The notes beneath the pieces were generated by a model. It saw only the letters and a program-made list of their open reading frames with translations. It ran no database searches and was not told where the DNA came from. Of a DNA stretch of 64,000 bases, positions 1 to 64,000 are shown piece after piece. Source of the stretch: Holdemania massiliensis AP2 (GTDB lineage Bacteria > Bacillota_I > Bacilli_A > Erysipelotrichales > Erysipelotrichaceae); assembly GCF_000327285.1 (NCBI RefSeq), contig NZ_HE998568.1:722786-786785 (forward strand), in the 5' to 3' direction. Position 1 is the first letter of the stretch. The number at the start of each line of letters is the position of its first letter. A program made the position numbers and the translations under genes.

Positions 1-25
1 GCCGGACATTTTTAGATGTACCGCA

Positions 26-41
26 AGGATAGGCCTATCCT
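26..41. repeat. 16-bp perfect palindrome
   Basis: The sequence AGGATAGGCCTATCCT is its own reverse complement. It lies about 120 bases beyond the kdpE stop, in the gap towards the left window edge. No T-tract follows it on either strand, so it is not an obvious terminator. An operator for a gene outside the window is possible but unproven. Confidence 0.4.
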
Positions 42-163
42 GACTTTATCTTATCAAGACACCTCAGTGCTGACAACTGAACGTTCCGCAGGTTTTGATT
101 CATTTTTTTAACTATCCGTCATATTTTTTAATGACAGCGCCGGTAAAATCTAACCGGCCTTCC

Positions 164-907
164 CTATCTATGCGGCTTATTCTCCGGCAAAGCCGCGTCA
201 TCATCCGGCTTCTCAATCCGCAGCATGCGATATCCCACTCCGACATGCGTCTGGATATAGGGTAAAGAGGAAGTGCTGCTTTCCAGCTTTTTGCGCAGCG
301 TTGTCATAAATACCCGCAATGAAGCGACATCACTGTCCAGCGTACTGCCCCAGATCGCTTTTAATATCGCAGTATGGGTCATGACCTTGCCGACATTGTG
401 CGCCAGCAGACACAGCAGTTTGTATTCGCTGGGCGTCAAATGCAGTTCCCGATCCTGAAGCCAAACGCAGCCGGAGCTGTAATCAATCTTCAAATCACCG
501 TTGGTGAAAATCGGACTTTCCTCATTTTGCGTCTGAATGTAACGCATTCGGCGCAGCGTAACGCGCACACGCGCCAACAGTTCTTCCACGGAAAAGGGTT
601 TGGTCAGATAATCGTCAGCCCCGGCGTCCAAGGCTTCAATTTTATCGCGGTCTTCACTGCGGGCGCTGATTACAATGATCGGCATGCGGCTCCAGGAACG
701 AAGGGTTTGGATGACCTCAATCCCATCTCTGTCCGGCAGTCCCAGATCCAAAAGAATGATATCCGGCTGTTTCAACGTCGCTTCCTGAATACCCTGCCGT
801 CCTGTACCCGCCGTCAGATAACGGTAATCCTGCGTTTCCAGAGTCGCCGTGATCAAATTACGGACCGCTTTGTCATCCTCAATCACCAGAATTAACGGTT
901 TATTCAT
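164..907 (-). CDS. kdpE: KdpE-type response regulator
   Basis: OmpR-family response regulator expected to be phosphorylated by the KdpD kinase encoded just upstream, and to activate potassium-uptake genes. The receiver domain (about residues 5-118) shows the acidic pair E10-D11-D12, the phospho-acceptor D54 in ILLDLGLPD and the conserved K of TKPFS. A winged-helix DNA-binding domain occupies about 145-235. An ATG at 913 is only 3 bases from the AGGAGG site, while the ATG at 907 is 9 bases away, so 907 is preferred. The gene overlaps the kdpD end by 8 bases, indicating translational coupling. No kdpFABC is visible; it could lie left of the window. Confidence 0.9.
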   Translation of the reverse strand: MNKPLILVIEDDKAVRNLITATLETQDYRYLTAGTGRQGIQEATLKQPDIILLDLGLPDRDGIEVIQTLRSWSRMPIIVISARSEDRDKIEALDAGADDYLTKPFSVEELLARVRVTLRRMRYIQTQNEESPIFTNGDLKIDYSSGCVWLQDRELHLTPSEYKLLCLLAHNVGKVMTHTAILKAIWGSTLDSDVASLRVFMTTLRKKLESSTSSLPYIQTHVGVGYRMLRIEKPDDDAALPENKPHR

Positions 908-3608
908 AAGCATGAACCTCCTCTGCTTTTATCCGAAATTCAAAGATTGATCCATGCGGCAGCTGATCTCGGACTTTCAGCGTACCGCCATGGGCATGGA
1001 TAATCGACTGGCACAAGGCCAGACCCAAGCCCATTCCCCGCCGGCTGTCGGCAATCTGTCCGCGCGAGGTATAAAACAGATCAAAAATTCGTTCTTTCAT
1101 GGCATCCGGCACACCGGGGCCATTATCCGCCACGCTGACGACAAGATCGCTCCCCTCAAGCCGGGAAGCTACGATGATCTCTGATCCCTTCGGCGTGTAC
1201 TGGACCGCATTGTTCACCAGATTGATAATCACCTGCATCATCAGCTGAGAATCAATCCGAACCAGGACGATCTTTTCACATTCTTCATGATGAAGCTGAT
1301 GGTCCCGGACATGCCGGCTGATATGCTGAAGCGCTTCGTTGATCACATCTTCCATCATTTCCGTCTGTAAGTTCAGACTCATTGTTCCGTTTTCAATTTT
1401 TGTGATCGAAAGCAGATTTTCAACTAAATCGATCAGCCAGGCGGAATCCTCCGCGATATCGGCAATCAATTCCCGGCTGCGTTCATCCTCAAGCAGTGAT
1501 TTTCGTTTTAGTAAAATCCCGGCATTGCCGGATATGCTCGTCAGCGGCGTACGCAGATCATGCGAAATTGATCGCAGCAAATTAGCTCGAAGCTGTTCAT
1601 TTTTAGCCTGAGTCAGCGCTTCCTGCCGCCGCCGCGCCAGGATTTCTTTATCCAGCGCCAGCGCGCATTCGCTGAGAGTGGATAAAACAAGATTGTTTTC
1701 AAAGGGATCCAGCGCCCGCTGTTTTAAAGCGATGCCGACCACGCCATAAACTGTTTCTGCCGTACGAATCGCCAGATACAGACAACGAGCGCTACCCAAG
1801 GTCGCGGTGGAGGCTCCGGCATGTTTATTATTGCGGAATACCCACTCCGCAACCGCGCGTTCATTGGTGTTCACCAACTCATTTTCCGAAATCTGCGGCT
1901 CCGCCTGAAAAATCTGCGGCTCGCTTAAACTCCGCGCATCGTTCTTTTCCTCAGAATCATACATGACGATCGTTTTATTCAACATTTTAACTAACTGTCT
2001 GGCGGTGACTTCAATCATTCCCTGGCGGGTGGTCTGCTGCTGCAGCTGCTGGCTGGTTTCCAGCAGTACTTTCATGCGGTACGCTGTACGGGCTGACTGC
2101 ACGGCATGCCGCTTAATCTTGGACGCCAGCGAACTCGTTAAGAGTCCCGCCGCCAACATAATCACAAAGGTTATCGGATATCCTTCATCATAAGCATCAA
2201 GTGTAAATCGCGGCTCGGTAAACAAGAAATTAAACGTCAGCACAGCAGCAACCGCGGCAATCATACTGTAGCCCTGCTCGCTCAAAAGAACCGCGATAAT
2301 CTGGACGCCAAGAATATAAACCGTTATGATATTCGCTTCACTGAAGCCGATCTGCCTAAATCCCAGCGAAATACAAGTACAGATCATCAACACCGCCAGC
2401 GTAAGCAGCGTATCACGGCGGTTGAATTGAAAAGACGGCCGTTTCTTCCTGAGCGGGCGGTAAGCTTGAGGCTGATTCGCCTGATCTGGAATGATATAAA
2501 TATCCAGATTGGGCGCCAGCGCGCTGAGTTTTTCTGAAAATGACTCCTGGCCTAAGCCCAACCGCGGACGGCGGGTATTGCTACGGCCTAAGACAATTTT
2601 GGATACTCCGGAAAGACGGGCAAACTCCGCGATCTGATAAGGAATATCGTCCCCCATCAGCAGCTCGATCTGCGCCCCCAGCTGCTGAGCTAACTGAATG
2701 TTGCCGCGCAGCCGCTGACGATCCGAGTCCGTCATGGAGCTGAATGCTGAAGTTTCTACAAACAGCGCTGTAAATTTTCCCTTAAAAGCTTTTGCCAGCC
2801 GGGCAGCCGTCCGAATAATCCGGCCGTTGGTCGGCGATGCGGAAAGACAGACAAGAATATGTTCGCCGGTATAATAATCTGAAGCCTGCGCCTTCACCTT
2901 TTCCGTTGTCTGATTGACCCGGTCCGCTGTGCGCCGCAAGGCAATTTCCCGCAGCGCTGTTAAATTTTCCACCGAGAAAAACCGATCCAGTGCGGTTCTG
3001 GCCCGATCAGCTTGATAAATCTGACCTTCCTGAAGCCGCTGAATCAAATCCTGCGGTTCAATATCCACCAGCTCTACCTGATCAGCTTCATCAAATACGG
3101 AATCCGGAATCCGCTCCTGCACCAGCACGCCGGTAATAGAAGCCACAATATCATTCAGACTCTCAATATGCTGCACATTGACCGTGGTATACACATCGAT
3201 CCCGGCTTTCAGCAGTTCTTCGATATCCTGATATCGTTTGAGGTGACGGCAGCCCGCAGCATTGGTATGGGCCAGTTCATCCACCAAAATCAACTGCGGC
3301 TGACGCTTCAGCGCGCCATCCAGATCCAATTCCTGCAGATGAATCCCTTTGTATTCCAATTTCAACGGCGGCAGCAGTTCCAAACCGGCAAGCAAATTCA
3401 TCGTCTGCGGGCGGGCATGCGGTTCGATATATCCAGCAACCACATCTGTCCCCTGCTCCAAGACGGCATGCGCCGCTTCCAGCATCGCATAGGTTTTGCC
3501 GACACCGGCGGCATAGCCGAAAAAGATTTTTAAATGACCGCGGGTTCCCTGCTGCGATTGTGATTCAATCTGCTTCAGCAGTACATCCGGATTCACGCGC
3601 TGTTCCAT
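900..3608 (-). CDS. kdpD: KdpD osmosensitive K+ channel sensor histidine kinase
   Basis: Full-length (902 residues) turgor/potassium sensor kinase. In order it shows the KdpD N-terminal domain with Walker A GYAAGVGKT at 31-39, a universal-stress-like domain (about 248-375), four membrane segments near 400-500 (DUF4118), a GAF-like linker, the HisKA box ISHDLRTPL with phospho-histidine about 683, and an ATPase domain with NLVNNAVQYT, DNGPGVP and GMGLGLAL. The ATG is preceded by GAGGCGG. It is transcribed ahead of kdpE and begins a transcript divergent from the diguanylate cyclase gene. The family senses K+ limitation or ionic strength; in some Gram-positives it also binds c-di-AMP through the stress-like domain, which cannot be judged here. 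Confidence 0.93.
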   Translation of the reverse strand: MEQRVNPDVLLKQIESQSQQGTRGHLKIFFGYAAGVGKTYAMLEAAHAVLEQGTDVVAGYIEPHARPQTMNLLAGLELLPPLKLEYKGIHLQELDLDGALKRQPQLILVDELAHTNAAGCRHLKRYQDIEELLKAGIDVYTTVNVQHIESLNDIVASITGVLVQERIPDSVFDEADQVELVDIEPQDLIQRLQEGQIYQADRARTALDRFFSVENLTALREIALRRTADRVNQTTEKVKAQASDYYTGEHILVCLSASPTNGRIIRTAARLAKAFKGKFTALFVETSAFSSMTDSDRQRLRGNIQLAQQLGAQIELLMGDDIPYQIAEFARLSGVSKIVLGRSNTRRPRLGLGQESFSEKLSALAPNLDIYIIPDQANQPQAYRPLRKKRPSFQFNRRDTLLTLAVLMICTCISLGFRQIGFSEANIITVYILGVQIIAVLLSEQGYSMIAAVAAVLTFNFLFTEPRFTLDAYDEGYPITFVIMLAAGLLTSSLASKIKRHAVQSARTAYRMKVLLETSQQLQQQTTRQGMIEVTARQLVKMLNKTIVMYDSEEKNDARSLSEPQIFQAEPQISENELVNTNERAVAEWVFRNNKHAGASTATLGSARCLYLAIRTAETVYGVVGIALKQRALDPFENNLVLSTLSECALALDKEILARRRQEALTQAKNEQLRANLLRSISHDLRTPLTSISGNAGILLKRKSLLEDERSRELIADIAEDSAWLIDLVENLLSITKIENGTMSLNLQTEMMEDVINEALQHISRHVRDHQLHHEECEKIVLVRIDSQLMMQVIINLVNNAVQYTPKGSEIIVASRLEGSDLVVSVADNGPGVPDAMKERIFDLFYTSRGQIADSRRGMGLGLALCQSIIHAHGGTLKVRDQLPHGSIFEFRIKAEEVHAYE

Positions 3609-4173
3609 CTTATCCGCCTCTTTTCTGCCGCTATTGTATCACATCCAATCAGTTTGGACTTCTTCACCGCATTAAGATTTCATTAAAATCGCAGCAGCGG
3701 AAAAATCATTTTAACCAGCAATTTTTCTGCCGCAAAGCCATGCTGAAAATTCAATCGCAGCACTTCTTTCTGATCATGGATATGTGCAAAATGTTCCTTA
3801 TCGTTCATTAAGGTCAGTCGACCTTCACCATTGCGCTGCGTGTGGGGATTTCCCGCAGCCGCAGCTGAGTCCTATTCAAAGATGTCTTATTTCTGTCTGA
3901 TTCTTAAGCCCACTCAAAATAAAGCCTTTTGCTAAAACTTCTGTTTTTTCGTCATGCCTGCCGGTTTCGTTTTACGAAAATAGTTTTTCTTTTTCTGAAA
4001 ATCTTCGCAGGATTTTTGAAATATGAATTACAATAGAGTTATCCCAGTCGGGATCAGGCTAACCAAACATGCAGCTCAAGGCTGAGTCCATCAAATTAAC
4101 AATTTCAATTGGAAAACACTGCCCATTAAGATATAAAGTTGAAATCCAAGCATCATACAGGAAGAGGGAAAAT
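3609..4173. other. Divergent intergenic region kdpD / diguanylate cyclase
   Basis: This 565-base gap should hold the two divergent promoters. A TACAAT box on the minus strand 25-30 bases before kdpD and another TACAAT near 4030 on the plus strand are the best -10 candidates; neither has a convincing -35. Small hairpins are visible: AAGGTC/GACCTT at 3810-3825, and ATCCC/GGGAT followed by CTCA/TGAG between about 4040 and 4085 in the presumed cyclase leader. None matches a riboswitch known to me. Short open frames crossing the gap lack ribosome sites. Confidence 0.4.
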
Positions 4174-6099
4174 ATGAAACATAATATCTTACTGAAAACC
4201 AATATCTTAGTCTGTCTGGTTGTTTTTCTCGGCTTTTTAGCCACGGCTGTGCTGAGCTATCAGATGAATTATTCCGCTTCCGTCAAAAATATAGAACAAG
4301 TATCCGAACTGACTTCGGAAGGCATTTATTATCAAATGACGATGTTGTTTACCAAGCCGGTTAATATTTCGCTGACCATGGCGAACGACAGTCTGCTGCG
4401 CAGTGCGTTAATTGAAGAAAGTGCTAATCTGAATAATCCGAAGTATGAAGCGGTTCTGACAGAATATCTGAAAACTTATCATGATCAAACGAATTACGAC
4501 TCCGTATTTTTAGTTTCATCCGCTTCTCAGCGTTATTACAATTATGACGGACTGGATCGAATTCTCACACCGGAAAACCCGGAAGATGACTGGTATTATA
4601 CAATGGCGGAATCGGATCAAGAATATGCAATGAATGTCGACAACGATGAAGTTAAAGCTAAAAATAACGAGATTACCGTATTTGTGAACTGCAAGATTAC
4701 AGATGATCAGGGACAGCTTTTGGGGATCGTCGGCGTCGGTTTGCAGATTGATTCTCTGCAGGCTTTGATTCAAAGCTATGAGGAACAGTATCAGGTACAG
4801 GCATTTTTGATCAATAACGCCGGAGATATTGAAATTTCCTCGCACCACACCGGCTATGAAAAAGTGAACTTGTTTTCATTATATCCCTATCCCGATGAGG
4901 TACAGGATGCCGTTTTAAACTGGCAGGGAGGCGACGCTTCAAGTCCTTTCTGGGTTGCTGACCCGCAGGACAGTCAGGGACGAGATTACGTAATTTCGCG
5001 CAGCATTCCACAGCTGCAATGGCATTTGTTTGTCCGGCAGGATACTGGTAAATTATTAAAATCACTGCAGCGGCAGCTATGGCTGTCCGCCTTCATCATC
5101 GTTTTGATCATACTCTTTATTCTATATATTATCACACGGGTTATCCGAAGCTTTAACCAACAGATTATTGAACTGACGCAGTCCGTTGAACAGGAAAAAC
5201 GGTCCACCTTTGAAAAAGCAACCGAGGAATTGTTTGACAACATCTATGAATTGGACATCACGCATAATTGTCCGGCCGATGCAGAAACGCAGAAGTATTT
5301 TGAAAGTCTGGGTGCGCCGGCCGGTACGCCTTATGATCAGGCCCTGCAGGTCGTTGCTGAAAAACAGATCAAAGCGGAATTCCGGCAGGGGTATGTCGAT
5401 ACCTTTACGCCTGTCAATGTGATCCGCGCGTATGAAAACGGACAGGATACTTTGACCTATGAATTCATGATTTCCACCGGCGGGGATTATTTCTGGATGC
5501 GGATAACGGCACGGATCATTCAGCAGGAAAAGGATCAGTCGCTGCACATGCTGACATATCGGCAGAATATTGATGCTGAAAAACGGCAGGAAAAACGGCT
5601 TCAGGCTTTGGCTCAGATCGATGAGATGACGCATCTGCTGACAAAAAGTGCAACGCGGCGGCATATTGAACAAAAGCTTCAAGCTTGCCCGAATCAGCAA
5701 TTTGCTTTTTTCATCTTCGATATTGATACATTTAAAGAAGCGAACGACCGTTACGGCCATGTTTTTGGAGATTCGGTGATTGAAGACTTTGCCGCTGTGC
5801 TTTGCTCCCAGTTTCGGCAGGATGACATTATCGGGCGGATCGGCGGCGATGAATTCGCAGTCTTCATTCCCATCACCGGCTCTGCCGATGTTGAAGATAA
5901 GGCAAAAGCTTTATCGAAGGCTTTAAATAAAACGCATACCGCGCTGGGCTGCACCTGGATGATGAGCGCCAGCATCGGCATCGCGCTGGCACCGCAGGAT
6001 GGCTGTGACTTTGAAACGCTGTATCAAAGTGCTGACGCCGCTTTATATCAAACTAAAAAGCGAGGGAAAAACAGTTATTCCTTTCATAAAGCTTCTTAA
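4174..6099 (+). CDS. Membrane diguanylate cyclase with Cache-type sensor
   Basis: Predicted to make cyclic di-GMP from two GTP in response to an extracellular signal. A first membrane helix (about 10-30) is followed by a roughly 270-residue extracellular Cache-like region, a second helix (LSAFIIVLIILFILYIIT), a PAS-like stretch and a C-terminal GGDEF domain. The active-site GGDEF is intact at about 557-561, and an RxxD inhibitory site (RQDD) sits exactly five residues before it, so product inhibition is expected. The frame is open from 4069, but AGGAAGAGGG just before 4174 fixes the start, giving 641 residues. No EAL or HD-GYP phosphodiesterase domain is fused or adjacent. Confidence 0.9.
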   Translation: MKHNILLKTNILVCLVVFLGFLATAVLSYQMNYSASVKNIEQVSELTSEGIYYQMTMLFTKPVNISLTMANDSLLRSALIEESANLNNPKYEAVLTEYLKTYHDQTNYDSVFLVSSASQRYYNYDGLDRILTPENPEDDWYYTMAESDQEYAMNVDNDEVKAKNNEITVFVNCKITDDQGQLLGIVGVGLQIDSLQALIQSYEEQYQVQAFLINNAGDIEISSHHTGYEKVNLFSLYPYPDEVQDAVLNWQGGDASSPFWVADPQDSQGRDYVISRSIPQLQWHLFVRQDTGKLLKSLQRQLWLSAFIIVLIILFILYIITRVIRSFNQQIIELTQSVEQEKRSTFEKATEELFDNIYELDITHNCPADAETQKYFESLGAPAGTPYDQALQVVAEKQIKAEFRQGYVDTFTPVNVIRAYENGQDTLTYEFMISTGGDYFWMRITARIIQQEKDQSLHMLTYRQNIDAEKRQEKRLQALAQIDEMTHLLTKSATRRHIEQKLQACPNQQFAFFIFDIDTFKEANDRYGHVFGDSVIEDFAAVLCSQFRQDDIIGRIGGDEFAVFIPITGSADVEDKAKALSKALNKTHTALGCTWMMSASIGIALAPQDGCDFETLYQSADAALYQTKKRGKNSYSFHKAS

Positions 6100-6219
6100 C
6101 TTCAGTATTATTCTTTGCAAAGCTGAAAAAATTTATAAGAAAGAAACTTTTCTTATCCTTTCTGACGCGAACTTCGTTATAATTAAAACCAGCGTAGATT
6201 TTGCGTTGAGGAGGACCTT

Positions 6220-7134
6220 ATGGAATCTGCAGTCACGATATTTAATCAAATTCTGAAAATGTTTCTGATGATGAGCGTCGGCTTTTTGCTTTACCGCAAA
6301 AAAACAATCAACGACGATACAACCGCACGGCTCTCAAATATTTTACTGATGGTGGCTACTCCCTGCACAATTATCACTTCGTTTAACCAGACCTACACGC
6401 CGGAAAAGCTGCAGGGACTGATCCTGGCTTTTGGGCTGAGTCTGGCCGTCTATGCCGCTAATATCATGATCGCCGGCGTACTGTGCAAGCGGGAAGAACG
6501 GGTAGAAAAATTCGCCTTGGTCTTCTCCAATGCCGGATTTCTCGGAATTCCGCTGGTGACTGGGCTCTTGGGCATTGAAGCGGTTTTTTATTTATCGCCC
6601 TTCATCGTCTGCTTCTATTTGTACGCCTGGACGTATGGAGTGATTGTGATGTCCGGTACCCGGGAGGGCGTCACGTTCAAAAAGATTCTGACCAATCCCT
6701 GTATCTGGGCGATGGCTGTGGGCGTGCTTGTCTTTCTGCTTCCGCAGAAACCACCGGTACCCGTCATGGAAGCCGTCGCTTCGCTGGGCTCCATGAATAC
6801 ACCGCTGGCAATGTTGGTGCTGGGCGCTTATCTGGCAAAAAGTCCGCTTATTCATATGTTTAAAAACATCGCGGCTTACCGGATCAGTGTTTACCGGCTA
6901 GTTTTGATTCCCGCGTTTTTACTGGCGGCGCTGAGTCTGGTACCGGACACCTTCGCAACGATCCGGACGGTGATTCTGGTTTCTGCCTGCGCCCCCTCTG
7001 CCGCTTTGGCACCGGTTTTTGCCCAGATGTTTCACCGCGATATCAGTCTGGGTGCAGAAATTGTCAGCTTGTCCACCATACTCTGTCTTTTCACCTTGCC
7101 GGTTGTCATCATGCTTTCGGAGATGATCTGGTAA
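6220..7134 (+). CDS. AEC-family (auxin efflux carrier/malate permease-like) transporter
   Basis: Integral membrane protein of 304 residues with about ten hydrophobic segments, beginning with a short helix and the RLSNILLMVATPC motif. The Pro/Cys in a broken helix is characteristic of the AEC superfamily (MdcF/YfdV/MleP relatives). These carriers move organic acids or related anions, and the substrate cannot be read from sequence. The start follows GAGGAGG by five bases. It stands alone between the diguanylate cyclase and the convergent flavin reductase gene, and shares a bidirectional terminator with the latter. A link with organic-acid export from the neighbouring reductase is conceivable but only inferred. 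Confidence 0.85.
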   Translation: MESAVTIFNQILKMFLMMSVGFLLYRKKTINDDTTARLSNILLMVATPCTIITSFNQTYTPEKLQGLILAFGLSLAVYAANIMIAGVLCKREERVEKFALVFSNAGFLGIPLVTGLLGIEAVFYLSPFIVCFYLYAWTYGVIVMSGTREGVTFKKILTNPCIWAMAVGVLVFLLPQKPPVPVMEAVASLGSMNTPLAMLVLGAYLAKSPLIHMFKNIAAYRISVYRLVLIPAFLLAALSLVPDTFATIRTVILVSACAPSAALAPVFAQMFHRDISLGAEIVSLSTILCLFTLPVVIMLSEMIW

Positions 7135-7201
7135 ATACGGATGGATTCCGCTTTTTTAACGTATTGTTCATCATATCTTTCGTGCTTCACGGCGATGCAG
7201 T

Positions 7202-7250
7202 AAAAATGATGGCCTTTCTCCCCCCAGAGATAATCAGCCATCATTTTTTT
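7202..7250. terminator. Bidirectional intrinsic terminator
   Basis: The inverted repeat AATGATGGC/GCCATCATT is flanked by an A-run on the left and a run of seven T on the right. It can therefore end both the rightward AEC gene and the leftward flavin reductase gene. Confidence 0.85.
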
Positions 7251-7255
7251 AATTC

Positions 7256-9043
7256 TTATTTTGAAGCGTTTTCGCCCGCGATGCGTCCGAATACCGTGAT
7301 ATCCGACAGCGCATCCGAACCTAAACGATTGGTTCCATGAATGCCGCCGGTGACCTCACCTGCCGCGTACAGACCCTCAATCACGTTGCCGTCCTGATTG
7401 ATGACCTGCGCGTTCGCATTGATCTGAACACCACCCATCGTATGATGAACAGCCGGGGCTGCCTTGACAATGTAGTAAGGTCCCGTTTCGATCTTAGCCG
7501 GCATCGAGCGCTTGTTGAATTCCGGATCCACACCCGCTTCAACATAGCTGTTGTAATTTTCCACCGTCTTTTTCAGTTCTTCAGCATCAATACCAAAGAA
7601 ATTTGCCGCTTCTTCCAGCGTATCCGCCTTGACCATCAATCCTGCCTGGGTCAGATAATCCAACTCTGCCGCATGATTTTCCTGCAGTTTGCTCAGATCA
7701 AAGCCGTTCTGATCCACCAATTCGTAACAAACATGACCGGTCTGATCCTTAATTGCCATCGACATAACGTCGCGCCGTCCTAGTTCCTCGACAAACCGCT
7801 TGCCTTCTTTGTTGACAATCACCGTGTAGCCGTACAGACGAGCATCGTCATAATACAGCAGGGCTCCGGTTGTCGGATCACAGATCGGATAAGTCTGAAT
7901 GTATTCCATCCCGACCAGATTCGCTCCAACCTTCGTCGCCATGGTGATGCCGTCGCCGGTGGAGCCCACTGAATTCGTGGACAGAATGGATTCGTCTATC
8001 TGCGGATCATACTGCTTGCGCATTTCAATATTTGAGCCGAACCCGCCGGTGGTTAAAATCACATTTTTTGCGGTAAAGGTGTAATCGGTATTTTTACCTT
8101 CCGCTTTCACGCCGATAACACGGCCGGTTTCATCGGTGATCAGCTCGGTAGCGCGGGTATCCAGCAGCAGCGGAATTCCCAGTTCCTCGGCTTTCGCCTG
8201 TTCCTTTTTAATGATCTCAGCTCCGCTGGCGCCTAAAGGAATCAGCGAACGCTTAACCGAGTGACCGCCGAAGAACATCAGCTCGTCTTCCCATACTACG
8301 TTGCAGGTATCCCGCAGCCATTCTGCCCCCGCCAAGGCATTGTCCGCAACAACCTTGACCAGCTCCGGATCATTCAGATGATCGCCGCCCGTCAGCATAT
8401 CCTGCGCCATCAGCTCAGCGTTGTCTTCAATGCCTTCCGCTGCCTGCAGCCAGTTGCCCGGCGCGGCATATTCAGCTCCGGAAATCAGCGTATTGCCTCC
8501 GGCCATCGGCATTTTTTCAACAATAATCACATCGGCGCCGTTCATCTTCGCTGTAATTGCCGCCGCAAAACCAGCCCCGCCGGCCCCGATAACCACTACA
8601 TCATGGGTTTCTTCCTTCGCTGTCCGTTCTGCGGATTCCGGTGTTCCGGCATCGATCTTTTTCAGCATTTCTTTGCTTGCCCCGGCTGCCGCCAATGCGT
8701 TATTAACAGCCTCTAAGAAGCCGTTGGATGTCGCAGTCGCCCCCGAAACGGCATCCTGATCGACGCTGTTGGTTGCCAGAATCGCTTCCGTCAGCGTATC
8801 CATCGCCTTGTCAATACCGGCGGTTTCATCATTCTTGGTGATCGTGATCGCTGTAATCGTATCGTCCTTGATCGTGACTTCTACCCCGATAATTCCGCCG
8901 CGGCCATTGCCTTCACCGGCATAAGTTCCATCTGCAATCGCATTCGCTGTTGATGGCTGTGCCGGTGTTTTCGACTGATCCCCGCAGCCGGCCAGTCCCA
9001 GGATCAATAGCCCGGACAACATCAGCGCACATAATTTCTTCAT
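7256..9043 (-). CDS. Extracytoplasmic flavin reductase, probable urocanate reductase (UrdA-like)
   Basis: Surface lipoprotein of 595 residues that should pass electrons to a small unsaturated acid. A lipobox ends at C20. An FMN-binding domain (about 35-120) carries SGAT, with T103 the likely ApbE-flavinylated residue. A flavocytochrome-c FAD domain begins at the GAGGAG motif (about 153). Counting from Y385 (in IQTYP), the residues D400, R423, H533 and R573 fall at the spacings I recall for UrdA Y373, D388, R411, H520 and R560, allowing one inserted residue. Fumarate reductases have His where Y385 sits. Product would be imidazole propionate. It is divergent from a two-component system. Neither apbE nor histidine-degradation genes are in the window. 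Confidence 0.8.
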   Translation of the reverse strand: MKKLCALMLSGLLILGLAGCGDQSKTPAQPSTANAIADGTYAGEGNGRGGIIGVEVTIKDDTITAITITKNDETAGIDKAMDTLTEAILATNSVDQDAVSGATATSNGFLEAVNNALAAAGASKEMLKKIDAGTPESAERTAKEETHDVVVIGAGGAGFAAAITAKMNGADVIIVEKMPMAGGNTLISGAEYAAPGNWLQAAEGIEDNAELMAQDMLTGGDHLNDPELVKVVADNALAGAEWLRDTCNVVWEDELMFFGGHSVKRSLIPLGASGAEIIKKEQAKAEELGIPLLLDTRATELITDETGRVIGVKAEGKNTDYTFTAKNVILTTGGFGSNIEMRKQYDPQIDESILSTNSVGSTGDGITMATKVGANLVGMEYIQTYPICDPTTGALLYYDDARLYGYTVIVNKEGKRFVEELGRRDVMSMAIKDQTGHVCYELVDQNGFDLSKLQENHAAELDYLTQAGLMVKADTLEEAANFFGIDAEELKKTVENYNSYVEAGVDPEFNKRSMPAKIETGPYYIVKAAPAVHHTMGGVQINANAQVINQDGNVIEGLYAAGEVTGGIHGTNRLGSDALSDITVFGRIAGENASK

Positions 9044-9079
9044 TTGTTTTCCTCCTTTTGTTAACTTATTGACAATGCT

Positions 9080-9108
9080 ATTTTATCATGCTGCAATCAT
9101 GTTGGCTT
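9080..9108 (-). promoter_or_regulatory. Candidate activator-dependent promoter of the flavin reductase
   Basis: On the minus strand a TAAAAT -10 box (9080-9085) has only a poor -35 (AAGCCA, 9103-9108) at 17-base spacing. A weak -35 touched by a direct-repeat site fits dependence on a bound activator. Confidence 0.45.
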
Positions 9109-9134
9109 TGCACTGGTTTGTTATTTTTTGCACT
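9107..9134. promoter_or_regulatory. Direct repeat, candidate AraC-type regulator site
   Basis: TTTGCACT occurs at 9107-9114 and again at 9127-9134, a 20-base period or about two helical turns on one DNA face. It lies between the divergent reductase and kinase genes and overlaps the reductase -35. This geometry is typical of two-helix AraC domains such as the neighbouring YesN-like regulator. Confidence 0.5.
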
Positions 9135-9149
9135 TTCAACACAGCCTGC

Positions 9150-9178
9150 TTGTCATCCCAGCAAGCTTCATTTATACT
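9150..9178 (+). promoter_or_regulatory. Sigma-A-type promoter of the kinase/regulator operon
   Basis: TTGTCA at 9150-9155 and TATACT at 9173-9178 are separated by 17 bases, close to consensus. They lie about 45 bases upstream of the kinase start. Confidence 0.7.
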
Positions 9179-9224
9179 AAAAAACAAGGATGCTCACGCG
9201 TCTTAACCAGGGGAAAAGAGGGAT

Positions 9225-10943
9225 ATGATGACATTGCGGACAAAACTCTGCTGGTCGTTTCTGGCCTGCATTCTGATTGTGTTCTTGCCGATTCTGACCA
9301 TTACCGAAACCCAGCTGCGCCCGGCCAGTGAAAAACAGACTTTGCAGCAGACCCGTCAGCTGGTCAATGCGAAAGCCGCGGAAGTGGGTTCCTGGCTGAA
9401 CCAGCGGATCAGTGAAATCCGGATTATCCATGAATTTCCCGGCACGCAGTCGCTGGATTTTGATCAGCTTCGCCCCTATCTTTCTTCCCTCAACGAAGTT
9501 CTGCGCCAGCAGTACGGCAACCCCGAGGAAGCCTTCGCGGTTGGAGGCTTGGATGGACAGGGCTGGATTAATGACAAACTGACGATTGACGTGCATCAGC
9601 GTCCCTATTTTATTGAAGCCATGGCCACCGACCAGGAGTATGTCATCAGCAAGCCGGTCATCTCCAAGTCCGACGCCAAGCCGATCTTTCTGATCTGTTA
9701 TCCGATCCGCAATGAGAACGATAAAAAAATCGGCTTTATCAACGGATCTGTCAATCTGGATAAATTTACGGATATCCTGTCCTCCGTCAGCATTTACGAT
9801 GGATTTTCATGGATCATGAACCGCGAAGGTCTGGCCTATACCGCGGCGCCTGAGGTTTTCGATGAAATTCAGCTGACTGATGATGATCTTCAGGCGCTTG
9901 CCGGGCAGGCTGAAGTCACCGGTTATTTAAAGTTGGATTCCGACCGTTCCGACACGATCTTCTATGCCTCGGTTCCCTATGCCCCAGGGTGGCTGTACTG
10001 CGTTCAGGTCAGCGATGCGAAACTGTTTTCTTCGTTCGATCAGGTTGTTGGGATGATGATCGGCTTCGCCTTCTTTTTGTTAATCTGCGCCGCGCTTTTA
10101 GCCTGGCGGCTGTCCAATTCTATCACCGCGCCGTTAAAACGCCTTGAACAGAGTGTTCTGGCCGTCGCCAACGGAAATTTGAATACGGTGTTCCATAATT
10201 CGGGATCGGATGAAATTGTCCGGCTGGGCCGTTCCTTCAACGAGATGGTGACCCAGCTCAGACAATTGATCAATCAGGTTATTTCGGTTCAGCAGCAGAA
10301 ACGCAAAGCGGAATTAAGGGCGCTGCAGGCGCAGATCAATCCCCATTTTTTATATAACACATTGGATACGATTCAATGGAAAGCGCTGGAACATGACGCC
10401 GGGGAGGTTTCGGATATGATCTGGCAGCTTTCTCAAATGTTCCGCATCGCGTTAAACGACGGCCGCGAGCTGATTCCCGTTGCCGATGAAATCCGGCATG
10501 TGGAAAGTTATCTGACGCTGCAGAAAATGCGGCTTCCTGATCAGTTTGCCTATACGCTGAACGTTGAGCCGGGATGCAGCGAAATCCTGATTCCCAAGCT
10601 GATCCTGCAGCCTTTGGTGGAAAACTGCTTGGTTCATGGTTTGGATCGGAAACGAAAAGATGGACAGATCGCGATTGAAATCCGCCGTCAGGGTGAATTG
10701 ATCGTGTTGTCGGTTCAGGATAACGGCAAGGGGCTGGATCCGCAGCGTCTGCAGCGTTTGATGCAGGAGTTGGCCAGCCATCAGGAATCGGATCATTATG
10801 GTTTATACAACATCAACGAACGGCTGTACCTGACCTATCGTGATCAGTACCGCTTGACTCTGGAAAGTCCGTTGGGAAAAGGCTTTCGGATCACATTAAC
10901 GTTCCCGGCTGAGGAGGAAAACACATGCTTCGCGTCATTGTAG
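9225..10943 (+). CDS. YesM/LytS-type sensor histidine kinase with Cache domain
   Basis: Membrane kinase of 572 residues. A first helix (about 10-27), an extracellular double-Cache-like region (about 30-270, with the RPYFIEAMATDQEYV block), a second helix (about 275-295), a HAMP linker, then the His_kinase domain with QINPHFLYNTLD (phospho-H374) and an ATPase domain with NGKGLD. Two ATG codons are adjacent (9225, 9228); the second is better spaced from AGAGGG. The gene overlaps the next regulator gene by 19 bases, so the pair is one operon. Its divergent position beside the reductase suggests it senses the substrate or a related carboxylate. Confidence 0.88.
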   Translation: MMTLRTKLCWSFLACILIVFLPILTITETQLRPASEKQTLQQTRQLVNAKAAEVGSWLNQRISEIRIIHEFPGTQSLDFDQLRPYLSSLNEVLRQQYGNPEEAFAVGGLDGQGWINDKLTIDVHQRPYFIEAMATDQEYVISKPVISKSDAKPIFLICYPIRNENDKKIGFINGSVNLDKFTDILSSVSIYDGFSWIMNREGLAYTAAPEVFDEIQLTDDDLQALAGQAEVTGYLKLDSDRSDTIFYASVPYAPGWLYCVQVSDAKLFSSFDQVVGMMIGFAFFLLICAALLAWRLSNSITAPLKRLEQSVLAVANGNLNTVFHNSGSDEIVRLGRSFNEMVTQLRQLINQVISVQQQKRKAELRALQAQINPHFLYNTLDTIQWKALEHDAGEVSDMIWQLSQMFRIALNDGRELIPVADEIRHVESYLTLQKMRLPDQFAYTLNVEPGCSEILIPKLILQPLVENCLVHGLDRKRKDGQIAIEIRRQGELIVLSVQDNGKGLDPQRLQRLMQELASHQESDHYGLYNINERLYLTYRDQYRLTLESPLGKGFRITLTFPAEEENTCFASL

Positions 10944-11671
10944 CCGATGATGAACCGGTCATCCGCAATGGAATTGTTCATCTGATCGAATCCAGCGGTC
11001 TGGATTTAAAAGTAGCCGGGACTGCCGAAGATGGCCGGGAAGCGGTGGAGCTGGTTCAGAAGCTGGATCCGGAAATCATCATTATGGATATCAACATGCC
11101 TCAGCTCAATGGACTGGAAGCGATTGGGGAAATCCGCAAAAGCTCACCGGACTGCCGGATTCTGATCGTATCCGGTTACAGCGATTTTGCTTACGCCCAG
11201 CAGGCGATTGATTTAGGCGTCTGCAAATATTTGTTAAAACCGCTGGATATCCATGGCTTTGTGCCGATTCTCCAACAGGCGATGGACAGCTGGACCCAGC
11301 TTCACCGTAAAGCCAATCCGGCCTCCTTCAATGAAGAAGATGCTTTTCAAGATAAAGGACTGGCTGCCTTTCATTATGTCCGGGATCACTTTACTGAAAA
11401 TACCCTGAATCTCACCGACGCTGCCCAGCGTTTTTATCTCAGTCCGTCCTATCTGTCCCGAATCATCAAAGAAAAAACCAGTCTTTCCTTTACCGATTAC
11501 CTGAACCGGTTAAGAATTGATCTGGCTGAATCGCTGATGCTGGAAAATCCGGGCATGACGATGAATGAAGTGGCGCTGCAGTGCGGCTACAGCTCCCAGC
11601 ACTATTTCAGCCGGGCGTTTAAAAATTACACCGGCATGACGCCGATTGCCTTTAAGAATAAACCCCGCTGA
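10925..11671 (+). CDS. YesN-type response regulator with AraC DNA-binding domain
   Basis: Partner of the preceding kinase. The receiver domain (about 1-125) has the acidic pair near residue 9, phospho-acceptor D55 in IIIMDINMPQ, and K in YLLKPLD. The C-terminal AraC domain (about 145-245) contains two helix-turn-helix units, the second with MNEVALQCGYSSQHYFSRAFK. The start lies inside the kinase end with GAGGAGG in front. Expected to bind the 20-base direct repeat at 9107-9134 and activate the flavin reductase. The target assignment is inferred from position. Confidence 0.88.
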   Translation: MLRVIVADDEPVIRNGIVHLIESSGLDLKVAGTAEDGREAVELVQKLDPEIIIMDINMPQLNGLEAIGEIRKSSPDCRILIVSGYSDFAYAQQAIDLGVCKYLLKPLDIHGFVPILQQAMDSWTQLHRKANPASFNEEDAFQDKGLAAFHYVRDHFTENTLNLTDAAQRFYLSPSYLSRIIKEKTSLSFTDYLNRLRIDLAESLMLENPGMTMNEVALQCGYSSQHYFSRAFKNYTGMTPIAFKNKPR

Positions 11672-11692
11672 CTCATGATCAGCATCTATACC

Positions 11693-11740
11693 AAAAAAGG
11701 AACGATTCGCGCATCGCTGCCTGTCCTCGTTCCTTTTTTT
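11693..11740 (+). terminator. Intrinsic terminator after the regulator gene
   Basis: AAAAAAGGAACGA pairs with TCGTTCCTTTTTTT around a loop of about 20 bases. The T-run follows on the plus strand, and the A-run allows use from the murA side as well. Confidence 0.85.
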
Positions 11741-11807
11741 CGGCTATTTTTTCGATAACTTGATGAAGAGATAAAAAATGCTCAACGGTTTGGCCGTTCC
11801 GCTTATT

Positions 11808-13070
11808 TTATTCTACCGTTTCCCGCCAGATATTCGCGCCTAACGCCCGCAGTTTGCCGTCCAAATCATCATATCCCCGCTCGATATGATAGATTTCATG
11901 AATTTCCGTCACGCCTTCCGCCAACAGTCCGGCAACAACCAGACTGGCTCCGCAGCGCAGATCCGTCGCGGTGACACGGTCGCCGTACAGAGGGGTTATC
12001 CCTTCAATCGTACAGCTGCCCTGCCCGACGCTGATGTCCGCGCCCATCCGCTGCAATTCAATGCAGTGCTTAAACCGTTCCGGATAAATGGTTTCCCGAA
12101 TTGTTGATTTGCCTTCCGCCTGCGTCAAAAGAGCTGACAACGGCTGCTGCAGATCGGTCGCAAAGCCCGGATACGGCAGCGTTTTAATATCGACGCCCTG
12201 CAGCTTACCGCCGCCGCGGATCAGAACGCTGTCGACGTCGACTTCCATATCCACACCCATTTCCTGCAGCTTGGAAAGCAGCGATTCCAAATGCTGCGGA
12301 ATGATATTCGTAATTTTCATTTCCTTCGCAGCGGCCGCGGCCATGATGATAAACGTTCCCGCTTCAATCCGATCCGGAATGATCTCATGGAAACAGCCGG
12401 ATAAATAATCCACGCCGTCAATCGTGATCACATTGGTGCCGGCGCCGCGGATATGCGCGCCCATCTTGTTGAGCAGCGTAGCGACGTCGATAATTTCCGG
12501 CTCCTTGGCGGCGTTTTCAATCGTTGTCCGGCCCTTTGCGTAGACCGCTGCCATCATGATGTTGATCGTCGCACCGACCGAAGAAATATCAAGAAAGATT
12601 TTCGTTCCGATCAACTCTTCTGCTTCGATCGTATAACAGCCTTTTTGATAATCGACCTTCGCTCCCAGCGCTTCAAAACCCTTGAGATGCAGATCAATCG
12701 GCCGCGGCCCCAGATAACAGCCGCCCGACATTTTGATTTTGACATGTTTGTATTTGCCTAACAACGCTCCCATAAAATAATAGGAAGCCCGCAGCTTGGT
12801 GACCGCCGGATGTTCCAGCGGGCGGTTGATCATTTCAGTCGGGTCGATGATCAGATGTCCCCGATCCTTATGCACCACCGCCACGTTCAGTTCCTCTAAC
12901 AAGGTGGATAACGATTCCACGTCCGCAATATCCGGCACACCGCAGATCGTCACCGGGCCGCTGGCCAGAATGGAGGCCGGAATCAAGGCCACCGTCGCGT
13001 TCTTTGCCCCGCTGATTCTGACCTCTCCGTTCAGCTGATGACCGCCTTCAATCTTAAATACTTCTTCCAT
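11808..13070 (-). CDS. murA: UDP-N-acetylglucosamine 1-carboxyvinyltransferase
   Basis: First committed step of peptidoglycan synthesis: transfers enolpyruvate from phosphoenolpyruvate to UDP-GlcNAc in the cytoplasm. The 420-residue protein shows the repeated EPSP-synthase-like fold, the substrate motif SGAKNA near 20-25 and the loop [15 protein letters not shown] with catalytic Cys at about 118, so it is the Cys (fosfomycin-sensitive) type. An in-frame ATG at 13088 overlaps the AAAGGAG ribosome site; the ATG at 13070, eight bases after that site, is the real start. Gram-positives often carry two paralogues (MurAA/MurAB); which one this is cannot be said from one copy. Confidence 0.94.
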
Positions 13071-13148
13071 CGGTTGGGCTCCTTTCATTGCACTATCATA
13101 CTATTAAGTTTTGTTTCAAACGTGATTGTTTTTGATTGCTGTCCCAGC

Positions 13149-13592
13149 TTAGCCGTACAGCTGACGGATTTCCTTTTCCCATTGTTCCATCAGCCGCTGC
13201 AGCTTCTTTTCGTTTTTCCGTTTTCCCATCCACGAAAGGCTCAGAATCGCCAGCTTTTTTTCCATATTGGCAGGCCGGAATTCTTCGCTGTACACAACCA
13301 TGCAGCTATGTTCGTCAAGCTGCCGGCACTGGGTATCAATGACCTGCGTTCCGTCAAACATATCGACCCGCAGCTGCACATGCGCCGGTTTATCAAAAAT
13401 CGTCAGCTCGGCTTTGCCGATCCGTTGTTTCTTATCCGAAACGACAATCTTCTTGTCGTATTTCAGGCCCTGACGAATCTGGGCAATCGTCAATTTCTTA
13501 TCGGTTTCAATCTGAATGTCCTGCGCAATCCGCCGGGCCATGAAGTTGAAAAATTGAACGGCGGAACAGGGAAACTGATGTTGTATCTGCAT
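13149..13592 (-). CDS. DUF3284-like protein
   Basis: Soluble protein of 147 residues resembling DUF3284, a small family common in Firmicutes and often found near sugar-uptake genes. It reads as an alpha/beta protein with a basic C-terminal half (WMGKRKNEKKLQRLMEQWEKEI). No catalytic motif is apparent and the family function is unknown. It is transcribed in the same direction as murA, about 80 bases upstream of it, so they may share a transcript. Confidence 0.6.
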   Translation of the reverse strand: MQIQHQFPCSAVQFFNFMARRIAQDIQIETDKKLTIAQIRQGLKYDKKIVVSDKKQRIGKAELTIFDKPAHVQLRVDMFDGTQVIDTQCRQLDEHSCMVVYSEEFRPANMEKKLAILSLSWMGKRKNEKKLQRLMEQWEKEIRQLYG

Positions 13593-13681
13593 AATCTCAT
13601 CCTTATCTTTTTACGTAACTATTATACCGTGATCCGTTCCGCATTGCCACTCTTTCCCGATGCGGGTGCATAGTTTTCGCA

Positions 13682-13716
13682 TTCCTTAGAATTTCCTTAG
13701 ACTTGTGGTTTATGCT
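13682..13716 (+). promoter_or_regulatory. Direct-repeat operator and -10 box of the TraX/two-component operon
   Basis: TTCCTTAGA occurs at 13682-13690 and 13693-13701, an 11-base period that suits tandem binding of an OmpR-family dimer. A TATGCT -10 box follows at 13711-13716; its -35 position falls inside the repeats and is not consensus, suggesting activation. An OmpR-type regulator is encoded as the second gene of this operon, so autoregulation is the simplest reading. Confidence 0.5.
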
Positions 13717-13739
13717 CAGAAACAGAAGGAGGGATTTCT

Positions 13740-14546
13740 ATGAAATCTAAAAAACGGTTCCGCGGATTCAGCGGATTTGATCTGAAATGTTTGGCGATGA
13801 TCCTGATGGTGCTGGATCACATTCATTATTTCTTTGGTTTTACCGGACGGATTCCGCTGCTTTTTTCTCAGCTTGGCCGGCTGTCCGGCTGGCTGTTTCT
13901 GTTCTGTACGGCGGAAGGCTTTGCGCACACCTCCAATCGCCGGCGGTATGTTCTGCGCTGCTACATCATCGCGGCAGCGATGGGATTGATTCAATATGCG
14001 ATCCAGTTTTTCGGCTGGACGCGGGCCGATGGTTTTTTCCCGGCCAACAACATCTTCGCTACCTTTCTGCTCTGCTTCCTTTTGTGGCAGGGGCTGGATG
14101 AATTAAAGAAAAAACGCTGGCTGATCGGAATCGGCTTGTTAGCGCTACCCTGGATTGGCTATTTCCTGTTTGCCAGTCTGCCGCTGACACTGGTGCCCTA
14201 TGCCTATTTCCTGCAGTGCACGCTGTTTCCGCTGCCGTTTCTTAACGAAGGCGGGATCTACTATCTGATCGGCGGTTTTCTGCTTTATGCCCTGCGCCCC
14301 CGCCGCGCCGTTCAGCTGAGCGTCTTTACGCTGACGATAGGCGGACTGTATGCGCTGATGCTGGGGCAGATGAATTTCAGTTTCATTGAAGTCTTGACCC
14401 TAGGTTATGAATGGATGGGACTATTCGCGGTGGGTTTGATGGCCTTGTACAACGGCCGGCGCGGACCGCGCAATCAGCGTTTCTTCTACTGGTTTTATCC
14501 CGCCCATATCTATCTGTTTTATATTCTGTCATGCTTAATGATATAA
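13740..14546 (+). CDS. TraX-family integral membrane protein
   Basis: Multi-pass protein of 268 residues matching the TraX family: N-terminal FDLKCLAMILMVLDHIHYFF, then GRLSGWLFLFCTAEGF, and about eight membrane helices. TraX was named for F-pilin N-acetylation, and chromosomal relatives resemble membrane acyltransferases of unknown substrate. The start follows GAAGGAGGG. The two-component genes begin 31 bases after its stop, so the three are probably cotranscribed. Its role may be to acylate an envelope component under control of that system (inference). Confidence 0.82.
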   Translation: MKSKKRFRGFSGFDLKCLAMILMVLDHIHYFFGFTGRIPLLFSQLGRLSGWLFLFCTAEGFAHTSNRRRYVLRCYIIAAAMGLIQYAIQFFGWTRADGFFPANNIFATFLLCFLLWQGLDELKKKRWLIGIGLLALPWIGYFLFASLPLTLVPYAYFLQCTLFPLPFLNEGGIYYLIGGFLLYALRPRRAVQLSVFTLTIGGLYALMLGQMNFSFIEVLTLGYEWMGLFAVGLMALYNGRRGPRNQRFFYWFYPAHIYLFYILSCLMI

Positions 14547-14577
14547 TAGAGAAAACAACGGCAGGGAGGGAATGGAT

Positions 14578-15255
14578 ATGGCACGGATCATCGCCGTGGA
14601 TGATGACGCGGATCTGCTTCGATTAATTCGCATCGCTTTAGAGAAAGACGGGCATACCGTCATCGGCTATACAGATCCCGCTGAAGTCGATGAAGAAATC
14701 TGGGCGAAAGCGGATTTAGTCCTGCTGGATATCATGCTTCCGCATCAGTCCGGTTTCGAGCTTTGCCGGAACATCCGCTGTCAGCTGGACTGTCCGATCC
14801 TGTTTCTCAGCGCGCGCAGTGAAGATGAAATGATGATTGAGGGGTTGGGCTTAGGCGCGGATGACTACCTGACCAAGCCGTTCAGTCTGAGCGTCCTGCG
14901 CAGCCGGATTCAGGCTCACCTGCGGCGGGAACATCGCCGGCTTTGGGATTATGCCTGCGATTGGCAGCTGGATCCGCATCAGCAGATCTGCTTCCAAGGT
15001 CATCCGCTGAATCTGACACGCAGTGAAAAGGAAATTCTGATGGCCTTACGCCGTCAGCCCGGCCGGATCTGGACCAAAGAACAGCTGTTAGCGCTGATCA
15101 ATGGCTGGGATCGCTGTAGCGAACCGGCTGCGATTACCGAACACATTAAAAATATCCGGTCCAAGTGCCGAAAATGGCACAGCGATCCGATTGAAACCGT
15201 ATGGGGGATAGGTTATCGATGGAAAAACGAAGACGCAGAAAAACCCAAACCTTAG
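14578..15255 (+). CDS. OmpR-family response regulator
   Basis: Receiver domain with the acidic cluster VDDDAD near residues 6-11, phospho-acceptor Asp in LVLLDIMLPHQSG (about 49) and K of TKPFS. It is followed by a winged-helix domain (about 130-220) ending in ETVWGIGYRWK, the usual C-terminal signature. ATGs at 14572 and 14578 are both possible; the second stands seven bases from GGAGGG and gives the standard MARIIAVDDD start. Coupled to the downstream kinase by a 37-base overlap. It resembles regulators of envelope or antimicrobial-peptide stress in size, but no target is proven. Confidence 0.87.
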   Translation: MARIIAVDDDADLLRLIRIALEKDGHTVIGYTDPAEVDEEIWAKADLVLLDIMLPHQSGFELCRNIRCQLDCPILFLSARSEDEMMIEGLGLGADDYLTKPFSLSVLRSRIQAHLRREHRRLWDYACDWQLDPHQQICFQGHPLNLTRSEKEILMALRRQPGRIWTKEQLLALINGWDRCSEPAAITEHIKNIRSKCRKWHSDPIETVWGIGYRWKNEDAEKPKP

Positions 15256-16640
15256 CGCAGTTTTTGCGGCGTTATTTCTTAATCACATCCCTGGGTGTGC
15301 TTGCCTTATTGGCGGGGGCCCTTGGCCTATTTCAGCTGGGGTTAAACGCCGGCTGGTACACTCCGGCCAATCATGCCGAAATTCAGGCGCAGGAGTTGAT
15401 CGGCAAAATTCAGGTGCAGGATTTCTTTGATCCCAATCAGGTTCCCGACGGTCTTGATTATATCCTGTTCAGTCATGAACAGTGGGCGGACAGTTCTCTG
15501 CTGCCCGATGATGCCCTGGCGGATTACAGCTATTATTCCGGCAGCTATACCGGCATGATCGGTGCTTCTGCCTGGCTGCGGACAGATTTAAGAGCGGAAA
15601 CCGTCATTCTTTTATTCCGCTATGCTGTCCGTCCCGCTTCGCCGGCCATCGCCGCTTTGATTCCGGATCTGCAGGGAGTGTTTGTCGGCTTCTCCGCTCT
15701 GATGATCCTGATCTTATTGATAGGCATGACCAATCGCTATGGAAAGAAATTAGTACAGGCACTCAACGCCTTGGAGGAATCCGCAACCCAAATCGCCGCC
15801 GGCAATCTGGATTTTGAGATTCATGATACGGCCCTGAATGAATTCAACCAGGCTCTGGATTCCGTCGAAACGATGCGGACGGCGCTGAAAGACTCGCTTG
15901 TTCAGCAATGGGACATGCAGAATCAACGGGAAATTCAGATTGCCGCGCTGGCCCACGACTTAAAAACACCGCTGGCTGTCATTGCGGGCAATGTGGAACT
16001 GTTAAAAGAAGAAGCACTGCCGGAAACGGCGGCGGAAAGTCTGGAAGTGATCGCCCGGCGCTTAGAGCAGCTGAGTCATTATGTCTATCAGCTCCAGCAG
16101 GCTGCCAGCCGTCAAAATCAGGCTGAACAGCCCAAACTGACCGCGATCGATGAGTTAATCCGGCGCTGTACGGAAGAAGTCGATGGCTTATGCCGCAATA
16201 AGGATTTGACCCTAACTGTATTCTGTCCGCCGTTTTCCGCTTGGGTGCATACGGAAACCCTGCGCCGGGCGCTGATCAATTTGCTGGATAATGCAATCCG
16301 GTATTGTCCTTATGGCAAAACGGTTCAGCTGATGGGACAGATTACGGAAACCCATTGGATTATCAAGGTCAGTGACGAAGGTCCCGGCTTTCACGCGGAA
16401 AGTCTGAAGCATATCGGCGAACCTTTCTATCGTTATGAATCCGCCCGCAGCAGCAACGGACACGCGGGTTTAGGACTGTATACGGTATCGCAGGCGATGC
16501 AGATTGAAGGCGGACGCATGATTCCCGGCAATGTCCCGGACGGCAGCGGAGCTCAGGTAATTCTTGAATTTCCCCGTACTACTCTTGCGGAAGAAACTGA
16601 ACGCGCTGACCCTGGTTCCGGCAGCTTCGCTTCACCTTGA
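15219..16640 (+). CDS. Sensor histidine kinase, partner of the preceding regulator
   Basis: Kinase of 473 residues: basic N-terminus (MEKRRRRKT), membrane helix 1 (about 20-45), an extracellular domain of about 110 residues, helix 2 (VFVGFSALMILILLIGM), a HAMP linker, HisKA with LAHDLKTPLAVIAGNVE, and an ATPase domain with LLDNAIRYCPYG, DEGPGF and HAGLGLYT. The start at 15219 is chosen over an upstream ATG at 15201 because a purine-rich GGGGGATAGG lies before it. The extracellular sensor is not recognised. A terminator follows. Confidence 0.87.
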   Translation: MEKRRRRKTQTLAQFLRRYFLITSLGVLALLAGALGLFQLGLNAGWYTPANHAEIQAQELIGKIQVQDFFDPNQVPDGLDYILFSHEQWADSSLLPDDALADYSYYSGSYTGMIGASAWLRTDLRAETVILLFRYAVRPASPAIAALIPDLQGVFVGFSALMILILLIGMTNRYGKKLVQALNALEESATQIAAGNLDFEIHDTALNEFNQALDSVETMRTALKDSLVQQWDMQNQREIQIAALAHDLKTPLAVIAGNVELLKEEALPETAAESLEVIARRLEQLSHYVYQLQQAASRQNQAEQPKLTAIDELIRRCTEEVDGLCRNKDLTLTVFCPPFSAWVHTETLRRALINLLDNAIRYCPYGKTVQLMGQITETHWIIKVSDEGPGFHAESLKHIGEPFYRYESARSSNGHAGLGLYTVSQAMQIEGGRMIPGNVPDGSGAQVILEFPRTTLAEETERADPGSGSFASP

Positions 16641-16703
16641 CAAAAAAGAATCGGCGGATTCGGGAAGACTTTCATTCCCGGGCTGCCGATTCATTTTTTC
16701 TTG
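16641..16703. terminator. Bidirectional terminator between convergent genes
   Basis: GAATCGGC pairs with GCCGATTC, with an inner TTCGGGAA/TTCCCGGG-like stem. An A-run precedes and a T-run follows, so it serves the kinase gene and the opposing yitT-like gene. Confidence 0.8.
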
Positions 16704-16753
16704 TCCATGCTCAGTTTTTTCGCAGTCAGGTTCTCGGTGTTTCAATTTGCCGA

Positions 16754-17608
16754 TTAAACTTTGAATTCAAAGCTGAAGCCAAAGCCCTTGACCTCATGGG
16801 TATCATTGGCGATCACAAATGCTTCCTTATCTATCGCCGTTACCATTTCCATCAGCGCGGGATACTGGTTCTTCGTGATGACGACAAGCACGATTTTGCG
16901 CTTCTCATAAGTATAGCCGCCCTGGGCTTCAATCAGGGTCGTTCCCCGTTCCAGGCGGGAATGAATCTGTTCAATGATCTGTTCATATTGATCTGAAATG
17001 ATCTGAATCGCTTTGGCCTGCTGCCCGCCGAACATCAGCACCTTGTCAATCGCTACGGAAGACGCCCAAACCGACACAAAGCCTACCAGTACCGCTTCCA
17101 AGCCATAGGTAAACGCACCTAGCAGCACGGTCAGCGCATCGGTGATCAGCACTAGCTTGGCAATTTCAATGTGCGTCAGCTTATGCACGATCAGCGGCGG
17201 AATGTCCATTCCCCCGGTACTCGCCCCCGTTCTTAACGCCATCCCAACGCCCATGCCGCCCAATAAGCCGCCGTAGAGCGAAGCTAAAATCGGATCCAAA
17301 TCCAAAACCGGAACCCGGCCGCTGAAAAAGGTCAAAAATACCGGATAAATCAGTGAGCTCAGGATGGTCTTCATGGCAAATTCCTTCCCCAAAAAGCAAG
17401 CGCCGATGACAAACAGCCCCACTACCAGAATATTCACCATCAGCGTGACCGGCAGCGGAATTAACGGCTGCAGAGCGACGGCAATGCCGGCGACGCCGCC
17501 GGACAGAATATCATACGGCAAAATAAACATGCTGACAGCCAGTGCCAAAACGGCATTGCCGGCTGCGACCCAAACGATATCTTTCCCCTTCTGTTTTAAC
17601 GTTTTCAT
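16754..17608 (-). CDS. YitT-family membrane protein with DUF2179 domain
   Basis: A protein of 284 residues with five to six N-terminal helices (DUF161-type repeats, with LSGGVAGIAVAL and TGASTGGMDIPPL) and a cytoplasmic C-terminal DUF2179 domain of about 80 residues (KAIQIISDQYEQI...RGTTLIEAQGGYT). Members are widespread in Firmicutes with no agreed function; transport is suspected. A GTG at 17611 and an ATG at 17608 follow AGGAGG; the ATG has the better six-base spacing. Apparently monocistronic. Confidence 0.87.
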   Translation of the reverse strand: MKTLKQKGKDIVWVAAGNAVLALAVSMFILPYDILSGGVAGIAVALQPLIPLPVTLMVNILVVGLFVIGACFLGKEFAMKTILSSLIYPVFLTFFSGRVPVLDLDPILASLYGGLLGGMGVGMALRTGASTGGMDIPPLIVHKLTHIEIAKLVLITDALTVLLGAFTYGLEAVLVGFVSVWASSVAIDKVLMFGGQQAKAIQIISDQYEQIIEQIHSRLERGTTLIEAQGGYTYEKRKIVLVVITKNQYPALMEMVTAIDKEAFVIANDTHEVKGFGFSFEFKV

Positions 17609-17661
17609 CACGGTCCTCCTCGTTTTTTATACACCCTCTTATTATAAGCTTTCCCCCGCCG

Positions 17662-17702
17662 GAAAAAAAAGAAAACCCGCAGATTTCTCCGCGAGTTTCT
17701 CT
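17662..17702 (-). terminator. Intrinsic terminator of the aldolase gene
   Basis: On the minus strand AACTCGC pairs with GCGGGTT and is followed by TTCTTTTTTTT, about 20-60 bases past the aldolase stop. Confidence 0.8.
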
Positions 17703-17722
17703 CAATAAGAGTTTTTCAGTGA

Positions 17723-18589
17723 TTACGCTTTGTTTGCGGAACCAAACTGGTTCATCATTTCAATGACTTTCTTCGTGATTGCATCAGCCCCTGGTTTCAG
17801 CAGTTTGCGCGGATCATAGCCCTTGCCGGCCAGATCTTTGCCTTCTTCAATATACTTGCGGGTTGCGGCTGCGAAAACCAGCTGCAGTTCGGTATTGACG
17901 TTGATCTTGGAAACGCCCAGCGAGATTGCCTTGGCTACCTGATCCGCCGGGATACCGCTGCCGCCGTGCAGAACCAACGGTTTGCCATTAGTCGATGCCT
18001 GGATTTCAGCCAGACGGTCAAAGTTCAATCCCTGCCAGTCAGCCGGATATTTGCCGTGAATGTTGCCGATACCCGCAGCCAGGAAATCAACGCCCAGAGC
18101 CGCGATATTAGCACATTCCTGAGGATCTGCCAATTCACCCATGCTGGCAACGCCGTCTTCTTCGCCGCCGATGCCGCCGACTTCACATTCAACGGAAATG
18201 CCTTTGGAGTGAGCCAATTCCAGAATTTCTTTGGACTTCGCTACATTCTCTTCAAAATCATAATGCGAGCCGTCAAACATGACAGAAGTGAATCCCGCTT
18301 CAATGCAGGCCTTTGCGCCTTCAAATGAACCGTGATCCAGATGCAGCGCAACCGGAACGGTAATGCCCATTGAATCATGAATTTCTCTGACCATGGCCAC
18401 GACGTTCTTAAAGCCTGCCATATACTTGCCAGCGCCTTCTGAAACGCCTAACATGACCGGTGATTTGGCTTCTTCAGCTGCGGCCAGAATGGATTTAATC
18501 CATTCCATGTTATTGATGTTGAATGCGCCTACTGCATAATGACCTTCATGAGCTTTTTCGATCATTTCTTTTGCGGAAACTAATGCCAT
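17723..18589 (-). CDS. fba: Class II fructose-1,6-bisphosphate aldolase
   Basis: Zinc-dependent aldolase of glycolysis/gluconeogenesis, cleaving fructose-1,6-bisphosphate to glyceraldehyde-3-phosphate and dihydroxyacetone phosphate. The 288-residue protein has the metal/substrate motif ALHLDHGS, FDGSHYDFEENV, GGIGGEEDG, GNIHGKYP with a zinc-ligand His, LHGGSGIP with another, and KINVNTEL. The length fits the Bacillus-type (FbaA) branch. The start follows AGGAGG by eight bases. It has its own promoter and terminator, as expected for a housekeeping gene. Confidence 0.94.
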   Translation of the reverse strand: MALVSAKEMIEKAHEGHYAVGAFNINNMEWIKSILAAAEEAKSPVMLGVSEGAGKYMAGFKNVVAMVREIHDSMGITVPVALHLDHGSFEGAKACIEAGFTSVMFDGSHYDFEENVAKSKEILELAHSKGISVECEVGGIGGEEDGVASMGELADPQECANIAALGVDFLAAGIGNIHGKYPADWQGLNFDRLAEIQASTNGKPLVLHGGSGIPADQVAKAISLGVSKINVNTELQLVFAAATRKYIEEGKDLAGKGYDPRKLLKPGADAITKKVIEMMNQFGSANKA

Positions 18590-18618
18590 AAATGTATCCT
18601 CCTATTTTCTACGCCCTT

Positions 18619-18647
18619 ATTCTACTCCATTTTTCTAAATTTGAGAA
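18619..18647 (-). promoter_or_regulatory. Promoter of fba
   Basis: On the minus strand TTCTCA (18642-18647) and TAGAAT (18619-18624) are 17 bases apart, 30 bases before the aldolase start. Confidence 0.55.
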
Positions 18648-18941
18648 GTCTGCAGCAGCGCTTTTCAAGGAAAAAGCACGCAACCCGAACAATCCTTTGG
18701 ATTCTGCCTGAAATGTCAACAAGCCACTTTGTGAGAAAATTCCAAGAACTCTCAATTTTAGGATTTCCTCAGCCTGGAAACTGAGATATCTAAAAAAATA
18801 ACCATTTTTTACCCATTTTCGGTTAAAATATTAAGAATTTTTAACATTTTTGTGTATAATAGTGTTATTGAGGTGCTGACAGCTGTCTTTTTGGTTATAA
18901 TATTTCTATCCAAGACCTGTAAAGTCAGTGTTATCACCCGA

Positions 18942-18972
18942 TTCAGTGAAAATTTTACTTATTTTCACTGAA
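18942..18972. repeat. Perfect 12-bp-arm inverted repeat upstream of the small gene
   Basis: TTCAGTGAAAAT and ATTTTCACTGAA enclose a 7-base loop, about 55 bases before the start at 19027. It is followed by A-rich, not T-rich, sequence on the plus strand, so it is more likely an operator or leader hairpin than a terminator. Confidence 0.6.
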
Positions 18973-19026
18973 AAAATGATTGTCACAGAAGAAATTGTTG
19001 GATATAATTCCAACCGGAGGAATAGT

Positions 19027-19311
19027 ATGAATAAAAGTTCAGAAATTTACGACATCGCTTGGGATCTCGCTTCGATCGTAGACAACCTGGATGATTCCGT
19101 CCTTAACGTCATTTGCAAAGGAGCTCAGGGAACAGATCCAAACGCTACCGCTTCATTGGAATTGGCTTGCAAGACACTAAAAAAGAACATCGAGCAGATG
19201 AAAGGTTTAGTTGCATCCCTGGAAGACATTACTTTCGGGCTGGAAGAACAACTGGAAGAGTTGGAATCGAACGGGACTGAGAACTCCTCATCACCGGCAA
19301 ATTTATCGTAA
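19027..19311 (+). CDS. Small acidic hypothetical protein, 94 residues
   Basis: Not recognised. The ATG has CCGGAGGAAT in front. The protein is acidic and helical, with a probable coiled coil in the second half (LKKNIEQMKGLVASLEDITFGLEEQLEELE) and a Ser/Asn-rich tail. No signal peptide or membrane segment. It stands alone, with a long leader holding a 12-bp-arm hairpin and its own strong terminator, which suggests a separately regulated product. A regulatory or scaffold role by protein-protein contact is possible; nothing more can be said. Confidence 0.65.
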   Translation: MNKSSEIYDIAWDLASIVDNLDDSVLNVICKGAQGTDPNATASLELACKTLKKNIEQMKGLVASLEDITFGLEEQLEELESNGTENSSSPANLS

Positions 19312-19360
19312 AACAGAAAGAACTGTCAGGGCTTTGCTTCGCGACAGTTCTTTTTTTCAT
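19311..19360 (+). terminator. Intrinsic terminator of the 94-residue gene
   Basis: AAAGAACTGTC pairs with GACAGTTCTTTTTTT around a loop of about 15 bases, directly after the stop codon. Confidence 0.88.
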
Positions 19361-19518
19361 CCAAATGTCTTGAATGGTTTCCCAGAAACCGGTTCTGCGG
19401 ATTCACTTTAAGCAAAGTCCCCCGAATTGAATACCATCCCTTGTTTTATTGCTGAATGTTCTTGCCAACAGACAAGAATTTCATTATAGTTATAGCCAAA
19501 TCAACAGGAGGAATCATT

Positions 19519-21138
19519 ATGCATTCACCGCAGGAAATCATGATCATCCGCCAGCTGGACCGCGATTTAGCGCTGGCCGGCGATCGACTGCACAGCCGTC
19601 AGATTTACCAACGTTCACTCTGGATCCCTGACGAAGAACATCGCAAAGCCCTGCTGGAAACTTTAGAACAGCTTTCCGTTCGGGTTGATCAGCTAAGCGA
19701 CCATGATGAAGTTTCACATTTTTTCATTCATCATTTTCATGACTGTCTGGATTTTCTGAGCTGGGAAGCGGATGATTTCTGGGCTCATCCGCAGGTTCAG
19801 CTCGGTGAAATACTGCATTCTTTAAAACAGCTCTGGTCTTCAGATCAGCGCCGCCGCAGTCTGCGGATGACGATTCTGGCCGAGCAGTGGACGGCACTGC
19901 CCGCCTGCCTGCACGCTTTGGAAGCGCGGTTTTCCGACTTGGATGAAACTGATCTGCCGCTTGTGCTTGCCCGCAGTCAGGCGCTGAAGCATCAGGCAGA
20001 ACAGATCATTCCGTTTTTGGACGAGCAGGAAGCACGGACCCGACAGGCCTTAAGTGAAGGCGTAGAAGCCTTGGCGCTTTGGATTGAATGGCTGCGCGCG
20101 GATGGCATTACAGAAAATCAGAAGATCAGATCCGATGATCAGCGGCTGAATACCGATCCGGAAGTTTACCGCCGCACGCTGGCGATGAAGCTGGGCGTAG
20201 ATCTGGACGATTTGCTTTCCTGGTATCAGGATGAAATTGAAGCGACCCGCGCCAACGTCTTTGCGATTGCCAATCGCCTGAGCGATACCCCAATCACCAC
20301 GATGGCGGAAGTCCGCGCCTTGCTGGATGACAAAGCCGGAGCTTGTGAAAGCGCCGAGGAAATGTTCCGGCGCGGGCATGAATATTTAGCCCGCGTCAAG
20401 GCTGTCAGCCGGCAGACGCTGTGGCATCCGATTGACGAGCTGTGCGATTTGACCGGTGTTCCGGAAGAGCTGCGGGATTCTTTCCCGTGGGGCGGCTACA
20501 TGGACGGCTGCCCGTATGAACGGCCGCTGCATGGCCGGATGTTTCTCAATGAAACCAACTATCCAGCTGTCAGCGACGGCTGGATCAAAGTCAACACCAT
20601 TCACGAAGCTTACTTCGGCCATCATATCCAGTTTCTGCGCGTCAACAGCGATCCGCTGCCGGAAACGATGCGCCGCGGCCCAAAAGCAGATCCGTTAATC
20701 GAGGGTACAGCACACCGCAGCGAACACGTGTATGAAACGATCTTTGCGGAGGACCCCTACTTCCCGTTGTTTACCGCTTACCGCCGGCATCATACTTCCG
20801 TGCGGATTCAGGCTGACTTGATGCTGCGGTGGGAAAATCGCCCGATCAGCGAAGCGGTGCAGCTGTATCAGGATGAACTAGGCTTCGACGTTAAAACAGC
20901 ACGCGGTCAGGTTTTGGCCCAGGAAGACATGTTCGGCTATTTCACCTGTTACTGCTATGGTTTAAAAAAGATCGAACAGCTGGAAAAGGACCTGCAGCTG
21001 CCTGCGGATGAAATGACCCGGCGGTTGCTTGCGGCCGGACAGATCAGCATGGAAAGCCTGCGCCTATTGTTAAGCTGCAGTGACGAAGCCCGCTGGTCAA
21101 TTCTGCACGATTATCCTAGCTTATATCGTTTTGCATGA
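19519..21138 (+). CDS. DUF885-family putative metallopeptidase
   Basis: Protein of 539 residues. The C-terminal half has the family signature NTIHEAYFGHHIQ, an HExxxGHH zinc site in which Phe replaces the usual Pro, then an EGTAHRSEHVYE block that likely supplies the third ligand. DUF885 proteins are related to gluzincin metallopeptidases and are thought to be cytoplasmic or exported carboxypeptidases; the substrate is unknown. No signal peptide, so it is probably cytosolic. The start at 19519 follows ACAGGAGG; an open frame begins earlier (19456) without a ribosome site. The HAD phosphatase gene starts 18 bases downstream. Confidence 0.78.
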   Translation: MHSPQEIMIIRQLDRDLALAGDRLHSRQIYQRSLWIPDEEHRKALLETLEQLSVRVDQLSDHDEVSHFFIHHFHDCLDFLSWEADDFWAHPQVQLGEILHSLKQLWSSDQRRRSLRMTILAEQWTALPACLHALEARFSDLDETDLPLVLARSQALKHQAEQIIPFLDEQEARTRQALSEGVEALALWIEWLRADGITENQKIRSDDQRLNTDPEVYRRTLAMKLGVDLDDLLSWYQDEIEATRANVFAIANRLSDTPITTMAEVRALLDDKAGACESAEEMFRRGHEYLARVKAVSRQTLWHPIDELCDLTGVPEELRDSFPWGGYMDGCPYERPLHGRMFLNETNYPAVSDGWIKVNTIHEAYFGHHIQFLRVNSDPLPETMRRGPKADPLIEGTAHRSEHVYETIFAEDPYFPLFTAYRRHHTSVRIQADLMLRWENRPISEAVQLYQDELGFDVKTARGQVLAQEDMFGYFTCYCYGLKKIEQLEKDLQLPADEMTRRLLAAGQISMESLRLLLSCSDEARWSILHDYPSLYRFA

Positions 21139-21156
21139 CGAAAAAGGAACCCGCCG

Positions 21157-21975
21157 ATGATCCGCGCCTTATTTTTTGATCTGGATGGAACCTTGCTGAC
21201 ATCCCGAAAAACGTTGGCCGATTCAACCCGAACGGCGCTGCAGCAATGTCAAAAGCAGGGCATTGGGTTGTTTCTTGCCACAGCCCGCGCTCCCCTGCTG
21301 GACAAAATGCTGGGCTGGACAGAAGCGGAGTTTCGTCTGTTTGACGGAGGAATCTATTGTAATGGAGCCTGTGAGAAGCTGAATGGACAAACACATTACA
21401 CCTTTCTTCCCGCTCCGCTTGTAACTCGCTGCGTGCAGACGGTCAATCCAATCCCTGCTTTGCACCTTGCCCTGCAGCTGCAGGAAGAACGTCACGCCTT
21501 TAACCACCCCTTAGCCGCGGCGGCTTATGGGCAGTGGGGAATCGCCCCGCAGTCCGTTGTCCCGCTGGAAGCTTCGGCTTTCTGTCAGACCGTTAAAATC
21601 CTGATCTATTTTGAAAATCTTATCGATTCAGTCACGCCGCTGCCCATTTCCCTGGTTGAATCCTGCCGTCAGATTTGTCAGGATCAGGCCAATATTTATC
21701 TGACAGATCAAGGCAAAGTGCTGCAGATCTCAAACTCCCGTACCAGCAAATATCAAAGCATTGATCATCTGCGCCGCCAGCTTGGCCTGCAGCCTGATGA
21801 AATCGCAGTCTTCGGCGATGATTGGAACGATCTGGAAATGTTGACAGGCTTTCCTCATGGTATCGTTATGGGCAATGCCGACCCTGAGCTGCGCCGCCAG
21901 ATTCGCTGTCAGACACGCAGCAATGATGAAGACGGGATTGCCTGGGCCCTGCATGAGCTGTTGGGATTAATCTGA
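21157..21975 (+). CDS. Cof-type HAD-superfamily hydrolase
   Basis: Phosphatase of 272 residues with the four HAD motifs: FFDLDGTLL (nucleophile D, acid D) near residue 6, a Thr in LFLATAR, Lys within NSRTSKYQSI, and FGDDWNDLEML. The C2-type cap marks the Cof/YidA branch that removes phosphate from sugar phosphates or flavin and pyridoxal precursors; the substrate is undetermined. It follows the DUF885 gene closely, so the two probably share a transcript. Confidence 0.87.
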   Translation: MIRALFFDLDGTLLTSRKTLADSTRTALQQCQKQGIGLFLATARAPLLDKMLGWTEAEFRLFDGGIYCNGACEKLNGQTHYTFLPAPLVTRCVQTVNPIPALHLALQLQEERHAFNHPLAAAAYGQWGIAPQSVVPLEASAFCQTVKILIYFENLIDSVTPLPISLVESCRQICQDQANIYLTDQGKVLQISNSRTSKYQSIDHLRRQLGLQPDEIAVFGDDWNDLEMLTGFPHGIVMGNADPELRRQIRCQTRSNDEDGIAWALHELLGLI

Positions 21976-22038
21976 CTTCACTTTTATAAAAACGTCTAAA
22001 TCAAAAAACTTCGGCATGAAAAATAATTTTTAAATTGT

Positions 22039-22066
22039 TTGACATCCGCCGGAAACCTGTTATACT
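22039..22066 (+). promoter_or_regulatory. Promoter of the cold-shock gene
   Basis: TTGACA at 22039-22044 and TATACT at 22061-22066 with a 16-base spacer. Transcription from here gives a leader of about 130 bases. Confidence 0.75.
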
Positions 22067-22094
22067 GAAGAAGTAATATTAAGCAATAGCTATG

Positions 22095-22158
22095 ATCGCA
22101 TATCGGGATTGTAATTATCACTCAATGTACAAAAATCCCTAAAGTTATGCGATTTTTT
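22095..22158 (+). promoter_or_regulatory. Structured leader hairpin with U-tract before csp
   Basis: ATCGCATA pairs with TATGCGAT, and inside it GGGATT pairs with AATCCC. The distal arm runs straight into six T. The form is that of an intrinsic terminator inside the 5' leader, about 45 bases before the cold-shock start. Cold-shock leaders are known to refold with temperature, so an attenuator or thermosensor is likely. Confidence 0.6.
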
Positions 22159-22202
22159 ATACCTTGAGTAGCTTCTTATTTCCACTAAAGGAGGTACTTA
22201 AA

Positions 22203-22412
22203 ATGAGTACAGGAAAAGTAAAATGGTTCAACGGTGACAAAGGCTACGGATTCATTACGGATGATCAGGGACAGGGCGATATCTTCGTTCATTTCTCAGG
22301 CATCAACGGTAATGGCTACAAGTCATTAGAAGAAGGACAGAAGGTTTCCTTCGAAGTTGAAAACGATGCGCGCAGCAATAAGTCCCGCGCAGTCAACGTA
22401 ACCGTTCTCTAA
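22203..22412 (+). CDS. Cold-shock protein (CspA/CspB family)
   Basis: Single OB-fold RNA/DNA-binding protein of 69 residues with both nucleic-acid motifs: KGYGFIT (RNP1) and DIFVHFS (RNP2), starting with GKVKWFN. It melts RNA structure and acts as an antiterminator or translation helper, most needed at low temperature. The start is set by AAAGGAGG eight to nine bases upstream; the frame opens earlier at 22164 without a ribosome site. Monocistronic, with a strong promoter, a long folded leader and an adjacent terminator. Confidence 0.95.
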
Positions 22413-22415
22413 AAC

Positions 22416-22440
22416 AAAAACCCGCAAGGGTTTTTTCTTT
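22416..22440 (+). terminator. Intrinsic terminator of csp
   Basis: AAAACCC-gcaa-GGGTTTTTT immediately after the csp stop. Confidence 0.9.
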
Positions 22441-22572
22441 TTGGTCAAGCCGATTCCTCTTGGCCCGCGGCTTTTGAAATTCACAGGTTCCGTTTATTTT
22501 ACCATTTAATCAATAGTATTCCCGAAGGCTTTCTGATATAATATGTAATTGAGTTTTTGAGGGGTATAGACT

Positions 22573-24057
22573 ATGAAAAGACTGGCTTTTGATAATGAAA
22601 AATATGTGCAGATGCAGTCTGCCAAAATCAAAGAACGCATCCAGCAGTTTGACAACAAGCTTTACTTGGAGTTCGGCGGCAAGCTCTTCGATGATTATCA
22701 TGCCTCCCGTGTCCTCCCGGGATTTCAGCCTGACAGCAAAATTAAAATGTTGATGGAACTGAAAGATTCCGTAGAAATCGTTATTGTCATCAATGCAACC
22801 GATATTGAAAAGAATAAAGTCCGCAGCGATTTGGGGATCACTTACGATCTGGACGTCCTGCGGCTGATCGATGCTTTCCGCAGCATCGAGCTGTATGTCG
22901 GCAGCGTCGTCATCGCCCAGTATGCCGGGCAGATTACCGCGGACCTGTTTAAGAAGAAACTGGAGAATCTCGGAATCAACGTTGTGCTGCATTATCCGAT
23001 CCCTGGTTATCCAAGCAATGTGTCCTACATTGTTTCCGATGAGGGCTACGGCAAAAACGAATACATCGAAACAACCCGTGAATTGATCGTCATCACCGCT
23101 CCGGGACCGGGCAGCGGAAAGATGGCAACCTGTCTGTCGCAGCTGTATCATGATTACAAGCGCGGCATCAAGGCGGGGTATGCCAAATTTGAAACCTTCC
23201 CGATCTGGAATCTGCCGCTGAAGCATCCAGTCAACCTGGCTTATGAAGCGGCGACTGCGGATCTGAATGATGTCAACATGATCGATCCATTCCATTTAGA
23301 AGCCTATGGTGAAACGGCGATCAACTACAATCGCGATGTGGAGGTGTTTCCGGTTTTGAATACTTTATTTGAAAAGATTGCCGGAGTTTCCCCATATAAG
23401 TCACCGACGGATATGGGCGTAAATATGGTTGGCAACTGCATCGTCGATGATGAAGCGGCGCGCCGGGCCAGCGAAGATGAAATTCTGCGCCGTTATTACC
23501 AGGCACTGTGTGATTACCGTCGGGATATGGCAACGGAGGAATCCGTTCAGAAGATCGAACTGATTATGAACCAAGCCGGAATTGTGAAGGAAGACCGCAA
23601 GGTAGTCACTGCCGCATTGCAGAAAGCGGCGGCAACCGAGGCGCCTGCGGTTGCGATTGAACTGAACGACGGCCGGATCATTACCGGCAAAACCTCCGAT
23701 TTATTGGGAGCTTCCAGCGCTGCCCTGCTGAACGCGCTGAAGGAAATCGGCGGCATCAACGACAACATTCCGCTGATCTCACCGAACGTTATCGAACCGA
23801 TTCAGAAACTGAAAGTCCAGCACCTCGGCAACCACAATCCCCGTCTGCATACCGATGAAATTCTGATTGCGCTGGCGATCGCCGCGACCAACAATCCAGT
23901 TTCCCATCTGGCGATGCAGCAGCTGAAAAAGCTGAAGGATTGCGAAGTCCATTCGACAGTTCTGCTTTCTGAAGTGGATTCTTCCACGTTTAAAAAACTG
24001 GGAATGAACCTGACCTGCGAACCGGTCTATCAGAAGAAAAAACTGTATCATCGTTGA
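22573..24057 (+). CDS. DUF1846 family protein
   Basis: Cytosolic protein of 494 residues of the DUF1846 (UPF0371) family, recognised from length and from blocks such as [39 protein letters not shown] and [24 protein letters not shown]. The PGPGSGK loop looks like a nucleotide or phosphate site. Found widely in Firmicutes, with solved structures but no settled function. GAGGGG precedes the start. It has its own terminator and is flanked by terminated genes, so it is probably monocistronic. Confidence 0.87.
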
Positions 24058-24058
24058 T

Positions 24059-24087
24059 GAAGGAGATTTCGTTCTCCTTTTTTTTCG
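24059..24087 (+). terminator. Intrinsic terminator after DUF1846
   Basis: AAGGAGA/TTCTCCTT stem with a short loop and a run of eight T, directly after the stop. Confidence 0.88.
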
Positions 24088-24161
24088 CTTGAACTGACGC
24101 CTTTTGCATGAAAAAAACATCATTCCCCAGGAAATAAGGAAAGGATGCCCATTTCGATCAT

Positions 24162-24800
24162 TTAATCTAAGATCAGCGATACCGCTTCAAGAATATTGGA
24201 CACAACCGGTTTTCCTGAGCCAGCCAAACGTTCACGGCTCTGATGGCCGCGATCAATCAAAATACATTCCCAGCCCAAAGCCTCAGCGACTTCCCAATCA
24301 TGCAAGGAATCCCCGATCATGATCATCTCCCGATCCTTCTGCGGATGATGCCGCAGCCAGGTTTGAGCTGCACTGAGCTTTTCTTTGGCGTAGATATCGG
24401 AAATACCGATTAAATCATCGAACCAGGCCGTACATCCGCATTGCTCGGTCTGTCTGCGCAGATGATCCTGCCGTGAAGCTGAAAGGATCAGCGACGGGAC
24501 TCTCTGTTCCCGCAATTTATTAATCCCCGGTTCTGCGTCCGCGAACAAACCGCAGGCAGCTGCTCGCACATGATAGCCTGCCATGTATTCCTCGGAAAGA
24601 TCCTCAAACCGTTCCCGTTTTAGATCAAAACCGACACTTCGGTAATAATCGATCACCGGAAAGGTAAACACGGACTGATATTGACCGGCGCTTTCGATAA
24701 GCGGCAAATTCCGTTGACGAAGCATGGCGTTGACTGTCTGAATACAGACCTCGACATCATCCAGCAATGTTCCATTCCAATCCCAAACCACAGTTTTCAT
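24162..24800 (-). CDS. HAD-superfamily phosphatase (phosphoglycolate phosphatase-like)
   Basis: Phosphatase of 212 residues with WDWNGTLLDD (nucleophile and acid Asp), SASRQDHL (motif II), K in YAKEKLSAA (motif III) and MIGDSLHDWEVA (motif IV). A helical C1 cap lies between the first two motifs. In bacteria such enzymes often clear 2-phosphoglycolate or other small phosphate esters; the substrate is uncertain. The frame extends to 24833, but the ATG at 24800 gives the canonical MKTVVWDWNG start. It lies just beyond the terminator of the rpoE transcript. Confidence 0.85.
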   Translation of the reverse strand: MKTVVWDWNGTLLDDVEVCIQTVNAMLRQRNLPLIESAGQYQSVFTFPVIDYYRSVGFDLKRERFEDLSEEYMAGYHVRAAACGLFADAEPGINKLREQRVPSLILSASRQDHLRRQTEQCGCTAWFDDLIGISDIYAKEKLSAAQTWLRHHPQKDREMIMIGDSLHDWEVAEALGWECILIDRGHQSRERLAGSGKPVVSNILEAVSLILD

Positions 24801-24850
24801 GGTTTTCACCAACCCTTCTATTTTGTTATGCATTCAGCCTGTCCCAAATG

Positions 24851-24876
24851 AAAAGGCAGACACCGCTGCCCTTTCA
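24851..24876 (-). terminator. Intrinsic terminator after rpoE
   Basis: On the minus strand GGCAG-cggtgt-CTGCC is flanked by AAAG and TTTTCATTT, within 30 bases of the rpoE stop. Confidence 0.7.
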
Positions 24877-24880
24877 ATTC

Positions 24881-25240
24881 CTAGAAACTTTCTTCGTTTG
24901 TTTCTTCAAACGGAATTTTTTCAACTTCCGCTTCTTCCTCGAAGCTGTCCAGTTCGTCCAGCTCGTCGTTATTGTCGTCCTCGAGAACGATCGCACTGGT
25001 ATCAAAGTGCGTTTCGTTATACGTATGCCGCGACCGCAGATCCCATTTGTTGTTGCCCAGGGAAGTAAAGCGGTTATCCAGCATCATCGAGGTGTAGAAC
25101 GAAGCAATTTTCCGCTCCGCTACATTTTCGGAATAGCCCATGATCTGAGAAACCTCATCCCACAGCTTGTTGAAGGTGACGCTGTTTTTCTTTTTGCTTA
25201 ACAGTTGGTAAGCAACATCAGTCATTGAACGATTTGACAC
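24881..25240 (-). CDS. rpoE: DNA-directed RNA polymerase delta subunit
   Basis: Firmicute-specific polymerase accessory subunit that speeds recycling and tightens promoter selectivity. The 119 residues divide into the folded HARE-HTH-like N-domain (about 1-75: MTDVAYQLL...VTFNKLWDEVSQIMGY...RFTSLGNNKWDLR) and a strongly acidic disordered tail (DDNNDELDELDSFEEEAEVE). It starts with GTG preceded by AAAGGA, 17 bases after argS. The argS-rpoE neighbourhood is a known Firmicute arrangement and ends at a terminator. Confidence 0.94.
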   Translation of the reverse strand: MSNRSMTDVAYQLLSKKKNSVTFNKLWDEVSQIMGYSENVAERKIASFYTSMMLDNRFTSLGNNKWDLRSRHTYNETHFDTSAIVLEDDNNDELDELDSFEEEAEVEKIPFEETNEESF

Positions 25241-25257
25241 TTTGAAACAGTCCTTTC

Positions 25258-26904
25258 TTACATTTTTTCCGGTGCGCTGACGCCAATCAAAGTCAAGGCG
25301 TTGCGCAGAGTCATTTCAGAAGCCTTCACCAACGCCAGACGTTGAGCGCTCAGTTCCAGATTTGTTCTGTCCAGGACTTTGCAGTCGGCATAGAACGTGT
25401 GGAACAGCTGCGCCAAACGGGTGATATAATTGCACATTTTGTGCGGCTGGCGGGTTTTGGCGGCATCCGCTACTGCGGATGCAAACTCATTGATATGCTT
25501 AAGCAGATCGAGTTCCTTTTCATGGGTGATCAATTCATAATGATCCGCAAGGGTGATGTCCTCCCCCGAACGCAGGATCGAACACATCCGTGCATGCGCG
25601 TATTGGGCATAATAGACCGGGTTTTCGTTAGTCTGCTTCTTCGCCATGTCGATATCAAAATCCATGTGCGTATCCGCAGCGCGGGAAACGAAGAAATACC
25701 GAACGGCATCGACGCCCGCTTCCTCAACCAGATCCTTTAAAGCAACCGCTTTGCCGGTCCGCTTGGACATCTTAAACTCTTCACCGTCTTTGACCATCCG
25801 GGCCATCTGGATGATATCCACTTCCAAATCGTCCTTGTTTTTGCCCAGCGACTGCACCGCTGCTTTTAAGCGGGCGATGTAGCCGTGATGATCTGCTCCG
25901 AAGAAATCGATCAGCTTATCATAGCCACGATCAAACTTATCAACATGGTATGCGATATCCGGTGTCAGATACGTATAGCTGCCGTCGCTTTTGACAAGCA
26001 CACGGTCTTTATCATCACCGAAATCGGTTGTTCTTAACCACAGAGCGCCTTCGCTTTCATACGTCATGCCCTGCGCTTTTAACGTAGTCAGTGCTTTGTC
26101 CACCATGCCGCGGTCATAAATGCTCTGTTCACTGGTCCAGACATCAAATTCAACGCCGAAGGCCGCCAGATCGGCTTTCAGCTTCGCTAACTCGGCCTGC
26201 AGTCCTTGTTGGCGGAAGAAGGAATAAGTTTCTGCTTTATCCTTATGCGCCAGCTCTTCGCCGTATTCCTGTTTCAGATCCTGAGCGATTTTAATTAAAT
26301 CCGGGCCGTGATAGCCATCTTCCGGCACCTCGGCTTCAACGCCGCACGCCTGCAGATAACGCGCCTGCAGCGACAGCGCCATATTGCGGATCTGGTTGCC
26401 GGCATCGTTGACATAGTATTCCCGCGTGACATCATAGCCCGCGAATTTCATCAGCCGCGTAACGGAATCGCCCATGGCCGCCCCCCGGGCATGACCCGGA
26501 TGCAGATCACCCGTCGGATTGGCTGAAACGTATTCCACGTCCACCTTTAATCCTTGGCCGGCGTCCGAACGGCCGTAGTTTTCATTTTCCTGCAGTACGA
26601 CGCCGATCACGGAAGCCAGACTTGCGCTCTCCATGAAGAAGTTGATAAATCCCGGGCCTGCGATTTCACATTTGGCGATCGAGCCCTGCTTCAAATCCAA
26701 ATGGTCGATCAGCTGCTGCGCAATCATCCGCGGATTCTGATGAAGCTGCTTGGTCAGCCGCATCGCTGTGTTGGTTGAATAATCGCCGTGGATCTTTTCT
26801 TTTGGAATTTCAATGACGACGTCATCATTTTTTAAATCGAAATCAAACGCCTGTTTTACAGCATTCATGATGCAGTTTTTGAGATTCGTTTCAATTTGAT
26901 TCAC
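25258..26904 (-). CDS. argS: Arginyl-tRNA synthetase
   Basis: Class I synthetase of 548 residues charging tRNA-Arg. The N-terminal additional domain (about 1-110) is followed by the HIGH-type motif HPGHARG within VSANPTGDLHPGH, the KMSKS-type motif KMSKRTGKAV, and the DALR anticodon-binding domain at the C-terminus. It starts with GTG seven bases after AAGGAGG, overlapping the upstream DUF1934 stop by four bases (GTGA), so translation is coupled. Cotranscribed with rpoE. Confidence 0.96.
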   Translation of the reverse strand: MNQIETNLKNCIMNAVKQAFDFDLKNDDVVIEIPKEKIHGDYSTNTAMRLTKQLHQNPRMIAQQLIDHLDLKQGSIAKCEIAGPGFINFFMESASLASVIGVVLQENENYGRSDAGQGLKVDVEYVSANPTGDLHPGHARGAAMGDSVTRLMKFAGYDVTREYYVNDAGNQIRNMALSLQARYLQACGVEAEVPEDGYHGPDLIKIAQDLKQEYGEELAHKDKAETYSFFRQQGLQAELAKLKADLAAFGVEFDVWTSEQSIYDRGMVDKALTTLKAQGMTYESEGALWLRTTDFGDDKDRVLVKSDGSYTYLTPDIAYHVDKFDRGYDKLIDFFGADHHGYIARLKAAVQSLGKNKDDLEVDIIQMARMVKDGEEFKMSKRTGKAVALKDLVEEAGVDAVRYFFVSRAADTHMDFDIDMAKKQTNENPVYYAQYAHARMCSILRSGEDITLADHYELITHEKELDLLKHINEFASAVADAAKTRQPHKMCNYITRLAQLFHTFYADCKVLDRTNLELSAQRLALVKASEMTLRNALTLIGVSAPEKM

Positions 26905-27296
26905 GCTTCTGCCTCCTTAAAAAACCATTCAATCTGAAAACGGTCAGACGGCTGTCCGGCTTCGCCGATTTCATAGGCGACGCGCCAACAGTCGTCATTC
27001 TGTTCCAGTAGAGTCGTAAGATTGCCGATTTCAAAAACCCCGAATTCTGTCTGAATGCGGGATACAGATCGCTGGTGAAGGACTAATAACATCGTCGTTG
27101 CCGTTTCACCCTGGCGTTGGATCGTTATGCTTGTGCTGTGTATTTCAACCCGGACCGGACACCCGGCAGAACCGCCTTCCGTATAGAACAGCTGATTCCC
27201 GCCGACGATCTCCCCGATCCCCTCACTCAGGCATTCCTTCTGCCCGGTATTGAGATCTGTGCGGATAACGCGAACTCGTTTTGCTTTTGAAATCAT
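26901..27296 (-). CDS. DUF1934 (YwiB-like) protein
   Basis: Small beta-rich protein of 131 residues, recognised as DUF1934 by its position directly upstream of argS, as for ywiB in Bacillus, and by its lipocalin-like string of beta strands (FGVFEIGNLTTLL...WRVAYEI). Function unknown. The frame is open to 27392, but AAAGGAA before the ATG at 27296 sets the start. The stop overlaps the argS start by four bases. Confidence 0.78.
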   Translation of the reverse strand: MISKAKRVRVIRTDLNTGQKECLSEGIGEIVGGNQLFYTEGGSAGCPVRVEIHSTSITIQRQGETATTMLLVLHQRSVSRIQTEFGVFEIGNLTTLLEQNDDCWRVAYEIGEAGQPSDRFQIEWFFKEAEA

Positions 27297-27415
27297 GTTT
27301 CTTTTTCCTTTATTCCCTATGATTATAACGGTTGTCGAATAGTTGTCAATAGTCAATTTCAATAAGTTTAAAATTCTTTCTACAGGCCACAATAATCTTA
27401 CTGAGGTGAGAAGCG

Positions 27416-29302
27416 ATGAAAAAACTGATCACAGCCGGATGCGTGCTGACACTGTGCGGATTACTGGCTCTTTTGGGCTTTTACGGCTATGCCTACTTAT
27501 CCTATGTTCCGCTGCTGGGACAGGACAGCCGAATCCGTCTATATAATAACCAAGGCGGTTTAATTTATGAATCAACCTATCAGAAAAACAGCGAATGGAT
27601 AAATTTGGAGGATGTTCCGCAGACAATGATCGATGCCGTCATCTCAATTGAAGACCGCAGGTTTTATCAACATTACGGTCTGGATCCGATCCGGATTGCC
27701 AAGGCGGTCATGGTCAATGCTGAAAACGGCGATATTGTTGAAGGCGGATCGACGATTACCCAGCAGCTGGCCCGCAACTTATTTCTGACACTGGATCAGA
27801 CCTGGTCGAGGAAATTTCAGGAAGCCGTCTACGCGGCCAAACTGGAAATGCATTTTTCCAAAGATCAGATTTTGGAAACCTATCTTAACACAATCTACTA
27901 CGGCCATGGAATTTACGGCGTTCAGAAGGCCGCGGCCTTTTTCTTCGGCAAGGAGCTGGAGGACTGCACGCTGGGGGAAATGGCGATGCTCGCCGGCATT
28001 CCCAACGGTCCGTCGTTATTTTCGCCGTTTATTTCCATGGAGAATGCCCGCAGACGGCAGGCGGTCGTGCTGCAGGCGATGGCCGATAATGAAAAACTTT
28101 CTCAAAGTGAAGCCGACCTGGCTAAATCTGAACCAGTGCTGTTAGCGGACTTTTCAAGTCAGAAAATCATGGGCTCCAGCGGGTATTATAAAGACGCCGT
28201 CTTGGCTCAGCTGAAAGAAATGGGCTTTCTCGATCAGGAAACTCTGGAAAAAGGACTGAACGTCTACACCTATCTGGATCCGCAGATGCAGACAATTCTG
28301 CAGGACGCGGTCGATGATCACATGCCCGATACCGATCAGCAGATCGCTGGCTTGATTCTCGAGCCGTTCACCTTCAACGTGCTGGCGATGGTCGGCGGAC
28401 GCGACTATACAACCTCCCAATACAACCGCGCCTTATATTCTACCCGTCAGGTCGGCTCGACATTGAAGCCGCTGCTTTACTACATCGCTCTGCAGCAGGG
28501 CTTGTCGCCTTCCTCGACGTTTCTGTCCACCGCCACGCAGTTTCAGATTTCTCAAAGCGTGTTCTATTCTCCAACCAATTACCGCAACGTCTATCCGGAG
28601 AAGGAAATTTCCATGATCAACGCGATCGGCGTCTCCGATAATATTTACGCCGTCAAAACTCATCTGTTTTTGGGAATGGATTTGTTGGCGGACGGGTTGA
28701 AGGCTTTTGGCATTGAATCGGAAGAAGCCACCGCGGCGATGGCCTTGGGCGCCACGCACTTTCCGTTAATTGATCTGGCCAAGATTTACAACACCTTTGC
28801 CTCCGAAGGTCTTGTCGATGAACCGTCGATGATTCGTCTGGTCACCGACAATGCCGGCAACATCCTCTACCAGCGACATGAAAATCCAAAACAGCTGCTG
28901 CACCGGGATGAAACGCTGATGCTTTCACAGCTGCTGAGAGCCCCGTTTGACATCAAAAATCTTCAGGTCATGTCGCCTTCTTTGCTGGGGTATGAGCCTT
29001 ATACAACGACCGCCGCCAAATCCGGATCGAGTGACTGGGACAGCCTGATCGCCGGCTATAATCCGCAAATGACCGTCGTTTTGTGGAGCGGTTATGACGA
29101 GAATGAACGGCTGGAAACCAACGAAGAACGGAGGGTACCGAAATTAATCTGGAAACAGATCTTCAATACCGTCTATCCCCAAGATTCCCCCGGTCCCTGG
29201 TATACGCTGAGTCCGCAGCTGGAAGAGCGGCGCGTCGATCCGATCAGCGGTCAGCCCAATCCAGCCGGCTCACTTTACTGGTTCCGCCGCACGGATCCAT
29301 GA
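27416..29302 (+). CDS. Bifunctional class A penicillin-binding protein
   Basis: Peptidoglycan polymerase and crosslinker of 628 residues. A signal-anchor helix (about 5-30) precedes a glycosyltransferase-51 domain with the catalytic Glu in SIEDRRFYQHYGLD, EGGSTITQQLARN and KILETYLN-like motifs. The transpeptidase domain carries SxxK (STLK), SxN (SDN) and KSG (AAKSGSSDW), all intact, so it should be inhibited by beta-lactams. It is shorter than typical PBP1A and lacks long C-terminal extensions. Transcribed away from the argS operon; the start follows TGAGGTGAGAAGCG. Confidence 0.92.
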   Translation: MKKLITAGCVLTLCGLLALLGFYGYAYLSYVPLLGQDSRIRLYNNQGGLIYESTYQKNSEWINLEDVPQTMIDAVISIEDRRFYQHYGLDPIRIAKAVMVNAENGDIVEGGSTITQQLARNLFLTLDQTWSRKFQEAVYAAKLEMHFSKDQILETYLNTIYYGHGIYGVQKAAAFFFGKELEDCTLGEMAMLAGIPNGPSLFSPFISMENARRRQAVVLQAMADNEKLSQSEADLAKSEPVLLADFSSQKIMGSSGYYKDAVLAQLKEMGFLDQETLEKGLNVYTYLDPQMQTILQDAVDDHMPDTDQQIAGLILEPFTFNVLAMVGGRDYTTSQYNRALYSTRQVGSTLKPLLYYIALQQGLSPSSTFLSTATQFQISQSVFYSPTNYRNVYPEKEISMINAIGVSDNIYAVKTHLFLGMDLLADGLKAFGIESEEATAAMALGATHFPLIDLAKIYNTFASEGLVDEPSMIRLVTDNAGNILYQRHENPKQLLHRDETLMLSQLLRAPFDIKNLQVMSPSLLGYEPYTTTAAKSGSSDWDSLIAGYNPQMTVVLWSGYDENERLETNEERRVPKLIWKQIFNTVYPQDSPGPWYTLSPQLEERRVDPISGQPNPAGSLYWFRRTDP

Positions 29303-29390
29303 ATCCTGCGAAGCATTGAAAGAAAAAAGGACGGCAGCCAGCCGAACCTTTCCGATGGTTTTCCCATAGTCTAAAACAGGAGGTATCGTG

Positions 29391-29555
29391 ATGAACCGTG
29401 GATGTTTAATCACTCTGGCCGCGATGGTAACGGGCTTGGGCGTGTTGACGGCACAGCTCTGGCCAGCCCTTCTCTGGGCTCACTCCAGTGCCGGACTAGC
29501 CTGTTTAACCTGCCAGATGGCCTTGATCGCCTTTCTGCTTTATCGGCATGAATAA
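29391..29555 (+). CDS. Small hydrophobic protein, 54 residues
   Basis: A short open frame starting ATG with AGGAGG eight bases upstream. The translation begins MNRGCLITLAAMVTGLG and is hydrophobic almost throughout, giving one or two membrane helices, with a charged YRHE end. Not recognised. Its last 51 bases overlap the 3' end of the convergent hypothetical gene at 29505-30314, so one of the two may be misread; the ribosome site favours this frame. It sits 88 bases behind the penicillin-binding protein gene. Confidence 0.5.
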   Translation: MNRGCLITLAAMVTGLGVLTAQLWPALLWAHSSAGLACLTCQMALIAFLLYRHE

Positions 29556-30314
29556 GCGCCGCTGCCATTGAGCCCACACCGTTACCGGTTCAGGCTGCAG
29601 CGTGATCCCCATTTCCATCAGCTTTTTTACCAGCTGCATGCGCAGATACTGCGGATCGGCGGAATAGGCGGAAGACAGACTTGCGGTGATCCATGCCTGA
29701 TTTTGAATACAGACAAACCGCAGACCCCCGGCATCAATCTTAGGACCCAGCTTTTCGGCCAGCTGATGCCAATGATGAATTTGGGCAATGGCTTTTCCCC
29801 GTCGGACAACATCCTTTTCCTGAACCGTCATGATCTGACTTTCCAGGCGCTGGATCAATGTCTGTGGATCAATCTGGCACTTCATTATGCCCACCCCTGG
29901 ATTTTCTTTGACCCATTCGATCCGGCATGCGCCCTCCCTGCATCGGCCGGACTTTTTTATATTCCCCAGCGAGCGGATTTCCCATGGCTGATCCTCCGGT
30001 GCAGCCAGCGGCAGCGCAAGCAGACAGGGCTGACTTCCAATTAAACCGCTTTGACAGCCCCACCGCCACATCAGGCAGTTGAAAAAGCGCAGACTTCGCT
30101 GCAGTGTGAGGGGACTTTCATCCAGAATTCCGCCCAGAATCATCTGTTTCCCTGATTTGCAAACAACGCCGATCACTTCCTGCCCTTCGATCTGCGCCTT
30201 GAAGCAGCGGCGGAACTGAACGGGAAAAGCCGGATCTAAAAACCGCGGATCCCGCAGCCGGCCGTCAGCCGCCCTTTGGCTATATTCCTTTTCTGTCAGC
30301 CATTCCCATCGCAT
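29505..30314 (-). CDS. Hypothetical protein, 269 residues
   Basis: Not recognised. The ATG at 30314 is preceded by AAAAAGGGGGCG; the frame is open 10 codons further. The protein is soluble, rich in Trp, Arg, Gln and Cys, with no signal peptide or membrane segment. Weak landmarks are RFFNCLMWRWGCQSG in the middle and a basic C-terminus. Its 3' end overlaps a small convergent gene. It lies downstream of the HD phosphohydrolase gene but is separated from it by a terminator, so it should have its own promoter. Confidence 0.55.
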   Translation of the reverse strand: MRWEWLTEKEYSQRAADGRLRDPRFLDPAFPVQFRRCFKAQIEGQEVIGVVCKSGKQMILGGILDESPLTLQRSLRFFNCLMWRWGCQSGLIGSQPCLLALPLAAPEDQPWEIRSLGNIKKSGRCREGACRIEWVKENPGVGIMKCQIDPQTLIQRLESQIMTVQEKDVVRRGKAIAQIHHWHQLAEKLGPKIDAGGLRFVCIQNQAWITASLSSAYSADPQYLRMQLVKKLMEMGITLQPEPVTVWAQWQRRLFMPIKQKGDQGHLAG

Positions 30315-30379
30315 AGCCAACGCCCCCTTTTTCACTTCTGTCAATTTAATTAGACATTTTATGACAGCGAAAAAGCGAA

Positions 30380-30422
30380 AGAAAAAGCCCTGATTTCCAA
30401 GAATTTTGGAGTTTTCAGGGCT
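30380..30422 (-). terminator. Intrinsic terminator of the HD-domain gene
   Basis: On the minus strand AGCCCTGA pairs with TCAGGGCT around a loop of about 21 bases, then TTTTTC. It is about 130 bases after the HD gene stop. Confidence 0.72.
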
Positions 30423-30550
30423 GTCAGGGAAAGTCTACTTTTTGCGGTTTGTGCAAAATAAGCGATCACTTTGACGAACAGCTGTATTATATCATCTTTT
30501 CCATTTTTTGGATGGTCAACGTTTGATTTTCATCGTTTTGCCCGATCCTT

Positions 30551-31777
30551 TTACAAATTCACCATTTCACGGGGATAATACATCCGCAGATCATTCTTGG
30601 ATTCGCCATGAACCAACGCCGCAGCGATGACCGAAGCCTCGGAGAGTTCACGGATGCTTCCATCCTCCATCAACACCCAGACCATTGAATTTTCATTCCC
30701 CTGATAGGGTTGATAAGGCCGCTGCCGAACTTCATCCACCGTCAAATAATAAGCGGGATCCCAACCCTTTTCGATCAGGCGCTCACGCATCGCTTCCAAC
30801 TGCTTTTCCGAATGGATTTCACATGATTGAAACAGATCGCGGTCCAATAAACGCCGGGCTAAATCCGAAGCTATCGGATCTGCACATTGGCGCAAAAGTG
30901 TAAAGCCATAGTTGCAGGCGGATTCGTCCATCAGAAAATGGTCCTGCGGACTGACGCTTTTTCCTTCCAGAAACGCATTGAAGATCGGAATCTGTTCCAG
31001 AATCGGACTGTGCTGCTGGCGCAGCTGCTTTAACCGTGCAAACGTCAGGGCGAGCATCGACTCAAAGCTGCGCGATACCGGATGAAAATAAACCTGCCAG
31101 TACATGTGATAGCGGGCCATAATGTAGTCTTCTACCGAATGCATTCCGCTTTCCTTCACGACCATTTTATGATCGCGGACCCGAATCGTCCGCAGGATGC
31201 GCTCCAGATCAAATTCACCATACTTTGTCCCTGTGAAATAAGCATCCCTTAACAGATAGTCCATGCGGTCCGCATCCAGCTGGCCGCTGATCATCTGCAC
31301 CAGAATCTTATTGGGATGGGTATGATCAATGACTGCCGCTACGCTTTCCGGCAGTGATGGGCAGCAGCGGACTAACGCCCGATGCACTTCGGTATCCTCC
31401 AGAATGATCCGGCGCGTCATCTCTTCGTGCTTCGCGGTCGTGACTGATTCAAACGCATGCGAAAACGGGCCATGTCCCAGATCGTGAAGCAGACCGGCCA
31501 CCATCACCGTGATTTTTTCCTCCTCGCTCAGCGTTTGGCGCAGATCGCGAATTTCTTCCACCATCCGCCGGGCAATTTCATACACGCCTAACGAGTGTGC
31601 AAAGCGGGAATGTTCTGCCGTATGATAGACCTGAAAAGCTCCGCCCAGCTGCCGGATCCGTTTTAAGCGCTGAACCTCTCGGCTGTTGATGCAGTCCCAG
31701 ATTACCTGCAGATCGACGTGAATATAGCCATGAATTGGATCGCGAAGCACTTTGACTTCGCTGAGTTTTTCAAACAT
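30551..31777 (-). CDS. HD-domain phosphohydrolase (YwfO/dNTPase-like)
   Basis: Protein of 408 residues with the HD metal-site series: H in HSRFAHSLGV, HD in LLHDLGHGPFSHAFE and D in SGQLDADRMDYLLRD. This motif order and length match Gram-positive dGTPase-like deoxynucleotide triphosphohydrolases (YwfO, EF1143 type), which degrade dNTPs and are often allosteric. The frame opens at a GTG (31786), but the ATG at 31777 is five bases from AGGTGG and is preferred. Divergent from proC. Confidence 0.86.
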   Translation of the reverse strand: MFEKLSEVKVLRDPIHGYIHVDLQVIWDCINSREVQRLKRIRQLGGAFQVYHTAEHSRFAHSLGVYEIARRMVEEIRDLRQTLSEEEKITVMVAGLLHDLGHGPFSHAFESVTTAKHEEMTRRIILEDTEVHRALVRCCPSLPESVAAVIDHTHPNKILVQMISGQLDADRMDYLLRDAYFTGTKYGEFDLERILRTIRVRDHKMVVKESGMHSVEDYIMARYHMYWQVYFHPVSRSFESMLALTFARLKQLRQQHSPILEQIPIFNAFLEGKSVSPQDHFLMDESACNYGFTLLRQCADPIASDLARRLLDRDLFQSCEIHSEKQLEAMRERLIEKGWDPAYYLTVDEVRQRPYQPYQGNENSMVWVLMEDGSIRELSEASVIAAALVHGESKNDLRMYYPREMVNL

Positions 31778-31919
31778 CGTTTCCACCTGGCCTTTCTGTC
31801 TTTATTTTAAAGGTTTCGCCGATGAATTACAATTCGCCTTGCTGTGGATTTCCCATCTTTGTTGTATAATAAAGTTCTAATCGTCAGACTTTCACAATAG
31901 AAAGCAGGAGGAATTGACA

Positions 31920-32705
31920 ATGACAACAATTGGCTGGATTGGTACCGGCAACATGGCATCGGCGATCATTCGCGGCATCACGCAGAAAACGCAGGACTAC
32001 ACGATGGCGGCATATTCGCCAAATTTAGCAAAAAAAACGGATTTTCCCGCCCAGAAGCTCATTTCGGCAGCCGAGGTGGCGAAGACCAGCGACATCTTAT
32101 TTTTAGCGGTCAAGCCGTATAAGATGACGGAAGTCCTTGAGGAGATTAAGGATGTGCTGAAGCCGGAAACGCTGGTGGTTTCGATTGCGGTTTCTCTGAC
32201 CCTGGACTGGTATGCCCAGCGGTTAGGACAGGATGTACCGATCGTGCGAACCTTGCCGAACACCTGCGCTGCGGTCGGCGAAGGCTTCACCGCACTCACC
32301 TTCAACGCAAAAGTAACAGAAGCACAGAAACAACAGGTGATTTCTTTATTTGCGATGACTGGGAAAACCGCTGTCATTGAAGAGGCTCAGATGAATGCGG
32401 TATCAGCGCTGACCGGCAGCACTCCGGCCTTAATTTACATGGTGATTGAAGCCATGGCCGACGCTGCGGTTAAGCATGGAATACCCCGCGCACAAGCGTA
32501 TGCGATGGCCGCCCAAGCCGTCAAAGGGGCAGGCGCGATGGTGAGTGAAACGGGTCTTCATCCCGGTGTGTTAAAGGATCAGGTTTGTTCCCCTTCCGGC
32601 AGCACGATTGTCGGTGTGGAAAAAGCGGAAGCGCTGGGTTTGCGCTCAGCGATGCTGGAAGCGGTTGACGCGATCATTGCGAAAACAAATCAAATCAGCG
32701 GATAA
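31920..32705 (+). CDS. proC: Pyrroline-5-carboxylate reductase
   Basis: Last step of proline synthesis, NAD(P)H-dependent reduction of pyrroline-5-carboxylate. The 261-residue protein has the N-terminal nucleotide motif IGWIGTGNMASAII, FLAVKPYK, RTLPNTCAAVGEG and the C-terminal signature LKDQVCSPSGSTIVG. An in-frame TTG lies two codons upstream; the ATG at 31920, eight bases from AGGAGG, is preferred. A TATAAT box near 31866 is its probable -10. A strong terminator follows. Confidence 0.94.
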   Translation: MTTIGWIGTGNMASAIIRGITQKTQDYTMAAYSPNLAKKTDFPAQKLISAAEVAKTSDILFLAVKPYKMTEVLEEIKDVLKPETLVVSIAVSLTLDWYAQRLGQDVPIVRTLPNTCAAVGEGFTALTFNAKVTEAQKQQVISLFAMTGKTAVIEEAQMNAVSALTGSTPALIYMVIEAMADAAVKHGIPRAQAYAMAAQAVKGAGAMVSETGLHPGVLKDQVCSPSGSTIVGVEKAEALGLRSAMLEAVDAIIAKTNQISG

Positions 32706-32737
32706 GGTTTCCTTGCGAATTAAAGTTTAGATGATAA

Positions 32738-32784
32738 AGACGCTGTGAAAACCGGAAGATGGTTTTTCGCAGCGTCTTTACTTA
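32738..32784 (+). terminator. Intrinsic terminator of proC
   Basis: AAGACGCTG and CAGCGTCTT form the outer stem, with AAAACC/GGTTTT inside. The T-tract after it is short. Confidence 0.75.
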
Positions 32785-32873
32785 TATCCATTGATCTAAT
32801 CCTGAGCCTGTGCAATTTCAACGAGTCTTCAAGCTGGAGATGACCAAAACATCTTCTCTAAAATGAACCCGAT

Positions 32874-33410
32874 TCATTCTTTTTTTTCTTCATCAGAAGA
32901 AAATTGCTTTTCATCTCGGCGGGTGATTCGCATTGTTCCACAGACATATAAGGAATCGTATTCAAACTTAAAATCATAAAATAAAAGTTCCGCGTCATCA
33001 TACACTCCCTTCATGAGCGTAATGGGAACCTCTGAAATCATCATGGAATCCTCCTCGTGGATGTTCCCGCGAGTGATATACGGCAGCAGTTCATAGGAAG
33101 AAAAATACAGCATCATTTGCAAGCCAGCGTCTTGGTTGCCACCGTTATAATCTAAGCCTTGCCCGATCCACTTTCTTCGATCCCAAATATTTTGCTTGTA
33201 ATATATATCCCTGACCTGAAACCAGCCTTCGCCCATCGTGTCGCGAAAAAACAAATTCACCGTTTTCCCATTGGGCGCCTCCGTTAATTCCTGACACTCA
33301 TCACAGGCTTCACTTTTGAATTTAGGATATGCATTATGGTAAATATCGTTCAGCTTCAAAGCGACCACCACTGCGAGTACAAGGCCGAGCAACTTGAAGA
33401 CTCTTTTCAT
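32874..33410 (-). CDS. Membrane-anchored hypothetical protein
   Basis: Not recognised. The 178-residue protein has an N-terminal hydrophobic segment (LLGLVLAVVVAL) after a basic start, consistent with a signal anchor or uncleaved signal. A CDEC pair near 37-40 could bind metal or form a disulfide. The remainder is a soluble domain with many aromatic residues, presumably outside the cell. AGAAGG eight bases before the ATG at 33410 fixes the start; the frame opens nine bases earlier at a GTG. Base composition is lower in GC than the flanks, as in the next gene. Confidence 0.55.
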   Translation of the reverse strand: MKRVFKLLGLVLAVVVALKLNDIYHNAYPKFKSEACDECQELTEAPNGKTVNLFFRDTMGEGWFQVRDIYYKQNIWDRRKWIGQGLDYNGGNQDAGLQMMLYFSSYELLPYITRGNIHEEDSMMISEVPITLMKGVYDDAELLFYDFKFEYDSLYVCGTMRITRRDEKQFSSDEEKKE

Positions 33411-33512
33411 CCTTTTCACCTTCTTATAAACAAATATTAAGTGTAAAATTTTCAGTGACGCTTTCGTTGTTTGGAGTGATTTCTGCTTAAGCTTTAGACT
33501 AAAGACAAGCTT

Positions 33513-34709
33513 TTATTTCAAAAGCCAGTCAAGAACATTGATTTGCTTGATCCCATTGTGGGAAACAAAGGGAACAGGATCCATTGTCAGCAAATATTTT
33601 GGATTGTGATCTTTAATCGCATCCAGCGGTTCCAGTTCGCGCTTCAGTGTTTTTCCATCAGCATCATTGACGGTATAGGCTACTTGATAATATTCCTCGC
33701 CTTCTTCCCCAATGGCAATAAAATCCACCTCAACACTGCCAATTTTGCCGACATAGACCTCATAACCACGGCGCAGTAATTCTAAATAGACGATGTTTTC
33801 TAAAATATGCCCATCGTCCGCCTTTTTTCTTCCCAAAACCGTGGTTCTAAGTCCCACATCAGCGGCATAATATTTATCCCCGGTTTTAAGATACTGTTTT
33901 CCTTTGATATCATATCGGCCTACACGATAGAAAATAAAACTATCAATCAAAGCTGTGCAGTAACGTTCGACCGTATGCACTGTAATTTTACGCCCCGCTG
34001 AGGTCATGGTATCTGCGATTTTTTTTGTAGTACACAAATTCCCAATATTATCAAATAGGAAACGCACAACACTTTGAAGCATATTCACGTCAGAAATTTG
34101 ATTACGGGCAACAATGTCCTTTAAAATAATCGAATCCACAATTCCCTCCAGATACTGCCGAATATCTCTTTGATGATCTAACTGGAGAACATAGGGAAAA
34201 GAACTGTCTATCAGATATTGTTGATAAAGCCGATCAATATTTCTGTCCGTAGGAAAAACCGAACAATACTCCTTAAAGGACAATGGCAACATTTTAATTT
34301 CAATATATCGTCCCGACAACAATGTCGCTAGTTCACCTGAAAGCAAAAACGCATTCGAGCCTGTAATATAAACATCACAATTCTTTTTTATATACAAGCT
34401 ATCGACGGCTTTTTGAAAATCCTTGACCCTCTGAACTTCATCCAAAAAAATGTAGTTCATTTTATCCGGCACTATTTTGTCTTTTACTAACTGATAAAGT
34501 GCCTTATATTCTTCTATCTCAGCATAATCACCGTCTTCCAAATTGAATTTTATGATTTGTTGAGCGGAAACCCCATGATTCATCAAATATTCCTGATAAA
34601 GTTCGAATAATGTTGATTTCCCACACCTCCGGATTCCGGTGACTACTTTGATGACTTCTTTATCTTTCAACCGAATTAAATTATTTAAATACTGATCTCT
34701 GGAAATCAT
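33513..34709 (-). CDS. AAA ATPase with DUF4143 domain
   Basis: Protein of 398 residues. The N-terminal AAA_14 domain has Walker A GIRRCGKST and Walker B YIFLDEVQ. The C-terminal DUF4143 domain (about 200-380) has a nuclease-like fold with VEVDFIA-type residues (KIGSVEVDFIAIG). Such proteins occur in many copies in anaerobes and archaea, spread horizontally, and have no agreed function. The start after AGAGGTGG is better than an upstream ATG. The low GC and standalone position suggest transfer. A near-perfect 38-bp palindrome lies in its promoter region. Confidence 0.85.
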   Translation of the reverse strand: MISRDQYLNNLIRLKDKEVIKVVTGIRRCGKSTLFELYQEYLMNHGVSAQQIIKFNLEDGDYAEIEEYKALYQLVKDKIVPDKMNYIFLDEVQRVKDFQKAVDSLYIKKNCDVYITGSNAFLLSGELATLLSGRYIEIKMLPLSFKEYCSVFPTDRNIDRLYQQYLIDSSFPYVLQLDHQRDIRQYLEGIVDSIILKDIVARNQISDVNMLQSVVRFLFDNIGNLCTTKKIADTMTSAGRKITVHTVERYCTALIDSFIFYRVGRYDIKGKQYLKTGDKYYAADVGLRTTVLGRKKADDGHILENIVYLELLRRGYEVYVGKIGSVEVDFIAIGEEGEEYYQVAYTVNDADGKTLKRELEPLDAIKDHNPKYLLTMDPVPFVSHNGIKQINVLDWLLK

Positions 34710-34752
34710 TTTTACCACCTCTAGTTTTATCATATATCAAATCCATAAGATT

Positions 34753-34790
34753 ATCAAAAGTTTTTGCATTGAAATGCAAAAACTTTTGAT
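34753..34790. repeat. 18-bp-arm perfect inverted repeat upstream of the AAA/DUF4143 gene
   Basis: ATCAAAAGTTTTTGCATT, two bases, then AATGCAAAAACTTTTGAT: every arm position matches. It ends 44 bases before the ATPase start. A related half-site AATGCAAACTTTT recurs near 34818. It could be an operator for self-control or a recognition site of the encoded protein. Confidence 0.75.
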
Positions 34791-34967
34791 TTTTAAACAC
34801 TTTTTAAATTATAATGCAAACTTTTAAAAAAACATCCTTCTGTAAATTGATATACAAAATAAAGACTGTGCATGGGTAATCGGACTTAGATCTGATGCTT
34901 TAATTCCATTCGCATTCTGTTCATCCTAATCTGAAAACGATCTATGACAGACGCACAACTATTTTAA

Positions 34968-35016
34968 AAAGCGCCGCAGAAATTTAACGGAAGTTGTTGC
35001 ATTCTGCGGTGCTTTA
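34968..35016 (-). terminator. Intrinsic terminator of the ybaK-like gene
   Basis: On the minus strand CCGCAGAA pairs with TTCTGCGG, flanked by AAAGC and GCTTTTTAAAA, immediately after the stop. Confidence 0.75.
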
Positions 35017-35475
35017 CTTACATACATCAATCCAGGTTTCAGCCTGGGCAATCTCAAACAGCCGCTCCGGCGTCAGCTCAATTGCGCTGTTGCCGCTGCC
35101 GCAGGCAGGAAAGACGGTTTCAAATCGCTGCAGCGATACATCCAGATATACAGGAATCCCTGGCTGAATCCCAAACGGACACACCCCGCCAACGGGATGA
35201 CCGATCTGAACATCCACTTCTGCTTGTCCCAACATCTTGGCTTTGACATGAAAGAAAGCCTTGAATTTCGCATTGTCGATCTTCTGATCTCCGGCGGTTA
35301 CAATCAACACCGGCTTGCCTTCAACCCAAAACGCCAAGGTTTTCGCAATCCGCGCGGCTTCTGTTCCCAACGCTTCCGCAGCCAAGACAACCGTTGCGCT
35401 GGAATGCTTCAATTCGATAATCTGATCGGCACAGCCCCAGATTTTCAAATAGGCTCGTGCTTGTTCTAACGCCAT
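35014..35475 (-). CDS. YbaK/EbsC-type aminoacyl-tRNA deacylase
   Basis: Editing enzyme of 153 residues that hydrolyses mischarged Cys- or Ala-tRNA-Pro in trans. The family pattern is clear: an N-terminal helix pair, IAKTLAFWVEGKPVLIVTAGDQKID with the conserved Lys, and GHPVGGVCPFG, then the SGNSAIELTPERLFEI end. This resembles the Cys/Ala-specific prolyl-tRNA editing branch. Monocistronic with an adjacent terminator. Confidence 0.88.
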   Translation of the reverse strand: MALEQARAYLKIWGCADQIIELKHSSATVVLAAEALGTEAARIAKTLAFWVEGKPVLIVTAGDQKIDNAKFKAFFHVKAKMLGQAEVDVQIGHPVGGVCPFGIQPGIPVYLDVSLQRFETVFPACGSGNSAIELTPERLFEIAQAETWIDVCK

Positions 35476-35554
35476 AAAATCACTTCCTGTCTGCTTCTAA
35501 TCTTACTCCGGCGGAAGCTTCTTCGCAATCCCTACTCCATTCTTGGGGATGTTC

Positions 35555-37018
35555 TCATTTTCCCTGATCATGATCAATCGGAAAGATCAGTGTAAACGTG
35601 GTTCCAACGCCAAGTTTGCTCGTAACCTGAATCTCAATCTGATGACGCACGGCAATTTCTTTGGCGATCGCTAATCCCATGCCGGAGCTGCCGCATTCAA
35701 TCCCCTTTCCCTGACGATAAAACCGTTTGAAGATGTTGGAGAGGGCTTCCTGATCCATCCCCACACCTTCATCCTGAATCACAATCTCCCCCTTTTGCGT
35801 TTGATAATAATAGATCGACTTGCCGGATTCTGTATATTTTACCGCATTGTCCAAAATCAACATCAGCAGCTTGCGGATCAATTCATAATCTCCCAGCATG
35901 ACAAAATCATTTTCCGGTGCCTGCGTTACGAATTGGATTTTCTTTTTCATCGCCATGCCGCGGGCGCTCATCGCCGTGTCCGACATCACCTCAGACAGAT
36001 GCACGGGCTCCTGTTTAATCTTGAATTCCTTGGTTTTTAGCGTTGAGATCATCAACAGATCCTGAATCAGTTTTTGTAAATACCGGCTTTCTGATAGCAT
36101 CTGCTGATAATAAGCTGCGACGTCCTCCGGATTTTTGATCACGCCGTCGGCCAGAGCTTCCAGTGAACCGCGGATCACGGTGACTGGTGTTTTCAGCTCA
36201 TGGGAAATATCCGCCAGGAAGTTATCGTGCATTTTCGCTTCATTTTTCTGAATTTCCTTACTTTTGCGAAGCTCAATCGCAAGCTGATCCATCGAATAAG
36301 CCAGCTCTCCGATTTCATCCTTCTGATGAATATGAGTCTGGATCGTTAAATTCCCCTGTGCCAGCTCCTTGGCGATCAGCGTGATCTTGCGGATCGGAGC
36401 GGTAAAGCGATTCGACATAAAAACGATGACCAACAGAAGCAGCAGTAAAACCACCAGCGTCAAGCCAAACAGAAAGCTGTTGATCTTGGACTGCATCGCG
36501 ATGGAATCGCTGGCCTGATGCAGAATCAGAATGATGCCGACCGTTTCCCCGCTGACATTTTGAATCGGCGCCGCGCCGGCAATGATATGCCCGTCGGAAG
36601 TGGGAAACTCGATGCAGGAGCTTTCTCCCGCCAGCGCTGAATCTCGAACGGTTTCCGCTTCCGGAATTAAACTTATATCCTGCTTTTCAATCAGCTGATT
36701 GTCATTTAAGTAGAGATATTGACCATTTCGATCACACAGCGAATAGCTGTAATCACTGATATCCGAAAGCATCGCCAAACTGTACTCCACGTTTTCCAGG
36801 CTTTTGATCGACTGAATGAAATTCTCCGGTCCTGTTTTTTCCGGAAGCATCCGTTCAAACGTTTCCGCTACGTTTTCTGCTCCGCGGAAAATAATATCAA
36901 CATGATGCGAGTTTAAAACATCCGCTGTAAAATGCGAAAAATTGTAAACTAAAATCACGGCATAGCTCACAATGACCACGCCGAACATCAGCACTAACTT
37001 AGTGGTCAGCTTGCTCAT
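35555..37018 (-). CDS. Sensor histidine kinase next to the second flavin reductase
   Basis: Kinase of 487 residues: helix 1 (about 8-28), an extracellular domain of about 150 residues, helix 2 (LFGLTLVVLLLLLLVIVFM), HAMP, HisKA with LADISHELKTPVTVIRGSLEAL, and an ATPase domain with DNAVKYTESG, DEGVGMD and GSSGMGLAIAKE. The start at 37018 follows GAGG by nine bases and overlaps the end of the regulator gene by 20 bases. Domain layout resembles PhoR/ResE-type kinases. Divergent from the reductase gene, with a shared regulatory gap. Confidence 0.87.
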   Translation of the reverse strand: MSKLTTKLVLMFGVVIVSYAVILVYNFSHFTADVLNSHHVDIIFRGAENVAETFERMLPEKTGPENFIQSIKSLENVEYSLAMLSDISDYSYSLCDRNGQYLYLNDNQLIEKQDISLIPEAETVRDSALAGESSCIEFPTSDGHIIAGAAPIQNVSGETVGIILILHQASDSIAMQSKINSFLFGLTLVVLLLLLLVIVFMSNRFTAPIRKITLIAKELAQGNLTIQTHIHQKDEIGELAYSMDQLAIELRKSKEIQKNEAKMHDNFLADISHELKTPVTVIRGSLEALADGVIKNPEDVAAYYQQMLSESRYLQKLIQDLLMISTLKTKEFKIKQEPVHLSEVMSDTAMSARGMAMKKKIQFVTQAPENDFVMLGDYELIRKLLMLILDNAVKYTESGKSIYYYQTQKGEIVIQDEGVGMDQEALSNIFKRFYRQGKGIECGSSGMGLAIAKEIAVRHQIEIQVTSKLGVGTTFTLIFPIDHDQGK

Positions 37019-37703
37019 GCTTCTTTTCCTCGTAAGCAAAACTGTAGCCTACGCCCCAGATCGTTTTGATTGAGAAACAGGGATGCGGAACTTCATCCAG
37101 TTTGGCGCGCAGCCGCTTCACACAGGAATCCACTGCCCGATCATAACTCTCTCCACTGTAGCCCCAGACCAGATCCAACAGAATCTCACGGGAATAAACC
37201 CGGCCGGGATGGGAAGCAAGCAGGACAAGCAACTCCATTTCCTTCTTGGTCAGATTGATCGGTTTACCATCCAGACTGACTAAATTCCGGCTTTCCTGAA
37301 TCATTAAATTGCCATAGACAAAGTCGGCTTGTTCCGGATTTTCCTCGGTTCGGCGCAGCACCGCGCGAATCCGCGCCATGACTTCCTGGCAGGAAAAGGG
37401 TTTGAGAATATAATCATCCGCGCCGATATCCAGTCCCATAACCCGATCCTGATCCGCTGTCTTAGCGGTAATCATCAGGATCGGAACACGCGATACCTTG
37501 CGGATGCATTGACAGACTTCAAAGCCGTCGATATCCGGAAGCATAACGTCCAACAGGATCACATCCGGCTTGTAGTTGGTGAAATAGGCCAAACCTTCCT
37601 GTCCGTTGTGCGCGATCAGCATCGTATAGCCCGCTTCTTTTCCATAATGATACAAAATGTTGCAGATGGATTCGTTGTCATCCACTATTAAAATCGTTTT
37701 CAT
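36999..37703 (-). CDS. OmpR-family response regulator next to the second flavin reductase
   Basis: Regulator of 234 residues. The receiver has VDDNES (acidic pair near 7-8), phospho-acceptor Asp in DVILLDVMLPDIDG (about 52) and K of LKPFS. The winged-helix domain ends in SIKTIWGVGYSF. First gene of a two-gene operon with its kinase. Its promoter overlaps an 11-base-period direct repeat that also abuts the reductase promoter, so it probably controls both directions. Confidence 0.88.
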   Translation of the reverse strand: MKTILIVDDNESICNILYHYGKEAGYTMLIAHNGQEGLAYFTNYKPDVILLDVMLPDIDGFEVCQCIRKVSRVPILMITAKTADQDRVMGLDIGADDYILKPFSCQEVMARIRAVLRRTEENPEQADFVYGNLMIQESRNLVSLDGKPINLTKKEMELLVLLASHPGRVYSREILLDLVWGYSGESYDRAVDSCVKRLRAKLDEVPHPCFSIKTIWGVGYSFAYEEKKHEQADH

Positions 37704-37721
37704 ACTCGTTCTCCCATTTTA

Positions 37722-37749
37722 ATTATAACTAACAACAGAATTTAGTCAA
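37722..37749 (-). promoter_or_regulatory. Promoter of the OmpR-type two-component operon
   Basis: On the minus strand TTGACT (37744-37749) and TATAAT (37722-37727) with a 16-base spacer. The -35 overlaps the first GTCAAAAC repeat. Confidence 0.65.
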
Positions 37750-37763
37750 AACTGTGTCAAAAC
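37745..37763. promoter_or_regulatory. Tandem direct repeat, candidate OmpR-family site
   Basis: GTCAAAAC at 37745-37752 and 37756-37763, an 11-base period. It overlaps the leftward two-component promoter -35 and ends eight bases before the rightward reductase -35, so one bound dimer could act on both genes. Confidence 0.55.
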
Positions 37764-37770
37764 CAAAATA

Positions 37771-37799
37771 TTTTCAACACATTGTTAAATTATTATCTT
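37771..37799 (+). promoter_or_regulatory. Promoter of the second flavin reductase
   Basis: TTTTCA (37771-37776), 17-base spacer, TATCTT (37794-37799). The boxes are moderate, consistent with help from the adjacent regulator site. Confidence 0.5.
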
Positions 37800-37825
37800 G
37801 TTGCATTGCAAGAGGAGGAAAGACA

Positions 37826-39661
37826 ATGAAAAAGCTTATTCGTCTGGCTTTGTGCCTGCTTATTGCGGCTTCGGTTACCGGCTGCGGCAATTCAGGAACA
37901 ACCAGCACCCCAACTCCCTCAACGTCAGCTTCGTCGCTGACGCCGGGTACGTATACCGCAACAGTTACGGGTCATAACGCCCCAATTACGATTGAAGTCA
38001 CGGTCAACGACCATGCGATCGAATCCATTCAGGTCATTGAATCTTCGGAGACCGCCGGAATTGGAACCAACGCGATGGATCAGCTGACAAACGACATCAT
38101 CGCCAATCAGACAGTGAATCTGGATACGATTACCGGATCGACGATTACCAGCGCTACCTTCATGGCTGCCGTCAAAGACGCGCTGACTCAGGCTGGAGCG
38201 GACTTGAGCACCAGCTTCAACACAGAAGTCGCTGCAGAAGCCTTGAATGACAGCTATGACTGCGACGTATTGGTCATCGGCGGAGGCGGATCCGGCATCA
38301 CCGCTGCCGTGCGGGCGGCACAGACCGGCGCGGACGTCATCTGTATTGAAAAGAACGGCTTCATCGGCGGTGATACGGTCCTCAATGCCGGAACGATGGT
38401 TGCGACCAACTCCCGGATTCAGAAAGAGGTCTTAAATGAAACCAACGATTCTTCTGAACTGCTGTACCAGGATATCATGCAGGTCGGTCTGCAAAAGAAC
38501 GATCCTGTCTTAGTCAAGCTGCTGGCCGACAACATTGGCGAATGCATCGACTGGCTGACGGATGATTTGAAGATTGCCTACGATGCCGCAGCTACGCAGT
38601 ATCCGGATCACTCTGCTTCCCGGCAGATCGGCGTTGTCGGCCGTTCAGTTTCCTTCTTAGATCAGATGAAGGATCTGCTTGCCCAAAACAACGGCCAGCT
38701 GTTCACGGATGTTCGGGCTTCCAAGCTTCTGACCGATGACAGCGGTGCCGTCGTGGGTGCCATGGCTACCGATGCTACGGGAAAAGAAGTGACGATTAAC
38801 GCCAAATCCGTTGTTCTGGCAACCGGCAGCTTCGGCGCCAATCAGAAATTACTGCCGGAAACCCTGAACGGTTATCTGTTCTACGGTCGTGACAGCGACA
38901 CCGGCGACGGCTTAGTCATGGGTGAAGAAGTCGGCGCAGCCACGATCAATCTGGATCTGGTCAAGGTTTATGCTCAGGGCGTCGAAAAGCTGCCGACCAA
39001 AGGTCTGGCCGCGACGGCCAGCTCGACGGCAGCCACAGCAGGTCATGGTGCGATTTATGTGAACTCCAAGGGTGAACGGGTCGTCAGTGAAGTCGGTACT
39101 TTAAGTGAAATCACTAACGCCACTACAGCTCAGGAAGACAAAATTCTTTACCTGGTTATGGATGAAGAGGCTTATGCCGCGTATCTTGCCAAATCTGTTG
39201 AGGACAAGCTGATCCCTAGCGAAGCTTCCATCGAAGATTGGTATTCCGTATCCAACAATGGAAAACCGATCATTGTCAAAGGGGATGATCTGAGTGCACT
39301 GGCCGGACAGATGGGCATTGATGCCGAAGGTCTGAGTGCGACAGTCGCAGAATACAACGACATGTGCGCCGCTGGCAAAGACACGCAGTTCAACAAGCCG
39401 GAACCCGTTGCCCTGAAGGAAGGTACCTATGTCATCGTTGAACAGAAGCCGCGCTTCGCAACAACGTTAGGCGGCTTAAAAGCCAATGAGAACCTCCAGA
39501 TCGTGGATGCGGACGGCAATCCGATTGCCAACCTCTATGGTGCAGGCTGTGTTGTCGGCGGTGCCAACGGTGCGGATTCCATGACAGCGATGATGCAGGG
39601 CTGGGCTAATTTCTCGGGCTACACTGCAGGCACCAACGCTGCGAAAAACGCCGGGAAATAA
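37826..39661 (+). CDS. Extracytoplasmic FMN/FAD flavin reductase lipoprotein, substrate unknown
   Basis: Surface lipoprotein of 611 residues related to the one at 7256-9043. Lipobox with Cys20, a Ser/Thr/Pro linker, an FMN-binding domain (about 38-125) with TGST (T106 the likely flavinylation site) and an FAD domain starting LVIGGGGSGITAAV. The C-terminal active site differs: the His motif HHTMGG is replaced by FATTLGG, and HGxNRLG by GANGADSMTAMM, while the TyrPro and Arg-Arg-Asp blocks are also absent. It therefore lacks the residues that bind and protonate fumarate or urocanate and should reduce another compound. The start follows AGAGGAGG. Confidence 0.85.
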   Translation: MKKLIRLALCLLIAASVTGCGNSGTTSTPTPSTSASSLTPGTYTATVTGHNAPITIEVTVNDHAIESIQVIESSETAGIGTNAMDQLTNDIIANQTVNLDTITGSTITSATFMAAVKDALTQAGADLSTSFNTEVAAEALNDSYDCDVLVIGGGGSGITAAVRAAQTGADVICIEKNGFIGGDTVLNAGTMVATNSRIQKEVLNETNDSSELLYQDIMQVGLQKNDPVLVKLLADNIGECIDWLTDDLKIAYDAAATQYPDHSASRQIGVVGRSVSFLDQMKDLLAQNNGQLFTDVRASKLLTDDSGAVVGAMATDATGKEVTINAKSVVLATGSFGANQKLLPETLNGYLFYGRDSDTGDGLVMGEEVGAATINLDLVKVYAQGVEKLPTKGLAATASSTAATAGHGAIYVNSKGERVVSEVGTLSEITNATTAQEDKILYLVMDEEAYAAYLAKSVEDKLIPSEASIEDWYSVSNNGKPIIVKGDDLSALAGQMGIDAEGLSATVAEYNDMCAAGKDTQFNKPEPVALKEGTYVIVEQKPRFATTLGGLKANENLQIVDADGNPIANLYGAGCVVGGANGADSMTAMMQGWANFSGYTAGTNAAKNAGK

Positions 39662-39703
39662 ATTCACTTTCATTTCATCTTAAAACTAAAAACACAGAAA
39701 CAC

Positions 39704-39752
39704 AAAAACCAGACTTTCAGCAAAGCCGCTGAATCAGTCTGGTTTTTACTTT
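39704..39752 (+). terminator. Intrinsic terminator of the second flavin reductase
   Basis: AAAAACCAGACT pairs with AGTCTGGTTTTT, with an inner TCAGC/GCTGA stem. Confidence 0.88.
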
Positions 39753-39806
39753 GTTGCTTCTTTTGTTCTTTGACTCTTTCATTTAGTCGTTACTGAATAC
39801 TCACTT

Positions 39807-40973
39807 TTAATGGTCTCGCTCCCGATTCACATACCGGTATTCATAAATATTTCCATGCTGGTCATGAAACTCAATTCGATGGGCGCCAAGCTCAGCAGGA
39901 AGAACATCCACTTCTTTTCCATCTTCATAGGCTGTTAGTCCCAATGTTTTAAAATCCACTAGGGCAGAATCTAAAGCACTTAGCTGAAGAGAAGCTTCAA
40001 AGGGTTCTGATTCAATGTAAAATTCATCAGTGGAAAAATAAATCGGCCTTAAATACTCCCTGCGATTTAAACCATCATCGGGGATATAGGAAAATAATTT
40101 ATCCTCTAAGAGATGGACAAGATTCAAGATCAGATCATGATTCGACAGCACATAGCGCTGACTGTTGATTTTAACCCCATCCCCGCAATATTGAATAAAC
40201 GTGACAGAATAATCCTGAGCATCGTTGACTGTTAGCGTAACAGGAGCATAAAACAAGTCATAACTTGGATCATGACAGTGAACTTCGGAATATCGTGAAT
40301 CTTCAGGATAGATCACCGATTCTTTTATCTCACTGATAAAAGCTTCCGCAAACTTGAAATCGGTAAAAACCAGTCGGGAAGAAAACCAGAAATCAATAGT
40401 TACCGAATCCATGACCGGTGGCAGCCAGACTTCAAACGGAAGCGGATCTCCGAACAAAAGCGCTTTTTTACTTTTTTCCTCTAAATTCAACCTCTCATTG
40501 AAAGGGATATCCGTTACCTTAAAAGTTACCTCTTTGCTTGTGATTTGATTTCCATCGTGGAATTTTAGGAAAGCTATATTCCGGTAGTTTTTATCTACGA
40601 TCTGGACCGTAAAGTCCGTGAAAAGCTGAAGATTCTCATCCGCATTTTCAGCAGCGGAGATTTGATGGTTAAAAAAGATATGGGATTGATCTGACTTTTG
40701 TACCATTGTCGTAAAGGATAATCCGATAAGTTTCCTTTTCCGCTAAATCAAAACCAAGTTCAGAGATCGTAAACAGACTTTCGGAAGCGGTTCAGCGGAT
40801 TGAGGTGGCTGAACGTCTTTCTGGGTACAAGCTGAGATCAAGAATCCAAACGCAATGATGAACATTAACAAAATGTTCTTTGAGTGATGTTTGGCTCTAA
40901 GCGATTGCTTTTGATCGTGATTAAAAAGATGATCAAACACTTTCAAAAGAATTTTATCCTCAGTCATTTTCAT
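39807..40973 (-). pseudogene. Frameshifted lipoprotein-like gene
   Basis: Two same-frame pieces (40743-40973 and 39807-40706) appear to be one gene. The first has a basic N-terminus, a hydrophobic stretch and a lipobox ending SAC; the second is a beta-rich domain of about 299 residues. They are separated by an in-frame TAG. Between them another frame reads SESLFTISELGFDLAEK and on to IPYLF, which joins the first piece if one A were restored near GAACCG (about 40788) and the second if one T were removed from the six-T run near 40672. So two compensating one-base shifts, or sequencing errors, seem to break an exported protein of about 390 residues. Function not recognised. Confidence 0.6.
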
Positions 40974-41057
40974 GCTTTCCACCCATTTTCGATTTGAGTG
41001 AAGTTCTGCCTTTCTTTTCAGTTGAAAACCTGACGCTTGCCGGCAATCCCGCTCGGT

Positions 41058-41537
41058 CTATTTCAAGTCAAAAAGAGCTTTCTCGTAATCTTCGACATAG
41101 TATCGTATATTTTTACGACCTTTTTGAATAATCGTATGTCCTTCGGCTTCCAGCTTTTCTTTCTGCGCTTCAATCCCGCCGGGGTATTTGGCATTCAGCT
41201 CGCCCTTGGCTTTCAACGTTCTCCAGTAAGGCGTCTTGTCTTCTGTACGCTGCTCGCTTGCCCACGCCACAATTGAAACAAAAATACCGGCAGTGATCGG
41301 TTCTGTAAAATCCGCATGATTTTGTTTGGCGAAATATTCCCGGATTTTTCCAACGGTCATCAGCTTGCCATAAGGAATTCTTTTCATTACCCTGTCATAA
41401 TCGATAGGTGGTGCAAAATACATTTTGCTTCCGCCGTATTTCTCAATGCTGCTCTGATCGGTGATCGTCTGAAACTTAGGCATATCCTTACTGTCATGGA
41501 GCATCGCGTTAAAATCTTTTTTATCTTCATTGGCCAT
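41058..41537 (-). CDS. Alkyltransferase-like (MGMT-family) DNA-binding protein
   Basis: Protein of 159 residues. The C-terminal half matches the DNA-binding domain of O6-alkylguanine-DNA alkyltransferases (IPYGKLMTVGKIREYFA...PITAGIFVSIVAWASEQ). Where active repair enzymes have the PCHR cysteine it has TPYWRTLKAKGELN, the Trp form typical of alkyltransferase-like proteins, which flag O6-alkylguanine for excision repair rather than repair it. A 50-residue N-terminal extension is unassigned. The C-terminal GHTI region is conserved in this family. Confidence 0.78.
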   Translation of the reverse strand: MANEDKKDFNAMLHDSKDMPKFQTITDQSSIEKYGGSKMYFAPPIDYDRVMKRIPYGKLMTVGKIREYFAKQNHADFTEPITAGIFVSIVAWASEQRTEDKTPYWRTLKAKGELNAKYPGGIEAQKEKLEAEGHTIIQKGRKNIRYYVEDYEKALFDLK

Positions 41538-41630
41538 GAGTGTTCCCTCCTGCTTTAAGGATAAGCAGTTCTTTCCTTCTATGCAATGAGACAGTTATAA
41601 TTATTTACGTAATTTTCTATCAAATAAAAC

Positions 41631-41963
41631 TTATTCCCGGATAAACTGTTTGTCTGATTCCGGGAGCGGTTCTTCTGCCGAGACAGTTCTTTCAACTTTC
41701 ATGTGTAAATCATATTTCAACCGAAGCTCCGTAATTTTCTTCATCATCAGCGAGGCATGATGCCGGTCAATCGCCTGCTGGTTTTCCCAAGCATCAATCA
41801 ACAAGACCGTTTCCGGATCTTCCATGGAAAAGAAATAATCATAACGCAGATTCCCTTCTTCCCGGCGAATCTGAGCAACGGTTTCGCTCTGAACCATTTC
41901 TTCGGCAAATTGACGGGCATGACCCTGGATTCCTGTATAATAGATGTTGACAATAATCTTCAT
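41631..41963 (-). CDS. Antibiotic biosynthesis monooxygenase (ABM)-domain protein
   Basis: Dimeric alpha-beta barrel family of about 100 residues (YgiN-like), 110 here. Characteristic blocks are EEGNLRYDYFFSMEDPETVLLIDAWENQQAIDRHHAS. Relatives oxidise quinols or small aromatics without cofactor, or degrade heme; many are uncharacterised. It follows GAGGAAG. No neighbouring biosynthetic genes point to a substrate. Confidence 0.82.
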   Translation of the reverse strand: MKIIVNIYYTGIQGHARQFAEEMVQSETVAQIRREEGNLRYDYFFSMEDPETVLLIDAWENQQAIDRHHASLMMKKITELRLKYDLHMKVERTVSAEEPLPESDKQFIRE

Positions 41964-42038
41964 ATTCTTCCTCCATCTTCACTTACAATTAACTTTCGAT
42001 TTCTTTCGGCACATTCACAATTTATGTTCCCTTGCCGA

Positions 42039-42809
42039 TCATTCATTTAAGAAAAGGTTCGCCATCCATTCCATTTCACTGAACTTCATGGACTTTCCCT
42101 GCAGCAGCGGCAATTCTGCCGCATGATATTCAGGCCAGTAGCCATTGGGCGGCAGCGGGAAAGTTTCAATATCCCGATTGGAACTGAAGTGATCATTCCA
42201 GTAAACCCAGCGGTTTGTTCCCTGGCGCAGATTGTTAGCGACAAAAACCATCGTCTTCGGCACAGCGTTTTCACCGTTATCCAATCTTACCCAGGCCACC
42301 AGCTGAGCAGAATTTTCAAGCTCGGAATCAATAAAAACCGCCTTTTCAATCGTCAGTATCCCTTCAGGATTATGATTGTAGCGCAGACTGGAAAAACGGA
42401 AAATGATTTCCTCCAAAGCTTGCTGCACATCTGGTGTCAGCGCTTCTTCCCGACTCAGCAGCGGCATTGTTCCTCGGATTCGCGGCTCGTCAGTCAGTTT
42501 GATATTGCAGGCTGGATACCAGTTATAACGGGGAGCCTGACAGCTGAAAGCCGATTCAACCCGTTTCAGCTGATCCAGCCACGCCAGATCACCGGCCTGC
42601 CGGGCATACCGCAGATCGTCATCCAACAGCCGTTGATTCCATACCTTCTGATTGGGATAGGAATCTCCGGAATACACGGAAACATGATAATACTCCCATG
42701 CCTCGCGGCTGATTTCAATCAACGGTTTCTGCAGCATACTGCGGACAAACAACGTCAGCGTCAGCGCGGCGATCACAACCAGAAGACAGTTCAGTCCTGT
42801 TCGTTTCAT
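42039..42809 (-). CDS. Membrane-anchored hypothetical protein A
   Basis: Not recognised. The 256-residue protein has an N-terminal signal anchor (CLLVVIAALTLTLFV), then a soluble, presumably external domain with two Cys that could pair (FSCQAPRYNWYPAC). It is translated from an ATG that overlaps the stop of the upstream gene by four bases (ATGA), so the two are coupled. Both proteins have one membrane helix and a similar-size external domain, suggesting they act together. Their order and coupling are the only functional hints. Confidence 0.6.
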   Translation of the reverse strand: MKRTGLNCLLVVIAALTLTLFVRSMLQKPLIEISREAWEYYHVSVYSGDSYPNQKVWNQRLLDDDLRYARQAGDLAWLDQLKRVESAFSCQAPRYNWYPACNIKLTDEPRIRGTMPLLSREEALTPDVQQALEEIIFRFSSLRYNHNPEGILTIEKAVFIDSELENSAQLVAWVRLDNGENAVPKTMVFVANNLRQGTNRWVYWNDHFSSNRDIETFPLPPNGYWPEYHAAELPLLQGKSMKFSEMEWMANLFLNE

Positions 42810-43540
42810 TGCTGCACCAGCCCCTTTCCATTGCCCCATTGCCAAGTGGGATCAGCATCCGCCTGCTGCTGGAATGTCTGCGGATCAATCCGGCGCAGCG
42901 TTTTTGACGCAAAATGAAAAACATCATTCTCATCAAAGCAGGCACCTTTGACTTCCACTGCATAGATTCCGTCATTTTCCAGATCTTCAAAGATCACAAT
43001 CAGAATCCCTTCACCTGTTTCATCCAATCGTACAGCATGCGTAATCCAGCTTGCATGTCCGGCAAATCCCAGGTTTACCTTATGCAAAATATCGCTCCGC
43101 TCAGAAACCAGCCGGCTGTCCAACTCGTGAATTGGTGCTAATAAATTCGCAACTTCCAGCTTGACTGGCGAAGTGTCCGGATCCACTTTTAAAAGCTGAG
43201 AGTAGACGGAATCATAAACCGGAATCACCGTCAGCAAATCGCCGTTATGCAGATCTGAAAGAGCACTCAATTCAATCAGCCCGTCGGCCGTTTGTGCGAA
43301 GAACTCCACATTTGCGCAGAACTGTCCTTCCTGAGTGATATTCAGGGTTTCCTTGATATTGGTAAACTCCACTTGACCATAACCATCGGCGCCACTAAAT
43401 CGGAATACCCCGCAGTGCCGGAAATCCACAGGGGTTAAATGATGCCAGCGCTGACTGAGAAAACCATAACAATTTCCCACAATTAAAATCAGAAGCAGCA
43501 CTGTCATGATCTTGGATCCCAGCAGCCTCATTCCTTTCAT
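42806..43540 (-). CDS. Membrane-anchored hypothetical protein B
   Basis: Not recognised. The 244-residue protein has a basic N-terminus and a hydrophobic anchor (MTVLLLILIVGNCYGFL), followed by a beta-rich external domain with an HELDSRL segment and a C-terminal Gln-rich tail. The ATG at 43540 is eight bases from AAAGGGG; an in-frame upstream start at 43567 lacks one. It is the first gene of a two-gene operon with protein A and is divergent from feoAB. Confidence 0.6.
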   Translation of the reverse strand: MKGMRLLGSKIMTVLLLILIVGNCYGFLSQRWHHLTPVDFRHCGVFRFSGADGYGQVEFTNIKETLNITQEGQFCANVEFFAQTADGLIELSALSDLHNGDLLTVIPVYDSVYSQLLKVDPDTSPVKLEVANLLAPIHELDSRLVSERSDILHKVNLGFAGHASWITHAVRLDETGEGILIVIFEDLENDGIYAVEVKGACFDENDVFHFASKTLRRIDPQTFQQQADADPTWQWGNGKGLVQQ

Positions 43541-43613
43541 TACCAATTCCCCTTTCCTGTTTTTCATCTTTGAATCAATTATATCATCCCCATTTTCTTT
43601 CTTTTCAGTGGGA

Positions 43614-43644
43614 AAGGAATTGTAAGAATTCCTTCATGATTCTT
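43614..43644. promoter_or_regulatory. Two overlapping 21-base inverted repeats upstream of feoA
   Basis: AAGGAAT-N7-ATTCCTT spans 43614-43634 and AAGAAT-N9-ATTCTT spans 43624-43644. The centres are ten bases apart. Overlapping dyads offset by one turn are typical of multimeric metalloregulators, and the site lies between feoAB and its divergent neighbour. No match to a known Fur, DtxR or MntR consensus is claimed. Confidence 0.4.
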
Positions 43645-43723
43645 CAGAGCCGAAAGTTTTTTATTTTAGAGATTCTTTGTACCAGCAGTTGTGTAAGCCT
43701 AGCAGCACTTTGCCCCTGCACAT

Positions 43724-43762
43724 AAGTTGGTAGTGGGAAACAAGATTTCTCATGACCAACTT
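43724..43762 (+). promoter_or_regulatory. Leader hairpin abutting the feoA ribosome site
   Basis: AAGTTGGT pairs with ACCAACTT, with an inner GAAA/TTTC stem. The distal arm is directly followed by AAAGGAGG. It may influence feoA translation. Confidence 0.45.
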
Positions 43763-43778
43763 AAAGGAGGAATTGACT

Positions 43779-44024
43779 ATGAGTATTGTCCAATGTTCAT
43801 TAAATCAAATCCCATTGGGGAAGCGCTGCAAAGTGACTCAGCTGAACAGCACCGGCTCCATCCGCACCCGTTTGCAGGATATCGGTTTAGTCCAGGGAAC
43901 GGAACTGATTCCGCTGGTCAAAAGCTGTGCCGGCGATCCGGTAGCTTATCTGATCCGTGGTACCGTCATTGCCATTCGCGACAAAGATTCCCGCTCCATC
44001 CTTGTCGAGCATGACGAGGAATAA
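43779..44024 (+). CDS. feoA: Ferrous iron transport protein A
   Basis: Small SH3-like protein of 81 residues that partners FeoB on the cytoplasmic side. Typical features are NSTGSIRTRLQDIGLVQGTELIPL and the end YLIRGTVIAIRDKDSRSILVE. The start follows AAAGGAGG; the frame is open 27 bases further up without a ribosome site. feoB begins two bases after its stop. No feoC is seen. Confidence 0.9.
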   Translation: MSIVQCSLNQIPLGKRCKVTQLNSTGSIRTRLQDIGLVQGTELIPLVKSCAGDPVAYLIRGTVIAIRDKDSRSILVEHDEE

Positions 44025-44026
44025 AT

Positions 44027-46147
44027 ATGGGACTCACTGTACAGTCGACCAGCGCGAAAGCCAGCCGCAGCTTCCGCTTTGCGGATTCGGAAATTCTGGT
44101 AGCCCTGGCCGGCAATCCCAATGTCGGAAAAAGTACGGTATTCAATGAACTGACCGGCATGAAGCAGCATACCGGCAACTGGCCGGGAAAAACGGTCGCC
44201 TTGGCCAAAGGGGTGACGCGTTATCGCAATCAGGACTACACGCTGGTCGATCTGCCGGGAACGTATTCTCTGATCGCCAACAGTGCGGAAGAAGCGATCG
44301 CCAGCGAATTCATCTGCTTTGACAAGCCGGCGGTGACAATCGTCGTCTGCGATGCGACCGCACTGCAGCGAAACCTGAATCTCGTCCTTCAAATTCTCCA
44401 GATGACCGCCAATGTCGTCGTCTGTGTTAATCTGATGGATGAAGCTCAGAAAAAGAACATCACCCTCGATCTGGAGGCTCTCAGCCGGCTGCTTCATGTC
44501 CCGGTGGTGGGCGCCAGCGCCCGTTCCCACAAAGGATTGAACGCCCTGATGGAGGCGGTGGCAGATCTGGCTGCGCATCCGCGAACCGAGATCGCCTGTC
44601 TGGACTATCCGTTTGCGATTCAAAATGAACTGGATCGGCTGCGTGGGCAGCTGCGGATGCTCGATCCAGCCTATGATATTCCCTGGATCGCCCTGCAGAT
44701 CTTAAACGCGCCGGAAACCACGCTGAAGCTCTTGTATGAATCCACCTCCATGACCCAGGCTGATATCGAAACACTGCACAGTCTGGCACTGCGCAGCCGC
44801 AAGGTTCTGGATCAGGCGTATAAAAAAGAACGCTGGGAAGACTTGTTAATTCAATGCCCAGTGGAAAAAGCGCAGGAGCTTGCCGAACAAACCGTCACGA
44901 TGAACGAAGCGGAGGCGATGAAGCGGGACCGGCAGATTGATAAGATTCTGTTCTCCCGCTGGGCAGGCGTGCCACTGATGATTCTGCTTCTGTGCCTGGT
45001 TTTGTGGATCACGCTGGCGGGGGCAAATGTACCTTCGCAGATGCTGGCGGAATTCCTGTTTTCTCTGGAAGCGCCGCTGGCGGCAGGTTTACGTGCACTG
45101 CATCTGCCGGAGGTTCTAGTCATCATGCTGAGCGAGGGCATGTATCGGGTTTTAGCCTGGGTTGTCGCCGTCATGCTTCCGCCGATGGCGATCTTCTTCC
45201 CGCTGTTTACCTATCTGGAAGATTTGGGTTATCTGCCGCGTGTCGCCTTCAATCTGGATAAAACCTTTGCGAAAGCGCATGCCTGCGGCAAGCAGGCCCT
45301 GACCACCTGCATGGGTTTTGGCTGCAATGCCGCCGGCGTCATCGGCTGCCGGATCATCGATTCATCACGCGAACGTTTGATCGCAATTCTCACGAACAAC
45401 TTTGCTCCTTGTAATGGCCGCTTTCCCACGCTGATCAGTATTCTGACAATGTTCTTTCTCGGCTCCGCTGCCGGTTTGTCGCAATCGCTGCTTTCAGCGC
45501 TGTTGTTAACCCTAACAATCTTATTGGGACTGGGCATGACCTTTCTGGTCAGCCGGCTGTTATCCGCCACCGTGCTGAAAGGCATACCGTCCTCGTTTAC
45601 ACTGGAGCTGCCGCCTTATCGCAGACCGCAGCTGGGCAAGGTGCTGGTACGTTCTGTCTTTGACCGCACGTTGTTTGTCTTAGGCCGGGCGATCACCGTC
45701 GCCGCTCCCGCCGGCATCCTGCTTTGGGTTATGGCCAATATCGGCGTCAATGGTCAGTCCCTTCTGGCCTGGGCTTCCGGTTTCCTGGATCCGTTAGGCC
45801 GCTTCATGGGTCTGGACGGAGTCATTCTGATCGCCTTCATCCTCGGCTTTCCTGCCAATGAAATCGTCATTCCGATCATCATCATGGCCTATCTGGCCAA
45901 TGGCTCTCTGATTGAGATGAACAGTCTGAGCGCGATGAAAGACCTGTTTCTGGCCCAGGGCTGGACCCTGACCACGGCAGTCTGTACGCTGATCTTCGTC
46001 CTGTTTCACTGGCCATGTTCAACGACCTGCCTGACGATTTACAAAGAAACCAAAAGTCTGAAATGGACGCTGGCGGCGATTGCGATTCCGACGGTCTGCG
46101 GTATCCTGTGCTGCAGTGCGGCAGCGTTTGTGCTGCGGCTGTTCTGA
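44027..46147 (+). CDS. feoB: Ferrous iron transporter B
   Basis: Inner-membrane Fe2+ importer of 706 residues. The N-terminal GTPase domain carries G1 GNPNVGKST, G2 around HTGNWPGKT, G3 DLPGTYSL and G4 NLMDE, followed by a helical GDI domain. The C-terminal membrane part has two Gate motifs (RVAFNLDKTFAKAHACGKQALTTCMGFGCNAAGV and the ANEIVIPI block). All are intact. A short non-conserved N-terminus precedes the G-domain. Coupled to feoA; expression probably responds to iron. Confidence 0.95.
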   Translation: MGLTVQSTSAKASRSFRFADSEILVALAGNPNVGKSTVFNELTGMKQHTGNWPGKTVALAKGVTRYRNQDYTLVDLPGTYSLIANSAEEAIASEFICFDKPAVTIVVCDATALQRNLNLVLQILQMTANVVVCVNLMDEAQKKNITLDLEALSRLLHVPVVGASARSHKGLNALMEAVADLAAHPRTEIACLDYPFAIQNELDRLRGQLRMLDPAYDIPWIALQILNAPETTLKLLYESTSMTQADIETLHSLALRSRKVLDQAYKKERWEDLLIQCPVEKAQELAEQTVTMNEAEAMKRDRQIDKILFSRWAGVPLMILLLCLVLWITLAGANVPSQMLAEFLFSLEAPLAAGLRALHLPEVLVIMLSEGMYRVLAWVVAVMLPPMAIFFPLFTYLEDLGYLPRVAFNLDKTFAKAHACGKQALTTCMGFGCNAAGVIGCRIIDSSRERLIAILTNNFAPCNGRFPTLISILTMFFLGSAAGLSQSLLSALLLTLTILLGLGMTFLVSRLLSATVLKGIPSSFTLELPPYRRPQLGKVLVRSVFDRTLFVLGRAITVAAPAGILLWVMANIGVNGQSLLAWASGFLDPLGRFMGLDGVILIAFILGFPANEIVIPIIIMAYLANGSLIEMNSLSAMKDLFLAQGWTLTTAVCTLIFVLFHWPCSTTCLTIYKETKSLKWTLAAIAIPTVCGILCCSAAAFVLRLF

Positions 46148-46227
46148 TGTAAAAGAAGCTGGAATTCAAGCGATCCATAATCACGCCTTCTTCATGATCA
46201 GATAAGCATCATCCCCTGCCTGAACCT

Positions 46228-46256
46228 GGGAGCGCCCGCAGCGCTCCCTTTTGTTT
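46228..46256 (+). terminator. Intrinsic terminator of feoAB
   Basis: GGGAGCGC-ccgca-GCGCTCCC followed by TTTTGTTTGTTT. Confidence 0.9.
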
Positions 46257-46404
46257 GTTTCTCAAGAAATCCTAATTCCGATCTTGGCTTTTTGCGAACC
46301 GCGGGAAATTTACCATTTTTTAACTTTCCTGCAATTTTCCATTAACAAAAGCTTGTTACAATCTGCTCGTCTTCCACAAGAGGAAAAAGGAGAAAAACGA
46401 ATCT

Positions 46405-47925
46405 ATGAAGAAACTGATCTGTTTCGGTCTGAGTCTGTTGATACTCGTAATGAGCGCCTGTTCTGCTCAGCCAACCCCTTCAAGCGATCCCGCCGGCCCC
46501 AGTGCAGCGCCGGTTAAAAACGAGCTGATCATGGCGATGAGCGTCGATCCGGATGGATTGGATCCGCAGCGCACCACCGCGGCCAGCACTTTCCAGATTA
46601 CCAACAATCTATATGAACCCCTGTTAAAAGTCACCACTGACGGTACGTTGAAAGCTGGTTTGGCCGAGTCCTGGACAGTGAGCGAGGACGGCATGACGCT
46701 GACCTTCACGCTGCGCGGCAACGCCCAGTTTTCCAATGGCAATCCCTGCGACAGCGCCGCAGTCATTGCTTCTTTTGAACGATTAAAGGCAGAAGGCAGT
46801 CCACGGGCTGCAGATTACGCCAACCTGATGACGATGGAAGCACCGGATGCGAAAACCGTCGTCTTTACAACTGAAACGTTGGATGTGGCGATTCTATCCA
46901 CATTTGCTTATCCTTGGGCTGCGATCGTCGATGTTACAGTCGCTGATACATTAAAGAATCAACCCGTCGGCACGGGGGCCTATACCTTAAAGGAATGGGT
47001 TCCGCAGCAGTCGCTGACCCTGGTCAAAAACGAAAACTACCCGGAAACGGTCAACCTGGAAACCATTCAGTTTAAAATGATGCCGGACGCCGCTTCGCAG
47101 ATCTCCGCTTTTCAAAACGGTGAACTGGACATCATCAGTGTCTCCGGCGATCAGGTGGCCGCGTTTGAAAACAATCCAGCCTACACCGTAGTTCAGGCGC
47201 CGGCCAATTCCCTGCAGTTAATGGCGATGAATTTAAGCCATGAAGCTCTTTCCGATCTGCGGGTACGGCAGGCCATCAATTACGCGGTTGACAAAGACGC
47301 ACTGATTGATACGGTCTGGTGGGGTTATGGCGAAAAGATTGGTTCCCATTATCCGACCGTCCTTAAAGAATACGTCGATCACAGTGAAGATTACAGCTAT
47401 GATCCGGAAATGGCCAAATCCCTGCTGAAAGAAGCCGGCTATGAAAATGGGCTGACGCTGAACCTGGTGCTGCCGAAGAATTATACGGCTTACGTCAACG
47501 CCGGTCAGGTCATCGCGGATCAGCTCGAAGCTGTCGGAATCCATTGCGAGATCTCAATTGTAGAATGGGCCTCGTGGCTGAGCGACGTCTATAACGGAAG
47601 GCAGTACGATCTGACGGTCGTCGGCCACACCGGAAGACTCGATCCTTATGTCCTGTTAGCCCGCTATCAATCTGCCAGCTCAGAGAATTACTTCAATTAT
47701 AACAATCCGGAAGTCGACCAGCTGTTAAGCGATTACAAGGCGGAAGGCCGGGAAGCCCAGCGCACTGAGATCGTCAAACGTGTTGAAGAAATTTTGGCAG
47801 AAGAAGTTCCGGCCCTCTACATCCAGGATCCGATTTCAATCTATGTCCTGCAGAAAGGCATTGAAGGCTTTGCGACATATCCGATCGACATCTACGAAAT
47901 GAAGGATGTCCGCTTCACTCAGTAA
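46405..47925 (+). CDS. Oligopeptide/nickel-type ABC importer substrate-binding lipoprotein
   Basis: Family 5 solute-binding protein of 506 residues: signal peptide with lipobox at VMSAC, a Ser/Pro linker, then the conserved MSVDPDGLDPQRTTAAST start, YEPLLKVTTDGTLKAGLAESW and DLRVRQAINYAVDKDALID. The family binds peptides, nickel chelates or glycosides; the ligand cannot be assigned. First gene of a seven-gene run continuing with two permeases, two ATPases, a metallo-hydrolase and a histidine phosphatase. Confidence 0.9.
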   Translation: MKKLICFGLSLLILVMSACSAQPTPSSDPAGPSAAPVKNELIMAMSVDPDGLDPQRTTAASTFQITNNLYEPLLKVTTDGTLKAGLAESWTVSEDGMTLTFTLRGNAQFSNGNPCDSAAVIASFERLKAEGSPRAADYANLMTMEAPDAKTVVFTTETLDVAILSTFAYPWAAIVDVTVADTLKNQPVGTGAYTLKEWVPQQSLTLVKNENYPETVNLETIQFKMMPDAASQISAFQNGELDIISVSGDQVAAFENNPAYTVVQAPANSLQLMAMNLSHEALSDLRVRQAINYAVDKDALIDTVWWGYGEKIGSHYPTVLKEYVDHSEDYSYDPEMAKSLLKEAGYENGLTLNLVLPKNYTAYVNAGQVIADQLEAVGIHCEISIVEWASWLSDVYNGRQYDLTVVGHTGRLDPYVLLARYQSASSENYFNYNNPEVDQLLSDYKAEGREAQRTEIVKRVEEILAEEVPALYIQDPISIYVLQKGIEGFATYPIDIYEMKDVRFTQ

Positions 47926-47939
47926 GCAACATGACCCAG

Positions 47940-47968
47940 GCCTGTGCCGCTGAGGCTCAGGCTTTTCT
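47940..47968 (+). terminator. Intercistronic hairpin between binding protein and permease genes
   Basis: GCCTG pairs with CAGGC followed by TTTTCTT. A weak terminator or RNA-stabilising element here would keep the binding protein in excess over the membrane parts, as in many ABC importer operons. Confidence 0.5.
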
Positions 47969-47985
47969 TAAGAAAGGAGTCATTT

Positions 47986-48948
47986 ATGTTTAGACTTATA
48001 AGCAAACGGCTGTTCAGCGCTTTGGCTGTCATGTTCGTCGTTTCCCTGATTACCTTCATGGTTTTAAAATGGATTCCCGGTGATCCGGCCCAGCTGATTC
48101 TGGGGACGGAAGCCACGCCGGAAAGTCTGGAAGCCCTGCGAACATCGATGGGATTAAATCTGCCTTGGACGGCTCAGTATGCCCGCTGGCTTGGCAATCT
48201 GCTTCAGGGAGACTGGGGGACTTCATATCTGTTTGGTGAAAACGTCCGCACGCTGATTCTGCAGCGGCTGCCGGTCACTTTCTCACTGACCCTCTTTTCG
48301 ATGATCCTGGCGGTCTGCTTTTCCGCTGGACTTGGGATTGTTTCCGCACTTTTTCAGGGAAGCTGGATCGACCGGCTGTCCCGTTCCCTGATGCAGCTGG
48401 GTGCAGCGATTCCTGCTTTCTGGCTGGGTATGATCTTCATGATTCTTTTTGCGGCGCAGCTGCATTGGTTTCCCGTCACGGGCTATACCCCGCCCGCAGA
48501 AGGCATTTCAGCCTATCTGCACAGTTTGGCATTACCTTCGATCATTCTGGCGATCGGCGAGTCCGGGGTTTTAATCCGGCTGTTTCGTTCTTCGATGCTG
48601 AGCGCTCTAAATCAGGACTTCATGCAAAGTGCCCAGATCAAGGGTCTGCCGCGCACCACGGCGATTCTCAAATATGCCCTGCGCAGCGCGATGATCGCGC
48701 CGATTACCGTGATTGGCAGTCAGACTGCCAAGTTGTTCGGCGGCACGGTCATCATTGAAACGATCTTTGCTTTGCCGGGAATCGGCCGGCTCTTGCTGAC
48801 CTCGGTGGAACAACGGGATATCCAGCTTCTTCAGGGAATTGTCCTGTTCATCACCTTGATGGTCGTCCTGTTTAATTTCATCACGGATATGCTGGTAATC
48901 GCAGCCAATCCGCTGATTCGCATGGAATCCGGAGGAAACGAAGTATGA
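47986..48948 (+). CDS. ABC importer permease (DppB/NikB type)
   Basis: Integral membrane subunit of 320 residues with six helices. The N-terminal FRLISKRLFSALAVMFVVSLITFMVLKWIPGDPA is diagnostic of the DppB class, and the EAA coupling loop is seen near SSMLSALNQDFMQSAQIKGLP. The ATG at 47986 follows AAAGGAG; a longer open frame starts at 47944. The stop overlaps the next permease start by four bases. Confidence 0.9.
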   Translation: MFRLISKRLFSALAVMFVVSLITFMVLKWIPGDPAQLILGTEATPESLEALRTSMGLNLPWTAQYARWLGNLLQGDWGTSYLFGENVRTLILQRLPVTFSLTLFSMILAVCFSAGLGIVSALFQGSWIDRLSRSLMQLGAAIPAFWLGMIFMILFAAQLHWFPVTGYTPPAEGISAYLHSLALPSIILAIGESGVLIRLFRSSMLSALNQDFMQSAQIKGLPRTTAILKYALRSAMIAPITVIGSQTAKLFGGTVIIETIFALPGIGRLLLTSVEQRDIQLLQGIVLFITLMVVLFNFITDMLVIAANPLIRMESGGNEV

Positions 48949-49754
48949 AAAAACACTCGTCCCTGCTGCCTGGCCTGTTGCTGGTCGCGCTGATCCTCGC
49001 TATGTGCCTGATTTCTTTCTTCTGGCTGCCGATGGATCCCAATAAAATGGACACCGCCAACCGCTTTGCACTGCCGACCTTCTCGCATTGGCTGGGTACG
49101 GATCAATTCGGCCGGGATGTCCTGAGCCGCGTGATGATCGCTTCCCGTTCGGCCTTATTAGTCGGTTTAGGTTCGGTCAGTGTCGGAACCGCAGCGGGTC
49201 TGTTGTTGGGTTCGCTGGCAGCCATGGCTGGACCGCGACTGCAGGCCTTAATCATGCGGATTATCGATGGTTTCATGGCTTTCCCGGGGATCTTGCTGGC
49301 GATGATGCTGGTCGCCGTCTTAGGCAAGGGACTGATCAATTCCGTCATCGCAATCGGAATTTTTATGATTCCCTCTTTCTCCCGACTGGTGTATTCGATG
49401 ATCCTGGAAAACAAAACCCGGTTGTATGTCAAAGCCGCACGCAGCTATGGCTGCCGCTCAGGACAGATCGTCATCAGTCATATCTTTCCGGACATGCTGC
49501 CGCGTTTGATCACCCAGTTTTCCTCCGCGGTCGGCGGAGCCATTCTGACGGAGTCCTCGCTTTCCTTTTTAGGTTTAGGCATCCAGCCGCCTTCAGCCAG
49601 CTGGGGTCTGATGCTCAGTGAAGCCCGGCAGTTTGTCCTGTCCTATCCCTTTCTGGCAGTTGCTCCCGGCGCCGTGCTGTTAGTGGCAGCCCTGGGCTTT
49701 AATCTGGTGGGGGATGGCCTGAATGACCGCCTGGTAAAAAGGGGGAGCCGCTGA
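48945..49754 (+). CDS. ABC importer permease (DppC/NikC type)
   Basis: Second permease, 269 residues, with the DppC-class HWLGTDQFGRDVLSRVMIASR near the N-terminus and the EAA loop ENKTRLYVKAARSYGCRSGQIVISHIFP. Six predicted helices. Forms the pore with the preceding subunit. GGAGG precedes the start within the upstream gene, and the stop shares a base with the next ATG (TGATG). Confidence 0.9.
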   Translation: MKKHSSLLPGLLLVALILAMCLISFFWLPMDPNKMDTANRFALPTFSHWLGTDQFGRDVLSRVMIASRSALLVGLGSVSVGTAAGLLLGSLAAMAGPRLQALIMRIIDGFMAFPGILLAMMLVAVLGKGLINSVIAIGIFMIPSFSRLVYSMILENKTRLYVKAARSYGCRSGQIVISHIFPDMLPRLITQFSSAVGGAILTESSLSFLGLGIQPPSASWGLMLSEARQFVLSYPFLAVAPGAVLLVAALGFNLVGDGLNDRLVKRGSR

Positions 49755-50713
49755 TGATCCCTTCTTTGCTTGATGTCCGTCACTGCTCTGTCATGGACGC
49801 CCGCGGCCAGGCGCTGATCCATGATGTTTCCTTATCCGTCAGAGAATCGGAATGCATCGGCATTATCGGTGAATCCGGATCCGGCAAGACAATGACGGCG
49901 CGGGCCTTGCTGGGCCTGCTGTCCGAAGATTTAAAACTGCAGGCGGAAGCAATGATACTGGGCGGACAGGATTTGCTGACGCTGAGCCCCAAAGCCCGCC
50001 GCCAAGTCATCAGTTCGACAATCGGCTTTGTTCCGCAGAACACCGTCGCTTACCTGCATCCTTTAATCCGCATCCGCAATCAGATCACCGACGGCTATCT
50101 CGCTCAGGGTTTAGGCACGCCGAAGGAAGCGCTGGTCAAAGCGGAACAGCTGCTGGCCAGCGTCGGCATCCAAGATCCGCAGCGGGTTTTAAATAACTAT
50201 CCCGGTGAGCTGTCCGGTGGCATGCGGCAGCGCGTCAACATTGCAATGGCGCTGATGTGCGATCCGCAGCTGATTTTAGCGGATGAACCGACAACCGCGC
50301 TCGATCCCATCGTTCAGAAACAGGTCACCGAGCTGTTCTTCCAACTGCATCAGACCCGTCATGTCGCATTGCTGATGATTTCTCACAATCTGAACCTGCT
50401 GCGTAAATACTGTGATCGGATCGTCGTGATGTATGCCGGTCAAATCGTGGAGGCGGGACCGACCGCGGAGGTTTATGACTATCCTCAGCATCCCTATACC
50501 CAAGCCTTGATTTCCGTGATTCCGCAGCTGGATCAGGACCCCAATCTTCCGCTTGCCGAAATTCCCGGCTTTGTACCAGAGAAAGACCGCGATCGAACAA
50601 GCTGTCTGTTTGCCGACCGCTGCCGGCTGTGCACTCCGGAGTGCCGTCAGCCGTTAACAATTCAGGAAGAAACCGCGCATTTTGTGCGGTGCCGAAACGC
50701 AGAAGGAGTGTGA
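49754..50713 (+). CDS. ABC importer ATPase (DppD/OppD type)
   Basis: ATP-binding subunit of 319 residues: Walker A GESGSGKT, Q-loop near VPQNT, signature LSGGMRQR, Walker B LILADEPTTALD and switch His in MISHN. The C-terminal extension with CLFADRCRLCTPECR is the Cys-rich motif that holds an iron-sulfur cluster or disulfides in OppD/DppD subunits. Pairs with the following ATPase. Confidence 0.9.
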   Translation: MIPSLLDVRHCSVMDARGQALIHDVSLSVRESECIGIIGESGSGKTMTARALLGLLSEDLKLQAEAMILGGQDLLTLSPKARRQVISSTIGFVPQNTVAYLHPLIRIRNQITDGYLAQGLGTPKEALVKAEQLLASVGIQDPQRVLNNYPGELSGGMRQRVNIAMALMCDPQLILADEPTTALDPIVQKQVTELFFQLHQTRHVALLMISHNLNLLRKYCDRIVVMYAGQIVEAGPTAEVYDYPQHPYTQALISVIPQLDQDPNLPLAEIPGFVPEKDRDRTSCLFADRCRLCTPECRQPLTIQEETAHFVRCRNAEGV

Positions 50714-50717
50714 ATGG

Positions 50718-51533
50718 ATGTCAGAATTAATCCTCGAAGGCCAGAATCTGGTCAAAGATTACCCGCTTAAAAAAGAAGTGTTCTGGGAAAAGCCAAAAAC
50801 GCTGCGGGCTCTAAGCGGCGTGAGCCTGAAATTAGCCCAGGGTCAAACCGTCGGCATCGTCGGGGAAAGCGGCAGCGGTAAATCCACCCTTGGCGAAATT
50901 CTCGGTGATCTGCAGCGTCCCTCAAAAGGAACGGTCCTGTATCAAGGACAGAATCTGCGCACAATGAAACAGGCAGAATACCGCCGGTTTCGCCGCAATG
51001 TTCAGTTTATATTCCAGAACCCCAAGGAATCGATGAATCCCTATTTCACAATTGAAAAGATACTGATGGAGCCAATGAAGCGGCTGGATGATGATTTTTC
51101 CCCGGCTCAGGCTCAGCAGAAAATCCAGACGATCCTGCCGCAGGTGGGCCTGGAGCCGGATTGTCTGTCGCGAAGACCCGCTGAACTGTCCGGCGGTCAA
51201 TGCCAGCGGATTGCAATCGCCCGCGCTTTGCTTTTAAATCCCCAGGTCATCGTCTGCGATGAATGTGTTTCGGCCCTGGACGTCTCGATTCAGGCGCAGA
51301 TTTTAAATTTGTTAAAATCACTGCAGCGCCGCTATGGCACAAGCTATCTGTTTATCTCCCATGATATGAGCGTTGTCCATTACATGTCGGACACGATCTT
51401 TGTCTTAGTCAAAGGTCAGGTGATTGAACAAGGAGTCGGAGCTGAGCTGATGCATCATCCCAAGCAGGCTTACACGTCCAGCCTGATCTCCAGCTCGTTG
51501 TTTGCGGAGGACGCTTTATGCGCTGTACAGTAA
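50718..51533 (+). CDS. ABC importer ATPase (DppF/OppF type)
   Basis: Second ATPase, 271 residues: Walker A GESGSGKST, signature LSGGQCQR, Walker B VIVCDECVSALD and switch His in ISHDMS. Glu-Cys after Walker B Asp is slightly unusual, though the catalytic Glu is kept. It is shorter than usual OppF and lacks the long C-terminal Cys-rich extension, ending about where the metallo-hydrolase gene begins. The start at 50718 is nine bases from AAGGAG; it overlaps the next gene by 16 bases. Confidence 0.88.
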   Translation: MSELILEGQNLVKDYPLKKEVFWEKPKTLRALSGVSLKLAQGQTVGIVGESGSGKSTLGEILGDLQRPSKGTVLYQGQNLRTMKQAEYRRFRRNVQFIFQNPKESMNPYFTIEKILMEPMKRLDDDFSPAQAQQKIQTILPQVGLEPDCLSRRPAELSGGQCQRIAIARALLLNPQVIVCDECVSALDVSIQAQILNLLKSLQRRYGTSYLFISHDMSVVHYMSDTIFVLVKGQVIEQGVGAELMHHPKQAYTSSLISSSLFAEDALCAVQ

Positions 51534-52267
51534 TCGGCTGCTGGGGCGGCTGTTGTCGGAAAAATGAGGCATGTTCCGGTTATCTGCTGAGTCAGGATGG
51601 TTTTCATCTTCTGCTTGACTGCGGCAGCGGTGTCCTCAGCACGCTTCAGAATCTAATTGACCTGAAAGATCTGGATCACATCCTGATTTCCCATTATCAT
51701 TACGATCATTACAGTGATTTCGGCAGTGCCATCTATGGCCGGCTGATCCAAACCCAGCTCGGGCAGACATCCAAACCTTTGCATTTTTACGGTCTGCGCG
51801 ATGAACAGGTTTTCCCACAGCTGACCTGGGCCCCGTTTTCCGAGGCGACAGCGATCAAGGCTCACAGTGAACTTCAAATCGGTCCCTTTCACTGTACCTT
51901 TCTGCAGACTCGCCATCCAATTGAATGTCTGGCCATCAAGGTCGAATGTCAGGGACAGTGTCTTGTCTATACCGCAGATACTGCCTATTTTGACGAACTG
52001 GCCGAGTTTTGCCGTAATGCGGACTTATTGATCAGTGAATGCAGTCTGTATGCTCCGCGATCGGGTCAGCAGGCAGGGCATCTCAATGGCGAAGAAGCTG
52101 GTTTGCTCGCGCAGCGGGCCCAGGTGTCCGCGCTGTTGTTGTCGCATCTGCCAATCTATGGCGAACCTGAACTTTTAGTCCAGCAGGCCCGCAGCGTTTA
52201 TTCCGGAAAGCTGATTCTGGCTTCTAAATTATTATCGGTCGAACTTGACCCGCAGGAGGAAATATGA
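51518..52267 (+). CDS. Metallo-beta-lactamase-fold hydrolase (YhfI-like)
   Basis: Protein of 249 residues with the metal-site pattern HYHYDH near residue 59, TRHPIECL, DTAY (Asp ligand) and a late His in LLSHLPIYG. This resembles the RNase Z-like/YhfI branch, which cleaves phosphodiester or related bonds in small substrates. An N-terminal Cys cluster (CWGGCCRKNEAC) is notable. Coupled by overlap to the ABC ATPase before and the phosphatase after, so it probably processes the imported compound. Confidence 0.8.
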   Translation: MRCTVIGCWGGCCRKNEACSGYLLSQDGFHLLLDCGSGVLSTLQNLIDLKDLDHILISHYHYDHYSDFGSAIYGRLIQTQLGQTSKPLHFYGLRDEQVFPQLTWAPFSEATAIKAHSELQIGPFHCTFLQTRHPIECLAIKVECQGQCLVYTADTAYFDELAEFCRNADLLISECSLYAPRSGQQAGHLNGEEAGLLAQRAQVSALLLSHLPIYGEPELLVQQARSVYSGKLILASKLLSVELDPQEEI

Positions 52268-52899
52268 GTTTATTCCGTTATGTTTTTGTCCGGCATGGTT
52301 TTTCGTATGGCAACCAAGAGCATCTTTTGGCGGGGCATACCGACGTGTCCCTGACTGACTGGGGCCGTGCTGAACTGCGCAGGCTGCGCCGCAGCTGTGC
52401 TTATCCTCAGACTCAGCGTTATTATAGTTCCGATCTGAGCCGCTGTACGGAAACCTTTCACATTTTATATGATGGGAAAGCTGAACTGAATGGTCTGCTT
52501 CCTCAATTCCGGGAAATCAATTTCGGTGATCTGGAAAATAAATCTGAAATCGATCCGTCCGCAGCTTATTTTTTTCGGCGCTGGCTGCAGGGGCAAACTA
52601 TCGGCAAAGCTGAAACGCTGCCGCAATTTCAAAAACGGATTCACGATGCCCTGCATGCCCTGACCTTTGATCTGCTCCAAAACCAGATCAACAGCGCCAC
52701 CCTCGTCACGCACTGCGGCGTAATCCGGGCTGTCAGAATGCTGCTGGAACAACGTGGACCTGAGGACTTCTTCAAGATTGACGCTCCCAACGGCTTAGGT
52801 TATATCCTGGATCTGGAAGTTGCCGGAGATTGCTTGACGCTTCTGTCCTGCCGTCCATTGATTCCTTATCCCGAAACAGCATTGCCGGACCTTTGCTGA
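52264..52899 (+). CDS. Histidine phosphatase family protein
   Basis: Phosphoglycerate-mutase-like enzyme of 211 residues: VRHGFSYGNQ with catalytic His (about 11), YYSSDLSRCTETF, the proton-donor Glu in FREINFGDLENK and the second His in VTHCGVIRAV. It removes phosphate from a small substrate such as a sugar or nucleotide. Four-base overlap with the hydrolase gene; last gene of the importer run, followed by a terminator that reaches into the next gene. Confidence 0.85.
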   Translation: MSLFRYVFVRHGFSYGNQEHLLAGHTDVSLTDWGRAELRRLRRSCAYPQTQRYYSSDLSRCTETFHILYDGKAELNGLLPQFREINFGDLENKSEIDPSAAYFFRRWLQGQTIGKAETLPQFQKRIHDALHALTFDLLQNQINSATLVTHCGVIRAVRMLLEQRGPEDFFKIDAPNGLGYILDLEVAGDCLTLLSCRPLIPYPETALPDLC

Positions 52900-52925
52900 T
52901 AAAGCGAGGAAGGGAAGGGAAGACT

Positions 52926-52972
52926 AAACTGCGGAGGTAGTCATCATGTTCATCCTGACCGCAGTTTTTTTT
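52926..52972 (+). terminator. Terminator hairpin spanning the next gene's ribosome site and start
   Basis: AAACTGCGG (52926-52934) pairs with CCGCAGTTT (52959-52967), followed by a T-run. The loop contains the rest of the ribosome site and the ATG at 52946. It probably ends the importer operon and could also restrict translation of the membrane protein gene. Confidence 0.75.
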
Positions 52973-53638
52973 GCGTCTTGCTTATTAATCCTGGAGTTCT
53001 CTGGTCCGTGGGCAATGAATGAAATCGCTTATTGGCAATGGAGCTGGGTTGGATTTTGTACCGCCGGTGCGCTGATGTCCAGCATCAAAACACCCGCCGC
53101 TGAACCGTTAGCCGGATTGGCTTTAATTGGCTGCAGTCTGGCTGATCTTTTTTTATTGTTTACTTCCGATTGGCAGACCGGAATCGCCCTATTCTGCCTT
53201 GTTCAGCTTTGTTTGAGTTTCATTGTAATCCAGCAGGAACGCTGGATTCAACTGTGTCTCACGCTGGCAGGCTTGATTTTCATTTCCGCTCTCGTGCTGA
53301 GACTGCCGAAAATTTTCTGTCTCAGTCTGTTTTATGCCGTCCAAACGGGATTTAACGTGTTTTTCTCAGGAATGATTCTACTGCGTAAGCTAAAGAAAGA
53401 AACTCACGATCCGCAGAAACCTTCTTTATCCGATTCCCAGGAAACCAGAAAGACAGTTCAGTGCTGGACCGCAGGCGGAACGTTTTTGTTAGCAATCTGC
53501 GATCTGAACGTCGTCCTGTTTCAATTTGGAATTATCGCAGCGGGGGACTGGATTTGGCCTTTCTACATTCCAGCCTTGTTCTGTTTTGCCCAAGCTGCTC
53601 GAAAACCTGAGATCATAATTCCGCGCCGTACGCTTTAA
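52946..53638 (+). CDS. Hypothetical multi-pass membrane protein (possibly YhhN-like)
   Basis: A 230-residue protein with about seven to eight helices and a polar segment near 150-170 (KKETHDPQKPSLSDSQ). The pairing of GCSLADLFLLF with LFCLVQLCLSFIVI and the later DLNVVLFQFG weakly recall the YhhN/TMEM86 family of lysoplasmalogenase-like proteins, but I would not assign it. The ATG is eight bases from GGAGG, both within a terminator hairpin, which is unusual. Whether it is read from the upstream operon by read-through or from its own promoter is unclear. Confidence 0.6.
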   Translation: MFILTAVFFASCLLILEFSGPWAMNEIAYWQWSWVGFCTAGALMSSIKTPAAEPLAGLALIGCSLADLFLLFTSDWQTGIALFCLVQLCLSFIVIQQERWIQLCLTLAGLIFISALVLRLPKIFCLSLFYAVQTGFNVFFSGMILLRKLKKETHDPQKPSLSDSQETRKTVQCWTAGGTFLLAICDLNVVLFQFGIIAAGDWIWPFYIPALFCFAQAARKPEIIIPRRTL

Positions 53639-53766
53639 ATTGAAAAAGATGTTTTCTGTCTTTTTTCTCTCCTTTTCCGAAACTGATTTGTGAAATCAAT
53701 ACTTTGTGTAAATTTGTACTTTCTTCACGAACTAGTGCTATACTGGAAGAAAGGAAGGTGAGATTT

Positions 53767-54525
53767 ATGGGTAAACTCTCTGGAAAAATTGCTATTGTTA
53801 CAGGTGCCAGTTCTGGCGTAGGCGCAGGTGTGGCCAAGGTTCTGGCCATCAACGGCGCTTCCGTGGTGCTGTGCGCGCGGCGTCAGGAAAAGTTGGATCA
53901 AATCCGCCAGGAAATCGAGAAGCAGGAAATTGAAGGCGAGATTCTGACGGTTACCTGCGATGTTTCCGACGAAGCGCAGATTCAGCATGTCGTCGACGAA
54001 ACAATCGCCCGCTTCCACACCGTTCACATCTTGGTTAACTGTGCGCAAGGCGCCATGCTCTACCGTCCGATCGAAGAAATTGACACCGACTATGCTCTGC
54101 TTGCCTACAAGACCGGCCCGTTAGCCAGCCTCAAATTCATGCAGCGCTGCTTCCCGTACATGAAAGAAAATCATTGGGGGCGCATCATCAATACAGCCTC
54201 TGCTGCAGGTTATGATGGCAACAACGGCTTCGGCGCTTACGGCATGGCAAAGGAAGCCATCCGCGCAATTACCCGTACCGCCGCCAATGAGTGGGGACAA
54301 TACGGAATAACAACCAACGTATTTTTACCGATCATCGCGACCGAGAATTTCCGCACTACCCAACCTGAGGCCTTAAAAGCGCTGGAAAGTCGCTCTCCGC
54401 TGCACCGCATCGGCACCACCGAGGAAGACTGCGGACCGATCATTGCCTTCTTGGCTTCTGAGGATTCAGGCTATCTCAATGGTCAAAGCTTCATGCTCGA
54501 TGGTGGTCTGCACATGCATTCCTAA
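53767..54525 (+). CDS. Short-chain dehydrogenase/reductase
   Basis: Classical SDR of 252 residues: coenzyme motif TGASSGVGAG, CDVS, NCAQGAM (family NAG/NNAG variant), catalytic Ser in INTASAAGYDG and YxxxK in AYGMAKEA, and the C-terminal SFMLDGGLHMHS. Likely NAD(P)-dependent oxidoreductase; the substrate is not apparent. The ATG at 53767 follows AAGGAAGG. A TATACT box near 53740 is the probable -10. Terminated by a hairpin. Confidence 0.88.
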   Translation: MGKLSGKIAIVTGASSGVGAGVAKVLAINGASVVLCARRQEKLDQIRQEIEKQEIEGEILTVTCDVSDEAQIQHVVDETIARFHTVHILVNCAQGAMLYRPIEEIDTDYALLAYKTGPLASLKFMQRCFPYMKENHWGRIINTASAAGYDGNNGFGAYGMAKEAIRAITRTAANEWGQYGITTNVFLPIIATENFRTTQPEALKALESRSPLHRIGTTEEDCGPIIAFLASEDSGYLNGQSFMLDGGLHMHS

Positions 54526-54854
54526 ACCAGTATTTTCAGAATCCTCACAATTTCATGCATTAAGCGTTAAAAACAAGGCAGTATTTGAGAATCCCTCCGA
54601 GTCCCGGAAGGGTTCTTTTTTCCTGTTCCAACGATCGATGAACTGGGCTCATAGCGAACGCTTCTGTGATTTGGTTAAGAGAATTCAGAGCGGCAGATGA
54701 CACTGCACCAGCTAATGAAGTTTGCCCTCAGAATCTATTGAGATCCGATCCTGTCAAAGCTAGATTTTCACTTTATCCGTGTCCAAGATTTCTATTTTAT
54801 GATTAGAACACAGCATTCCTTTTTGATGTTCTCCTGTGAAGCTTCGACTTCCTG
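54526..54854. other. Intergenic region between the SDR gene and the transposase remnant
   Basis: This 329-base gap separates convergent genes. It contains the SDR terminator near 54588-54626 and no ribosome-site-bearing frame. No end repeats that would mark a mobile element were found next to the transposase-like gene. Confidence 0.4.
54588..54626 (+). terminator. Intrinsic terminator of the SDR gene
   Basis: An imperfect stem GAAtCCCTcCG/CGGAAGGGTTC with a T-run of six behind it. Confidence 0.65.
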
Positions 54855-55853
54855 TCAAAGGTTATCAGACACATGCGCTTTATCAAAATTCTGACAGAGA
54901 TCCAGCAGTGCCTCTTCACTTAAATGGTCAATCCAATACGCTTCTTTCTCACTCAATTCAAAGTGCTGGCTTAGCCAATGTTTCATCAACATTTTTTTAC
55001 CTTCAATTCTGCCTTCGAGCTTGCCTTGAAGACGACTTTCTGCCAAGTCCATTTCATATTCTACTTCGTCAAACTTAGCTCGAATGCGGGCAATGGCTAA
55101 ACACGTATCACTTAAGAAATCCATTTTCTTTTCTTCCATCATCTTGATTATTTCCTCCTTCTCCACTAATTCATGAATGATGTTCTGTTTCTCTGCACAC
55201 TGGTTGAATCGAAGCATGTAATGGATTTTCTAATCCATTCTCCATTCGGTTAACGGTTTGCTTTCCAACCTCTCCAATTTATCCATTTCTATCCAGAGTA
55301 TCCGGCACCGCTCATCCGGCATCCGGATTTTATTCACTTCATTGCAATAACAAAACGCATAGAGATAATCATCATCGTCCTGCTTTTTAAGGATGCGGTT
55401 AGCAAGCGTAATCTGAACTATTGGATGAAACTCAGTAGAATCGCCCTCGCTCAACTGATCGACAACGATCTGAGCCACATATCCCTGAGAGCGCAATGAC
55501 AAATACCTCTCCCGCTGAGTATCCTGCATTTCCATATTTACAAGCAGGATCTGGCCTTGGTCGTCTTCAAGCTGGATAAGTAAATCCAAGCAAGCCTCTT
55601 TTTCCTGCTTATAGGATTTTGCAGGCTTCGGATTTTTTACATCCGCCCGGACGAACTGATGCTGAAACAGTGCTGAAAAATAGGCCAAGCGAATCTTTTC
55701 AGACTTTTCATCTGCACAACCGAAGGTGTGTAGGAACACAACATTTTCGCGATAATCAATCGGCATTAAACGTTCGTGAACCGGCGCTAAACCAGGAAAA
55801 GGCGGCAGGAGTTCATGGTATAAATCATGGGGTGGGGTATTGCTGATCTTCAT
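54855..55853 (-). pseudogene. Rpn/PD-(D/E)XK transposase-family gene interrupted by a TAG codon
   Basis: One reading frame of about 332 codons is broken by an in-frame TAG at 55230-55232. The N-terminal part (207 residues) shows the nuclease core ACLDLLIQLEDDQGQILLVNMEMQ, and typical YLSLRSQGYVAQ and KPLTEW end. The C-terminal part continues with KIHYMLRFN and a charged coiled-coil/low-complexity tail (LQGKLEGRIEGKKMLMKHWL) standard for this family. One base change (for example TGG to TAG) would explain it. Such proteins mediate RecA-independent recombination and DNA breakage rather than classical transposition. GAAGGAGG precedes the start, so the truncated N-domain may still be made. Confidence 0.75.
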
Positions 55854-56160
55854 TTTAAAAATCCTCCTTCATCATTAATATTGCGGAAAATCAGAAAAAG
55901 CCCCATAAAAAGTTAAAAAACTTTACGAATTCTTTTTGCAAGCTCGCGTGAGTCCCTTTCAGACACTTTACAATTTCTGAATGTAAGCTTTCAATTAAGC
56001 AATCCCAGCTCCTCCTTTTGATCCCCACTGCCAAACTCCGCTTCGATTTAGATCGTTTCAAATTTTTGAATTTCTCGCTGTTTTACTCAATGTTCGAAAT
56101 CCGCTGAGTAAAACTTAGCTGTTTCAGGAAAAAGCAAAAACAAGAAAGGTTATTTACTGC

Positions 56161-56189
56161 TTGTGCTGTTCCGCCGCTCCTGATAAAAT
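56161..56189 (+). promoter_or_regulatory. Promoter of the TetR gene
   Basis: TTGTGC (56161-56166), 17 bases, TAAAAT (56184-56189). The -10 lies inside the left arm of the long inverted repeat, so a repressor bound there would block it. Confidence 0.6.
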
Positions 56190-56228
56190 AAAGATAAAAT
56201 TTGAAGTTTGTCTTTATTTTATCAGGAG
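56177..56228. promoter_or_regulatory. 18-bp-arm inverted repeat, probable TetR operator
   Basis: CTCCTGATAAAATAAAGA and TCTTTATTTTATCAGGAG enclose a 16-base spacer. The left arm covers the -10 box and the right arm contains the start of the ribosome site AGGAGGA. Confidence 0.65.
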
Positions 56229-56237
56229 GATATCTCT

Positions 56238-56870
56238 ATGCCCAAAGTCGCCTATTCCGAATCAGAAAGAGAACAAATAAAAAAAGCCTTGATTGATACT
56301 GGATTAAAACTTTTTTCCACCCAGGGCATTCAGCGTACAACCGTAGAACAGATCTACCAAAACGTCGGCATATCCCGAACTTTTTTCTATTCTTTTTTCC
56401 CTGCTAAAGAAGATCTGGTCATCCAGGCTTTCTATCGGCAGCAGCCGCAAATGCTGGTCTACGCCAAAAGTCTGATGGAGGATCCTAAGCTCAGCTGGCG
56501 GGCGAGCGCCGCACAGTTTCTCCGCCAGATTTGTTATGGCGGTCAGGAAGGCTTTACCATCATGAGCGTAGAAGAACAACAGGCTCTCTTTAAGTGTTTA
56601 TCCGACGAAAAACGACAAGAGTTCCAGAGAAAACGTCTCACTTTTTTTACAGAGCTGATCCAGATCCTAGGCATTCATACAGAAGAATCAAATATCAAGC
56701 TTCTTGGTAATTTAGTCTTCTCTGCGGCAATTTTACACAAAGCCATTCCGGATACACTGCCGTTTCTCTTTGCGGAGGCTTCCGATGAAATGATCGACTT
56801 TCAAATAGAAACCATTCTTGAATATATGGAAACTCTGTACGAACAATCAAAAAACAAGGAATCAAAATGA
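56238..56870 (+). CDS. TetR-family transcriptional regulator
   Basis: One-component repressor of 210 residues. The N-terminal HTH domain has GLKLFSTQGIQRTTVEQIYQNVGISRTFFYSFFPAKEDLV. The C-terminal ligand domain is helical with no recognisable ligand motif. The ATG at 56238 follows ATCAGGAGGATATCTCT. The inverted repeat over its own promoter indicates autoregulation. The DUF1266 gene begins 225 bases downstream on the same strand, so it may be a target. Confidence 0.88.
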   Translation: MPKVAYSESEREQIKKALIDTGLKLFSTQGIQRTTVEQIYQNVGISRTFFYSFFPAKEDLVIQAFYRQQPQMLVYAKSLMEDPKLSWRASAAQFLRQICYGGQEGFTIMSVEEQQALFKCLSDEKRQEFQRKRLTFFTELIQILGIHTEESNIKLLGNLVFSAAILHKAIPDTLPFLFAEASDEMIDFQIETILEYMETLYEQSKNKESK

Positions 56871-57095
56871 TTCTGAAAGGAAAGCTGAGAAGACAAAGAA
56901 AAGATTACAAGCGGATTTCAGATCACAAATCACTCGGTATATCCTTGATCACAAAACCATGGGTATCCCCATCGTGAAGGAGAAGGAACGTTTGTGTGTC
57001 TACTTTACAAAATCGGAAATCACTCAGCTTTCCCTGAATCATGGCAGCACAAAATGAAGAGATCTGAAAAAGAAAAAAGGAGGAAACAGATCACC

Positions 57096-58286
57096 ATGGT
57101 CAACATTGAAGAAATGATGAAACGAGCTCAACAAGCCAGTGAAAATGCATCCAAACAGCTAAACGAATCGATGGAAAAGAGCCGGAAGATCGCTGAACAA
57201 AACAAAGCCGACGCAGAGAAAGCCGAAGCTGAAAAACAGCTTCGCAAACAGGAAGCAGAAGCTCAGAACGCAGCGAATCAACAGCGCCAGGTGGAAATCT
57301 TAGGTCAGATGTTCAGCCCTGAATTCATGGCGCAGATGACAGACATGGAAGCGATGATCCAGCAGAAGGTGGACGAAAAAGTCGAAGAAGTTACTGCACT
57401 AGGTCTGGAAGGCATGATGAATCAGCTTTTAGGCGAAGACATGGGAGTCATCGCCGCCGCGCTGGAAACACTGGCCATGGAAAATGAGGAGGATGAGGAA
57501 ACCGAGCCTTCCGATTTTGATCAGGCATTGGAGGAAGAACTATACCGTGTCTTAGATGAGAAACTGGCTCAGATTCAGTCTTTGCCGGAACCCGAACCGG
57601 TACTCTATACCCAAGATGACCCGCGCTGGGCAAAGTTTGGCATCCTGCTCTCCGGGATCATCAGCAATTTAAACGATCATCAGTTAGACGATATGGATGT
57701 CGAAGAACACATTCCGGTCATGGAGCAACAAATCGCTTCGTTGGTCCGCCGGTCGTGGGGAATCCATGGACGAAGTGAATTGTTGGATACGCTTCGCTAC
57801 CTCTCACAGGAAGGATACACTTTCCGTTATCAGCTTTTCTGCGATACCGTCACTGCCAAGGAGCTCACCGACGAAGCTGAGGATGAGGAAGAACGCGAAG
57901 CCCTTGCCCGTGCCTGGCGTTTTGCCCAGCATTACAAAACGCGGTTTTCTCCAAGCTTTATGACGGGCTGGGATACCGGCCGGGCGGCTATGTTAACGCG
58001 CTGGGGCTGTTACCTTGGTTGGATTACTGAAGGGGAAGCCATCGGAATGCTGCGGGAGCTCTCCCTGCGGGCTGCCCAGGAACTGCACAGCTGGCGGGAA
58101 TTTGCCCAGTCCTATCTGTTCGGCGGTCTGATGTGGAAGCTGCTCTGTTCTGACACTTCAGCGGAATGTTATTTGGGCTTTGTGGCGGACGCGGCAATCG
58201 ACCTGCTTACCGGACAGGCAGAAGACAACGAAGGACAGTGGAGAAATTGTCCATGGCCTGCCCGCCGATATGATTTTCAGGCTTAA
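57096..58286 (+). CDS. DUF1266-domain protein with coiled-coil N-terminus
   Basis: Protein of 396 residues. The first 70 or so form a charged coiled coil rich in Lys, Glu, Ala and Gln. A linker with acidic runs follows. The C-terminal domain (about 195-375) matches DUF1266: RRSWGIHGRSELLDTLRYLSQEG, FMTGWDTGRAAMLTRWGCYLGWITEGEAIGML. The function of DUF1266 is unknown; it occurs in proteins linked to stress or contact-dependent systems in some bacteria. The ribosome site AGGAGG is 12 bases from the ATG, a long spacing. Followed at 26 bases by a large unknown gene. Confidence 0.78.
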   Translation: MVNIEEMMKRAQQASENASKQLNESMEKSRKIAEQNKADAEKAEAEKQLRKQEAEAQNAANQQRQVEILGQMFSPEFMAQMTDMEAMIQQKVDEKVEEVTALGLEGMMNQLLGEDMGVIAAALETLAMENEEDEETEPSDFDQALEEELYRVLDEKLAQIQSLPEPEPVLYTQDDPRWAKFGILLSGIISNLNDHQLDDMDVEEHIPVMEQQIASLVRRSWGIHGRSELLDTLRYLSQEGYTFRYQLFCDTVTAKELTDEAEDEEEREALARAWRFAQHYKTRFSPSFMTGWDTGRAAMLTRWGCYLGWITEGEAIGMLRELSLRAAQELHSWREFAQSYLFGGLMWKLLCSDTSAECYLGFVADAAIDLLTGQAEDNEGQWRNCPWPARRYDFQA

Positions 58287-58312
58287 GAACGATCCGTCAG
58301 GAGGAAATAATC

Positions 58313-60301
58313 ATGTTTGATCTTGATTCGCTGACTGAAACCGCCTTGGACATCCTCCGTTTTGACGGTGAAATTGGCGATACGCTGACGGAGCTGCGCA
58401 GGCATTGGGGCCAATCTGTTCCGGCACTGTTTGACGCTCGTCTCGATCATATCGTTTTGCAATACAGACCTTTTGAGCATGAAGTCGGTGTTCAGGCTTT
58501 AGGCCAGGAGCTGAGTGCTTTGGGTTGGGGACTTTATGACTTGGGTGAAGAGGATGAATACTTGTTTATCATGATTTCAGATGCTCAAAAAGACGATTTT
58601 GAAAAACAGTGCCGCAAAGCAAAGTACAACTTCAAACGGATGAAGCAGCGCGGCCGCAAGTGGGGGCAGCCGGCCAAAACGCAGAGTCTGCAGCCTGTCA
58701 TGCCCTGTCAAGATGTTTATTTTCCGGATGACGCCTATTATACTATTCAGGAAATTGCCGGAAACTTTGCCAGCGGCATCTGGATTGCGAAAGAGGATGA
58801 TCAGCAGGGAAAATTTGTCGCTGATCTGAGGAATTCCCCGCTCCAGCCTATCCGTGTTCAATGGAAAGATTTCCGGGAGTTGACCTATTCTCAGGAACTT
58901 GATTTTTATGCCGCGATCTATTCCTCGCCGTATTCCGATCACGTCATTGGCGGCAAAGATCCGGCCCGGATCAATGACTGGCCGGCGCTCACACCCAGGT
59001 CGATGAAGAAACTGGGCAGGCTGTACTGGTTCTGCGACCGGCTGTGCTGCGGAGATGAAGAAAGTCTTCTCTTCCTGACAATGAATGAGCGCGGCTGCGA
59101 AAACACCCAGCGGTTCATTTTATCCGCCAGCGATGAGGAATGTAAGCTGGCCGCCGATGGACAAGGCCGGATTTTTGCCCAGCGTCATCGCCGCGACAGT
59201 CGGCTGACCTGTTATGAAAATCAGGATCTGAAGGCTTATCCGTTTTTACGCATGAAAGATTATGATGCCCTTGGCAACAGCATCCCAATCCCTGGAACCT
59301 CCCGTCTGCTGATGATCAAAGAAACCTGGGGTGATGGTGATACGAAAGGCAATCTCTTTGATTTAGATATGGACAACGGACACTGTCAAATTGTTCCGCT
59401 GCCGGGCATGGGTGAGAATTTAAAAATCCGGCATTTCACTGGCGATTGGGTGCTGATTTATAATTCCGGCGAGGACTTCCGCACCGACTTTGCGCAGCTC
59501 TGGAACCCAAAAACAAACGAAATCCTGCGCATCCGATCCGGTATGTTCGGACTCCAAAAACCTGATCATATCGTGGCGCTGCCGGATGGTCAGGTTGTGA
59601 TCACAACCCGGCATTCCCAGATTGGCAGTGTCCTTCATCAACCGGAAGATTTCTGGACATTTCTGCGCACAGCCAACAAGCCGAAGAAACTGGGAAAATG
59701 GCTTCGCTATTCTGCGTCCTACCCGAACATCCCCCACACCCTGCCAAAGTCCAGGGGAAAGTCCTGTCAATACAAGCTGTCCAAGTTGGTAGAGCCTGTG
59801 CTGAAATTCAAAAACCTGAATTTTAAGCTGGCGGTGATGAACGTGCTGATGTATGACAAGGCGTTATTGGAGCCCAAGTTTGACATCTGGGAATTTGCGG
59901 ATGAATATAGCCGGCGCAGAATCGATCCGGAAACTGAGGGCTATGATCAAATGATTCCGGAAGCGGCGAACTGGTTTCGGCGTTACCCCATCCCGGCCCG
60001 ACTAGCCTTGGAAATCACCCGAATTGATATGGACGGCGGTGATGAAATTAACTGTCAGCTTGCCCCCAATTGGGATGGGGAAGATGAGCTGTTTAATATT
60101 CAGGCCATTACTCCAGAGGAGTTAAGCCAGTTTCCGCGGCTTCAGCGGGCATCCATCTTTACGACTCAGGATCGCTCGGTTGTCCCCGTATTCCGCCAAT
60201 GCGGAATTACAGTCGTTTCTGCCTATGACGTTCCTTTTGATATCGAAGATGCCGATGCTGATCCACAGGCAAACGCCTTCAATGAAAAAGGACAACATTA
60301 A
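58313..60301 (+). CDS. Large hypothetical protein, C-terminal domain possibly DUF6892-like
   Basis: Protein of 662 residues. The N-terminal third has no landmark. The middle (about 280-490) reads like repeated beta blades (for example RLLMIKETWGDGDTKGNLFDLDMDNG and WVLIYNSGEDF), suggesting a propeller. The C-terminal 140 residues (NFKLAVMNVLMYDKALLEPKFDIWEFADEY onward) resemble a domain I recall as DUF6892, seen in Firmicutes; this is from memory and moderate. No signal peptide. It follows the DUF1266 gene in a tight pair after GGAGG. Confidence 0.65.
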   Translation: MFDLDSLTETALDILRFDGEIGDTLTELRRHWGQSVPALFDARLDHIVLQYRPFEHEVGVQALGQELSALGWGLYDLGEEDEYLFIMISDAQKDDFEKQCRKAKYNFKRMKQRGRKWGQPAKTQSLQPVMPCQDVYFPDDAYYTIQEIAGNFASGIWIAKEDDQQGKFVADLRNSPLQPIRVQWKDFRELTYSQELDFYAAIYSSPYSDHVIGGKDPARINDWPALTPRSMKKLGRLYWFCDRLCCGDEESLLFLTMNERGCENTQRFILSASDEECKLAADGQGRIFAQRHRRDSRLTCYENQDLKAYPFLRMKDYDALGNSIPIPGTSRLLMIKETWGDGDTKGNLFDLDMDNGHCQIVPLPGMGENLKIRHFTGDWVLIYNSGEDFRTDFAQLWNPKTNEILRIRSGMFGLQKPDHIVALPDGQVVITTRHSQIGSVLHQPEDFWTFLRTANKPKKLGKWLRYSASYPNIPHTLPKSRGKSCQYKLSKLVEPVLKFKNLNFKLAVMNVLMYDKALLEPKFDIWEFADEYSRRRIDPETEGYDQMIPEAANWFRRYPIPARLALEITRIDMDGGDEINCQLAPNWDGEDELFNIQAITPEELSQFPRLQRASIFTTQDRSVVPVFRQCGITVVSAYDVPFDIEDADADPQANAFNEKGQH

Positions 60302-60609
60302 CGATATTCATTGCCCCCTGCGGGAAAACGGCATAAGCCTCAAACCTTTTCGGAAATTACAAAACAGAAGTTTTAATGACGAAAAAGGGAGAAGTTGTAA
60401 GCTGCCTGCCCCTTGGCGTAAGGCACCCATGTTGATCTTCGATGCTGAAAATACGTTGGATCTCGCCCCCTTTGCGTCAGCCAGGTCGAAAATAGAACTA
60501 AATATGGACTTTCGCTTTGAACAGGCGGAAGTTTTTTCTTTTCCAAGCAGGAAGAAATGGGGAAAATCGGGAAAGAATGATACAATAAAGGACAGAGGTG
60601 AAAATCATT
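60302..60609. other. Intergenic region before oligoendopeptidase F
   Basis: A 308-base gap. A GATACAAT box near 60579 is the only clear promoter element. A plus-strand open frame crosses the area (60180-60635) but overlaps both neighbours and has no ribosome site. No terminator with a T-run was found for the upstream gene. Confidence 0.35.
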
Positions 60610-62376
60610 ATGGAAAGAAAAGACATACGCATTGAAGACACCTGGGATCTGAGCGGTTTGTTTGCCGATCAGGCTCAGTTTGACGCCGCTTTGGAACAGG
60701 CCAAAGCAACACTGGCTCAGCTCACGCAAAAGCAGGGACACATTACAGAAACCCGTGAGAGCTTCCGTCTGTTTATGGACAGTCAGGAGGCCCTGCAGCG
60801 GCAGTGTGAAAATCTGACGGTCTATGCCCAGATGCGGGCCGACGTGGAACCGGAAGACCCGCAGGTCCAGCAGAACCTGGCCAAATCAGTCACGTTCGTC
60901 AATCAGGTTTATGCCGCAACGACCTTTATTGATCAGGAGCTGATCGAACATCAGCAGCTTGTCGAAGATTATCTGAAACAGGACGACTGCGCCGATTACC
61001 GCTATCCAATCCAGGAGATTTTCCGCACGATCCCGCATCGTCCGGATGCCCAGACAGAACAGCTGCTGGCCCAGATGAACGATCTGTTTCAAAATCCGCA
61101 GAAAACATTTAAAGCCTTTGTGCCGGAATTCAAGCCGGTGCTGATTGATGGGAAAGAAGAATTTTTAAATCAGGCGATTATGAATCAACTGCTGCACAAT
61201 CCGGATCGGGAAATCCGCAAACAGGCCTTTGAGCATTTCTATGAACAATATCGCCGGCATCAGAACGTCTTTTGTTCGACCTTGATCGGCCATGCCCAGG
61301 GTCAGGTATTGCAGGCCAGACTGCATCACTTTTCCAGCGCCCTGCAGGCCAGTCTGTTTGAAGACGGCGCCGATGTTCCGCTGTTCCAGCAGGTTCTGGA
61401 CATCGCCAATCAGAAATATCATGGAGCATTCTGGCGGTATAATGAACTGAAAAAGAAGCTGATGGGTCTGGATGACTGCACCAGCTACGATTTGAACGTT
61501 CCGCTGGTTCAGTCTGTTGACACGCATTATGATCTGGATCAGTGCTTTGAAATTCTGGATCAGGCCTTAGCACCGTTAGGCAAAGAATATCAGGCGCTGT
61601 TGAAACGGGCGCGGACAGAACGATGGATTGATTTTTATCCGCACCAGGGCAAGCGTGGGGGTGCGTATTCATGGGGCACCTACGATTCCAATCCGTTTGT
61701 GATGACTAACTTTACAGAGGGATATGATTCCTTGAGCACGCTTGCGCATGAGCTTGGACATTCCATGCATTCATTCTTCTCGCATCGGGCTAATCGTCCG
61801 CTGTTGGCCGATTATCGGATCTTTGTCGCCGAGGTTGCTTCAACAGTCAATGAGGTTCTGTTGAATCAGTACATGCTTCAGCACAGCGATGATCCGAAAG
61901 TGAAAGCTTCCTTGTTATACAACATGCTGGAACAGCTGGTCGGTACGCTGTACCGTCAGCCGATGTTCGCGCAGTTTGAAGCGTGGCTGCACCAGCAGCT
62001 GGAAGCCGGACAGGCTCTGTCCTCTTCCGATTTAACAGACTATTATTACAAGTTGAATCAGGATTATTATGGTCCGGCTGTGACCGTGCATGAGCTGGAA
62101 AAATACAAATGCTATTCTGTACCGCATTTTTACTACAATTTCTATGTCTACAAATACACGATCGGCATGTCTGTCGCCTTATCCTTTGCCTCCCGCATTC
62201 TCAAGGGTGACACGGAAGATTATCTGCGCTTCCTCACCCGCGGCGGCAGCTGCGCTCCAATTGATCAGCTGATCGAAGCCGGGGCTGATCCGCGTGGGGA
62301 ACAGGTTTATAACGATGCCTTCCGTTATTTTGAAGAAACTCTGGATCAGTTTGAGAAACTGATGGAAGAGATCTGA
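60610..62376 (+). CDS. pepF: Oligoendopeptidase F
   Basis: Cytosolic M3B zinc peptidase of 588 residues that cleaves short peptides. The active site HELGHSMHSFFSHRAN (HExxH) and downstream EVASTVNEVLLN with the third ligand Glu are intact. The N-terminal helical region (IRIEDTWDLSGLFAD) and GGAYSWGTYDSNPFVMTNF are typical. The frame opens with a GTG at 60598, but the ATG at 60610 is nine bases after AGAGGTG. The terminator follows closely. Confidence 0.92.
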   Translation: MERKDIRIEDTWDLSGLFADQAQFDAALEQAKATLAQLTQKQGHITETRESFRLFMDSQEALQRQCENLTVYAQMRADVEPEDPQVQQNLAKSVTFVNQVYAATTFIDQELIEHQQLVEDYLKQDDCADYRYPIQEIFRTIPHRPDAQTEQLLAQMNDLFQNPQKTFKAFVPEFKPVLIDGKEEFLNQAIMNQLLHNPDREIRKQAFEHFYEQYRRHQNVFCSTLIGHAQGQVLQARLHHFSSALQASLFEDGADVPLFQQVLDIANQKYHGAFWRYNELKKKLMGLDDCTSYDLNVPLVQSVDTHYDLDQCFEILDQALAPLGKEYQALLKRARTERWIDFYPHQGKRGGAYSWGTYDSNPFVMTNFTEGYDSLSTLAHELGHSMHSFFSHRANRPLLADYRIFVAEVASTVNEVLLNQYMLQHSDDPKVKASLLYNMLEQLVGTLYRQPMFAQFEAWLHQQLEAGQALSSSDLTDYYYKLNQDYYGPAVTVHELEKYKCYSVPHFYYNFYVYKYTIGMSVALSFASRILKGDTEDYLRFLTRGGSCAPIDQLIEAGADPRGEQVYNDAFRYFEETLDQFEKLMEEI

Positions 62377-62405
62377 TTCTCTGCGTCGAATTCCTCATTT
62401 TATAA

Positions 62406-62447
62406 AATCCGCTGTGTTCAAAGAAAAGAACATAACGGATTTTTTAG
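62406..62447 (+). terminator. Intrinsic terminator of pepF
   Basis: AATCCG pairs with CGGATT, with an inner TTC/GAA stem, then TTTTTTAG. Confidence 0.8.
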
Positions 62448-62598
62448 TTATTTCGATTGTAATTTTCATAAAATTGATCTAGATTAACTAATTTAAGTTT
62501 TTTCTTATCTAAAATCGATCTAAATCATTTTTTATTGCTTAAATATTGATTTATTCCCAAAAAAAGATTATGATTCAAGAAGAAAGTGAGGAAATATT

Positions 62599-64000
62599 AT
62601 GCTGCCTAGTGAATTAACTGAGCTTGTCCAAAATATTGTTACTATGAAATGTGAACATCAAAACATTGAATTAAAACGAGCCAGTCAAGGAACGCCGGAG
62701 AAACTTTATGATACCTTGTCTAGTTTTTCAAATCAAACCGGCGGCGGTATCATTCTTTTTGGAATTGATGAAAAAAATGATTTTGCTTTAACAGGCGTTT
62801 ATGATGCTCAGGATTTACAAACGAAAGTCACAAATCAGGCGCTTCAAATGGAACCTGTTGTACGCCCTGTATTTACAGTTGCTAGTATCAATGGGAAAAC
62901 CTTAGTCAGTGCAGAAATCGCAGAGTGTGATATTTTTGATAAACCTTGCTTTTACAAAGGTGCAGGACGTATCCGAGGTTCTTATATCCGCGTTGGGGAA
63001 GCGGATATGCCAATGACTGAATATGAAATTTATAGTTTTGAAGTTTTTAAAAGAAAAATCCAGGATGAATTACGGATTGTTGAACGTGCTGATTTCAATA
63101 GTTTTGATCCCAATTTATTACAGGAATATTTTATCTCACTGCGGAAGGCAAAACCGAATTTAGCAAAACAATCCAACTCAAAAATTTTGCAGCTTCAGGG
63201 ACTTGTTGATCATGATAAACCTACGGTTGCAGGTATACTTCTTTTAGGTGAATACCCTCAAGCCTACTTTCCTCAGCTCAGTGTTACAGCCATGGTTATT
63301 GATGGTACTGAATTTGCAGAATTGGGAACCGGCGGAGAACGATTTATTGATAATCAAAGAATTGAAGGAACTTTAACACAAATGCTGGAGGATACTTTAG
63401 CTTTTATCCGCAGAAACACAAGAAACTCTACGATTATCGACGACGACGGAACACGAGCAGATCGCTCAGAATATCCCATGATTGCCGTGCGTGAAATTAT
63501 TCTTAATGCTTTAATCCACAGAGATTACAGCATTCACACCGATCATTCACCGATTCGAATCATACTCTATCGCGATCGTTTGGAAGTCGAAAATCCTGGT
63601 GGTCTGTATGGTCGCATTACAGTGGATGAATTAGGAAAAACGGCTGCTGATACCCGCAACCCATTTATAGCAAATGGCCTGGAAGTCATGCTGCAGACAG
63701 AAAACCGTTTTTCCGGTATTCCAACCATCATTAACGAAATGGAGCGGGCAAATCTCATGCCTCCTGTTTTTGAAAATCGCCGTGGTGTATTTAAAGTTAC
63801 GCTTTACAACAAGCTAAGATCGTCCATTTCATCGGAATCGCTTTTGGAGCAGAGTTCCATGCAGAAAATTTTACAATATTGTATTCAGCCGCGTAGTCGC
63901 GCAGAAATCACAAGACACCTAGGATTAAACAGTCCTTCCTATGTCACTGCAAAATATTTACGTCCGCTGATCCAAACGGGAAAATTGCAGCTGACGATTC
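62599..64000 (+). CDS. AlbA_2 (Schlafen-type) ATP-binding regulator, 3' end outside window
   Basis: Partial: 467 codons with no stop before the window end. The N-terminal Schlafen AlbA_2 domain has ELKRASQGTPEKLYDTLSSFSNQTGGGIILFGID. A C-terminal GHKL-type ATPase (HATPase_c_4) follows at about 295-395, with EIILNALIHRDYSIH and VENPGGLYGRITVDEL. A final winged helix seems to begin (SRAEITRHLGLN). The family includes putative transcriptional regulators and ATP-dependent nucleases of unclear role. GTGAGG is eight bases before the ATG. The region is lower in GC than the preceding gene, consistent with an accessory origin. Confidence 0.85.
   Translation, partial: MLPSELTELVQNIVTMKCEHQNIELKRASQGTPEKLYDTLSSFSNQTGGGIILFGIDEKNDFALTGVYDAQDLQTKVTNQALQMEPVVRPVFTVASINGKTLVSAEIAECDIFDKPCFYKGAGRIRGSYIRVGEADMPMTEYEIYSFEVFKRKIQDELRIVERADFNSFDPNLLQEYFISLRKAKPNLAKQSNSKILQLQGLVDHDKPTVAGILLLGEYPQAYFPQLSVTAMVIDGTEFAELGTGGERFIDNQRIEGTLTQMLEDTLAFIRRNTRNSTIIDDDGTRADRSEYPMIAVREIILNALIHRDYSIHTDHSPIRIILYRDRLEVENPGGLYGRITVDELGKTAADTRNPFIANGLEVMLQTENRFSGIPTIINEMERANLMPPVFENRRGVFKVTLYNKLRSSISSESLLEQSSMQKILQYCIQPRSRAEITRHLGLNSPSYVTAKYLRPLIQTGKLQLTI

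Follow-up and report, generated by a model that had tools for sequence, protein, structure and literature searches.

The reductase gene and its neighbourhood

The window, that is the whole stretch of 64,000 nucleotides of Holdemania massiliensis AP2 that was analysed, contains on its minus strand a gene for a putative flavin-dependent reductase (Table 1), hereafter called the query. The plus-strand reading frame over the same positions is riddled with stops. An earlier note on this DNA had described the product as a Gram-positive surface lipoprotein, which agrees with the lipobox LAGC and its Cys20 in the translation, lipidation being predicted. The SGAT motif fits the [S/T]GA[S/T] rule for covalent flavinylation (PMC8238504), and Thr103 is the predicted FMN site. 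N-terminal FMN domain (PF04205), motif and ApbE, the combination looked for in a urocanate reductase, are all present, as the genome encodes two ApbE proteins, one of them adjoining rnfC. With the NCBIfam model TIGR01813 (flavocytochrome c) the query scores 489.8 bits, above the curated cut-off of 285.45.

A sensor histidine kinase gene and a response regulator gene are divergently oriented to the reductase gene, and a putative operator lies in between. Two further neighbours, an AEC transporter (6220-7134) and a GGDEF protein (4069-6099), were considered as members of the same system and left out because they are not conserved beside the reductase gene.

Table 1. Features of the reductase locus; positions refer to the window
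Feature	Position	Strand	Basis
Reductase gene, 595 aa: lipoprotein signal, FMN_bind, FAD_binding_2 with clamp domain	7256..9043	-	
Predicted signal peptide, lipobox LAGC, Cys20 predicted lipidated	8984..9043	-	read from translation
FMN_bind, residues 47-117	8693..8905	-	Pfam PF04205, E 6e-14
SGAT flavinylation motif, residues 100-103	8735..8737 (Thr103)	-	motif position
FAD_binding_2, residues 148-578, clamp domain included	7310..8602	-	Pfam PF00890, E 3.1e-76; 6t86 superposition
E191 = UrdA Glu177, imidazole contact	8471..8473	-	invariant in alignment of relatives
Y385 = UrdA Tyr373; His in fumarate reductase	7889..7891	-	alignment
D400 = UrdA Asp388, imidazole contact; UrdA D388A inactive	7844..7846	-	alignment
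R424 = UrdA Arg411, proton donor	7772..7774	-	alignment
H533 = UrdA His520, carboxylate	7445..7447	-	alignment
R573 = UrdA Arg560, carboxylate salt bridge	7325..7327	-	alignment
Ribosome-binding site AAGGAGG	9051..9057	-	read from sequence
Putative direct-repeat operator AGTGCAAA-N12-AGTGCAAA, 20-bp period	9107..9134	-	zero-mismatch, one of two in genome
Divergent sensor histidine kinase: dCache_1, HAMP, His_kinase, HATPase_c	9225..10943	+	Pfam; conserved beside reductase
Response regulator with AraC-type HTH, overlaps end of kinase gene	10925..11671	+	Pfam; conserved beside reductase

Similarity to UrdA and the substrate pocket

The best sequence match in the PDB is the urocanate reductase UrdA (E 1.9e-142, 479 bits; the highest-scoring fumarate reductase reaches 330 bits), and the identity is 51% to UrdA and 41% to the fumarate reductase Fcc3. 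An AlphaFold2 model calculated from a 37-sequence alignment (mean pLDDT 88.9) gives the same ranking. Its top PDB fold match is Shewanella UrdA 6t86 (rmsd 1.4 Å over 452 residues, Z 57.0, TM 0.97 over the target), followed by the flavocytochrome c3 family with Z about 47-48. The query has the FAD and clamp domains in common with S. oneidensis UrdA (PDB 6t85-6t88), and also the N-terminal FMN domain, whose covalent FMN is published for UrdA and predicted here. It differs from UrdA in being a Gram-positive lipoprotein and in several pocket residues.

Residue numbers were compared by alignment of the query to S. oneidensis UrdA, a check which the earlier note had itself proposed. That note had equated Y385, D400, R423, H533 and R573 with UrdA Y373, D388, R411, H520 and R560, all five spacings matching with one inserted residue. 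All five residues are present, and four of them map as it said (Y373=Y385, D388=D400, H520=H533, R560=R573). The insertion exists as well, but it follows G405 and thus lies between D400 and the catalytic Arg; the proton-donor Arg411 therefore corresponds to R424 and R423 to UrdA R410, and the spacing from D400 to this Arg is 24 and not 23. Two matches had escaped the note, E177=E191 and F245=F258, and R390=R402 is conserved too. E191, F258, Y385, D400, R424, H533 and R573 are invariant in the 37 aligned relatives, canonical UrdA-type proteins among them. Departures from UrdA are F243 to M256, A387 to D399, F391 to L403 and G563 to S576.

Not all of these matches are equally informative. In the UrdA structure the urocanate carboxylate is bound by R560, R411, H520 and the Gly563 backbone, contacts that fumarate reductases make as well, and E177 and D388 bind the imidazole; D388 and R411 belong to the clamp domain (PMC7921117). 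The complete catalytic set R424, H533 and R573 in the query therefore does not discriminate between the two enzymes. Tyr373, which the earlier note had listed as binding urocanate, makes no contact with it in the published structure; it nevertheless affects specificity, as the Y373H variant gains low fumarate activity while none is detectable for the wild type (PMC7921117). Hence, it is Y385, D400 and E191 that discriminate, and E191 is the weakest of them because the UrdA authors found E177 not to be conserved in their alignment of gut UrdA sequences (PMC7921117). D400 is one of the residues (Asp, Asn or Gln) looked for at position 388 in an enzyme that binds imidazole. The same authors name 373, 391 and Ala387 as the three positions which mark the S. 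oneidensis pocket (PMC7921117), and of these the query keeps only 373, with L403 and D399 at the others.

Fumarate is hardly credible as the substrate, despite the fold and the carboxylate-binding Arg and His residues common to the query and Fcc3. UrdA itself is without detectable fumarate activity (PMC7921117), fumarate reductases score lower, and they form a separate clade. In addition, Fcc3 has His where the query has Tyr385, Glu in the proton path where the query has Asp, and a heme domain where the query has an FMN domain. The query thus falls on the UrdA side of the Tyr/His distinction put forward in the earlier note, but Tyr alone is not diagnostic: two paralogues (L003 and L004), which fall outside the UrdA-related clades in our tree, keep Tyr and Glu but carry Tyr or Ala at the position of D388.

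Reductases of this family are numerous in the genome, with 51 loci, six of which are short match fragments. This is in line with the large reductase sets reportedly described for Erysipelotrichaceae by Little et al. in 2024, where related reductases are said to act on varied acrylates. Such a family invites the reading that the query reduces a neutral aryl acrylate of the cinnamate, coumarate or indoleacrylate type, as for other superfamily members. We regard this as very improbable, since the two positions that hold the imidazole nitrogens are invariably acidic (E191 and D400), which a neutral ring would not need. Many members of the 51-locus set are located beside regulators, and some have Tyr at 373 and lack Asp at 388.

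The window encodes a second FMN_bind/FAD_binding_2 lipoprotein reductase (L009, 37754-39661, plus strand), which is adjoined by a kinase/OmpR-type regulator pair (35555-37703, minus strand). It has L, A and S at positions 411, 520 and 560, where the alignment is uncertain; as the carboxylate-binding Arg and His are missing in this alignment, L009 may act on a substrate other than a carboxylate. A protein with a C-terminal DUF6892 is encoded at 58313-60301 (plus strand).

Groups of related reductases and the remodelled lid

The named relatives were grouped by their pocket signature at UrdA positions 177, 243, 245, 373, 387, 388, 390, 391, 411, 520, 560 and 563. Group A, canonical UrdA, reads E F F Y A D R F R H R G. 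Group B, the query type, reads E M F Y D D R L R H R S and has the one inserted residue. Group C, named after the paralogue L002, begins E L F Y G D R L, and group D, the Anaerococcus and Peptoniphilus type, E M F Y G D R L. In a tree calculated by a quick method with SH-aLRT support only, groups B and D fall together in a clade of 25 rows (SH-aLRT 99), with group C next and group A beside them.

The query is most closely related to sequences from Brevibacillus daliensis, a Lachnospiraceae MAG, Tissierella, Sedimentibacter and Treponema, a distribution which suggests horizontal spread of the query-type gene. A plasmid scan revealed only relatives below 60% identity. Among the four Holdemania genomes searched the query type occurs in H. 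massiliensis AP2 only. Two others contain the L002 type; these proteins match H. filiformis and Holdemania sp. Marseille-P2844, one of them (L022) being identical to the H. filiformis protein in the tree. L002 itself (C2:155180-156547 of the query genome; the type of L064 of H. filiformis) is the closest paralogue, is 63-64% identical to the query and has Y373, D388, E177, a lipobox, the same kinase type and the operator in common with it. It differs by Gly at 387 and by the missing FMN_bind domain, and may depend on a separate flavinylated donor.

The main doubt about a urocanate reductase concerns, as judged from the alignment, the remodelled lid (F243 to M, F391 to L, A387 to D and one insertion). 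Group D bears on this point. A review of Koh et al. 2018 (PMC11872695) counts Anaerococcus prevotii, Brevibacillus laterosporus and S. oneidensis among the true producers of imidazole propionate, with a UrdA of the Tyr or Met type. The A. prevotii genome (G101), recognised by exact identity and position of plasmid pAPRE01, contains two family members only (E 1e-10), a His-type fumarate reductase and the group D protein L135, its single Tyr-type homologue, which is of the lid-variant kind. L135 belongs to the same 25-row clade as the query, is 51% identical to it over the whole protein and has M243, L391, S563, Y373, D388 and E177; in contrast to the query it has Gly and not Asp at 387, and the kinase/regulator pair conserved at query-type loci was not seen beside the Anaerococcus genes examined. 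As this is the sole Tyr-type homologue of a listed producer, the group D lid (M243, L391, S563) probably goes with urocanate reduction. Phe391 and Ala387 were for the same reason not taken as family-defining, because A. prevotii has Leu and Gly there. The query thus lies between groups functionally assigned to urocanate reduction, canonical UrdA (Shewanella, B. laterosporus) and the A. prevotii enzyme.

The changed lid could also make room for an extra sulfur, and the substrate would then be another close imidazole-acrylate, for example thiourocanate from ergothioneine. The lid residues of the whole clade and the one insertion do differ from canonical UrdA, and Clostridium mobile (L128), a query-type genome, encodes a relative of ergothionase (523 bits to 6s7j) together with a reductase of the lid variant EMFYGDRM. 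Such an ergothionase relative was however recognised in only one of 17 query-type genomes versus hutH in nine, and A. prevotii, whose enzyme has most of the lid changes, is reported as an imidazole propionate maker (PMC11872695). We therefore consider thiourocanate quite unlikely as the substrate of the query. C. mobile itself (L035, L128), with a lid-variant query-type reductase, hutH and the ergothionase relative, is a candidate for thiourocanate reduction.

Conserved regulation, metabolic setting and predicted function

A dCache_1/HAMP/His_kinase protein and an AraC-type regulator are encoded divergently from the reductase at nearly 50 examined loci, and the pair adjoins canonical, query-type and L002-type genes. 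Groups A, B and C have homologous sensors, in which W57, R61, E64, Y97, R126, Y128, S147 and Y191 are shared. The direct repeat is located between the sensor and reductase genes, in group B 61-80 bp before the start codon. At least 13 of 16 matches at exactly the 20-bp period are found at 11 of 13 group B and 10 of 15 group C loci (shuffles expect 0.00 and 0.05), numbers which overstate the evidence because related sequences are not independent. Within the whole genome the zero-mismatch repeat occurs twice, before the query gene and before L002, and the reversed control pattern not at all. Most group A loci keep only the GTGCAAATAC half; at canonical UrdA loci, operator and sensor resemble their query-type counterparts only in part (22% identity between the sensors). 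A literature search for a two-component system of urdA found no description, and the conserved pair with its putative operator appears to be new.

These features allow the reading that the query and L002 types are a separately regulated acrylate-reductase lineage, with a lid remodelled for a different imidazole-acrylate and a dedicated dCache sensor for that compound, which we think unlikely.

Neither hutH nor hutU was found in the query genome (3.81 Mb, 96.8% complete), and urocanate must therefore come from outside. Ergothionase appears absent from it as well, since the hutH model used for the search picks up ergothionase when present (L128). Among the relatives hutH is commoner in query-type genomes (9/17 versus 6/29 in the other relatives; Fisher p 0.048, uncorrected for relatedness), which speaks for urocanate as the substrate. 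It is encoded elsewhere, and in no relative examined does it lie beside the reductase gene, which counts against this substrate. Weak Treponema matches were not counted, because they are tyrosine-aminomutase-like (best PDB match 2rjr). A 2026 preprint reports that all urdA-encoding gut strains tested turn urocanate into imidazole propionate, and that only those which also have hutH make it from histidine (PMC13320830). By its gene content, the query genome would belong to the urdA-only class of that study. The statement of the earlier note that the protein makes imidazole propionate can thus be kept as a prediction for the enzyme, whereas the organism would require external urocanate.

UrdA as best match by sequence and fold, the tree, the pocket residues and the conserved regulation together support the reading of the earlier note, and we consider the query a probable urocanate reductase. 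It is an ordinary but well-founded annotation within the known UrdA enzyme family. The lipid-anchored, extracytoplasmic and flavinylated enzyme would reduce urocanate, taken up from the surroundings, for anaerobic respiration or redox disposal. Electrons would pass from the membrane (RNF and/or quinol) to FMN on Thr103 and further to FAD. With the carboxylate held by R573, H533 and R424 and the imidazole by E191 and D400, a hydride from FAD N5 would be transferred to the acrylate double bond and a proton donated by R424, giving imidazole propionate. The dCache kinase and the AraC-type regulator would respond to the substrate, or to a compound related to it, by activating the gene at the AGTGCAAA repeat. 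Substrate, electron donor and inducer are what we infer from these comparisons.

A metagenome study used 'not His at 373' as its rule for UrdA (PMC7676231), which is too loose, because paralogues described here keep Tyr although the essential Asp is missing. The inducer could be approached directly through the conserved kinase, regulator and putative operator. Because of the link between imidazole propionate and impaired glucose tolerance, it matters which gut bacteria can make this metabolite; with H. massiliensis AP2 one Holdemania species joins the candidate producers, and it would depend on cross-fed urocanate.
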